Source: a virus. From it: a stretch of DNA of 35,731 nt. Below, in pieces: positions 1 to 35,731 of this stretch. The notes beneath the pieces are model-generated. The model was given only the letters and a program-made list of their open reading frames with translations. It was not told where the DNA came from and ran no database searches. Where the stretch lies: IMG/VR virus record IMGVR_UViG_3300031772_000135, positions 1-35,731 of that record. One strand, written 5' to 3'. The translations under genes were made by a program, and so were the position numbers. Position 1 is the first letter of the stretch, and every line of letters starts with the position of its first letter.

Positions 1-172
1 CATGGTATTTGGCACAGCGGTTGTCATCGGTCAGTTGATCGCATTGTTTACGTTTCGCATCCCAGGTGCCGAAGGGGCACGCGGACTTCCGGCAGCACAC
101 CCCGCACTGGACGCAGGGCACGGAGGGCGGCATTCCATCGCCGCCCTGGAATAGAGGCAGAGGTTCATTCAC
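1..172 (-). CDS. Cys-rich small protein, 3' end outside window
   Basis: A minus-strand reading frame starts at a GTG (172-170) that shares one base with the stop of the upstream gene (TAGTG), a coupling typical of this genome, and stays open for 57 codons to the window edge. The product is rich in cysteines: CVQCGVCC, then SACPFG, then further Cys residues spaced like metal ligands (KQCDQL, NRCAKY). The layout recalls small zinc- or iron-cluster proteins, but I do not recognise the family. The C-terminus lies outside the window. The start is a GTG and no ATG occurs nearby in frame. Confidence 0.55.
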   Translation of the reverse strand, partial: MNEPLPLFQGGDGMPPSVPCVQCGVCCRKSACPFGTWDAKRKQCDQLTDDNRCAKYH

Positions 173-504
173 TAGGGCGGGTGGTTCGGCTCGCGCCGGG
201 GATTGGGGGGTGGTGGTGGTGGTTCTGCTTCAGGACGTGGCCCCGGCAGCGGATTGTCAGCAGGCAATTGATCGCGGGGCACTGGACCTTTTGGCCCGAA
301 GGGCAGGTTGCAATCGACCCACGCCTGATAGAATTCACCAGCACGCGCTCCTTGGGGCAGATGGCACTCAAGGTAGCCCATGTTGTTTACGTGGTCGTAA
401 CCTGAACCACTCACTGTCCAGCCAGCCCTGGTCAGCGCATCCTTCACCATGTCGCGGTGCGAACTGGGTTTCACGGTTATCAGAATCTTGGCTAATTCAC
501 TCAT
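172..504 (-). CDS. hypothetical protein with proline-rich C-terminus
   Basis: 110 residues. The first 75 or so look like a compact folded domain (MSELAKILITVKPSSHRDMV at the start). The last 35 are a proline-rich tail with a run of seven prolines. The ATG overlaps the stop of the preceding gene in an ATGA arrangement, which supports the start. Not recognised. Its stop overlaps the GTG of the next gene by one base, so the small genes here are probably translationally coupled on one transcript. Confidence 0.6.
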   Translation of the reverse strand: MSELAKILITVKPSSHRDMVKDALTRAGWTVSGSGYDHVNNMGYLECHLPQGARAGEFYQAWVDCNLPFGPKGPVPRDQLPADNPLPGPRPEAEPPPPPPNPRREPNHPP

Positions 505-773
505 ATTTTAGCGTTCAACAGGAATTGGAGCACGACTCGCACGCGGGCCAGGTCATTGCGGATCGCGGCCAGGGCCGGGCCGTAGCGTGTCTTGGGCACG
601 GCGCTCTTGAGCACGATGCCCATGTCGCCCGCTTCGACCGTCTTGCCTCTGAGATGATTCGCAAGGAGCTTCCTGGCCAGCGTCCGAGTAAGAAGGGCTT
701 CCTTTTCGGTGCGAATCATCACCAACCCGAATTGGGGCGGCGGCGAGCTATAGATTTTCAGTTTCTTTGGCAT
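501..773 (-). CDS. small basic hypothetical protein
   Basis: 90 residues beginning MPKKLKIYSS, rich in Lys and Arg, with no membrane segment and no cysteine motif. It overlaps the next gene by 4 nt (ATGA) and the previous one by 16 nt. Many small genes in this region begin MPK, which may reflect a shared preference in initiation context. No function can be assigned. Confidence 0.55.
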   Translation of the reverse strand: MPKKLKIYSSPPPQFGLVMIRTEKEALLTRTLARKLLANHLRGKTVEAGDMGIVLKSAVPKTRYGPALAAIRNDLARVRVVLQFLLNAKI

Positions 774-1018
774 AGGTTATTTAAGTGTTCACTTGGTGTC
801 CAACCGCATTTGAGGCACTTCTTGTCGTCGCCAAACTCATGGGTGCAGCACATGCTGTCGGCGATGGGGCCGGTGTAGCTGCGCACGCGGGCGTATTCCA
901 TGGCTTGGCGCACGGCGTCGCCGTGGAGTTTGTGTCCGCCCATGTCCTTGGTGTTGAGCAGGATGTGCCAGAGCTTGCCCTTGGCTACGACCGAGATTTG
1001 GTTGACTTCACTGTCCAT
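758..1018 (-). CDS. small protein with C-terminal zinc knuckle
   Basis: 86 residues from the ATG at 1018. The C-terminus carries CCTHEF then KKCLKCGW, a probable zinc-binding knuckle. The frame is also open from a GTG at 1072 that overlaps the upstream stop (GTGA). I prefer 1018 because a good sigma70 promoter (TTGACA, 17 nt, TACATT) ends 7 nt before that ATG, which would give a leaderless or nearly leaderless mRNA. Function unknown. Confidence 0.6.
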   Translation of the reverse strand: MDSEVNQISVVAKGKLWHILLNTKDMGGHKLHGDAVRQAMEYARVRSYTGPIADSMCCTHEFGDDKKCLKCGWTPSEHLNNLCQRN

Positions 1019-1025
1019 ACGCGAA

Positions 1026-1054
1026 AATGTAAACGATAGCGACTCCAGTGTCAA
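1026..1054 (-). promoter_or_regulatory. sigma70-type promoter, near-leaderless
   Basis: On the minus strand TTGACA (1054-1049) is followed by a 17-nt spacer and TACATT (1031-1026). The -35 is a perfect consensus match and the -10 matches at four of six positions. Transcription would begin at about 1019, on top of the ATG at 1018. Confidence 0.6.
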
Positions 1055-1068
1055 CACCCAATGTTCAT

Positions 1069-1794
1069 TCACAATTCAGTTCTATATCCGTGGTCAGTGC
1101 GGGAAGCTACGTCGTTTTCTTCGGGCGCGGCCAGGAGCTTGGTGCCTGCGATGGCCGCGAGCTTGATCCAGCCGCGCTCGCAGGCGAGGAGCTGGTGGAT
1201 GCGGGTGCGAAGTTCCCTGATCTTGTCCAGCATCCCTAGCATCGTGGCCCACCGATCCTCCGTCCAGGGCACCCAATAGGCTTGATCGCCCCGCCGCCCC
1301 GGCTCTACCAGGGGCCAGGTGATGTCCGGGCTGGCCGGGCCGGGATAGAAGTCCTGGGCGTGGGCGATCCGCTGCTCCATTAGCTCTTGTTCCGGCATGG
1401 AGTATTCGGATTGCTCCATTTCGGAGTATGCTCCACCCCGGATAACGAGGCTGATGTTGCGAGGCGCGACCACCCAGGGCGCTTGCACCCATTTCTTGCC
1501 GTCCCAGGCGATGTAGCACCGCTCCAGGTAGCAGCGGATGTTGGAGCAGTTCTTGAGGTTGTTCACCTGGTCGTCCGTGGCATCGAAGTTGACGACCATG
1601 ACGGGTTGCCAGTCAAGCGCCGACATGGCCCGCAGTTTGATGTGCGCCCATTTGCGGACTTCGGCTAGGGTGATGTTGTCGAACTCCTCGCCGCCATACT
1701 CGCAGGAGAAGATGCCGGTCTTCGGGTCGAGTCGTATCACGGCCTTGAATGGGCCATGGCTGATGTCCTCAAACTTTTTAATCTTGCGCGGCAT
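1069..1794 (-). CDS. hypothetical protein, 241 aa
   Basis: Starts MPRKIKKFED at the ATG at 1794, one base after the preceding stop. The open frame extends further upstream, but that part overlaps the neighbouring gene and looks non-coding. The protein is soluble, Trp-rich in its C-terminal half and has no recognised motif. Its final codons (giving SRTDHG) are written by a copy of the dispersed CCCGCACTGACCAC motif, which suggests that the motif was fixed for DNA or RNA reasons and the C-terminus tolerates it. Confidence 0.6.
   Translation of the reverse strand: MPRKIKKFEDISHGPFKAVIRLDPKTGIFSCEYGGEEFDNITLAEVRKWAHIKLRAMSALDWQPVMVVNFDATDDQVNNLKNCSNIRCYLERCYIAWDGKKWVQAPWVVAPRNISLVIRGGAYSEMEQSEYSMPEQELMEQRIAHAQDFYPGPASPDITWPLVEPGRRGDQAYWVPWTEDRWATMLGMLDKIRELRTRIHQLLACERGWIKLAAIAGTKLLAAPEENDVASRTDHGYRTEL
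1090..1103 (-). repeat. dispersed motif CCCGCACTGACCAC, copy 1
   Basis: An exact copy on the minus strand, inside the last codons of the 241-aa gene. It points towards the next gene, 72 nt before its preferred start at 1018 and 18 nt before the alternative GTG at 1072. Other copies are at 8709, 15430, 21704, 27511, 28499, 31684, 31794 and 32380. Confidence 0.7.
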
Positions 1795-1795
1795 A

Positions 1796-1993
1796 TCAAT
1801 GGTTGGTGAGCGCCAGGCTGTAGGCTTCCAGGGCGGCAGCAACGGCCCGCAGGGCGGCACGCTCGCGCTCCGCCTGCTTCTGCTGGGCCTTCTCCGGTGT
1901 CGGTCCCGTCGGTCCCGTCAAGGGTAACGTGGCGAATGCACCGATGAAGATGCCAATAATCAGCCCGACTAGGAAAATCAGTCGTTTTTTCAC
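1796..1993 (-). CDS. small single-pass membrane protein
   Basis: 65 residues. MKKRLIFLVG begins a strongly hydrophobic segment (about residues 4-24), followed by a Pro/Thr/Gly stretch (PLTGPTGPTP) and a charged Ala/Glu-rich helix. This is the layout of a small inner-membrane protein with a short soluble helix, as found in some phage spanins or superinfection proteins, but nothing decides the role. It overlaps the upstream gene by 4 nt. Confidence 0.55.
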   Translation of the reverse strand: MKKRLIFLVGLIIGIFIGAFATLPLTGPTGPTPEKAQQKQAERERAALRAVAAALEAYSLALTNH

Positions 1994-2226
1994 AGTGTAT
2001 TGGTCACTTGGACAGTCCAGCCCTGCCCTTTAGCTGTAAGTGTTTTGCCGGGGCTTGGTGCGTCATGGTTTATCATAATCTCTATGAGGAGCTTGCAAAT
2101 GATGATCGCGGGCAGATGGTTATCCACCGACCACTGCGTCATGGCCATTGGATCAAGCTCGGCATTTGTAAGCGTCCATTGTTCACCTGCGGGCGAGATG
2201 GCGGTTAAGCGCAATTGATCTTTCAT
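1990..2226 (-). CDS. hypothetical protein, tandem paralogue A
   Basis: 78 residues, clearly related to the 78-aa product of the adjacent gene (2230-2466). Both share I-S-P-x-G-E-Q-W near the N-terminus, a central LP plus hydrophobic helix, H-D-x-P-S-x-G-x-T-L-T, and G-W-T-x-x-V-T at the end. Equal length and adjacency indicate a tandem duplication. Function unknown. The shared Trp and Gly positions suggest a small beta-rich fold. Confidence 0.65.
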   Translation of the reverse strand: MKDQLRLTAISPAGEQWTLTNAELDPMAMTQWSVDNHLPAIIICKLLIEIMINHDAPSPGKTLTAKGQGWTVQVTNTL

Positions 2227-2229
2227 GGC

Positions 2230-2466
2230 TCAGTCCAGGTTGATGCCGGTTACCAGAGCCGTCCAACCCCGGTATTTGCGCGTGAGTGTCTGGCCGAGGC
2301 TTGGATCATCATGAAAGAGCACGAAATCTTCGAGCAGGCGTTGCGCGAGCAGAGGCAAGCGGCTATCCGCCGTCCACGCGGCCCAAGCTTGCTCGTTATC
2401 CTGGGCATTGTCAATGCTCCATTGCTCGCCTGTAGGCGAGATGACGGTAAAGCGCAGCGTGTTCAT
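2230..2466 (-). CDS. hypothetical protein, tandem paralogue B
   Basis: 78 residues starting MNTLRFTVIS. Same architecture as its neighbour at 1990-2226 (shared ISPxGEQW, HDxPSxGxTLT and GWTxxVT). Its ATG overlaps the stop of the TOPRIM gene upstream (2463-2466), so the two copies and the TOPRIM gene are probably cotranslated. No known family recognised. Confidence 0.65.
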   Translation of the reverse strand: MNTLRFTVISPTGEQWSIDNAQDNEQAWAAWTADSRLPLLAQRLLEDFVLFHDDPSLGQTLTRKYRGWTALVTGINLD

Positions 2467-3362
2467 AAGTCCTCAGTGATTTCTTTCCACTTGTTGGAGA
2501 CGGCTGTCAGGAGGCGCTTGTGCTCCTCCTCGGCTTCGACGGCGGCAGCCCACTTGGCTGCGTCGCGCACGCTCAATACTTCGTTGCGAATCAGCGTGGC
2601 GATGACTTGCGGCTCCAAGGCATCCAGCTCCCAGGATTGGTCGCCGTGCTCCTTGATGTAGCTTGCGGCCCGGCTGTCGGTGATCTTGGCCGGGTTGGGC
2701 GGCGGGTGATAATGCTCGACCTGGGGCATGTTCAGGGCCAGGCGGCGCAGCTCGATGTCACCCCTGGAGAACTCCTCCAGGCGGCTCTGGATGTCGCGGG
2801 TCATGTCGATGCCCGAAGGATCGTGGTCGCCGAAGTGGAGCACCAGCGGGTTCTGGCTCTGGTCCTTCCGGTAAGCCTTCAGGCGCATGGCGGCTGACCA
2901 CATCTCGGACTGCGACGTGTAGCCACGGCAGGAGAAGAAGGCCACGTCCAACTCTTGGCAGATGCCCTCGATGACGCCCACGAGGGCATCTTTTTCGATC
3001 CAGACTTCTACGCGGCGGGGCTGGCTGGCCCACTTGTCGATGCGGAATTGCTTGGCGCACGCGCTGATGATGTCGCTGGGCGCGTCCCAATGCGAGAGCG
3101 CCTGGAGGTTGCGCGTGCGGTCCACGATGGCGCTCCAATCCACCAACCCGGCCAACCGGGCATCATTGATGACATTGCCCAGGTTCTTATATTCGCGCTG
3201 GTTGTTGGGGATAAAAGCTCTTGACACGAACTGGTAGAATAGTTGCCGGAGGGTCAGCTCGAAGCCCTGGGCGGCGTATTCGGCGATGATGACGTTGGCT
3301 TTTTCGATCAGCGCAGCTCGTTCGGCTGAAAATTTCTTTTTTCTGTAAACGATTTTAGGCAT
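2463..3362 (-). CDS. Spo11/Topo VI-A-like TOPRIM protein (Mini-A type candidate)
   Basis: 299 residues. The N-terminal third resembles the winged-helix catalytic domain of type IIB topoisomerase A subunits: LTLRQLFYQF carries a candidate catalytic Tyr43 after an Arg, as in the R-E-x-Y-Y motif of Spo11/TopVIA. A TOPRIM signature follows: EVWIEKDAL with Glu123, then HFGDHDPSGIDM with the acidic pair Asp179/Asp181 and Asp186. Known members cut both strands with a 5'-phosphotyrosyl link. Stand-alone short forms (Topo Mini-A) are known from phages and plasmids and lack the GHKL ATPase B subunit, and none is encoded in this window. A role in DNA replication or recombination is inferred. A terminator lies just upstream. 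Confidence 0.65.
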   Translation of the reverse strand: MPKIVYRKKKFSAERAALIEKANVIIAEYAAQGFELTLRQLFYQFVSRAFIPNNQREYKNLGNVINDARLAGLVDWSAIVDRTRNLQALSHWDAPSDIISACAKQFRIDKWASQPRRVEVWIEKDALVGVIEGICQELDVAFFSCRGYTSQSEMWSAAMRLKAYRKDQSQNPLVLHFGDHDPSGIDMTRDIQSRLEEFSRGDIELRRLALNMPQVEHYHPPPNPAKITDSRAASYIKEHGDQSWELDALEPQVIATLIRNEVLSVRDAAKWAAAVEAEEEHKRLLTAVSNKWKEITEDL

Positions 3363-3375
3363 ACTATTATCTTAC

Positions 3376-3400
3376 CAAAAACGGGGTTTTCTTTAACCCC
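3376..3400 (-). terminator. rho-independent terminator
   Basis: Directly after the stop of the metallopeptidase gene the minus strand reads GGGGTT, loop AAAGAA, AACCCC, then GTTTTTGG. The 6-bp GC-rich stem with a T-run fits a short intrinsic terminator separating that gene from the TOPRIM gene. Confidence 0.5.
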
Positions 3401-4105
3401 TTAATTTGATTTTTCGTCAATACGTTCCATCGCAATGGCTGCCTGGGCCAGCTTGAGATTGCGCTTTACGCAGCACGACTCGCACAGTGGCGTGTGCTGG
3501 TCCTCCAGCCAGTAGCGGGTCGGGAGCTGGCAATCGGCACAGTTCTCGCATGGCAGGCTGGCGTAGTCGCCCGGCTCCAGGTGGACGGTGAAGGGCTTGA
3601 AGGTATAGCCCATTTCGCGCCGGTAGGCGTCGATGGCGTCCTGCTCGACGGTCTCGCACATCAGCTCGGCGGGCTTCCCGTGGCCGGGCTGCCAGCGGTG
3701 CCACAGCTCGTGGGCGATCAGGCCGACGACGTGCTCCCTCCAGTCCATGTGCCAGAAGGTGGGCATGTCCTTGTATTTGGGATAAACTGAGCGTCGGGGT
3801 TCGGGGTGGAGCGGCCCAATTAAGACCCATGACCTATGGCCTGCGGCACGGCCATACCAGCTTCTCTTGCTCTTGTGCAGATGGAGTTCGGTCGTATAGA
3901 GGCGGCAGCGCCGGATGAACTCTGAGCCGAGATCGCGGAAGGCTTCCTTCTGGATGTGGCGGAAGGCGCAGGCGACCAGGGGCCGCATCCCAGCCCAGGG
4001 CACGCCGACGCGATGCTCGAAGTAGAGCACGTTGAGCACTGTCTTGGGGGCCTCCAAGCCATTCCTGTGTTTCATGGCCGGTGCGGTGATCTTGAGTGTT
4101 TTCAT
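3401..4105 (-). CDS. HExxH zinc metallopeptidase with C-terminal zinc finger
   Basis: 234 residues. LIAHELWHRW holds the zinc-binding HExxH motif (His132, Glu133, His136). A Glu at 151 in ELMCET is placed as the third ligand of gluzincins. The C-terminus (about 185-212) has CENCADC and CESCC, a treble-clef or ribbon-type zinc site. SprT-like proteases combine the same HExxH and zinc-ribbon layout, but the spacing here does not settle the family. Probably a cytoplasmic protease or DNA-repair-type peptidase acting on phage or host protein. It begins MKTLK, and the gene ends at a terminator. Confidence 0.6.
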   Translation of the reverse strand: MKTLKITAPAMKHRNGLEAPKTVLNVLYFEHRVGVPWAGMRPLVACAFRHIQKEAFRDLGSEFIRRCRLYTTELHLHKSKRSWYGRAAGHRSWVLIGPLHPEPRRSVYPKYKDMPTFWHMDWREHVVGLIAHELWHRWQPGHGKPAELMCETVEQDAIDAYRREMGYTFKPFTVHLEPGDYASLPCENCADCQLPTRYWLEDQHTPLCESCCVKRNLKLAQAAIAMERIDEKSN

Positions 4106-4152
4106 CGTGGTTCAACTTTATCGCTGGATTGGGACTGCCATTGGAGGGGGAA

Positions 4153-4332
4153 TCACTCCGGGCAATTATCCGGTGAACAGCACGGACAAATTGGTTGCCC
4201 GCACTTCGGACAAACCATGTATATCCGTTCGGTTTCCTCATTGCAGTGTGGACACTCAGTAATACGATGAGTTTCGATCTCACCCGTAATTTCGTTCAAA
4301 TCGGTCGTCGTCATAATCTTGAGCTGTTTCAT
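4153..4332 (-). CDS. zinc-ribbon miniprotein
   Basis: 59 residues with three CxxC pairs: CPHC, CPKC and CPCC, near-certain zinc ligands. The frame is open from an earlier ATG at 4371, but I place the start at 4332 (MKQLK) because the -10 box of a good promoter (TTGACG, 17 nt, TACATT) ends 10 nt before it and would leave only a few bases of leader. It could be a nucleic-acid-binding adaptor. No family is recognised. Confidence 0.6.
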   Translation of the reverse strand: MKQLKIMTTTDLNEITGEIETHRITECPHCNEETERIYMVCPKCGQPICPCCSPDNCPE

Positions 4333-4342
4333 TCTGGTGAAG

Positions 4343-4371
4343 AATGTAAACGAAATCCAGTCCCGCGTCAA
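4343..4371 (-). promoter_or_regulatory. sigma70-type promoter, near-leaderless
   Basis: Minus strand: TTGACG (4371-4366), 17-nt spacer, TACATT (4348-4343). It shares the segment CGTTTACATT with the promoter at 1026-1054. Predicted transcription start is about 4336, 4-5 nt before the ATG at 4332. Confidence 0.6.
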
Positions 4372-4442
4372 TAGAGATCGTGCAGAAAAGTGAAATTATT
4401 TTTATGCTGCGTAAGTTCCTTGCTATCAGCTATAAGCGCAGC
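4372..4442. other. intergenic region with inverted repeat
   Basis: This is the gap after the glycosyltransferase stop. GCTGCG (4406-4411) and CGCAGC (4437-4442) could pair across 25 nt. There is no T-run on either side, so it is not a convincing terminator. The rest is AT-rich and leads into the promoter at 4343-4371. Confidence 0.3.
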
Positions 4443-5060
4443 TCAGAGTGGCCGAATAGCCAGAATGCGCTTCACCCGGTCACGCCTGTCAGGCTCGTTG
4501 TTGGGGTAAAGCGAGCCGTTGCTGTAGTGAACAAGCGGGGCTTTCTCGATGTCTCCCTGCCTGTAGGTCACTGCCAGATCAATGCTCGGCACGGCAGCCG
4601 ATAGGAAAACCATGTCGCTCCAGTGGAGCTGTCTATTGACCAGCCACGGCGGCACCCGCGAGCTTTGCCAGTGGGCCAGCTCCCAGCAAATCCAGCCGTA
4701 GAAGGCTTGACTACCGTAAGTGCCGCTGCCGCGCTGGAGCGTGTATCCGCCCGGTTGGGGCAGCATATCCGGCTTGAAGTTGTAGTTGATGAGGTCGGTG
4801 TCAACCAGCAGCCCGCCGCCAGCATTTTGCATGGGCAGGTAGCGCAACATGCACATGACGCCAAAGCCCCGATCATGCTGGGATGGTAATATTTCGAGGG
4901 CGCGGCGCTGTTCCTCGTAATTCGGGTGCTGGACCAAATCTTTGCGGTTAAACACCTTGACTTCCCATCCCTGGCGTTCCCAGCTCTTGGCGAACAGCTC
5001 GATCAGCTCTTCGTAGCCCCAGTTGTCGATCAGGGGTTCGTAGTAGGCGTAAACCGTCAT
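4443..5060 (-). CDS. GT-A type glycosyltransferase (DxD)
   Basis: 205 residues from the ATG at 5060, which overlaps the methyltransferase stop (ATGA). The frame is open further upstream, but that part is a shadow of the methyltransferase. MTVYAYYEPLI starts a Rossmann-like half, and LLVDTDLINYNF contains the DxD motif (DTD) that binds the metal and nucleotide sugar in GT-A enzymes, preceded by a helix and MRYLPM-type packing. Small glycosyltransferases of this form transfer hexoses to surface glycans. Next to a sugar-methyltransferase-like gene it suggests a glycan-modification pair acting on phage or host surface material. Donor and acceptor are unknown. Confidence 0.6.
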   Translation of the reverse strand: MTVYAYYEPLIDNWGYEELIELFAKSWERQGWEVKVFNRKDLVQHPNYEEQRRALEILPSQHDRGFGVMCMLRYLPMQNAGGGLLVDTDLINYNFKPDMLPQPGGYTLQRGSGTYGSQAFYGWICWELAHWQSSRVPPWLVNRQLHWSDMVFLSAAVPSIDLAVTYRQGDIEKAPLVHYSNGSLYPNNEPDRRDRVKRILAIRPL

Positions 5061-5692
5061 GGTTCGACCTTCCTCATCCAGCACTGCATGGCCTCGAAGT
5101 GTATCCACCGCACGTCGCCCCACGGCCCATCCAACCGGCCAATCTTCTCCTTCAACCAGGCGTCGAACAGAAACCGGTTGTTCTTCATATCGGTGGTTTC
5201 GGGATTGAAGCTTTGGCCGGGCCAGACCTTGTGGTAGGGCTTCAAGTCTATATAGGTGCAGGCCAAGTCTTCCATGACGTAGAAACCGCCCGGTTTTACA
5301 CGGGGCCAAAGCAGGTCGTGGCTTGCAATCAGGTGGACGACCAGATGGCTGCCGTCGTCCACCACGATGTCGAACTCCTGGCCCGGCGCACACTGGTCGA
5401 GGGCTTTCGGGTCGTCCTGGCTTCCGGTCACGCAATGGATGCGCTCGCCGTAGTCGAGGTTGGCCGCTGGGTCGATGTCGAGGCCCCAAACTTCGGCGTG
5501 CGGAAAATAGTCGCGCCAGGTTTTGAGGGATTTGCCGCCGAGGATGCCCAGCTCCAGGACGCACTTCACCTGCTCGCGCACGGGCGCAAAATAGCGTTCG
5601 TAAACATCAAGGTAGGTCTGCCCCTTGAAGGTGTGGTTGGTGTCCGCCTTGTCCGTGCCATTACGCACGCCGATGCTTTGTAGTTCGCCCAT
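5057..5692 (-). CDS. class I SAM O-methyltransferase, macrocin/TylF-like
   Basis: 211 residues. The N-terminal NGTDKADTNHTF then YLDVYERYF is typical of the macrocin O-methyltransferase/cephalosporin-hydroxylase-like family. The SAM site is VLELGILGGKSLKTW (motif I), GLDIDP (acidic ribose-binding residue) and FDIVVDDGSH (motif IV, metal/catalytic Asp pair). Members methylate hydroxyls of deoxysugars or rhamnose in glycan and antibiotic pathways. It overlaps the glycosyltransferase by 4 nt and the upstream gene by 32 nt. Role inferred: methyl capping of a sugar added by the partner enzyme. Confidence 0.7.
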   Translation of the reverse strand: MGELQSIGVRNGTDKADTNHTFKGQTYLDVYERYFAPVREQVKCVLELGILGGKSLKTWRDYFPHAEVWGLDIDPAANLDYGERIHCVTGSQDDPKALDQCAPGQEFDIVVDDGSHLVVHLIASHDLLWPRVKPGGFYVMEDLACTYIDLKPYHKVWPGQSFNPETTDMKNNRFLFDAWLKEKIGRLDGPWGDVRWIHFEAMQCWMRKVEP

Positions 5693-6308
5693 AAAAGTTG
5701 TGAAAATTACGCCAAAGTTTTCGACTGGGTTTGCCGGGTTTGAAAGTCCATTTCACGGTGCCTTGGGCCGTGCTCTTGTAGTGGTAGTCGCCCGGCCCGC
5801 TCATGTAGCCGGTCGCGTCTCGGTGCCACTTCACCTGGGGAGAGCTGATCCCGTAGCGCAGGGCCAGGCGCAGGGCATCCCCGTGGGCCACGCCATCGGG
5901 CAGGAGCACTGGCACTTCCTGCTCGATTCGGTTTACAAAAAATGTCCGCTTGATCTTCTTGACGAGGACGGTTACGCGCCAGCGGCAGCAGTCGAGGTTG
6001 ATGCAACTCTCGGTGATCCGCACCATGCTGGGCCGGAGTGCGTGGAGGTAGGAGGTCACGACCTCATCGAGCTTGCGCCCCCACAGAAATTCAAGCACGG
6101 GAATGGGGAGATTGCCCCGGCATTGGGCACCTTCGTTGTTCCAGCGCGTGCCCCCGCCAAAGTATTGCTTGACTTTGATTGGGTCAGGCCCCGTTGGCGG
6201 CTTGGGTTCCCAGAGGAACGCGCCGGGTTTGTCCTTGATTACGGACGTGGCTACCTTGAAGCTGGTGCCGTCTTCCAGTTTAACTGTCTGAATTTTGAGT
6301 TTAGGCAT
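5661..6308 (-). CDS. hypothetical protein, 215 aa
   Basis: Begins MPKLKIQTVK. A basic, beta-rich-looking protein with a CCRW cluster in the middle (INLDCCRWRV) and a basic C-terminal tail (RTTKHRRA). No recognisable catalytic motif. The 32-nt overlap with the methyltransferase start suggests coexpression, but the content gives no clue to a sugar function. Confidence 0.55.
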   Translation of the reverse strand: MPKLKIQTVKLEDGTSFKVATSVIKDKPGAFLWEPKPPTGPDPIKVKQYFGGGTRWNNEGAQCRGNLPIPVLEFLWGRKLDEVVTSYLHALRPSMVRITESCINLDCCRWRVTVLVKKIKRTFFVNRIEQEVPVLLPDGVAHGDALRLALRYGISSPQVKWHRDATGYMSGPGDYHYKSTAQGTVKWTFKPGKPSRKLWRNFHNFYGRTTKHRRA

Positions 6309-6309
6309 T

Positions 6310-6549
6310 TTAGTCTCCTGTTTCTTCGAGTTCTCGCCTAAAGGCGAGTTCTTCTTTGGCTGTTGCTGGCCGCAGCGTGTGCTCTGCGTCTAAAAAAGAA
6401 ATCCAGTTCATGCCGATGAAGTCCATAGCGCCCGTTGTCGATCCTGTGCCGTAGTGGTCGATTACCCATCTTCCTGTCCTGCCTTTGAAGCGTCCTGATT
6501 TAACGGTGTAGAAAGCTCCGTGAGTCAAGGTGTTTGCGGGCTTAGGCAT
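6310..6549 (-). CDS. small KOW-like protein
   Basis: 79 residues. GAFYTVKSGRFKGRTG resembles a KOW motif (alternating hydrophobics, Gly, basic, Gly), a small beta-barrel that binds RNA or protein in NusG and ribosomal proteins. The similarity covers about 15 residues only. It overlaps the next gene upstream by 8 nt. Confidence 0.5.
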   Translation of the reverse strand: MPKPANTLTHGAFYTVKSGRFKGRTGRWVIDHYGTGSTTGAMDFIGMNWISFLDAEHTLRPATAKEELAFRRELEETGD

Positions 6550-6988
6550 AGTATTTGTCCAGGTCTTCTTTGCTTAGAACGAAAACGTCCGTGCGAAACT
6601 GGCCACACCAAGCCCACAGCAGCAGGTCTCCCTTGGGGTCGAATTTGGCAACGAGGGAGTCCTTGTCCAGCGGAGTCGCGCCGAAGCCGCACTCGCCACT
6701 GGTTTTGACCAGGATCAGCGGCGAGGTCTGGACATCACGGATTTTGAAGCCCAGCTCATTGATGATCGTGCGGAAGCGCCTGGGGTTGAATCTCAGCTTC
6801 GTTTCGATCTCAACAGTCTTGACGGAGCTGGTGGAGCGCCCCGGCTCATAAGCGGGGTCTTTGTGCTCGGCTTCCGAGATGGCTTCCAGGAGGTCTTTGA
6901 TTGGAAAAGTGGTTATCATGTTTTTGTTGGAGTTGTGGATTTTCTGCTGGACTTTACGGGTGCAAGAACTTAAAAAGCTAGCGGTCAT
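6542..6988 (-). CDS. hypothetical protein, 148 aa
   Basis: The ATG at 6988 overlaps the upstream stop (ATGA). An internal ATG at 6919 (MITTFPIKDL) is an alternative that would give 125 residues. No motif recognised. An internal segment RFNPRRFRTI is basic and the C-terminus ends LSKEDLDKYYA. Confidence 0.5.
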   Translation of the reverse strand: MTASFLSSCTRKVQQKIHNSNKNMITTFPIKDLLEAISEAEHKDPAYEPGRSTSSVKTVEIETKLRFNPRRFRTIINELGFKIRDVQTSPLILVKTSGECGFGATPLDKDSLVAKFDPKGDLLLWAWCGQFRTDVFVLSKEDLDKYYA

Positions 6989-7362
6989 GTAGGTTTGGGG
7001 GGTGCAAAAATGTGAAAGGCTCGGTCGGTCATGAAAATTTCCACGGGCTTGGCCAGGCCAATCAGGTCGGCGACGTAGGCAGCGGCCAGGGCGGGGAGTT
7101 GGTGCGGCGAGAGCGGGCTATGGGGCGGCAGTCCGAAAGACAGGTGGAGTAACCGCGCACCGTTGCCATCCCGGTCGGTGGACACGATCATCCGCACGCC
7201 TTCCTCGAAGTCGAAGACGTGCTTGCGGTTCACGCCGGGCGGTTCTTGCCTGTCCGCTGCTACGGCCAGGAGATCGTAGTCGGGCGTTAGCGCCTCGGCA
7301 AAGCGTGCTTTGACGGACTCGTGAGACTCAGGCTGCCATGGTGGTATGGGGTAGCTTTTCAT
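6985..7362 (-). CDS. hypothetical protein, 125 aa
   Basis: MKSYPIPPWQ start. The central part (FDFEEGVRMIVSTDRDG, then ARLLHLSFGLPP) and the ending (AFHIFAPPKP) have the same order of features as the product of 8858-9316 (VVMTIEQSP, CYHISISVVP, VELWFPAP), so the two may be distant paralogues. No function assigned. Confidence 0.5.
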   Translation of the reverse strand: MKSYPIPPWQPESHESVKARFAEALTPDYDLLAVAADRQEPPGVNRKHVFDFEEGVRMIVSTDRDGNGARLLHLSFGLPPHSPLSPHQLPALAAAYVADLIGLAKPVEIFMTDRAFHIFAPPKPT

Positions 7363-7395
7363 TCTCCATTCTTTACGTGTTCCCGGCGCGGGCGC

Positions 7396-7644
7396 TCATT
7401 CGGCCAAGGCGTAAGCGGAGGGTTGTCTCTCGGCGACGGCTATGTCCGCAATGATTTGGCCGCATACGCCGCAGGCGATGTGGATGAAACCGCTGCCTCT
7501 GGTGTAGCTGACCTCGATCTTACCGCTGGGGTGACATTGGGCATGGACGTATAAGGTTTGGGCGTGGTCGTGCTTGCAGCCCGGTGTCTGGCAGCCAGCT
7601 TCGGACAGGCGCTCCAGGTCTTCTTTAGTCACGGGTTTTGGCAT
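7396..7644 (-). CDS. small Cys/His protein, probable zinc binding
   Basis: 82 residues, MPKPVTKEDL start. CQTPGCKHDH and CGVCGQ provide two clusters of potential zinc ligands separated by a short beta segment. It overlaps the next upstream gene by 20 nt. Function unknown. Confidence 0.55.
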   Translation of the reverse strand: MPKPVTKEDLERLSEAGCQTPGCKHDHAQTLYVHAQCHPSGKIEVSYTRGSGFIHIACGVCGQIIADIAVAERQPSAYALAE

Positions 7645-7816
7645 GGTAGAAATTTTCCTCCACGAACTCGCGCGTCAACCGGAGGGATAGCCCACGGCGG
7701 ACATCATAAGCTTCACCGTAGGCTACCCCTCGAATCCAGATGTGCGTCTTGCAAACGCGGGTCACGTTGTAATGCTTGCCATTGGTTCGGCTGACGATGA
7801 TGTCGCCCGGCTTCAT
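7625..7816 (-). CDS. small beta-barrel-like protein
   Basis: 63 residues. MKPGDIIVSRTNGKHYNVTR has the pattern of a small SH3/KOW-like barrel (K-P-G-D, then alternating hydrophobics). It ends HAKTRD. Its start overlaps the upstream gene by 4 nt. Not assigned to a family. Confidence 0.5.
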   Translation of the reverse strand: MKPGDIIVSRTNGKHYNVTRVCKTHIWIRGVAYGEAYDVRRGLSLRLTREFVEENFYHAKTRD

Positions 7817-8061
7817 TGGGGCACGACGATACTGCCGCCCAGGTTGCGTGGCATCGGCACCGGAACGATTTCGGTTTTGACCATCGACTGGATGAAGTTC
7901 AGCTCTCCATTTTGGACGATGACCTTCATGTCGCCGTGGAACAGGAAGCCGTCTTTAAGGCGTTTGTTGACTTCGGTTTCCATTTCCCTGGGGTCGGTGG
8001 TTTCGATAACGTCCAGTTGAACTGGGCGCTGGATTACTTGGATTTGGTTGTGGCCATTCAT
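7813..8061 (-). CDS. DUF1737-like small protein
   Basis: 82 residues. The core PREMETEVNKRLKDGFLF, then GELNFIQSMVK, matches my memory of the DUF1737 pattern: a helix with E-V-N, then Gly-aromatic, a short strand, and a final Q-A/S-M-V segment. Such proteins are small and of unknown function. Its ATG overlaps the stop of a mini-gene (TAATG). Confidence 0.5.
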   Translation of the reverse strand: MNGHNQIQVIQRPVQLDVIETTDPREMETEVNKRLKDGFLFHGDMKVIVQNGELNFIQSMVKTEIVPVPMPRNLGGSIVVPQ

Positions 8062-8144
8062 TAGTTGTTCTTTATTTTCAGGTTACCCGCATTGACCAAC
8101 AGCTTTTTCAACTCTTGCTCCCACGGATCATTCCTTGGAAGCAC
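8061..8144 (-). CDS. candidate mini-gene, 27 aa
   Basis: An open frame from a GTG at 8144 (LPRNDPWEQE after the start residue) to a TAA that overlaps the ATG of the next gene (TAATG). Composition is protein-like (an amphipathic helix ELKKLLVNAG), and the exact stop/start overlap matches the neighbours. A CTG at 8165 in the same frame is an alternative start. The rest of the gap to 8190 shows nothing else. Confidence 0.35.
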   Translation of the reverse strand: MLPRNDPWEQELKKLLVNAGNLKIKNN

Positions 8145-8190
8145 TTGGGAACTTTGGTTTCGCAGTTTGCATCTTTAAGTAGAACGGTTT

Positions 8191-8463
8191 TCAGCCCATT
8201 CCTGCCGCGCATATCGGGCATTGGGCCGTCTCATAAGTAACCTGGTGTTTTGGGCACATTTTTGGCATTATGTTCGCATCGGCAGAGAGAACGGAATTTG
8301 GTGTCGGGCTGCCCTCGCTCAAAATGTCCAGGTGCTCAATGAGCCAGCAGCGCAAAACGCACCTGCCGTCCACATTGATCCAAAGGGTGCGGTTGTCGTC
8401 GCTCACTCGCACGCCGACGTGCCTGGGAGCGGTGATGTCGAGCATTTTAGGTGTGAATGTCAT
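8191..8463 (-). CDS. small protein with C-terminal zinc ribbon
   Basis: 90 residues starting MTFTPKMLDI. The C-terminus has MCPKH followed 11 residues later by CPIC, a probable single zinc site. The N-terminal half is beta-rich (VGVRVSDDNRTLWINVDG). Unknown function. Confidence 0.5.
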   Translation of the reverse strand: MTFTPKMLDITAPRHVGVRVSDDNRTLWINVDGRCVLRCWLIEHLDILSEGSPTPNSVLSADANIMPKMCPKHQVTYETAQCPICAAGMG

Positions 8464-8512
8464 CGGTTTTTAGGATTGTCGGAAGGAAGGCGTTCTGAGC
8501 AGGCCATTTGCA

Positions 8513-8830
8513 TTACTTTAAGGCATTGGTGATCGACTGTTCGGCAGCGCGGAGATTGGCGATCTCGGCGGCGTTGGTCGCTTGGGCGAGGTCGGCCCGC
8601 ACGCGCAGGAGGGCATTGCTGAGCGCGGCCCGGATGTAGGGGTTGGCCGTCCATGCCTTTGCGCTTCGATCTTGACTTGGGCGGTTGGAATCGGCAGGTT
8701 CTTTTGTTGTGGTCAGGTGCGGGGTCGAAACAGTATTGACGGGAGCGGCGGGCGGGGCATCCAGCACACACAGGACGAGGAGGCCCAGCAGCCCGCAGGC
8801 GGCGTAGATGGCAGCGGTTTTGGGGTTCAT
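8513..8830 (-). CDS. small membrane-anchored or exported protein
   Basis: 105 residues. MNPKTAAIYA leads into one hydrophobic helix (about 7-25, containing LLGLLVLC), followed by a Pro/Ala/Thr linker and a C-terminal helix (AALSNALLRVRADLAQA) likely to form a coiled coil. This is the layout of an i-spanin or a membrane-anchored coiled-coil protein, but no partner overlaps it. A variant of the dispersed 14-bp motif lies inside the linker codons (8709-8723). Confidence 0.5.
   Translation of the reverse strand: MNPKTAAIYAACGLLGLLVLCVLDAPPAAPVNTVSTPHLTTTKEPADSNRPSQDRSAKAWTANPYIRAALSNALLRVRADLAQATNAAEIANLRAAEQSITNALK
8709..8723 (-). repeat. dispersed motif, variant copy
   Basis: Minus strand CCCGCACCTGACCAC, one inserted base compared with the main form. 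It is the one copy lying well inside a gene (105-aa membrane protein) with no start codon within 200 nt downstream, so it may be non-functional or fortuitous. Confidence 0.4.
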
Positions 8831-8857
8831 TTTCAGGTTGACGGTAGGCCGCAGGGC

Positions 8858-9316
8858 CTATACCGTTTGCGCGGTCGGTGCGGGGAACCACAGCTCTACG
8901 ATGTTGCCGGTGTGGCTCATGTTCAGCGCATCCTTGAGCTTGGCCTTGATGCCCAGCAGGGGAAGAATCTGCGTCTCGATGGCGAAGGGATCGGGCATCA
9001 TCTTTTCGGCTCGTTGAGGCACGACGGAGATTGAGATGTGGTAGCACCAGCAGCCAGCCCCATACGGGGGCGGCGGTGATTGCTCGATGGTCATGACGAC
9101 GCGCCAGCCGTCGAATAGCTCCAGCACAAAGTTAGGGTTGTTGCCAGGGGCTTGCTGATCGCCTTTGTTCATCCGATTCACCAGGTCGATGAGCTTTTCT
9201 TTGTGCTCGATGGCGTATTGCCGCAGGGCTTTCGCCCGCGCCTGAGCGGCTTCGTCGATTACAAGAACTCGCATAAGCAGGTTTCCAATTTCACTTTCGA
9301 GGGCAATATCGCACAT
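8858..9316 (-). CDS. hypothetical protein, 152 aa
   Basis: The frame is open upstream to 9490, but that part lies over the divergent gene at 9381, so I start at the ATG at 9316. A GTTTACACT -10-like element ends about 9 nt before it, as at the promoters at 1026 and 4343, although no good -35 is present. An ATG at 9274 (MRVLVIDEAA) is an alternative. It may be distantly related to the 125-aa product of 6985-7362. Confidence 0.5.
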   Translation of the reverse strand: MCDIALESEIGNLLMRVLVIDEAAQARAKALRQYAIEHKEKLIDLVNRMNKGDQQAPGNNPNFVLELFDGWRVVMTIEQSPPPPYGAGCWCYHISISVVPQRAEKMMPDPFAIETQILPLLGIKAKLKDALNMSHTGNIVELWFPAPTAQTV

Positions 9317-9380
9317 GAAGTGGGAAGTGTAAACAAAATTCGCATACCCCCATCCGTTGCGAATCCGTTCTTTCAGCCGT

Positions 9381-9641
9381 ATGGCAAAAGAACAGAAGTT
9401 TACCAAGACGCCGTTCAAGAAACAGGCGGACGTGATCTCCTCCATCCTTCGCACGAACCCAATGCTCAACGACGACGATAAACGCTCCATGCAGGAGACG
9501 GTCGGCGTGCTGACCTGGATGAATCAGCTTCAACTCTATTGGGCGGGGGGCGGAAGCGGAATTGTGCCCTCAAACATCCACGCCCAAATCTTCGAGGGCC
9601 GCAAGCCGGAGAAGGTAGTTCCAACCGGGACAGGGACTTAG
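9381..9641 (+). CDS. small plus-strand hypothetical protein
   Basis: 86 residues from the ATG at 9381 (MAKEQKFTKT), transcribed against its neighbours. It is basic at the N-terminus and has a central helix pair with many Met and Gln residues, then a Gly-rich turn. The stop overlaps the stop of the converging gene by 4 nt. No family recognised. A lone divergent gene in a minus-strand block is often regulatory, but no DNA-binding motif is visible. Confidence 0.5.
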   Translation: MAKEQKFTKTPFKKQADVISSILRTNPMLNDDDKRSMQETVGVLTWMNQLQLYWAGGGSGIVPSNIHAQIFEGRKPEKVVPTGTGT

Positions 9642-10162
9642 CCGTCGAGCCGAGGAAGCAGGCGGTCGGCCATGCGCTGAATTCGCTGGGATTCCTCCGT
9701 GGACATCAGCTCCATCGCTTCGGCTTTGAGACGGGTGAGCTTTGCCGCGTTCTGCTCGTGCGGCGGTTTGGCTTCTTCTGCCTTGATCTCGGCCAGCAGC
9801 GCGTCGATGTCGGCAGCGCCCGCGAAGCGCATTGGCTCCATCTTTGGCCTGGGGAGGTCGAAGCGGGCTTTCTGGAAGGCCAGGTCTTGGATCGACAGGG
9901 TGCTGCCGCCCAAGTCGGGTTCAACGCCGGGAGCAGCGGCGGGTGGGGCATCCAGGAGATCATCGGGGGTTGGTCCGGTCTGCTCCGGCCCGCCCGCCTG
10001 CCAATCCGCCAAGGCCGCTGCTTCATCAGGATGAAGGCGCTGGTTGCCGGGGGGCTTCCACTTCATGCGGTTAGCCCACTTATTCTTCGGCGGCTGTCCG
10101 CCGCCCTGTTCCGGTTCGTCGTAGGTGCCGCCCTTGCTGATTTCCTGAATGCTGCGCTTCAT
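9638..10162 (-). CDS. hypothetical protein, 174 aa, disordered N-terminus
   Basis: MKRSIQEISK start. The first 80 residues are Gly/Pro-rich and low in hydrophobics, and the C-terminal 70 form charged helices (AADIDALLAEIKAEEAK, then KLTRLKAEAMELM). The shape is like a small scaffold, chaperone or linker protein of a virion operon, but it is not recognised. Its leader reads GGTAGTTAGGGC before the ATG, an element shared with two other genes. Confidence 0.5.
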   Translation of the reverse strand: MKRSIQEISKGGTYDEPEQGGGQPPKNKWANRMKWKPPGNQRLHPDEAAALADWQAGGPEQTGPTPDDLLDAPPAAAPGVEPDLGGSTLSIQDLAFQKARFDLPRPKMEPMRFAGAADIDALLAEIKAEEAKPPHEQNAAKLTRLKAEAMELMSTEESQRIQRMADRLLPRLDG

Positions 10163-10169
10163 GCCCTAA

Positions 10170-11285
10170 CTACCAGACAGCTTCGTTCACGGTAGATTCG
10201 TAACTCTCCGGCTGTTTGCCACGTGTGATCCAGAAGGGGTCGAACTCCTGGCCGTCCACCTTGAGCCAGACGTGGGGTATTTTGTGCTCTCGGAAGACGG
10301 CGTAGCCTTTGACCGGCTTGGCGTTAGCGCCGCTGTCCCGGAGGGCCTTGAGGCACGCGGCGGCGACCTGCGCGGCGCTGTTGCGGATCATCTTCCGGGC
10401 GAGATTCATGGCCATCTCCAGGTGGGCTGAGTTGGCTTCGACAAGAATGTTTACAATTTCGCTCGCTTGCTGTTTCATCTCCTTCAGGTCCGTCCACATC
10501 ACCCAAAGGCGGATGCGCCGCCAGGGCGAGGCGTAGCCCTCGTCTTCCGGGGGCTTGGTGCCACACGATGCCCGCTCCACGCCCTTGACGCTCTTGATCC
10601 GCTGCACGATTTGTTGGGCGTAGCACAGGTCGGCGACCTCGATCTTGGTGCCGTCCTGGGTGAAGTGGGGGTAAGCATCGGAGTGGAGTTCGCCGGTGAA
10701 GGTGGTCGTGCCCTCGCTGCGTTTGACCATGATGTCCGTGACTCCGGCCTGCTCGATGATGTTGTAAACCGTTTCGAGCGGATCGGACCCGCTGATCTCC
10801 TTAAACTCACCTGCCATGTCATCCGCATCTTTCAGGTCTTCGTTTAGGGCCTCAGTTTCGACGTATTCCAAGCCCTCGGCGTGGCAGAGCATGATGTCGC
10901 TGCCGCCCTCGGCTGGATAGTTGTTCGGGATGATCCAGCCGTTGTAGCCGTTGGTGCAAACCCACTCCGCGAAGGTCTCCGCATCGTCAGTGTTGATGCC
11001 GAACTCATCAGCGATGAAGACCATGTCGCGCTGTTCGCGGATGAGCAGCACCTTGATAGGTTCGGCGACTCGGTAGGTGATGATCCGGGCGGAGTTGGGC
11101 AGCTTCTCGTTGTAAGGGTAAGGTTCCGGCTCGCCGTGCCAGTTGACGAAATAACGAGCCACGCGCTTCTTCTCGCTGAACCAGGCGGGGAACGTCAGGC
11201 TGTCCGCCCGCTCATCGAAGTCCGGCGAGCTGGTGCCGTGGTAGAGGAGCAGGCCGCGCTTGAGCGTGGTCGTTTTCAGTTTCAC
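10170..11285 (-). CDS. ART-like and transglutaminase-like multidomain protein
   Basis: 371 residues, GTG start. Residues 11-50 (LLLYHGTSSP, SEKKRVARYF) match the ADP-ribosyltransferase/PARP-like fold, with His16 of Y-H-G-T as the NAD-binding His and Tyr45 as a candidate second conserved residue. Residues 153-166 (DADDMAGEFKEIS) are one of the recurring acidic F-K-E-I linkers described in the findings. A middle alpha/beta domain follows. The C-terminus (300-360) has Cys311 at a helix start, HVWLKVDG (His338) and FDPFW (Asp349), the Cys-His-Asp order of transglutaminase-like thiol enzymes. Combined ART and thiol-enzyme domains are typical of phage polyvalent effector proteins. Delivery with the virion is inferred. 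Confidence 0.55.
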   Translation of the reverse strand: MKLKTTTLKRGLLLYHGTSSPDFDERADSLTFPAWFSEKKRVARYFVNWHGEPEPYPYNEKLPNSARIITYRVAEPIKVLLIREQRDMVFIADEFGINTDDAETFAEWVCTNGYNGWIIPNNYPAEGGSDIMLCHAEGLEYVETEALNEDLKDADDMAGEFKEISGSDPLETVYNIIEQAGVTDIMVKRSEGTTTFTGELHSDAYPHFTQDGTKIEVADLCYAQQIVQRIKSVKGVERASCGTKPPEDEGYASPWRRIRLWVMWTDLKEMKQQASEIVNILVEANSAHLEMAMNLARKMIRNSAAQVAAACLKALRDSGANAKPVKGYAVFREHKIPHVWLKVDGQEFDPFWITRGKQPESYESTVNEAVW

Positions 11286-11319
11286 GTATTAACTACCTGC
11301 CGGTGAATCTGGCGTATCA

Positions 11320-12000
11320 TCACGGGCCGGATTGGACGGTGATGACCAGGCGGAACGAGGGCACACTTCTTGGCAGCATCGGAAAGGCATAGTAGTGAAT
11401 CTCATCCGAATATGGTCCTTGGATCATGTCCGTCGAGATCGCCGCGCCCATGAACCAATACGTGTTGCCGGTGACCAGATTGTTGGCGGTATAGGTGGTC
11501 TGTGCGGCGGCGACGGCCAGGGTATTGGTGGTCGAGTGGGTGCCGGTGTTGGTGTTTATCAGGCCCCAGTAAATGCGGTAGTTGGCCAGTGCGACGTTGG
11601 TCACCCCAAACCAATCCAGTTGCAGCACCCCCGGATTACGGTCTTGCCAAAAGGTCGTGTAGCGGAAGCCAGCCATTTGGCTGGGCGACGGATACGGCGG
11701 GGCGTAGCGAATCTCATTTGAGGGTAGGCTTTCCAGTCCGTTTGCCACGACAGCCAGATAGAACCAGTTGGTGCTGGGCGGACTTACGGCATTGGTCAGT
11801 GTATAGGTCGTCACGTTGCCCGTGTTCACGACGGTATTGCTCGAAGCGTGGTTGGTGCCCAGCATGAGACCCCAGTAGAGGTTGTAGCTGGTCGCATCAG
11901 GACTTGGCTCCCATGCCAGGGTGACTGATTGAGCTGCATGGGCCATGACGCTTCCGCAGAACATTAGTGATGCTAATAGTAGGTTGTGCCACTTTTTCAT
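11320..12000 (-). CDS. secreted protein with two fibronectin III domains
   Basis: 226 residues from the ATG at 12000. MKKWHNLLLA followed by a hydrophobic core and AHAAQS is a clear Sec signal peptide (cleavage after about residue 23). Two FN3-type units follow: VTLAWEPSPDATSYNLYWG and, about 100 residues later, LQLDWFGVTN with NYRIYWG. FN3 units in phages sit on tail or capsid surfaces, but a signal peptide is unusual because virion proteins assemble in the cytoplasm. The product may act in the periplasm or at the cell surface. It sits between the ART-like gene and the 976-aa virion gene. Confidence 0.65.
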   Translation of the reverse strand: MKKWHNLLLASLMFCGSVMAHAAQSVTLAWEPSPDATSYNLYWGLMLGTNHASSNTVVNTGNVTTYTLTNAVSPPSTNWFYLAVVANGLESLPSNEIRYAPPYPSPSQMAGFRYTTFWQDRNPGVLQLDWFGVTNVALANYRIYWGLINTNTGTHSTTNTLAVAAAQTTYTANNLVTGNTYWFMGAAISTDMIQGPYSDEIHYYAFPMLPRSVPSFRLVITVQSGP

Positions 12001-12019
12001 AGTTTGTTTTTGTTGACGT

Positions 12020-14950
12020 TTACATCGTCGGCGGAGACCAGAACTCCGGCTGCGCCACATAGATTCCTTTTTCGATCATCCACGGCTGAAGAACTTGGAT
12101 GCTGGGATAGGACGCATACGACGCATACCAACCGGCCACGGTGCCTGCTGACAAAATGAACTCCAAACCCGAAGGCACGTAGGCGGGCTGGCCCACGTCG
12201 CCCGCTAATGACTGGCGATAAGCACCCACCTGCCATAGTTCGGTGGAGCCGCCGAAAGTGCAGGTCGTCACTCCGGCGACGCCGTAGAAACGCTGCATGG
12301 GGCTGTAGGCGGTGGAATTGTAGGTGACCACGCCTCCGCTGCCGCGAACTTCGTATAAGCGGCCCCCAACGATGCCGCCGCTGACGATTTGCATTTCGCG
12401 CAAACGCGGGTTGTAGCTCTCCTGAAACGCCATCCAAGATTCGGTGGAGCTGCGTTCCCAGGCATAGCCGGTGGTATTGGGCACGCGGAACTCTGGGAAG
12501 TTGCTGCCGACTGACGTGATGGAAGCACGGTAGGCATCCTGGTCGGCCCGGAGCGCCCGCTCCACCATGTCTTGGCGGAAGCCGAGGTTGTCATTGGCCA
12601 GCGGCGTGACCACCGTCGTTTCCAGTTTGGCCAGTTGCAATTGCTCGATGACCAACGGAATTTGCGGCTCGCGGCTCAGCACCAGCCAGTCGTTCGTGCC
12701 GCCAGGCTGGATGCCGGGGTTGATAATGGCCTGGGCTTCATAATAGATGCCGGAGTAGAGCACCTGGTCGCCTGGATAGTATTTTTGAGTGTTCGTCCAG
12801 GCCGCGCCTCTGGCTTGTTTCCAGGTCAGTGTGATCTGCGGGTTGGCGCTGACCGCGCTGACGTAGAAGCGGAAGGGCATTACGTCCGGCGTATCGCGCT
12901 GGCCGATCACATCCAGCTTGGCCACGTAGTTCAGGGGGGGAATTGCGTTGGCCCAGGAAGCTTCCATGATGTAGTGGCTGGTCGCGTTGGTGACCGATGT
13001 GAAGATCAAGCGCCGGATGTGGAGTTTGCCGGAGCCTGCCGTCCACTGGATCGAGAAGGTGTAGGATTGGCCGACCGTGTTGATGTCAATGGGGATGCTC
13101 GTGGCGAGCTGGCCCTTGGGCAGCGCATTGCCGAAGGCGTCGGTGAAGTAGAGCGGTGTGGCGTCGCCCAGCAGGGTTTGGTTGGGAAGGGAGACGATGA
13201 CTCCAAAGCCCAGGCTGTCACTGCTCGCGGTCAAGTCGTTGGTGTATTCGATGCGGAGCTGCCAGACGCCTGCGGGAAGTGGCAACTGGTATTGGATGGT
13301 GTCGCCGATGGCGCTGAAGTTGACGCCCAGGTTGGAAACGACGCCTGTGCCGCCCAAAATTCGGTCAAACCCAGCGATGAAGATCGTTGAGGCGGGTTTG
13401 ACCAGGGCGTTCATGGCCCAAGTGCCTGCTGAACAGGTTGTCGGGAACGCGGCGACGACCGAGCTGGGCATCATGAGGGTGACAGCCTTGGCGCTTTGAA
13501 AGAGCGTGGGGACGAGCGGGTCGCTGCCCAGCGCGGTCGTCAGGTTCCCGGCTGTCGGGTAGATGTTATATTGGCTGGCCCAGGTGCCGCTCATGAGCGA
13601 GACGCGGCCCGACTTCTGCCGCCAGAACTGCGAGTCCTTGTTCTCCGGCACCAGCGGCACGGTCTCAAGCGTCTGGCCAGGCAGGACGCCCGGAATCACG
13701 AAGCCCACGATCTGCGGAACGTGGACAGTATCCAGGCGCTCCACAAACCACTGGAGCGTCTTGGCCGCGACATTGTAAACAATTCTGTTCCGGCTACTGA
13801 GGGCGGGATCGGCAAGGAACTGGCGCAGGTTGGGGCCAGCGATCAGGGTCCAGGCCGCGCTGCCGGGCACGTCCCCCGTGGTGTAGTTGGCCCTCCACCA
13901 CTTCGCAATCGTGTTGGAAATGACAAAGGTGTCGGCGGCGGAGGTATCGGCAGGCGTGACCGTGCAATGGGTCGTGTCGATGTAGTTGGTGATCGTGTAA
14001 ATTAGGCCGGACGTGTCCAGTTTGATGGTGCGACCCACGTCGTTGCCATCGCCAAAGAGATAGCCGGTAGTGGAAAGGGCTACGGCCCCGGCAGCGAGGG
14101 TCGCAGTGTCGGCCCCGGAGTCGGTGATGGGATTGGTGTATTTGACCTCCTCGCCGGTCGCGTAGATGGTGCCGTATTTGAAAATCGTCTCGGTCAGGAC
14201 GTAGGTCTCGCTCTCGCGCTCGGCAGGGCCGACGATTTCCACGTAGATGCGCGAGGCGAACTCGAAGGGGTTCTTGAGGGCCTGGGCGACCCGCGCCACG
14301 TAAGCCGCGATCTGGTTGTCGCGCTCGGCCAGATACATGTCCGGCTCCTTGAACAGCGACACGTCAAGGGCCTTGGCTGAGTTGGGCAGGACGGACGTAT
14401 CCGTGCCGTTGGCCGTAGCCCAAATGCTGGTCGCTCCCACCAGCGCCCCCGTGGGATCGTTTTCACTGATGGGCTTATCAGGGAAGATCGCGGCGGCGCG
14501 GGCCAGGGTCTCGTAGCACAGCGAGTCGCGGGCGTAGAGGCACTTGTCCGTGATGCGGATGGCGTCGTAGGGGATGTCCGCGTTGCCCACGTAAACGACG
14601 GCAGTGTTGCTCACCGGGAGTGTGCCCAGTTCTTGCGGATCGAGGCCCAGGAAGATGTTTGTGCCCGTGTAATCGGTGACGCGGGTCACGCCCTGGAGCC
14701 GGGGATAAACCACGGTGCCGCTCCAGACGGTGCGGGCATGGAGGGCAACCTTGCAGATGGCCGCGCCGATGATGTTGTCGCGGTGCTGAAATTCGCGGTC
14801 GCGCTTGGTGTATTCCACCACGTCGAACGGCAGACCCGGATCGACTTGAGTTAATCTGCCCGTGACGAACTCAGGGGCGGGCAGGGCGGCACCCCACTTC
14901 AGGGGTTCCGTCAGTTGGATGATTAGGGCGGATTCGAGCTTGTCACTCAT
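12020..14950 (-). CDS. large virion protein, tail/adhesin type, with CBM-like segments
   Basis: 976 residues, MSDKLESALI start, no signal peptide. Long, beta-rich, Thr/Ser/Gly-rich composition is typical of phage tail, baseplate or adhesin proteins. Around residues 715-752 an A-W-T then YYPGDQVLYSGIYYEA stretch ending in W resembles a type 5/12 carbohydrate-binding module. A preceding segment (about 560-660, with GVWQLRIEYTN and SGKLHIRRLIF) looks like a jelly-roll binding domain. Probably binds a surface or particulate glycan at adsorption. Exact position in the tail is unknown. Its start is 6 nt after the preceding stop. Confidence 0.6.
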   Translation of the reverse strand: MSDKLESALIIQLTEPLKWGAALPAPEFVTGRLTQVDPGLPFDVVEYTKRDREFQHRDNIIGAAICKVALHARTVWSGTVVYPRLQGVTRVTDYTGTNIFLGLDPQELGTLPVSNTAVVYVGNADIPYDAIRITDKCLYARDSLCYETLARAAAIFPDKPISENDPTGALVGATSIWATANGTDTSVLPNSAKALDVSLFKEPDMYLAERDNQIAAYVARVAQALKNPFEFASRIYVEIVGPAERESETYVLTETIFKYGTIYATGEEVKYTNPITDSGADTATLAAGAVALSTTGYLFGDGNDVGRTIKLDTSGLIYTITNYIDTTHCTVTPADTSAADTFVISNTIAKWWRANYTTGDVPGSAAWTLIAGPNLRQFLADPALSSRNRIVYNVAAKTLQWFVERLDTVHVPQIVGFVIPGVLPGQTLETVPLVPENKDSQFWRQKSGRVSLMSGTWASQYNIYPTAGNLTTALGSDPLVPTLFQSAKAVTLMMPSSVVAAFPTTCSAGTWAMNALVKPASTIFIAGFDRILGGTGVVSNLGVNFSAIGDTIQYQLPLPAGVWQLRIEYTNDLTASSDSLGFGVIVSLPNQTLLGDATPLYFTDAFGNALPKGQLATSIPIDINTVGQSYTFSIQWTAGSGKLHIRRLIFTSVTNATSHYIMEASWANAIPPLNYVAKLDVIGQRDTPDVMPFRFYVSAVSANPQITLTWKQARGAAWTNTQKYYPGDQVLYSGIYYEAQAIINPGIQPGGTNDWLVLSREPQIPLVIEQLQLAKLETTVVTPLANDNLGFRQDMVERALRADQDAYRASITSVGSNFPEFRVPNTTGYAWERSSTESWMAFQESYNPRLREMQIVSGGIVGGRLYEVRGSGGVVTYNSTAYSPMQRFYGVAGVTTCTFGGSTELWQVGAYRQSLAGDVGQPAYVPSGLEFILSAGTVAGWYASYASYPSIQVLQPWMIEKGIYVAQPEFWSPPTM

Positions 14951-14956
14951 AGAACG

Positions 14957-15382
14957 TCATCCGTAATTGAGCAGCTTGACGGCACCGGTCAGAGCCACGG
15001 TGATGTCCACGTTGGTCGTGTTGTTGCTGATGGTGAAGTAATAGATTCCGGGGGTAGCGTAGTCCTTGTAGGAGAAGCTGTTCATGCTCATGACGCCCGG
15101 AGCCTGCATGGTGAGCAGGCAGGCCGACGAGCACATCATGGGCGATAGATAGATGCCTGCGCTCACGAGACCCAGGGACGTGTTGAAAATGTCCGGCAGC
15201 GCCGTGGCCGTGATGATGCTGACCAGGTGAAGGTTCAGGCAGCGCACCCGCATGATCTGGCCCAGCGTGAGCCTGATCTGGCCGCAATTGATGTAGCGCC
15301 CCCGGCGCAGTTCCGTCTGGGGCAGGGCGATGGGCACGTCAAACGTGGTGCCGAACCGTTGGGTTGTAACAAAGCCGTTCAC
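14957..15382 (-). CDS. virion-associated hypothetical protein, paralogue of 18981-19466
   Basis: 141 residues, GTG start. It shares D-x-P-I-A-L-P-x-T-E near residue 16, an I-x-L-T segment, V-R-x-L-x-L-x-x-I-S and N-x-S-L-G with the 161-aa product on the other side of the giant gene. Alignment with the paralogue supports the GTG start. Composition suggests a small beta-sandwich structural protein. A 9-codon mini-frame (ATG at 15405 to TGA at 15379) overlaps the start as GTGA. A copy of the dispersed motif lies 47 nt upstream. Confidence 0.6.
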   Translation of the reverse strand: MNGFVTTQRFGTTFDVPIALPQTELRRGRYINCGQIRLTLGQIMRVRCLNLHLVSIITATALPDIFNTSLGLVSAGIYLSPMMCSSACLLTMQAPGVMSMNSFSYKDYATPGIYYFTISNNTTNVDITVALTGAVKLLNYG

Positions 15383-15405
15383 AGTATATTTACGCTGGAC
15401 TTCAT
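15379..15405 (-). other. possible 8-residue leader ORF
   Basis: ATG at 15405 opens MKSSVNIL and ends in a TGA overlapping the GTG start of the 141-aa gene. It could couple translation of a gene without a ribosome-binding site. Short enough to be chance. Confidence 0.25.
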
Positions 15406-15417
15406 GGGCGCGATAGC

Positions 15418-18400
15418 TTAAAAGATTTCGTGGTCAGATGCGGGGCCGGTGTTGCGCACGTCGCGCAACCATTCCCACACGTTGGCGTAATTTTCCCTTG
15501 GGTATTCACCTGCCCGCTGGAACTGGCGAATCTGAGCCTGGGCGATCTGGTGAAGGTCTTTGTCGCTCGTGCGCTTTGGGAAGGTGTGCCCGCCCACTGG
15601 CTTGCTGACCTTGTTCCAGTCGATTCTGATCGGGTCTTGCGGCCAGTCCGTGCCTTCTCGGTAGAGGACCGGCCAGTCTTCTGGTTTGCACTGAAAGTTC
15701 GGATCGTCGATCAAGTAGTAATTGATGGATGCGCAAGTCGGGAAGCGAAAGATGCGATAAATCCACCGCTGTCCTGGCAGGGCCACGTCCTTGACCTCGA
15801 AGTCGTCGTCTTCGGATTCGGGCAAGTTCACGTTGCGGTATCCCTGGCCAAAGTCTTGGCGCAACTCCCAGTCCTGCGTGACGACCCAGGTTTCGACGAC
15901 CGCGCCCAGCACAGCGCGGTTAATCTCCATATAGGCGATTTTCTCACGCTGGTCTTTCAGGTTGGTCTTGGCCCAGTCATAGGCGCTCTTGACCGAAACG
16001 AACGGCCCCTGGTTCTCCCATACTGGTTCTTGTTCCGGGTCGGCCAAATCGGAGTAGAAGTCATCGTAAGTGTAGTTGAGGTAGATTTCCTCATCGAGTT
16101 TGCTCAGCTCCTTGAGGTCGGCTTCCTCGTCTTCGGTCGCCTCGTGCAGGCTCTCCCGCACCTGGGCTTTTTGCTGGATCACGTCGCCGGAATGCCGAAT
16201 CAGGTCTGCCAAGCCGAAGTGTAGCGGGCTGGGCCAGTCGCCGAACTTTACCCAGGCAGAATCCTCGGTTTCGCGGGCTTCATCGGCACGGAGGTTAGGC
16301 TCAAACTGTTTGGGCACCAGGGCCAGGAAATTGTGGTAGCTGAAGGTGCCCTTCCTGAAGACATTGAGCGGGGTCAGCTTCATCGGGCCGGTGTAGCCGC
16401 TCTCTTCCCTGGCTTCGCGCTCGGCGGCGTCAGCCGGAGCTTCCCCCTCCTCGACGGCCCCGCCCCAGGTGCCCCAGGTATGGGGCTGCTCGACGCTGCC
16501 GGAGCGGCGGGGCAGAAGGATGAGGCCCGTGTCCTGGGCTAGGAAAATGCAGCCTGCGGCCTGTTCGCCCCAAAATCCAGTGCGTTGGAGAGCGTCCCAG
16601 TGGCTTCCTTCCTCGACCTTATTTTTGTAAACAATCGAATCGGGCTTGTCCAGTGGTCCCATCGCTTCCTTCCAGTCTTTGATGAACTGCTCAGGCGGCT
16701 GGCCATAGTGGACAACGATGCGCGAGCGATACTCCGGGTCGCGCTCATCAACCTCTTCGGCGATGCAGACGATGTGGTTGCTGCCACTGAAGCCGATGGG
16801 TTCCAACGACCGGCCAGTGGTGTTGAACGACCATTCCTTCATCATCAGGGGCCGGGCGGAAGCTTTCATTGTCCGGCTCAGCCGATCCTTGAAGTCAAGG
16901 AATTTAGTTTCGGCTTGATTGGCGTCCGGCACGGGCGGGGCATCGTCGTAGGTGCCGAACAGGTGCTCCCACTCGTTTCGGTAGTGGCTCTTGTCCCAGT
17001 CAGTCGAGTAGGAAACCATGCGCTCCAGCATGATCCGGTAGCCTTCGTCGAACAGCATCTTGCGGACGGTTGTGGCCAACTCCGGCGAGGTCTTGTCTCC
17101 AAATTTGTGCAAGAGCTGCTTCGCGGCATCATCTGCCCACTGGACCTTGGCCTTGTCCGCCAGTTTGCCGTAGTAGTTCTCCTCGTCGCGCATCCGATCA
17201 CGATAGACTTCGGCGAAATAGGGCCAGATGTGCGAGTAAACATGGTCGCTGATGTGACGGGCCAAGGCGATGATGCTGCTGCCCAGGGAGTCCTCGTCAC
17301 CCACGAGCGAGCGGGGCTGAAGTTCCATGACAACGATGAGCGGGTTCACCTTGTCGCGCCGGGATACTTTGCCCGCTGACGAGATGGCCGTCATCAGGTT
17401 GGTAGTGACGTAAACCCCGCTCAGGCTCTTGCGTGTGGGCTGGATCATGCCCGCGTTCGGGTCTTCGCTCCAGGCGCGGGCTTTGGGTTCCGGGATCAAT
17501 CCCTGCGCCAGAATTTTGGGCAGGAGCTTCGAGGTCGTGCCATGGTAGAAGATGGCCCGTTCGCCCTCAGCCCCGCCGTAACGCTCTTCCAGGGTTTCGC
17601 GCATCGTCTTAGGCTTGATGCTAACCATAAAGCCACGGGGATACACGTCCTGGGGAGCCGCGAAAACGATGTTCCGGGTGATTTCTACGGAAGGCGTGTC
17701 CATGAATCGGAAGATGATCTTGTCGAGGGCATAGCCGCCGTCCCAGTGGTCGGTCTTGATGCTGCCATTGACGTAGGCGTTTTCCGGGTTCATCGCGCCC
17801 TCAACGACCGCAACGTCGGTTATGCCAGGCGTAACAGAAAGCACTTTGGCGATCTCCTGGGCAACCTCCATCGGTGTGCTGGGCAGGGCCACGTCCTTGA
17901 TCTCAAAGTCACTTTCCTTGGCTTCGTCCAACTGCTCCCGTTCCTGCTCTGGAAAGTCCAGGGGGTCAGGGCTGCTGAAGAACCGCCTGAAGTCGATGTT
18001 GCTGGCCGTGAAAGACGCCCCATCGCCCTGGCTCCAGAAACCGCTGTAACTGATCTCGACATCATTGAAGCCCTTGTTGCGAAGGAGCCATCTCCATTCG
18101 GCGATGACCGGCTCGGACCAATAGTTGTCGCCTTCATTGGTCTCGTTCCACCATTCCCGCGCCTTTTCTTTGGCTTCATCATCGAGCTGGTCGTATTGAA
18201 AGCCGCCTGCGTCGTCCGTTTTGCCGTCCGCGTTGAAGGTGTAGTTGTTGGCGCGGATGTTGTCGGCAACCACTTCCTCTTCGTGTTCCGCTTCGTAGCT
18301 GGCCTCCAACTCCTGGTAAATCTTGTGGTTCCAATCATAAAGCCGCTTCTGGATGTATTCTTCCAGATCACTGATGAGCTTGTCGGTGCGATCTTCTTCA

Positions 18401-18984
18401 GCGACACTCTGGTTGCGGGTCATGCCGTCCGGCCAGTTGTAGGAGTTATACAGCTCGACTTCCGTGGTGCGTTCGTGGACGTAGTGATGGTTCGTGCGCA
18501 CCACGTTTCCGCTGAGTTCGAGGATGCCTTGATCGAATAGCTGGGCCAGCTCCTCGAAAGGACTCAGGGAGCCTCCCATTGACACATCCTTTATGTCGAA
18601 GTCGTCGTCGGCGGATTCTTGCAGTTCGCCGCCCAGGATGGCCGCGAATGGCACCCACTTGTCCTGGTCCCAGGCCAGCAGCCGCGACCCGCGTTTCTTC
18701 ACCCACCGCAGGTCGATGCCCTTTTTATCGGCAATCTCGCGCAGCTTGTCGATGCCCTTCGCTTGGTCTTGTTGGTAATAGCCAATCGGAACGGAGCCGA
18801 ACTTGGGGGCCAGGCCGATGCGGGTCATCCAATTGAAGGCGCGGAACAGCTTGGCTTCGTTGCCCCAGATGCCGGGGCCGAGATCGACGGCCAATGGCTC
18901 GGTGGTGGAAAAGTAAACATCTTTCGATTCGAGTTCGTCCTCGTCTTCGAGCAAAACTTTCAGGATGTCGTCGATTTCACTCAT
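15418..18984 (-). CDS. giant multidomain protein: ART-like and Nudix domains with repeated acidic linkers
   Basis: 1188 residues from the ATG at 18984, which overlaps the upstream stop (ATGA). The frame is open 13 codons earlier. Order: N-terminal helix plus acid (SEIDDILKVLLEDEDELESK); a domain to about 122; linker DDDFDIKDVSMG (126-137); a domain with DDEAKEKAREWW (268-279) and SGFWSQGDGA (314-323), a pattern I recall from stand-alone phage proteins; linker KESDFEIKDVAL (356-367); an ART/KptA-like domain with YHGTTS (480-485) and GVYVTTN (523-529); a helical region; a Nudix hydrolase domain whose box runs Gly842, Glu848, REAREE (856-861); linker RESLHEATEDEEADLKEL (943-960); linker ESEDDDFEVKDVALPG (1056-1071); a C-terminal domain. 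ART and Nudix activities both act on NAD-type nucleotides. A virion-carried polyvalent effector is the best reading. Confidence 0.65.
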   Translation of the reverse strand: MSEIDDILKVLLEDEDELESKDVYFSTTEPLAVDLGPGIWGNEAKLFRAFNWMTRIGLAPKFGSVPIGYYQQDQAKGIDKLREIADKKGIDLRWVKKRGSRLLAWDQDKWVPFAAILGGELQESADDDFDIKDVSMGGSLSPFEELAQLFDQGILELSGNVVRTNHHYVHERTTEVELYNSYNWPDGMTRNQSVAEEDRTDKLISDLEEYIQKRLYDWNHKIYQELEASYEAEHEEEVVADNIRANNYTFNADGKTDDAGGFQYDQLDDEAKEKAREWWNETNEGDNYWSEPVIAEWRWLLRNKGFNDVEISYSGFWSQGDGASFTASNIDFRRFFSSPDPLDFPEQEREQLDEAKESDFEIKDVALPSTPMEVAQEIAKVLSVTPGITDVAVVEGAMNPENAYVNGSIKTDHWDGGYALDKIIFRFMDTPSVEITRNIVFAAPQDVYPRGFMVSIKPKTMRETLEERYGGAEGERAIFYHGTTSKLLPKILAQGLIPEPKARAWSEDPNAGMIQPTRKSLSGVYVTTNLMTAISSAGKVSRRDKVNPLIVVMELQPRSLVGDEDSLGSSIIALARHISDHVYSHIWPYFAEVYRDRMRDEENYYGKLADKAKVQWADDAAKQLLHKFGDKTSPELATTVRKMLFDEGYRIMLERMVSYSTDWDKSHYRNEWEHLFGTYDDAPPVPDANQAETKFLDFKDRLSRTMKASARPLMMKEWSFNTTGRSLEPIGFSGSNHIVCIAEEVDERDPEYRSRIVVHYGQPPEQFIKDWKEAMGPLDKPDSIVYKNKVEEGSHWDALQRTGFWGEQAAGCIFLAQDTGLILLPRRSGSVEQPHTWGTWGGAVEEGEAPADAAEREAREESGYTGPMKLTPLNVFRKGTFSYHNFLALVPKQFEPNLRADEARETEDSAWVKFGDWPSPLHFGLADLIRHSGDVIQQKAQVRESLHEATEDEEADLKELSKLDEEIYLNYTYDDFYSDLADPEQEPVWENQGPFVSVKSAYDWAKTNLKDQREKIAYMEINRAVLGAVVETWVVTQDWELRQDFGQGYRNVNLPESEDDDFEVKDVALPGQRWIYRIFRFPTCASINYYLIDDPNFQCKPEDWPVLYREGTDWPQDPIRIDWNKVSKPVGGHTFPKRTSDKDLHQIAQAQIRQFQRAGEYPRENYANVWEWLRDVRNTGPASDHEIF
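15430..15444 (-). repeat. dispersed motif CCCGCATCTGACCAC, copy
   Basis: Lies in the last codons of the giant gene (giving PASDHE), pointing to the 141-aa gene whose start is 47 nt further. Same one-base-longer form as the copy at 21704. Confidence 0.6.
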
Positions 18985-19466
18985 AGCAGCGGGTTGATCT
19001 CGATGCGCCATTGGCCGGTGCAACTTACTCGGAAGTCGGCGCTGTCCGTTATGGCCAGGGCAGAGCTGGCCGTGCTGTATTGGATGTTGTTTACGGCCAG
19101 CCAGGTGTAAATGCCGGGCACCGTGGTCACGAAGGGATTCTCGATGCGTGTGGAGACACCAAGGGCCGAGGCGGTCACTTTATCGAGCTTCGTGGTGGAA
19201 GCCGGATCGGCGTTGTTGTAATTGAAGAACAACGCCACGTAGCACATGCCCAGGCTCGAATTGATGTAGTTGGCGGGCACAATCTTCGTCAGGTCAACGG
19301 TCGAGCTGATGAAGTTCAGGTGAAGCATCCGCACGGTCAACCGCGACGGCGCGGTCAGCTTGATCGTGGCGATCACCACCCAGTCGGACATCTTGATCTC
19401 CGTGGACGGCAGGGCGATGGGCGCGTCCACCGTGTTGGCCATTTTGCGTTCAGTTAAAAAGCTCAT
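18981..19466 (-). CDS. virion-associated hypothetical protein, paralogue of 14957-15382
   Basis: 161 residues, ATG start, no clear ribosome-binding site. It shares D-A-P-I-A-L-P-S-T-E-I, V-R-M-L-H-L-N-F-I-S and N-S-S-L-G with the 141-aa protein at 14957-15382. The two paralogues bracket the giant ART/Nudix gene, suggesting duplication of a small structural gene with the giant gene lying or inserted between. Likely a small beta-rich virion component. Confidence 0.6.
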   Translation of the reverse strand: MSFLTERKMANTVDAPIALPSTEIKMSDWVVIATIKLTAPSRLTVRMLHLNFISSTVDLTKIVPANYINSSLGMCYVALFFNYNNADPASTTKLDKVTASALGVSTRIENPFVTTVPGIYTWLAVNNIQYSTASSALAITDSADFRVSCTGQWRIEINPLL

Positions 19467-19483
19467 ATTGAGTTTTGTAATTT

Positions 19484-21262
19484 CTAATCAGCCGAGAGCA
19501 TACCCCGGTCAAAGTAGTAGTCATTGGCGGTCTTGCCCAGCTTATGCCGGTTTTTTCTCCACCATTCCACCGCCCGGCCTGTGCCCCAGGCGTTGCCGGG
19601 GGCGTTCCAGCCCTGGGGATGGAAGGGAAGAATCTTATGCAGTTGGGCCATTTCGTCGCGGATGCGCTCAACAGTTTCATGCCCCCTGTCGGACTGAACT
19701 TCGCCGACCACTTTGTCATTGAACAAAATCTTGTAGGTGCCGGGAGAGAGGGCAACCAACTGTGTGTCTCCGGGGGGTATATTTTGGTCGTAGTAGTTGG
19801 GCACACGCTTGGTCTGCCACAGCCAGGGCGTTTCCTCGTAAGGGCGGCGGATGAACATGCGGGCGATCATCTGATTCTGGTTATCCAGCTTTCGATCCAC
19901 TTTCGCGTCGCGGTGCCGAATGGGGATGAACGGAGCGATGGCTTCCCGCGCCCGCTTGGCCCCGTTGATGTAGGCTACGGCATTGGGTGCGGGCCAGGTG
20001 AACTTGAGTAAAATCTCGTCTTTGATGCGCTCGGCTTGCTCGATCTTGAAGCCAGCGGACTCCAGGGCTTCCCTGGCGCTGCCCAGGGTATCGAAGGCTA
20101 TGTCCTTGAAGTCAACTTCCTCATCCTCGGTCTCGTCGATCAGGTTAGAGACGAGCCTGCGGACGTTGGCGCTGTCCGCTTTGGATTCGGTGGATCGCCA
20201 GCGTTGTCGTTGTCCCCACAGCCAGCGGGCGGCGTCGAGACTTTCGCCGAAGGTCTCGTTCGGTGCCTTGTCGGGCCAGAGTGCGCTCTTGATCCGCCAA
20301 CCTAAAACCAGGTTGTCGGCTGCCAGGACGCGCTCGATTTCTCCGATATACAGGCGGTGCTCATAGCCCAGTTCCTCACCGTCCACATAAACTTCCCAAA
20401 TGCCGCTGCCCCATTGTTCGTGGCCGGTGTCATGGCCCAAAATTAGAAATGTAAACGTCGGATATTCGTCGTCATAAACCTCTTTGAAGTCTATGTCATC
20501 TTCAGCTTCGCGCAGTTTCTTCATGCCGATGCGATCCATCCAGATCGCCATTGCGGCCTCCTCCCTGCTCTTGAAACCGCGCTTCCACATGTAACCCTTG
20601 TCGGGCATGTAGATTACCACCCAGCCTTGAGCTGGTTCCAGCCAAGGGCGCTCGCTGGTCAGGACGCTCAAGTCGAGGGAGACTGTGCCAATGAGTTCGC
20701 CATAGGCGTAAACAAAGGTCTGCTTGTTCGAGTCGCGCTCGTCGTTTCGGATGTAGCGGAACTCCGGCGTGACATAGCCCGCGACAGCTTTCACGTCGTC
20801 TTCGTCGCCTTCGATCTCGGATTCGCTCAGCGGCTCCAGGTCGGCCTGGCGCAGGGAGACGCTGAACCAGTCATCTGGGTGACCCTCCGGGTGGACGACT
20901 ATGTCTCCGGCTTGGTCGATGCCGATCAGGTAAGCTTTGCGCTCGGCGAACTTGCCGGTCTTGATCTTGAACACCAGACCGGGCGGGTAGTTGAAGTCGT
21001 TGGCCGGTTCGAGCCGGTCGGCGGGGTAGAGGATGGCGTCGTTGATGTTCTCTGTGGCTCCGTCCAGGTGAATCCAAAAGTCGCGCTCGTTGTTGATGGT
21101 GGATTTGCCCATGACCGTGCCCAGTTCGCCGGTATATTGGCCGTCGGTCACGCGCACGCGGCTGCCGACGAAGTAAGGCACGATGGCCATGTCCTTGCCG
21201 AGGATTTCTTCGTCCTCGTCGGATTCCAGCACGCGAGCCAGGATGGAGGCGATTTCAGGCAT
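19484..21262 (-). CDS. 592-aa modular protein with the same acidic linkers
   Basis: Starts PEIASILARVLESDEDEE after Met, closely resembling the N-terminus of the giant protein. A KOW/SH3-like unit (31-54, VGSRVRVTDGQYTGELGTV) comes next. Linkers recur at about 149-160 (EIEGDEDDVKAV), 251-262 (REAEDDIDFKEV) and 375-390 (IDETEDEEVDFKDIAF), separating domains of 80-130 residues. None of these has a recognised catalytic motif. The gene starts 4 nt after the gp53-like gene stops. The shared linkers suggest that it travels, or is processed, together with the giant protein. Confidence 0.55.
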   Translation of the reverse strand: MPEIASILARVLESDEDEEILGKDMAIVPYFVGSRVRVTDGQYTGELGTVMGKSTINNERDFWIHLDGATENINDAILYPADRLEPANDFNYPPGLVFKIKTGKFAERKAYLIGIDQAGDIVVHPEGHPDDWFSVSLRQADLEPLSESEIEGDEDDVKAVAGYVTPEFRYIRNDERDSNKQTFVYAYGELIGTVSLDLSVLTSERPWLEPAQGWVVIYMPDKGYMWKRGFKSREEAAMAIWMDRIGMKKLREAEDDIDFKEVYDDEYPTFTFLILGHDTGHEQWGSGIWEVYVDGEELGYEHRLYIGEIERVLAADNLVLGWRIKSALWPDKAPNETFGESLDAARWLWGQRQRWRSTESKADSANVRRLVSNLIDETEDEEVDFKDIAFDTLGSAREALESAGFKIEQAERIKDEILLKFTWPAPNAVAYINGAKRAREAIAPFIPIRHRDAKVDRKLDNQNQMIARMFIRRPYEETPWLWQTKRVPNYYDQNIPPGDTQLVALSPGTYKILFNDKVVGEVQSDRGHETVERIRDEMAQLHKILPFHPQGWNAPGNAWGTGRAVEWWRKNRHKLGKTANDYYFDRGMLSAD

Positions 21263-21266
21263 AAAC

Positions 21267-21626
21267 TTAGACGTTCAGCACCCCCAGGCTGGCCAGGCGC
21301 AGGCGGCTCGGAACCCGGATAATGCTCCCGACCTCCGGTCCAATCATGGGGTCGAGTTCAGGATTGCAGCGCGAGACTGCCCACCACAGCTCCGGGGTGC
21401 TATAGAATTTCTGCGAGATGAGGTCAAACCGACCGCCGCCTCTGGCTGGAACCGTAAATAGGATGTCAGTGGGATCAGGGACAACAGGGTCGCGCTTCAG
21501 GCCGAACACGACGACGTTTTCTTTGCCCGTATCGAGTTCTGCCTGAATCTGATAAGCCGGAGTTGCCGTAAACATGCTATACGGAACCAGCTCCACGCGC
21601 ACCACTGGCTCTTGCTGATTTGCCAT
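21267..21626 (-). CDS. baseplate wedge gp53/LysM-like protein
   Basis: 119 residues. The C-terminal half (FDLISQKFYSTPELWWAVSR, then NPELDP and IIRVPS) matches the pattern of phage T4 gp53-like baseplate wedge and LysM-type tail proteins: D-x-I-x-x-x-x-Y, a WW helix, N-P-x-x-D-P, then a hydrophobic strand ending in V-P. Such proteins sit in the baseplate of contractile tails. This is the best evidence here for a myovirus-like particle. Leader GGTAGTTATGGC precedes the ATG. Confidence 0.6.
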   Translation of the reverse strand: MANQQEPVVRVELVPYSMFTATPAYQIQAELDTGKENVVVFGLKRDPVVPDPTDILFTVPARGGGRFDLISQKFYSTPELWWAVSRCNPELDPMIGPEVGSIIRVPSRLRLASLGVLNV

Positions 21627-21707
21627 GCCATAACTACCGGCGGGTTGCCTGCCCCCGCACTAATTATTCTTGCACTCGTTAGTGAATTAGCGCAGAGTTC
21701 ACTGTGG
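21627..21707. other. intergenic region with inverted repeats
   Basis: Between the gp53-like gene and the GHMP-kinase stop. CACTAA (21658-21663) can pair with TTAGTG about 20 nt on, and CCCGCA (21654) with TGCGGG of the motif copy at 21704-21718, giving a nested stem. No T-run, so a leader structure is more likely than a terminator. Confidence 0.35.
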
Positions 21708-21718
21708 TCAGATGCGGG
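21704..21718 (-). repeat. dispersed motif CCCGCATCTGACCAC, copy
   Basis: It overlaps the end of the GHMP-kinase gene and supplies its stop codon (TGA inside the motif). It points to the gp53-like gene, 77 nt downstream. Confidence 0.65.
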
Positions 21719-22520
21719 CGGGCTGGCGGATGAATGGTTCGATGGCTATTCGCCCCGGTCCCGCCGCTACAAACGCCTGGCGGCTAGTCGAATTTGTAAA
21801 CAAATATAAGGCGTAGCCTCCGAATCCGCCCCCGCAGTATTTCTTGGCCGCTTCACCGACGACAGGCAAATCGTCCATCCCCTCTTGACGCTGAACCGCA
21901 TAGCTGGTGTTGATGCCATCGGCCAATAGCGGGAGGGACGAGGCGCGGACGGCATTGCGGCACATGTGGCCAGCCTCGACAATCAAGTCCCAGTTGCGGT
22001 TTAGGGACACCAGGCTGGGTGTGTTGTGGGGTTTGCCCGTCCAGCACAACGCCATCAGGCCCCGCAGCCATTCACCGCTGGTCTTCATGTCGAGCACCGG
22101 GCGTGGGCCGGAAATCCAGGAGCACAGGCCGGTCTCGGAGATGATGGCCGGGTCTTGCCAACCGATGCCAAGCTGGAGTTCGGTCTCGACGGCGTTGTTC
22201 CCCAGAAGCACGCTATAGGCTGCTGAGCCACCCAAGCCGCCATTGCGCTCGTAGCCCCAGTGCTTGAGACTGACCATCGGCGTGATGGCACAGTTGACCA
22301 CGTAGCTGTTGGGCCGGGCGAAGCGGGGCACGTCCAACCAGCCGCCGCCGAAGTCCACTCTTACCGGGACTTCTTTCGGCCCGGTTGGCGGTGCGAGTGT
22401 TGCTGGTGCAATATACGGCAACGGGATTGACTTTGCTGCTCGACGACTTTGCTCAATTTTATGCTGGTTTGGATCAGTGCTTCGCCCACCTTCATCCTGA
22501 GCATTTGCGTTTGTTCCCAT
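21708..22520 (-). CDS. compact GHMP sugar kinase (heptose/fucose-kinase-like)
   Basis: 270 residues as an open frame from the ATG at 22520. VPVRVDFGGGWLDVPRFARP (51-70) is the N-terminal substrate signature of the HddA/fucokinase branch of GHMP kinases (R-x-D/S-F-x-G-G-x-x-D-V). GLGGSAA (95-101) is the ATP-binding motif 2. GWQDPA (120-125) matches the G-x-Q-D segment, and GGGFGGYALYLF (230-241) motif 3. Family members are usually about 320-350 residues, so this is short. The first 45 residues overlap a better-looking frame of the neighbouring gene, so the true start may be internal, for example TTG at 22421. Predicted reaction: ATP-dependent phosphorylation of a hexose or heptose. Confidence 0.6.
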   Translation of the reverse strand: MGTNANAQDEGGRSTDPNQHKIEQSRRAAKSIPLPYIAPATLAPPTGPKEVPVRVDFGGGWLDVPRFARPNSYVVNCAITPMVSLKHWGYERNGGLGGSAAYSVLLGNNAVETELQLGIGWQDPAIISETGLCSWISGPRPVLDMKTSGEWLRGLMALCWTGKPHNTPSLVSLNRNWDLIVEAGHMCRNAVRASSLPLLADGINTSYAVQRQEGMDDLPVVGEAAKKYCGGGFGGYALYLFTNSTSRQAFVAAGPGRIAIEPFIRQPARI

Positions 22521-22639
22521 AAGTCATCAAATTTATCCCTGAAATATTTAACGACTTCGACCAGCTCCCTGGCCGAGGCTTGGCACATGTCTTCGGAGAT
22601 GTCGTTGCTAACCTGGAGGATGCGCTCCTCGGAAATCAA
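22361..22639 (-). CDS. small helical hypothetical protein, TTG start
   Basis: 92 residues from a TTG at 22639 that overlaps the upstream stop as TTGA. The sequence after it (ISEERILQVSNDISED and on through a charged helix to IKLSKVVEQQ) is a convincing amphipathic coiled coil. The last 20 residues are basic and less protein-like and overlap the GHMP-kinase frame by 160 nt. Function unknown. A coiled-coil structural or chaperone role would fit the context. Confidence 0.45.
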   Translation of the reverse strand: MISEERILQVSNDISEDMCQASARELVEVVKYFRDKFDDLWEQTQMLRMKVGEALIQTSIKLSKVVEQQSQSRCRILHQQHSHRQPGRKKSR

Positions 22640-23040
22640 GTAGCGGCGTCGGCAGGGAAGAACTTCTTGCGGAATCCCTCTCTGGCCATCGCAGCTTCCT
22701 CGTCCGCTATCGTCGGCCCCCCGTCCATTTGAATGGTTGTGCCCTCCGGGGCCGCAGCATCGAACGGCTCCCCCGCCGCTACGATGATGCTGCGGCGGCA
22801 AATCCCGTGGCGTGCCCACAGGGCTGCCGCCAGGAGTTGGTTGATGGCTATGGTCTGCTCCTTGCCCTCCGGCACCAGGTTGAGGATGCCGTGCGCGAGC
22901 GTCTTGCAGGCGTTTTGGATTTGTTGACATGCGTGGTTTTGGTCAACCGTAAGCGGTGGATTGAAGCTGAACACTTCCTCAATCTCGCGGGTTAATTCTT
23001 CCGGGTTGAGCGGTGGTCGATCTACGATTTCGTCTTTCAT
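22636..23040 (-). CDS. Acb2-like small protein (candidate cyclic-nucleotide sponge)
   Basis: 134 residues. The core PPLTVDQNHACQQIQNACKT followed by LAHGILNLVPEGKEQTIAI and ALWARHGICRR matches the pattern of the Acb2/T4 Vs.4 family as I recall it: D-Q, then an I-x-x-A/C-K-x-L-A helix, a P-x-x-x-E turn, A-I-x-x-L and a final W-A-x-x-x-I-x-R helix. Acb2 sequesters cyclic oligonucleotides and blocks CBASS defence. The 45-residue C-terminal extension is not part of that fold. The gene sits between the terminase and the sugar kinase, a position where accessory genes are common. The assignment rests on pattern only. Confidence 0.45.
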   Translation of the reverse strand: MKDEIVDRPPLNPEELTREIEEVFSFNPPLTVDQNHACQQIQNACKTLAHGILNLVPEGKEQTIAINQLLAAALWARHGICRRSIIVAAGEPFDAAAPEGTTIQMDGGPTIADEEAAMAREGFRKKFFPADAAT

Positions 23041-23058
23041 TGCTTTATAGAACGGATT

Positions 23059-26000
23059 TCAAACCTTGAAGGTTTTGACGCGGGTGTAGCCCAGGGGTAG
23101 GTTGATCTCGATGGGCGGCTTCTCCTGGATTAGTCCCTCCAGGTTGTGTGTGGCGTGGATACGCGGGTTGTTGGGGGACATGATCGTCACTTTTTCCTCG
23201 CTGTTGATGGCGTTGTTGTAGGCCCCGGCTGCGGCATCGCACGTATCTTTGCTATTATGAATGCTAATACCAGATTCTATGCAAAAGTTCTCGTAAGTAT
23301 CTACAGTTATGTCATATACAGGTTCTTCAATACACGTTTCTACTAACACAGACGTAACTTTGTGGTTAGAAAGACTTATTATTTCACGTTTTCCAAGTTT
23401 GGATAGAAAGTTACGCAGGCTGGCTTCTGAGAGGCCAGTAAGCCGGGACATTTCCTCTGGGCTTTTGCCGCGAAGTTTCTCGGCATTTTCGGTCCAATTT
23501 GTTCCACTAAGGCGTCGTTGCCAGGTCATCGAAGCACCACTGCCGGTGAGATGTATTGCGTGGCATGGGCCGAGTAAGTAGCTGCGCCACGGTGCGACCA
23601 GAGCGAGGGCGCGTTCGTCTTCTTTTGATCGGCGCAACAGCATGGCGCTGTAAACATTTTTACGATGTGTTTGCAGCCGATCTAAAGTCCAAGCGCCACG
23701 CTGGCTTAAATTGGTTTTTGAAGCGGTTTCGGATGATTTAGCGCGGCCTTCCTTCGATTTGGCGTAACTTGAAAGTTGGGTGAGTTTAGCTTCTCGGTAT
23801 TTGCGGCAAGACCAGAGTTTGAGATTGCGCTCTCGCACTTCACCCGGAGTAAACCTGTGGCTTCGGCTTCTGAATTTTGCTTTTCTGGTTTCGGGCAAGG
23901 CATCCCAGGCTTGTTTGGCTGCCGCTGATTTTCTGGTTTGCCATTCCAGGTTGGCTGCATATCTCTGTTTGAATGTTTCTGTGCGCTTTTTAACTACAGC
24001 CGGGTCTGAAGCTATTTTTGAAATGAGAATGTGCCTGCGATTATGTTCCGATTTTGTGAGTTTTTCAAGATTGTCAGGAGAATTATTTAGTGAATTTAGG
24101 TCTTGGTGGTGAATAACTTCTGCCGGACTCGCAGCGAAACCCAGATGATGGCTTACGAGTTGATGCGTGAACCGCCAGTTGCCGCCGCTCCAAACCTGTT
24201 CGTAGTAGCTTGAGCCTTTTTTATACTTTACTTTGTAGAGCTTGCGATGAAACGGCATCAGAGAGTCGCCAGGGCTGAGATCAGAAGCTTTTCGGAAATT
24301 GCCGTCGCGCAGCATGAAGGGATGTTCTGGAGTGCAGCGAATGCTCTGACCGTTGTCGAGCGTGATTTTGAACAGGGTGTTTATATGCCGCGTAATTCGC
24401 GCTGCTGTTGCTTTTGCAGGCACGATGTTGCCGTGGCCGTCATTAGCATAGACCCACACTGTTCCGGTTCTGCCAACTAAATCGGAAATTGGAGGGCAAG
24501 TGCCATCGAGCAGTCGTATTTTAGTATCGCCGGTGACACAACCAACGGGCGGGTGATCGACCTTTTTGTCCGTGTCGAGCAGGTTCTCGGCCTCAGCCAG
24601 CATGTGGCGGTGTCGATAGGGCCGCAGGCGCAGTTCCTCGACGGCCATGCGCCAGTTGATGTAGGCGTCTTTGTTCCGGTCAAGGCTCTGCTTATCCACT
24701 TTGAAGCCACGGGCTTCGAGCATCTGGAGGGACATCTCAGAGTTATGGGAGATAAAGCCATTAGCCGTGTAAGAATGGCTCTGTTCGACTTCTAAATCAT
24801 AAACATCCTCAACGGCGGGTTCAACTTTGGCGATGCGTTCTAGGTGGGTTCGGCCAGGGCGCTGGAGGTGATGGTAGAGGGCTTCCATCTTGTTTCGGTA
24901 GCAGAATCCAATGGACTTATAGAAATTTTGTCGGGAGCCGCGCAGACGGACATGATAAATGAGTTTTTGTTTTTCAAAGCCCAGTCGCTTATAGGGAACT
25001 AATGTTGTTTTTATGCCGAAGATAGTTCTGAGGATAACCATGACTTGGCGGGCTAGAGCATAGTGGCTTGTGGTGAGGGTTACAGCGCCGTCGTTTTTAT
25101 CCACCGTTCCGTCTGCTGAGTAGAGGCCGCGTAAAAAAGCGGCTAGGATTGGTTGGGTGCTCTGTAGCACTTTAGCGGGAATGCGCAAAGTTGCGCCATT
25201 GCCTTTGGCAGTTCCTTTTAGGAATTCATTGTGAATTAGCCAACGCGCCATTTTGCGGCAAAATACGCTTATTTGACAGTAGTTTCTGCCGATGTCCCAG
25301 TGTTTTGGAACTTCTCCGAAAAATTTAAAAAGCAGGTTATGAAGGTCTTTTGCGTGTTCTTTGTGCAGACTAAACCGTAGCCCATTGTTGACGCTCAGGC
25401 TGCCGTCTCCCCACAGCAATCCTAAGATTTCGGCTAGATCGGGCGTAAGGCAGGCAGGATAGATGAATTTTTTAAGTGTTCGACTAGGTCCAAGCTCAGG
25501 CGGGTTTATCGGTGCGTCAGAGCGGCTTTGCGCTTTTACCGGGCGTTCAACCATTTGGACAATATCTCCAGGCTTTAGCTGGTCAAGGCGGGTCCATTGA
25601 TATTCTGGTTTTTTCCATGGTTTGGGATTTATCCAAGCCATAATCCGGTGGTTGGGTGTTCCGCACAGGGTTTCTTTGCGGCGAGTAGTAATTCGCAAAA
25701 CCGGAGCTAGGGCGTAGCGGTGAAGATTCGTGACACGGCTAAGGCCCTTACTTCCGTGAACTTTATCACCCATTCTGATTTCAGTAATGGGCAAGAGGCC
25801 ACGATCAGTGTTTACCAGAGTATCGGCGCTCAAGCACTGGAATTGGTCGAACGTGACCAGGCCGAAATTGTAGCCGCACTTGGTTGCCAGCCAGAGTAGA
25901 AAGTTCTGAATTTTCTCCAAGCTGATGGGCTTAATTTGGCCCGCCACGATGGTCAGGATGAAATCGTATTCGACGATTAGCCGGTAGTCCGAGAAAGGCA

Positions 26001-27504
26001 CGCCGGGATTGGAGGAGGACACCATGCCCTCGATGAGCTGCTTGCCGACCAGGTGACAGACGGCCACGCCCGCCATGGTCTGCGTGGCCAGGTCGATGTG
26101 GGCATAGCGCATCGAATAAGGATGGCGCTTGGGGATGATCTGCGACTGGACGCGGGTCAGGAACGTCCGGTGGTCCAGGTAGTCCCAAATGTTTTTGGAA
26201 TCCTCCATCGAGCACGGGATCATTTCCAGGCCGGACGTTACCGGACAGACCACGCCTTCTTTCTCGGCCAGTTCCGTGCATCGCTCGAAGTCCACCATCG
26301 AGCCGAACCAGCGATTGACGCCGCCGGTGCTGATGCCGCACACGTCCCGGAGAGCGTTTAGCGGACGGCGTTTGAACTCCGAGTGGTAAAGCTCCGGCAC
26401 CAGTTCCGTGCTTATGCCCGGCGCGGGAGCTTCGTGGGCCTCGTCGCCGGTTGGCGTGCCTTGTTCGTCATACCAGCCCGACAGCATCATTGGCGGGATG
26501 TTCTTCAGGCCGTAGGCGACCTTGAACCAGCGCGGGCCAAGCTGGAGCGCGTGCCGCTTGATTTTGTAAACGGAGTTTCGATAGACCTTCTGTGTTGCCG
26601 GGTCATGGGCGTTTTCGATCTCCTTGATGATTGTTTCCGTGAAGGACGATTCATCCTTGGCCGATGACGCCAGGATCGAGATGGCGGGCAGATAGCCGCT
26701 GACCTTGCGGAAGCGGTTGTTGATACGGTTGCGGACCTCGTTGAACAGCTCGTAAGCCTTGGTGTCCGGCTCCGCTTCCAAGCGCCAGTTGCCTTCATCC
26801 AGGCCCACGCCAATGATGTTGCGGCCCAGTAAGTGCTGGCCTCTTGACCCGGCAGTCAGCATCAACGAGTTCTTCAGCGGAATGCGGTAGTTGGTGTAAC
26901 TGTTGTCCGGGTTGTAACTGCACTCCTCCAGGAAGTAGGGGCAGTTCGACATGAAGTTCTGCGCGTCGCCGAAGGCCGTCTCGGTTACGGCTGCCTTGGT
27001 GATCGACAGAAGGTTGAAGACGATCTTGGTGCCCCGCGTCAGGCCGAAGAAGTTGTGCGGGTTCCGCAGCAGCGTGGCCAGGAGCATTCGGTAGAGGAGG
27101 ATCGTGACCATGACGAAAGTTTTTCCCGTGCCCAATGAGCCAGTGATAACGCAGTTGTGGATCGCACTGTCGTAGTTGAAGTCTGCGGTCAGGATGGCTT
27201 TCCAGGTCGGGAACAGGCCCTCAGAGTCCTGGCTTTTGACCATCAGCGACCCCAGGTAGAAGGGGTCTTCCAGGAATTCGCCCATGGTGGGCGGCTTCTC
27301 CACGTAGTCGGCCACGTTGAGCTGCTGAAGCAATTCGGAGTCGCCGGACTCACGGAACTGGGTCAGCATATCCTCCCAAATACCTCTGCCGTAGGGAGAG
27401 AGGGACGCGAGCATAGCGCCGATGTTTTCGCCTTGGAGGCCCTTGGCAAGCACATCTTCCACCTGCTCTGTCAGAGTCTTTTTGTTTACCTTTCCGATAG
27501 GCAT
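23059..27504 (-). CDS. terL: terminase large subunit with two inteins
   Basis: 1481 residues as encoded, about 687 after removal of two inteins (557-921 and 989-1417). ATPase half: GSLGTGKT (122-129, Walker A) and IIGVGLDEGNW (230-240, Walker B with Asp236-Glu237). Nuclease half (RNase H-like): YAHIDLATQ (first Asp near 472), LVTFDQFQ (Asp553) and SKDTCDAAAGA (1418-1428, last acidic residues). It packages phage DNA into the prohead using ATP and cuts the concatemer. Intein 1 follows FDQFQ and intein 2 precedes SKDTCDA, so both interrupt the nuclease centre and an active enzyme requires splicing. The ATG leader (GGGTTAGGT) lies in the divergent region shared with an HNH gene. Confidence 0.85.
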   Translation of the reverse strand: MPIGKVNKKTLTEQVEDVLAKGLQGENIGAMLASLSPYGRGIWEDMLTQFRESGDSELLQQLNVADYVEKPPTMGEFLEDPFYLGSLMVKSQDSEGLFPTWKAILTADFNYDSAIHNCVITGSLGTGKTFVMVTILLYRMLLATLLRNPHNFFGLTRGTKIVFNLLSITKAAVTETAFGDAQNFMSNCPYFLEECSYNPDNSYTNYRIPLKNSLMLTAGSRGQHLLGRNIIGVGLDEGNWRLEAEPDTKAYELFNEVRNRINNRFRKVSGYLPAISILASSAKDESSFTETIIKEIENAHDPATQKVYRNSVYKIKRHALQLGPRWFKVAYGLKNIPPMMLSGWYDEQGTPTGDEAHEAPAPGISTELVPELYHSEFKRRPLNALRDVCGISTGGVNRWFGSMVDFERCTELAEKEGVVCPVTSGLEMIPCSMEDSKNIWDYLDHRTFLTRVQSQIIPKRHPYSMRYAHIDLATQTMAGVAVCHLVGKQLIEGMVSSSNPGVPFSDYRLIVEYDFILTIVAGQIKPISLEKIQNFLLWLATKCGYNFGLVTFDQFQCLSADTLVNTDRGLLPITEIRMGDKVHGSKGLSRVTNLHRYALAPVLRITTRRKETLCGTPNHRIMAWINPKPWKKPEYQWTRLDQLKPGDIVQMVERPVKAQSRSDAPINPPELGPSRTLKKFIYPACLTPDLAEILGLLWGDGSLSVNNGLRFSLHKEHAKDLHNLLFKFFGEVPKHWDIGRNYCQISVFCRKMARWLIHNEFLKGTAKGNGATLRIPAKVLQSTQPILAAFLRGLYSADGTVDKNDGAVTLTTSHYALARQVMVILRTIFGIKTTLVPYKRLGFEKQKLIYHVRLRGSRQNFYKSIGFCYRNKMEALYHHLQRPGRTHLERIAKVEPAVEDVYDLEVEQSHSYTANGFISHNSEMSLQMLEARGFKVDKQSLDRNKDAYINWRMAVEELRLRPYRHRHMLAEAENLLDTDKKVDHPPVGCVTGDTKIRLLDGTCPPISDLVGRTGTVWVYANDGHGNIVPAKATAARITRHINTLFKITLDNGQSIRCTPEHPFMLRDGNFRKASDLSPGDSLMPFHRKLYKVKYKKGSSYYEQVWSGGNWRFTHQLVSHHLGFAASPAEVIHHQDLNSLNNSPDNLEKLTKSEHNRRHILISKIASDPAVVKKRTETFKQRYAANLEWQTRKSAAAKQAWDALPETRKAKFRSRSHRFTPGEVRERNLKLWSCRKYREAKLTQLSSYAKSKEGRAKSSETASKTNLSQRGAWTLDRLQTHRKNVYSAMLLRRSKEDERALALVAPWRSYLLGPCHAIHLTGSGASMTWQRRLSGTNWTENAEKLRGKSPEEMSRLTGLSEASLRNFLSKLGKREIISLSNHKVTSVLVETCIEEPVYDITVDTYENFCIESGISIHNSKDTCDAAAGAYNNAINSEEKVTIMSPNNPRIHATHNLEGLIQEKPPIEINLPLGYTRVKTFKV
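23254..24540 (-). mobile_element. intein 2 (HNH type) in terminase
   Basis: 429 residues (989-1417). Begins Cys-VTGDTKIRLLDG (block A), has RCTPEHPFML (block B), an HNH nuclease with HHQDLNSLNNSPDNLEKL (about 1130-1150), long basic helices that probably read DNA, and ends VYDITVDTYENF then IHN at Asn1417 before Ser1418. Only 67 extein residues separate it from intein 1. The endonuclease class differs from intein 1, so the two were acquired independently. Confidence 0.85.
24742..25836 (-). mobile_element. intein 1 (LAGLIDADG type) in terminase
   Basis: 365 residues (557-921 of the precursor). Begins Cys-LSADTLVNTD (block A), has GTPNHR (block B), two LAGLIDADG helices (AEILGLLWGDGSL near 690 and FLRGLYSADGTV near 795), and ends VYDLEVEQSHSYTANGFISH then Asn921 before Ser922. 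These are all the residues of a class 1 intein with a homing endonuclease. The DNA is visibly more AT-rich than the exteins. It sits directly after FDQFQ, next to a nuclease Asp. Confidence 0.85.
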
Positions 27505-27510
27505 ACCTAA

Positions 27511-27524
27511 CCCGCACTGACCAC
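27511..27524 (+). repeat. dispersed motif CCCGCACTGACCAC, copy
   Basis: An exact copy in the 96-nt divergent region between the terminase and the HNH gene, oriented with the HNH gene and 76 nt before its ATG. The region also holds a TCTTAAGA palindrome and no clear sigma70 promoter. Confidence 0.7.
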
Positions 27525-27600
27525 GGTCTTAAGAACGTAATTAGCGAGGGCGTCGGACCAAACCCTGCTCCCGTCCGCCAGTCAATTTGTTCTTACGGGC

Positions 27601-28116
27601 ATGTGGCGTCGGAAAAAGCGAACTCGCAAAGCACCTAAAGCACCTAAAGCACGCAGTAAAGCAGAGAAGTGCTTGATCCGGTGGTGCCGCAATAAAGGGG
27701 CCATTAACAGCTCTGGCCGCAGGCTTCGGCTGTGCTGGAAATGCCGGTCACGGCAGCTCAAGAAGCGGCACCCGGAGACCTACGTCCTCAATTCCATACG
27801 CCAGCGAACCAAGGCACGCGGGCTGCCTTTCACCATCACTCTGGTTGAGTTCCGGCAGTGGTGCCGCCAAACCAACTATCTCGAATTACGTGGGCAGGAG
27901 CCGAACTCGATGACCATTGACCGGATCGACCACGATAAGGGCTACCATATTTGGAATATCCAGTTGCTAAGCCACGCCGAGAACAGTGAGAAAGGGCATG
28001 TTGTTCCTGGCCGGGAGACCAAGCAGAATGAGCCAGGCCCGGAGATTTACGATTACGATTTTGGCGGTCCTCCGCCCGATTACCAGCCGCCCACGGACCC
28101 AACTTGTCCCTTCTAA
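27601..28116 (+). CDS. HNH-type endonuclease (phage homing type)
   Basis: 171 residues. A Lys/Arg/Ala/Pro-rich N-terminus (RKKRTRKAPKAPKA) leads to Cys pairs that can bind zinc (CLIRWC and LCWKC), then the segment SMTIDRIDHDKGYHIWNIQL with LSHAENSEKG. This I-D-R-I-D-x-x-x-G-Y-x-x-x-N-I-Q/N-x-x-K-G pattern is the catalytic core of a small HNH-like family common in phages. It lies divergently next to the intein-bearing terminase, as expected of a free-standing homing endonuclease. The ending is acidic and proline-rich. Confidence 0.65.
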   Translation: MWRRKKRTRKAPKAPKARSKAEKCLIRWCRNKGAINSSGRRLRLCWKCRSRQLKKRHPETYVLNSIRQRTKARGLPFTITLVEFRQWCRQTNYLELRGQEPNSMTIDRIDHDKGYHIWNIQLLSHAENSEKGHVVPGRETKQNEPGPEIYDYDFGGPPPDYQPPTDPTCPF

Positions 28117-28421
28117 GTGAGGCTTTTCCACCGGGTTGATCGCCAGCAAGGTATCCGTCGATCAAACCTTGACAGGAAGTGCGGTAAAGACTTGATCGCG
28201 GAGCAGAGCTGCCGCTCTCGGCAGTGCTCAACTCCTGCATGGGTGGGCGCTTGATTCCAGTAGCGCAGCAGCACCATGTCGGCCTGCGTGAGCCACTTTT
28301 TGGGCTTGCGGGCCAAGGTCAGCACGTCGGGTTTTCTCGGACCAGTGCTGCCAGAGTCAGTGCTGGAGTATATCCGGGCAGCGGCGCGGTCAAAGGCATC
28401 CCACGGTGTGGATATGGTCAT
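28113..28421 (-). CDS. hypothetical protein, 102 aa
   Basis: Start at the ATG at 28421 (MTISTPWDAF). The frame is open to 28478, but the N-terminal part overlaps the next gene. Converges on the HNH gene with a 4-nt stop overlap. The C-terminal 40 residues are rich in Arg, Cys and Trp. Not recognised. A variant motif copy lies 77 nt upstream. Confidence 0.45.
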   Translation of the reverse strand: MTISTPWDAFDRAAARIYSSTDSGSTGPRKPDVLTLARKPKKWLTQADMVLLRYWNQAPTHAGVEHCRERQLCSAIKSLPHFLSRFDRRIPCWRSTRWKSLT

Positions 28422-28449
28422 GGTAGTTTCGGTGTCGTAGCTCAAAGGG

Positions 28450-29424
28450 CTATGCACCGGGCTTGGGAGTGCTATCATCTGATTCGTTGTTCTCTTTTGT
28501 GGTCGGTGCGGATACGAGTTCTACGGTTTCGGTTGTCGTCCGAGTCAACTTGGCGGCGACCAGTGATTGAATTTTGAAGCCCAACTTCCGCAGGATTTCG
28601 CGCTCCTGGGGCGAGGCTTCGTTGAATTTGCTTTGCAGCTCTCTTCGGTGGAGCTGCGCGGGCAAATTGGACTTGGTGACCAGCTCATGCGGTTCGCGCC
28701 CACTCACCAGGTCGCCCGTGCTGCGCTTGGAGCGGCGGCTGAAAATCTTGTCCAGCTCGTTGTTGAAGTAAGCCTGGATGGCGATGCCCTCGACCACGGT
28801 GATGTCGGAGCGCCGGAGGCAGCTATGGAGGAAGTCCTCGAACTTGGAGCGGGACTTGAAAATCTCGATCACGCGCTCATCGTCGAGCACGTCGGCCAGT
28901 TCCGCTTGGAGTTCGCGCCGGTCGCCGCGCCCCGTCAGGTGAATGGCCACGGCCTCCATCTGGCCGGACACGTCATGCCCATGCTTGAATCCATCGGCCA
29001 GCTTGTCCATCGTCACCAGCACGCCGTCGCTGGTGTTGGGCTGGATGCCGGTCATGTCCCGGAGCTGCCGCACCATGACCGCGACGACCTGGGGATTGCT
29101 GGAGGCCAGAACTTCCAGGGGCGAGACGGGCTGGTAGGGCAAGGGAATCGAGACGTGGCTGCCGTTGTCAATAATCTCGACTTCCACCATCTGCGGCTTC
29201 TTCTGCGGCGGGGGCGGCGGCGCTTCTACGGCTTTGGGCGCGGGAGCAGCCGATGGAGGGGCTTTGGCCTTTTTTTGGTTGCTGTGGGCTACAGGAAAGG
29301 CAGGCTGCGCCGGAGGTTGGGGGGCGGCTGGAGGTAAAGGATTCGGCTTTGCCGCAGGCTTGCGCCAGGGCGCTGTCATTACCGGCGCGTCGAGGGGACG
29401 CAGCCTGATCGGGATGTGAGCCAT
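28450..29424 (-). CDS. hypothetical protein, Pro/Ala-rich N-terminus
   Basis: 324 residues from the ATG at 29424 (MAHIPIRLRP). Residues 15-80 are a Pro/Ala/Lys-rich disordered segment with several poly-proline runs. The rest is a mixed charged, mainly helical domain (ELQAELADVLDDERVIEIF) with an acidic C-terminus. No recognised motif. The position between the terminase region and tail-type genes suggests a structural or assembly protein. Confidence 0.5.
   Translation of the reverse strand: MAHIPIRLRPLDAPVMTAPWRKPAAKPNPLPPAAPQPPAQPAFPVAHSNQKKAKAPPSAAPAPKAVEAPPPPPQKKPQMVEVEIIDNGSHVSIPLPYQPVSPLEVLASSNPQVVAVMVRQLRDMTGIQPNTSDGVLVTMDKLADGFKHGHDVSGQMEAVAIHLTGRGDRRELQAELADVLDDERVIEIFKSRSKFEDFLHSCLRRSDITVVEGIAIQAYFNNELDKIFSRRSKRSTGDLVSGREPHELVTKSNLPAQLHRRELQSKFNEASPQEREILRKLGFKIQSLVAAKLTRTTTETVELVSAPTTKENNESDDSTPKPGA
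28499..28512 (-). repeat. dispersed motif, variant TCCGCACCGACCAC
   Basis: Two mismatches to the main form. In the last codons of the 324-aa gene (giving SAPTT), pointing to the 102-aa gene 77 nt downstream, the same distance as the copies at 21704 and 27511. Confidence 0.5.
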
Positions 29425-29428
29425 GCCC

Positions 29429-29629
29429 CTAGCCCAAGAGGTTCTGGACGACCTTGACGGGCTTGGATTCAGCCGCGCCCTGGGAGTTGCCAGCCTCATT
29501 GACCGGGCGTTTCGTCTTCAGGGCTTCGGCTTCCGCCGTGGCCGCTGCCTGTGTTTCGTGGAGCTGGCCGGACACTCGCTGCCCGCCCTGGATCACGACA
29601 AACTTGCCATCATCAGGATGATTTGCCAT
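29429..29629 (-). CDS. small protein, 66 aa
   Basis: MANHPDDGKF start. KFVVIQGGQRVSG then an Ala/Glu helix resembles short phage proteins with one beta hairpin and one helix. No certain family. Starts 15 nt after the preceding stop, ends 4 nt before the next start. Confidence 0.45.
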   Translation of the reverse strand: MANHPDDGKFVVIQGGQRVSGQLHETQAAATAEAEALKTKRPVNEAGNSQGAAESKPVKVVQNLLG

Positions 29630-29644
29630 ACTTAATAGAACAGA

Positions 29645-30595
29645 TTACGCTTCCAACAAAGTTTTCACAATCTCCGCTGCTGTTACGGATTCATTTTCCT
29701 CCTTGGGCATCTGGCCCAGGGGAGTCCTTTGCAAGATGTCGTTAAATTCCTGGCCAATGCGGTTGACCGGTTCATGCTTAGCGAGGGAAGCCAAGTGGGC
29801 TACGGCCTGTTCCAGCGTCTTGAACCGGGCACGATCCTGGCCCCGCCAGCCGTCCCAGGGCGGTTGTGCGATCCACGGGAACATTCGGTGGAGTTTGAGC
29901 AAGGTCGGCACCTTGGGCATGTGTGCTTCCGGCTCCTTGTAAACAGTGCCGATCCAGTCGCCGTTGAACAGACTGACTTCGTAACAATCGGGCCGGTGCT
30001 CCATCTTCTGGAGAATCGGCCCAGGCTCGCCCAGTTCTTTCAGCAGCTCCTCGTCTTCGCTTTCGTGCATACCCGCCCGCGCCCGCGCGTCCCAGTCCAC
30101 CCTGGAACGGTGCGTCGGACTACGGCGCTTGATGAGTGCTCGCAGCTTGTCGTGTCGCCGCTGTTTGCGCTCCAGGTATTTGTAGTTCGGCAGGCCGACG
30201 TTGGTGCCGCCATCGCCCGCGAAGGACGCTTGGGCCGAGGGTTCGCCGTTCGTGCCGTCCGAGAAGTCTGACGTGGCATTCGACAAATACTCTTGGACTT
30301 GACTACCCATGCGCCGGTAGTGGCTGAGCGGGCGACCGACCTTCCAGTGGCCATGTCGGTTCTGGTAAAGAGGCAGGTTGTCGGCTTCCCAGCGGTTCCT
30401 GGGTTCGCCCTGCTGGCCGAAGAGGATTGCCCAGCTCTGCTTGTCGTTGTGCTGGAGGATGCGGAAAATCTCCTCCCTGGCTTCGGCTTCGGTCTTGAAC
30501 TTCCGCCGTGACATGTAGCGGGACCACCACCGGATGTCCTTCTCAGGAATGGCTTCCGGGCCGGACACATACAGGTCTTTGAATTCGTCGTCCAT
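29645..30595 (-). CDS. hypothetical protein with linker-like ends
   Basis: 316 residues. Its first residues, MDDEFKDLYVSG, resemble the acidic F-K-D linker of the giant proteins, an internal segment is HESEDEELLKELGEPG, and its last residues, VTAAEIVKTLLEA, resemble the amphipathic helix that starts them. The body is rich in Trp, Arg and His with two W-containing repeats (WILFGQQGEPRNRW, IGTVYKEPEAHMPK). No enzyme motif. The ATG overlaps the previous stop (TAATG). Confidence 0.55.
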   Translation of the reverse strand: MDDEFKDLYVSGPEAIPEKDIRWWSRYMSRRKFKTEAEAREEIFRILQHNDKQSWAILFGQQGEPRNRWEADNLPLYQNRHGHWKVGRPLSHYRRMGSQVQEYLSNATSDFSDGTNGEPSAQASFAGDGGTNVGLPNYKYLERKQRRHDKLRALIKRRSPTHRSRVDWDARARAGMHESEDEELLKELGEPGPILQKMEHRPDCYEVSLFNGDWIGTVYKEPEAHMPKVPTLLKLHRMFPWIAQPPWDGWRGQDRARFKTLEQAVAHLASLAKHEPVNRIGQEFNDILQRTPLGQMPKEENESVTAAEIVKTLLEA

Positions 30596-31305
30596 TAGAC
30601 GGGTGGTGGGTTGGGCGGCAGTTGCGGTATCTGCGGGGCGCGGCCAATGTCCGGGATCGTCGGGCTGGTCGCGGTCGTGGCAGGGATGACCGGCTGGACC
30701 GACATCAGCTCATTGACCTGGACGATGCTGCTGTTCACCTGGTCATATTTCTGCTGCATGGCGTCGTTCAATACTTGCTTGTTCGCGCCGATATACTGCC
30801 GCGTGTAAGTGTCAAAGTTCTCCTTGAAATCGGTCTGAGAGATTTCGTTGACGAAATTGGCTGCGGCCTCGACCGTCCCGCACGCGGCTTGGAGACACGC
30901 CAGATATTGCGCTCCCTGGTCGAGCACTTCGTTGACCTTGCCCTGAATCTTGGCCATCTGATCCTGGAGCCTGCCCATCCGCAGCCAGGGATGCTGGGTG
31001 AGCTGACCGACGAGCCGGGCATAGGCTGCGGCCAGCTCGCTCTGGAGTTTGCCGATGTCCTCGGTGCTAGGCGACTTCGGCAGGTTCAGGAAGGGGCAGG
31101 CGGCGACCAGGGTCGCGTAGCTGCTAAGGTCGATCATGTAGAGCGGGATGAGCGCCCCGATGTTGGGGATAAACCCACTGATGTCGCCAATCTGCTCCAG
31201 CAGTTGCGCCAGCCGTTGCAGGGCCGCGAACTTGCGGTTGATCGTCTTAATGGCCTCGTTGTAGCTGTTGGCCAGGACATTGGCTATGACGCAGGGATTT
31301 ACCAT
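30595..31305 (-). CDS. coiled-coil protein, probably virion-associated
   Basis: 236 residues. Mostly helical: a first helix with repeated Ala/Leu heptads (FAALQRLAQLLEQIGDI), a hydrophobic middle (ALIPLYMIDLSSYATLVAAC, possibly membrane-interacting) and long coiled coils to residue 200, then a Pro-rich tail (PQIPQLPPNPPPV). It resembles internal or neck-region phage proteins but is not recognised. Confidence 0.5.
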   Translation of the reverse strand: MVNPCVIANVLANSYNEAIKTINRKFAALQRLAQLLEQIGDISGFIPNIGALIPLYMIDLSSYATLVAACPFLNLPKSPSTEDIGKLQSELAAAYARLVGQLTQHPWLRMGRLQDQMAKIQGKVNEVLDQGAQYLACLQAACGTVEAAANFVNEISQTDFKENFDTYTRQYIGANKQVLNDAMQQKYDQVNSSIVQVNELMSVQPVIPATTATSPTIPDIGRAPQIPQLPPNPPPV

Positions 31306-31315
31306 TGTTTACGAA

Positions 31316-31660
31316 TTATTTCCAGCGACCTGGGTTTTCAGTCACCATCCGGTCGATATAGTTTACAATTTCCTGTGCGTTGGCAGCGATCCCGTATTCG
31401 TCCAGGTAAGCCTGAACTTTGGCCACGGGGTCTTCCCGCTCCCGGATCACCTGCCAGTTGGTTATCCAGTCGAAACGGCCAACCTCGTCTTCCATGAAGT
31501 CGGCGGCGATCTCGGCTACCGTGTCGGTATCTTCATCGGCAAGAAGAACTTCAACGAGCAGTTGGGCCGTGTCCACCCGGCTGCCCGACTCCATGGCAGC
31601 CCGCAGCGTCGTCCACTGTTCCAGCTCATGGCGCTCGTCATTCATTTTTCTTGTGTTCAC
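31316..31660 (-). CDS. acidic helical protein, 114 aa
   Basis: GTG start at 31660 (or the ATG five codons later). Acidic: LLVEVLLADEDTDTVAEI recalls the helix-plus-acid N-terminus of the giant proteins, and the C-terminus ends NYIDRMVTENPGRWK. No domain known. A motif copy lies 23 nt upstream of the start. Confidence 0.5.
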   Translation of the reverse strand: MNTRKMNDERHELEQWTTLRAAMESGSRVDTAQLLVEVLLADEDTDTVAEIAADFMEDEVGRFDWITNWQVIREREDPVAKVQAYLDEYGIAANAQEIVNYIDRMVTENPGRWK

Positions 31661-31683
31661 GATGCCGCCTGTTTAGACTGCTC

Positions 31684-31697
31684 GTGGTCAGTGCGGG
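31684..31697 (-). repeat. dispersed motif CCCGCACTGACCAC, copy
   Basis: Exact copy on the minus strand, 23 nt before the GTG of the 114-aa gene, inverted relative to the copy at 31794. Confidence 0.7.
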
Positions 31698-31793
31698 GGC
31701 CTCAAGCGCCTCAATCTCAGCTTTGAACTTCAGTATCATCCGAGGTAATTACGGTTACAGCGGATGATCCGCATAGAACGCACCAAAACCTAT

Positions 31794-31807
31794 CCCGCAC
31801 TGACCAC
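31794..31807 (+). repeat. dispersed motif CCCGCACTGACCAC, copy
   Basis: Exact copy on the plus strand immediately before the lipoprotein ATG (1-nt gap), occupying the place where a ribosome-binding site would be. Confidence 0.7.
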
Positions 31808-31808
31808 T

Positions 31809-32300
31809 ATGAAGAATAGACTGATCGCATTGGCACTCACCGTGATAATGGCTGTCGCCATCCCCGTGACTTTTACGGGATGCACAACCACGCCTTCCGG
31901 CACGAAAGTTCTCGATCCGGCAGCCGCTTCCAAGCTGGCTCCAATCTTGAGGACAACCACTGCTGGTGCAGTGGTTTACGCTTACACGAAAGACAAGAAC
32001 TCCGTGGCCTACATCGGCGTGGTTCAGACTGCGCTCCAGGAGTTCTTGATCTCGACAAACATGTTCCCTTCGGCGCTCCAGGCCAAGATTTATACCCTGC
32101 CCGTGAAGGAGTTGAAGACCCCGGAGGCACAGTTGATTATCACCCCGCTCTTGTCGGCCTACGCCGCCTTTGGCCAGCAATACGTCCAGGCTGGGCTGGA
32201 GGAACAGACCGGGTGGAAGCTGCTCGCCCAAGCCCTGGTCGATGGCGTGGCTGACGGGTTGCAGGGCATCGACCAGATCAAGCAGGGCCAGGCGAAGTAG
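31809..32300 (+). CDS. phage lipoprotein
   Basis: 163 residues from the ATG at 31809. MKNRLIALAL begins a signal sequence ending in the lipobox TFTGC, with Cys25 as the lipidated residue, followed by TTTPSGT. The mature part is helical, with no known enzymatic motif. Phage lipoproteins act in lysis (outer-membrane spanin subunit) or in superinfection exclusion. The holin-like gene downstream favours lysis, but at 138 mature residues it is larger than a typical o-spanin. No Shine-Dalgarno is visible, and the dispersed motif occupies the leader. Confidence 0.65.
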   Translation: MKNRLIALALTVIMAVAIPVTFTGCTTTPSGTKVLDPAAASKLAPILRTTTAGAVVYAYTKDKNSVAYIGVVQTALQEFLISTNMFPSALQAKIYTLPVKELKTPEAQLIITPLLSAYAAFGQQYVQAGLEEQTGWKLLAQALVDGVADGLQGIDQIKQGQAK

Positions 32301-32309
32301 TTAGCTTGG

Positions 32310-32324
32310 CCCCATCGTATGGGG
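32310..32324 (+). other. small hairpin
   Basis: CCCCAT, loop CGT, ATGGGG, lying between the lipoprotein stop and the next gene, not followed by T residues. Could slow ribosomes or stabilise the mRNA. A terminator is unlikely. Confidence 0.35.
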
Positions 32325-32363
32325 AAAGTCGCCTCCGTAAAGACGAGGGGCGAGGATTAAAAT

Positions 32364-32903
32364 ATGAAAACATTGAAACTCCGCACTGACCACACCATTA
32401 GAACGGCTCAGAATGCGATGTTCAGGCTGGGCGGAGGCAGCTCTTCCTGTTTCGGGAAAGGTTTGCCTGTTTTGCGAATCGCAATGGTCTGCGCCATCCT
32501 GCTGGCATTTACGCTTGTGGCGCTGGCTCAAGACACAAATGCTGCGTTGACGAATGCCGTGCCGATTGTTGCTGCAACCACAGCGGTAAACCTCGATCTG
32601 GTCACGCTCTGGAACGGGTTGGTCGTCCTGGTGGTGCCGCTGGTCGTGCTCGGAAGCAAGAAAGTGCTGCCGGTGCTGCCCAAGATTACGTGGCCGCTTT
32701 TGGCTGTGGTGCTTGGCGTGGCGGCGGATTGGTTTTTGTCGAAATACGGGGCCTTATCCCACAGCTCATGGGCACTTGGTGCGCTTTGTGGCGCGGCAGG
32801 CATCGGCTTGCGCGAAGCGACCAAGCAAGTTTTGGTGGTTATCGGCGTCGGCCAGGAAGCAACCCCGGCTGTCCCGGCCCCGACGAAACCTGCCGGGACT
32901 TGA
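32364..32903 (+). CDS. holin-like multi-pass membrane protein
   Basis: 179 residues. Four hydrophobic segments, at about 37-55, 79-97, 109-125 and 135-149, separated by short charged loops (GSKK), and a Pro/Ala/Thr tail. The layout fits a holin or other small phage membrane protein. GAGG about 9-12 nt before the ATG could be the ribosome-binding site. The first 18 residues include LRTDHT, written by a motif copy (32380-32393), so an internal ATG at 32418 (MFRLGGG) is a plausible true start. Ends 33 nt before a strong terminator, so it closes this plus-strand transcript. Confidence 0.55.
   Translation: MKTLKLRTDHTIRTAQNAMFRLGGGSSSCFGKGLPVLRIAMVCAILLAFTLVALAQDTNAALTNAVPIVAATTAVNLDLVTLWNGLVVLVVPLVVLGSKKVLPVLPKITWPLLAVVLGVAADWFLSKYGALSHSSWALGALCGAAGIGLREATKQVLVVIGVGQEATPAVPAPTKPAGT
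32380..32393 (+). repeat. dispersed motif, TCCGCACTGACCAC copy
   Basis: One mismatch at the first base. Inside the annotated N-terminus of the holin-like gene. If translation starts at 32418 the motif becomes a leader element 24 nt before the start, like the other copies. Confidence 0.6.
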
Positions 32904-32936
32904 TGTTCAGGGACGATTGGGATGATTGGGTTGGAG

Positions 32937-32970
32937 AAACCGCCAGGCTCCGTGCTTGGCGGTTTTTGTT
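32937..32970 (+). terminator. strong rho-independent terminator
   Basis: AAACCGCCA (32937-32945), an 11-nt loop, TGGCGGTTT (32957-32965) with a 9-bp perfect stem, followed by TTTGTTTAG. It ends the lipoprotein/holin transcript. Confidence 0.8.
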
Positions 32971-33013
32971 TAGTTTCCGGTTCTAGCTGGTGGTTAGTGT
33001 GGGTTTGTAGCAA

Positions 33014-33478
33014 ATGATTCCAAGAGAAATCTTCTACTTCCGCCTGGAGCAGCACTGCAAGCTCTGCTCCGAATGGGATGGCGTGTGCCTGCGCGGGCAC
33101 GCCCTGCAAAGCCCTGCGGGTTGCCCCATGCGCAAGTTCGAGCCGATTCTCAGCGCGGAATACGCAGAAGACAGGGGCCGCGTCACCCGGCCCAAGAGCG
33201 CAACGGGCGGCTGCGCCGGGTGCGGAGCGCCGGTTGATCCCGATGCACTGCCTACCCTGACTTGGACGCAAGTCATGGTCAATTTCAAGGAGTCGATGGA
33301 GCGGTGGGTCGCGGCAGGGATGCCGTTGACGCCGGGGCCGGAGCATGACCGCCGCAATGGCATCTGCAACAGCAATCAGTGCGGGCAATTCCGTGGTTAC
33401 TATTGCAAGCTCTGCAAGTGCGTCACTTACACCAAGTCGGGCTTGGCAACCGAATACTGCTTGCTGGGGAAGTGGTGA
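33014..33478 (+). CDS. Cys-rich zinc-binding protein
   Basis: 154 residues. Three Cys groups: HCKLCSEWDG then CLRGHA, GGCAGCGA, and a C-terminal set CNSNQCGQF then YCKLCKCVTY and a final Cys. At least two zinc sites are likely. No known domain recognised. The start MIPREIFYFR follows the upstream terminator by 43 nt. An inverted variant of the dispersed motif (GTGGTTAGTGTGGG, 32990) lies just before it and may be a degenerate copy. Confidence 0.55.
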   Translation: MIPREIFYFRLEQHCKLCSEWDGVCLRGHALQSPAGCPMRKFEPILSAEYAEDRGRVTRPKSATGGCAGCGAPVDPDALPTLTWTQVMVNFKESMERWVAAGMPLTPGPEHDRRNGICNSNQCGQFRGYYCKLCKCVTYTKSGLATEYCLLGKW

Positions 33479-33519
33479 CTAAGCGAATCTGCCCGCCTCT
33501 TGGCTAAAATCAAGGTTAA

Positions 33520-34206
33520 TCATGCGATCCGAGCAATTGCTATGTCGCTGACCTCAACCCCCGGCGTGATCTTGTCCCAGTAAAGGTTAACCGTATCAAA
33601 AGCTCCGGCGGCTTCGTCGCAGGCTATGTTGTTTGGCCCGGCATTCCAGGTATAACCCGCCAGGACAGGAGTAGTCGCCGCCACAAGGTCCAGGAAATCT
33701 GCTTGTGATATGTCCACCGAATCTACTGTCCCATGAACAAAAAACTTAATGTTATAGTTCGGTGATCCCTTTGCGATTTCGGCCATCAAATTAAAACGCA
33801 ACGAGGTGTCGCCCGAAAGAAGATTACTGGTGCTAACTGAACTTCCAGCGGTAGTAGTGGTGTTCACCCGCTTAACCGGATAAGCCAAGTTAGTGGTCGT
33901 ATAGCGCACTTTTGAATTGGCATCAGTGCCCCGCGTGAAGGCGGTGCTGGTGTTGCCGATTCGCAGACCTACAAAGTTAGTGGTGGTTGCATCAGCAATC
34001 ATGGCTGTGGTGCCTGAGCAGACCCCCATAAAAAAGGTCGGGGCCAAAATGTTTGCGCCGGAATCAGGCAGAGAATAACGAATCCCGATCCGTAGATTGG
34101 TCCAATCCGTGCCTATCGTCAGCACCCGGCCAAATTGAGCCTGGCTCATCACCGCCCGCTTATCGTCCACTCCGCCAATGGTTCGTAGTAAAATTGAACA
34201 TGCCAT
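33520..34206 (-). CDS. tail-associated hypothetical protein
   Basis: 228 residues, MACSILLRTI start. Thr/Ser/Asn/Gly-rich, beta-sandwich-like, with no charged catalytic motif. It follows directly (3-nt gap) after the fibre genes on the same strand, so it is probably a fibre-tip, chaperone-like or receptor-binding component. Not recognised. Confidence 0.5.
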   Translation of the reverse strand: MACSILLRTIGGVDDKRAVMSQAQFGRVLTIGTDWTNLRIGIRYSLPDSGANILAPTFFMGVCSGTTAMIADATTTNFVGLRIGNTSTAFTRGTDANSKVRYTTTNLAYPVKRVNTTTTAGSSVSTSNLLSGDTSLRFNLMAEIAKGSPNYNIKFFVHGTVDSVDISQADFLDLVAATTPVLAGYTWNAGPNNIACDEAAGAFDTVNLYWDKITPGVEVSDIAIARIA

Positions 34207-34209
34207 AAA

Positions 34210-34596
34210 TCACCTGCTTACATACGCTGCTGCAAAACCGGACCCGCTCACGGCACCGTCTAATGCGCTGCCATCCGCCAAGCTCTCGAAATCATCCTGC
34301 GCCTTGACGATGTTTCGGTATGTGACTCGGCTTGCATAGCCCCCAGTGAAACCGTATCCGTCGTCAAGCCCGTTTAAGTCCGCTCCATCCGTGTAGAACT
34401 CGAAATCGTCCGAAGCAATCAACCGCTGCGATCCGACATTAGACACCCAAGGTCCGGTAAACCCAGCGCCGCCTTGCATATTGTCCGTAAACCAACCCAC
34501 GGTGTAAGACTCCCAGTCGTCGCCCCACCAAGTTTGAGGCGGCGTCCCTCCCCCTCCACAGCCCAGCAAGGCCAAATCTGAAAGAGTTAAATTCAT
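34210..34596 (-). CDS. small fibre protein with three DDFE repeats
   Basis: 128 residues. Three imperfect repeats: DDWESYTVGW (from about 26), DDFEFYTDGADLNG and DDFESLADGSALDG, each about 28-37 residues and followed by G-x-G-F and Y/W-V/A-S. I recall this repeat type from phage tail-fibre and laminin-G-like adhesins. A Gly cluster near the N-terminus (LGCGGGGTPP). The ATG overlaps the fibre gene stop (ATGA). Confidence 0.6.
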   Translation of the reverse strand: MNLTLSDLALLGCGGGGTPPQTWWGDDWESYTVGWFTDNMQGGAGFTGPWVSNVGSQRLIASDDFEFYTDGADLNGLDDGYGFTGGYASRVTYRNIVKAQDDFESLADGSALDGAVSGSGFAAAYVSR

Positions 34597-35731
34597 TGCT
34601 CGACCGCATAAGCTGCGCGGACATTGCTTTCAGCCGAACCGAGACTTGTCAATGACAAAACTCCTTCTTTGCTGGCTGCTATGGTGGTTGGCTTGACCCC
34701 GTAAAATTTCCAACTGACTGGAAACGTAAGGTTGCGGGTGGTGCCATCCGCAAGAATTAAAAGAGTGATTTCTTTTGGATCACCCCGATTAGTAGAAGCA
34801 GTGAACACCAAATCGCCGGTTAAGGTAATCTTTTGGTAGTTACTACCATCAAAATCAACAGTAATCGGAGAAACATAGCCAATTGTGCCGGAGTCGTGAG
34901 TGCCTGCCCAAGCCATCTGGAGGGCTTGCAGGGCCAAATTCGTGCCTGCCACAGCGATGGGATAAAGCTGGTTGACCCCCGCCGTGCCACTGTTGGCTAT
35001 CCCATAGACCTGCTGAACGCCGGATGTGCCATTGACGGCGATGTCGTAGGCGTGCTGGGCCAAATTCGTGCCTGCCACAGCGATGGGATAAAGCTGGTTG
35101 ACCCCCGCCGTGCCACTGTTGGCTATCCCATAGACCTGCTGAACGCCGGATGTGCCATTGACGGCGATGTCGTAGGCGTGCTGGGCCAGGTTCGTTCCGG
35201 CGATGACGATTGGAAAAAGCTGGTTGACCCCCGCCGTGCCAGAGTTCGCAATCGGGAAGACTTGGTTGACTCCGGCAGTGCCGCTATTGGCGATGGGATA
35301 GACTTGGTTCACCCCAGCAGTGCCCGTCCAGGCAGTCTGCAAGGCCCAGTAGCCGAGATCGGATGCAAAGGTTGCTCCCTGGGTGCCCGACTGAGCGACT
35401 TGGAGCGCGTAGGCCGCAGCGTCGGTGCCGACTGCTGCCAGGTAGATGGCGAAGTTCGCTCCGTTCGTGCCCTGCATGGCCAGGTAATAGGCTTCGTTGG
35501 CCCCGTTGGTGCCCTGCTGGGCCAGGTAGATGGCGAAGTTCGCTCCGTTCGTGCCCTGCATGGCCAGGTAATAGGCTTCGTTGGCCCCGTTGGTGCCCTG
35601 CTGGGCCAGGTAGATGGCGAAGTTCGCTCCGTTCGTGCCCTGCATGGCCAGGTAATAGGCTTCGTTGGCCCCGTTGGTGCCCTGCTGGGCCAGGTAGATG
35701 GCGAAGTTCGCTCCGTTCGTGCCCTGCATGG
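34593..35731 (-). CDS. tail fibre protein with 14-residue repeats, 5' end outside window
   Basis: At least 378 residues, running off the window on its N-terminal side. Built from about 14-residue units starting G-T (GTNGANFAIYLAQQ, GTNGANEAYYLAMQ, GTAGVNQLYPIAVA). The C-terminal 95 residues (from about YVSPITVDF, then YQKITLTGDLVFTA, TRNLTFPVSW and YAVEQ) form the beta-rich terminal domain common in phage tail fibres. It probably trimerises and contacts the receptor. Repeat number can vary by recombination. Confidence 0.7.
   Translation of the reverse strand, partial: MQGTNGANFAIYLAQQGTNGANEAYYLAMQGTNGANFAIYLAQQGTNGANEAYYLAMQGTNGANFAIYLAQQGTNGANEAYYLAMQGTNGANFAIYLAAVGTDAAAYALQVAQSGTQGATFASDLGYWALQTAWTGTAGVNQVYPIANSGTAGVNQVFPIANSGTAGVNQLFPIVIAGTNLAQHAYDIAVNGTSGVQQVYGIANSGTAGVNQLYPIAVAGTNLAQHAYDIAVNGTSGVQQVYGIANSGTAGVNQLYPIAVAGTNLALQALQMAWAGTHDSGTIGYVSPITVDFDGSNYQKITLTGDLVFTASTNRGDPKEITLLILADGTTRNLTFPVSWKFYGVKPTTIAASKEGVLSLTSLGSAESNVRAAYAVEQ
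34931..35182 (-). repeat. tandem 126-bp repeat, two copies
   Basis: Two near-identical 126-bp units (34931-35056 and 35057-35182), each coding for 42 residues or three 14-residue fibre units, with a diverged third unit following. Recent in-frame duplication. Confidence 0.8.
35437..35731 (-). repeat. tandem 84-bp repeat, 3.5 copies
   Basis: Units at 35437-35520, 35521-35604 and 35605-35688 and a 43-nt part unit to the window edge, essentially identical. Each codes for 28 residues (two 14-residue units ending YYLA or IYLA). The array continues beyond the window. Confidence 0.85.

What the first reader, a model, noticed from the sequence alone, without database searches (positions are those of the whole stretch)
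23059..27504. Terminase with two inteins of different endonuclease class inside the nuclease centre
A LAGLIDADG intein follows FDQFQ, and an HNH intein precedes SKDTCDAAAGA. They are only 67 extein residues apart, and both interrupt RNase H-fold motifs needed for DNA cutting. Both have Cys1, terminal His-Asn and a Ser at +1. The packaging nuclease therefore depends on two splicing events, which may also delay nuclease activity until late infection.
Basis: partly seen in the sequence, partly recalled or inferred. Interest (0 to 1): 0.6.

Follow-up and report, generated by a model that had tools for sequence, protein, structure and literature searches.

The report
Phage packaging enzyme with two inteins
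A virus of bacteria (a phage) carries two self-removing protein parasites of different types inside the cutting site of its DNA-packaging enzyme; a close relative carries neither, and database searches show that these two positions are recurrent landing sites, with one other phage carrying five such insertions in the same gene.

Summary
ORF 23059-27504(-) is a large terminase (TerL) precursor of 1481 aa with two complete class-1 inteins: a 365-aa LAGLIDADG intein (24742-25836) and a 429-aa HNH intein (23254-24540), 67 extein residues apart. A relative (L002, 91% protein and 85% DNA identity) has both sites empty, and its TerL is exactly the predicted 687 aa. An AlphaFold model plus alignment to phage G20c terminase puts intein 1 three residues after catalytic Asp553 (motif II) and intein 2 two residues before catalytic Asp626 (motif III). 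Both are compositional outliers, suggesting recent arrival. Best reading: two independent selfish homing elements. Motif III is a recurrent TerL intein site (35 viral contigs); motif II is rarer (5). Intein 2 belongs to a TerL-dwelling HNH family; intein 1 does not. Two-intein TerLs are already published (Mic1, a crAss-like phage), so this is a new variant: both inteins in the nuclease domain, different endonuclease classes. 'Delay until late infection' has no support. Most surprising by-products: a relative with FIVE inteins in one TerL (L147), and three TerLs broken by probable split inteins. Splicing and homing were not tested.

The parts
23059..27504 (-). terL precursor gene, 1481 aa
   Evidence: single open frame; homology to annotated phage terminases; terminase fold of the 91% identical L002 protein
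25837..27504 (-). N-extein, aa 1-556: ATPase domain (Walker A GSLGTGKT, Walker B LDE) and nuclease motifs I and II up to FDQFQ
24742..25836 (-). intein 1, 365 aa, LAGLIDADG, at nuclease motif II, 3 residues after Asp553
   Evidence: empty in L002
24541..24741 (-). middle extein, 67 aa, between motifs II and III
23254..24540 (-). intein 2, 429 aa, HNH, immediately before motif III SKD, 2 residues before Asp626 of the mature protein
   Evidence: empty in L002
23059..23253 (-). C-extein, 64 aa plus stop, with motif III SKDTCDAAAGA

Best explanation
A phage terL gene doubly invaded by two independent, probably recent, selfish inteins. Each sits at a catalytic motif of the RNase H-fold nuclease (LAGLIDADG at motif II, HNH at motif III). 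Each probably spreads by homing: its endonuclease cuts intein-free terL alleles near the junction and the intein is copied in by repair. Each removes itself from the TerL precursor by class-1 protein splicing, giving a normal 687-aa terminase. Shown: anatomy, intact catalytic residues, empty natural alleles, motif positions, foreign composition, recurrent use of the same sites. Inferred: that both splice, that both endonucleases cut, and that unspliced TerL lacks nuclease activity.
For: All splicing and endonuclease residues intact. Natural 687-aa intein-free allele with both sites empty. Model of the L002 TerL matches solved terminases, nuclease domain against G20c Z 16.0 over 173 residues, and the register puts the junctions beside Asp553 and Asp626. 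Intein 2 model has a high-confidence Hint fold matching solved inteins. Intein GC3 0.485 and 0.457 against about 0.80 in the extein, outlying among 34 other TerL inteins. The same positions are occupied in other contigs: 35 at motif III, 5 at motif II. Intein-free sister clade. Unrelated intein lineages at motif II. Homing of TerL inteins onto empty partner alleles is shown for mycobacteriophages (PMC5050341).
Against: No splicing or cleavage data. No close relative of either intein was found, so the donor is unknown. A few other window genes also have low GC3, so composition alone does not prove recent arrival.
Confidence: 0.85

Rival explanations
1. Regulatory double gate: the two inteins splice conditionally (redox, DNA, temperature or timing) so that the packaging nuclease is held inactive until late infection.
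For: Both junctions lie beside metal-binding Asp residues, so unspliced protein should lack nuclease activity. A control role was proposed, without data, for the two TerL inteins of Mic1 (PMC7156551).
Against: The closest relatives carry no inteins, occupancy is patchy, foreign composition suggests recent arrival. No timing data.
Confidence: 0.07
2. Decaying passengers: one or both inteins still splice but their endonucleases are already inactive, so they are vertically inherited residents rather than active homing elements.
For: Homing activity is untested. Endonuclease-free mini-inteins exist at the same motif III site in other phages.
Against: Both endonuclease motifs are intact in the window; sister alleles are empty; composition is foreign.
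Confidence: 0.12
3. Assembly or sequencing artefact that joins unrelated inteins into a terminase gene.
For: Only one metagenomic contig carries this exact arrangement.
Against: A 4.4-kb continuous frame, exact codon-phase junctions with Cys1 and HN|S at both sites, all catalytic residues intact, and motif II plus motif III inteins together also in L147.
Confidence: 0.02

Closest known systems
Microcystis phage Mic1 TerL (MN013189; PMC7156551)
   Same: One TerL with two inteins, one with a homing endonuclease; one of them in the nuclease domain just before the motif III Asp.
   Different: Mic1's other intein is in the ATPase domain and its nuclease-domain intein is a mini-intein followed by Cys+1. 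The window has both in the nuclease domain, both with endonucleases, of two classes.
crAss-like phage OBYQ01000140 TerL with two Hint-Hop inteins (PMC7886860)
   Same: Two in-frame inteins splitting TerL into three extein pieces.
   Different: Both of one type, in a recoded gene with TAG codons; insertion sites not compared here.
Mycobacteriophage TerL inteins, sites a-g (PMC5050341)
   Same: Inteins at catalytic motifs of TerL with intein-free partner alleles; splicing and cleavage shown there.
   Different: All seven sites are in the ATPase domain; the window's are both in the nuclease domain.
Motif III HNH inteins of uncultured phage TerLs (L103-L137, L030, L082)
   Same: Same junction (G|C...HN|SKD) and homologous to intein 2; best match L124 at 47% over 307 aa.
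   Different: Most have no motif II intein; several are mini-inteins; some carry a Walker-A intein instead.
[quoted passage not shown]
   Same: Two inteins close together in one essential gene, with alleles carrying none or one.
   Different: Replicative helicase of archaea; homing shown experimentally.

Membership tests
Class 1 intein (both inserts) | Cys or Ser at position 1, TxxH in block B, block-F Asp, penultimate His and terminal Asn, Cys/Ser/Thr at +1 | tested here: met
   Invariant columns of the 30-intein alignment are present in both; positions; Ser+1 at both junctions
Class 1 intein (both inserts) | Hint fold | tested here: met
   Pfam Intein_splicing for both; AlphaFold model of intein 2 matches solved inteins. 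Intein 1 was not modelled.
Class 1 intein (both inserts) | Self-excision with ligation of the exteins | not testable with these tools
   Needs expression; the natural 687-aa empty allele shows only that the predicted product is a viable TerL
LAGLIDADG homing endonuclease (intein 1) | Two LAGLIDADG motifs with acidic residues | tested here: met
   Pfam LAGLIDADG_3 1e-14; LGLLWGDGS at 138 and LRGLYSADGT at 235 of the intein
HNH homing endonuclease (intein 2) | HNH core | tested here: met
   HNH_3 1e-6 above its cut-off; IHHQD at 143, LNNSPDN at 151, EHNRRH at 165
Homing endonuclease (both) | Cleavage of the intein-free allele | not testable with these tools
   A candidate target, the empty site of L002, is given
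Terminase large subunit | Walker A and B and an RNase H-fold nuclease with three catalytic Asp | tested here: met
   Invariant residues over 30 TerLs; fold of L002 TerL against P74-26, HK97, T4 and G20c terminases; Asp register
Terminase large subunit | Match to a curated terminase profile | tested here: inconclusive
   No Pfam or PHROGs terminase hit for the 687-aa relative; tblastn to annotated terminases at 23-28% identity
Mic1-type double-intein TerL | Two inteins in one TerL, one in the ATPase and one in the nuclease domain | tested here: not met
   Both window inteins are in the nuclease domain

The most novel reading that the evidence does not exclude
The catalytic motifs of this TerL lineage are shared landing sites that different intein families colonise repeatedly and jointly (up to five in one relative), and in the window's phage the two inteins act as an AND-gate, so that the packaging nuclease appears only after two conditional splicing events.
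Probability: 0.07. Interest if true: 0.75.

Novelty: new variant of a known kind. Interest (0 to 1): 0.4.

Why it matters
The published mycobacteriophage TerL inteins all sit in the ATPase domain. This shows that nuclease motifs II and III are also recurrent landing sites, used by unrelated intein families, and gives natural empty, single, double and five-fold occupied alleles. That set would allow a direct test of whether co-resident inteins compete, cooperate or regulate packaging, and supplies closely spaced natural inteins for protein-splicing work.

Tried and rejected
(1) Close relatives of each intein: tblastn-confirmed scans of viral contigs and genome contigs found none; annotated phages held only distant inteins. 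Donors unknown.
(2) My first site-2 DNA pattern was one base short and found nothing; the corrected one found 35 contigs.
(3) Intein 1 and intein 2 as copies of one another: rejected (18% identity; different places in the tree; different endonucleases).
(4) Low intein GC as the normal state of TerL inteins: checked on 34 cases; the usual GC3 difference is small, so the window is an outlier.
(5) Uniqueness of the motif II plus III double: rejected, L147 has both.
(6) A sequence search of the PDB with the extein profile gave nothing useful; fold comparison was needed.
(7) hhalign to the single G20c sequence has poor statistics (probability 0.3%); its register is used only because it agrees with the structural range, with the published catalytic residues (PMC5389553) and with invariant columns.
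(8) In the intein tree some long branches meet (intein 1 with L147's first Walker-A intein; two L147 inteins together); these joins are not used.

Full report
OBSERVATION. The minus-strand ORF 23059-27504 encodes 1481 aa without interruption. It splits cleanly into a 687-aa extein and two inteins: aa 557-921 (365 aa; window 24742-25836) and aa 989-1417 (429 aa; 23254-24540), with 67 extein residues between. Pfam finds the intein splicing domain in both, LAGLIDADG_3 in the first and HNH_3 in the second. Cys1, TxxH, block-F Asp, His-Asn and Ser+1 are present in both, as are the two acidic LAGLIDADG motifs and the HNH core.

NATURAL EMPTY ALLELE. Viral contig L002 encodes a TerL of exactly 687 aa, identical to the window's extein at 628 of 687 positions and 85% identical at DNA level, aligned without gaps across both junctions. 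L010, L090 and L011 (90, 83 and 75% identical to L002 by protein) are also empty. In a tree of exteins the window is sister to L002 with strong support, inside a clade of intein-free genes. Whatever the inteins do, the sister phages do without them.

WHERE THE INTEINS SIT. The extein is a divergent TerL: its L002 counterpart has no Pfam or PHROGs terminase hit, but there is clear homology to annotated phage terminases, with Walker and Asp residues invariant over 30 TerLs. An AlphaFold model of L002 TerL (mean pLDDT 80.5) matches HK97, T4 and P74-26 terminases, and its C-terminal domain matches the G20c terminase nuclease (Z 16.0, rmsd 2.5 A, 173 residues). The alignment register (weak statistics, but consistent with the structural range and conserved columns) equates Asp553 with G20c Asp347 and Asp626 with G20c Asp429. 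Motif I, by conservation and order, is Asp471, taken as equivalent to Asp294. The three G20c residues were found indispensable for cleavage (PMC5389553). Intein 1 is inserted three residues after Asp553 and intein 2 two residues before Asp626. A precursor with either intein in place is therefore unlikely to assemble the two-metal site (inference); the ATPase domain upstream is complete.

HOW THEY PROBABLY GOT THERE. Third-position GC is 0.485 and 0.457 in the inteins against about 0.80 in the flanking extein. Across 34 other TerL intein cases the intein-minus-extein GC3 difference averages -0.06 (SD 0.08); the window's -0.32 and -0.34 are outliers. This suggests recent arrival from other genomes, with the caveat that a few other window genes are also low. 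Pattern scans of IMG/VR found 35 contigs with an intein at the motif III site (DHPxxG|C...HN|SKD) and 5 at motif II (D[GQ][FY]Q|C...HN|S). These counts come from a motif-defined search with some duplicate inteins; they are lower bounds, not prevalences. In a homology-based set of 80 TerL loci, two inteins lay at motif III and two distinct ones at or just before Walker A; one of the motif III ones is a contig that the pattern scan also found. Intein 2 belongs to an HNH family spread over motif III and, in L098, L099 and L102, over motif II; its best BLAST match is the motif III intein of L124 (47% over 307 aa). Intein 1 is not a member of that family. So motif II has been invaded by unrelated intein lineages, and the window's two inteins look like independent arrivals. 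Endonuclease-free mini-inteins at the same motif III site show a stage of decay. Splicing, and cleavage of empty partner alleles, are established for mycobacteriophage TerL inteins (PMC5050341).

NOVELTY. Two inteins in one TerL are published for Mic1 (ATPase plus nuclease; PMC7156551) and for a crAss-like phage (two Hint-Hop inteins; PMC7886860). Mycobacteriophage TerL inteins all sit in the ATPase domain (PMC5050341). I found no paper in the held library describing motif II inteins or a LAGLIDADG/HNH pair in one terminase nuclease, but that library is partial. In viral contigs, TerLs combining a Walker-A intein with a motif III HNH intein occur (for example L124 and L122), so mixed pairs are not unique. 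The window is a new variant, not a new kind.

THE MOST SURPRISING BY-PRODUCT. The TerL of contig G001 (read as L147; the same contig as L123) is a single 1661-aa frame with five inteins and a 607-aa extein. Two lie inside the P-loop only three extein residues apart (GIG|intein|SGK|intein|SYI), one follows motif I, one is at motif II and one at motif III. Pfam recognises each as an intein or Hint-type domain; the second carries a Hom_end (homing endonuclease) domain and the fifth HNH_3. It shows that the window's motif II plus III double is not unique and that these motifs can be filled together. Four inteins in one bacterial ribonucleotide reductase gene were reported earlier (Liu et al. 2003, as cited in PMC4649490); I have not established a record.

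REGULATION. The suggestion that splicing delays nuclease activity until late infection is unsupported: no timing data, intein-free sisters, patchy occupancy. It is not excluded. Neighbouring inteins in haloarchaeal MCM hinder each other's co-homing into empty alleles and are more effective on alleles that already hold one intein (PMC10643990), which fits stepwise arrival here (inference).

LIMITS. Splicing and cleavage are inferred. The window is a 35.7-kb virus record; its host is unknown.

Noticed in passing
L147:735-5717 (contig IMGVR_UViG_3300033067_001561, also L123): A TerL gene with five inteins in one open frame: two inside the P-loop three residues apart, one after nuclease motif I, one at motif II, one at motif III.
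   Followed up: partly
L108:327-3168, L119 (minus strand, terL region), L110 (minus strand): TerL genes broken at motif III: the N-half of an intein ends the first ORF after about 95 aa, and the C-half (..GVFVHN|SKD or similar) starts a separate downstream ORF. In L119 an ORF with an HNH_3 match lies in the gap. Probable split inteins, so TerL would be made by trans-splicing. L131 shows an N-half only.
   Followed up: partly
L098, L099, L102 (motif II inteins): HNH-family inteins related to the window's motif III intein sit at motif II in these TerLs, so one intein family occupies two different catalytic sites of the same enzyme.
   Followed up: yes
L095 (Lactobacillus phage CL2, KR905067) 506-2590: The annotated large terminase ends inside an intein N-part just after a motif III-like KAHDH|C, and the next gene is an HNH endonuclease: possibly another broken or split intein at motif III.
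   Followed up: no
L091:1661-4840 (crAssphage cr53_1, NC_055889): TerL with a LAGLIDADG-type intein after WGTGGDEG, probably in the ATPase domain; the translated intein contains in-frame TAG codons, consistent with the recoding reported for crAss-like phages.
   Followed up: no
window 15418-19023 (-): A 1201-aa ORF with PHROGs matches to an unknown family (phrog_5162), NUDIX hydrolase and a portal family: possibly a structural protein with a NUDIX insertion.
   Followed up: no
window 27601-28116 (+): A free-standing endonuclease VII / HNH-like gene lies next to terL on the opposite strand; its region is conserved at DNA level in L002.
   Followed up: no
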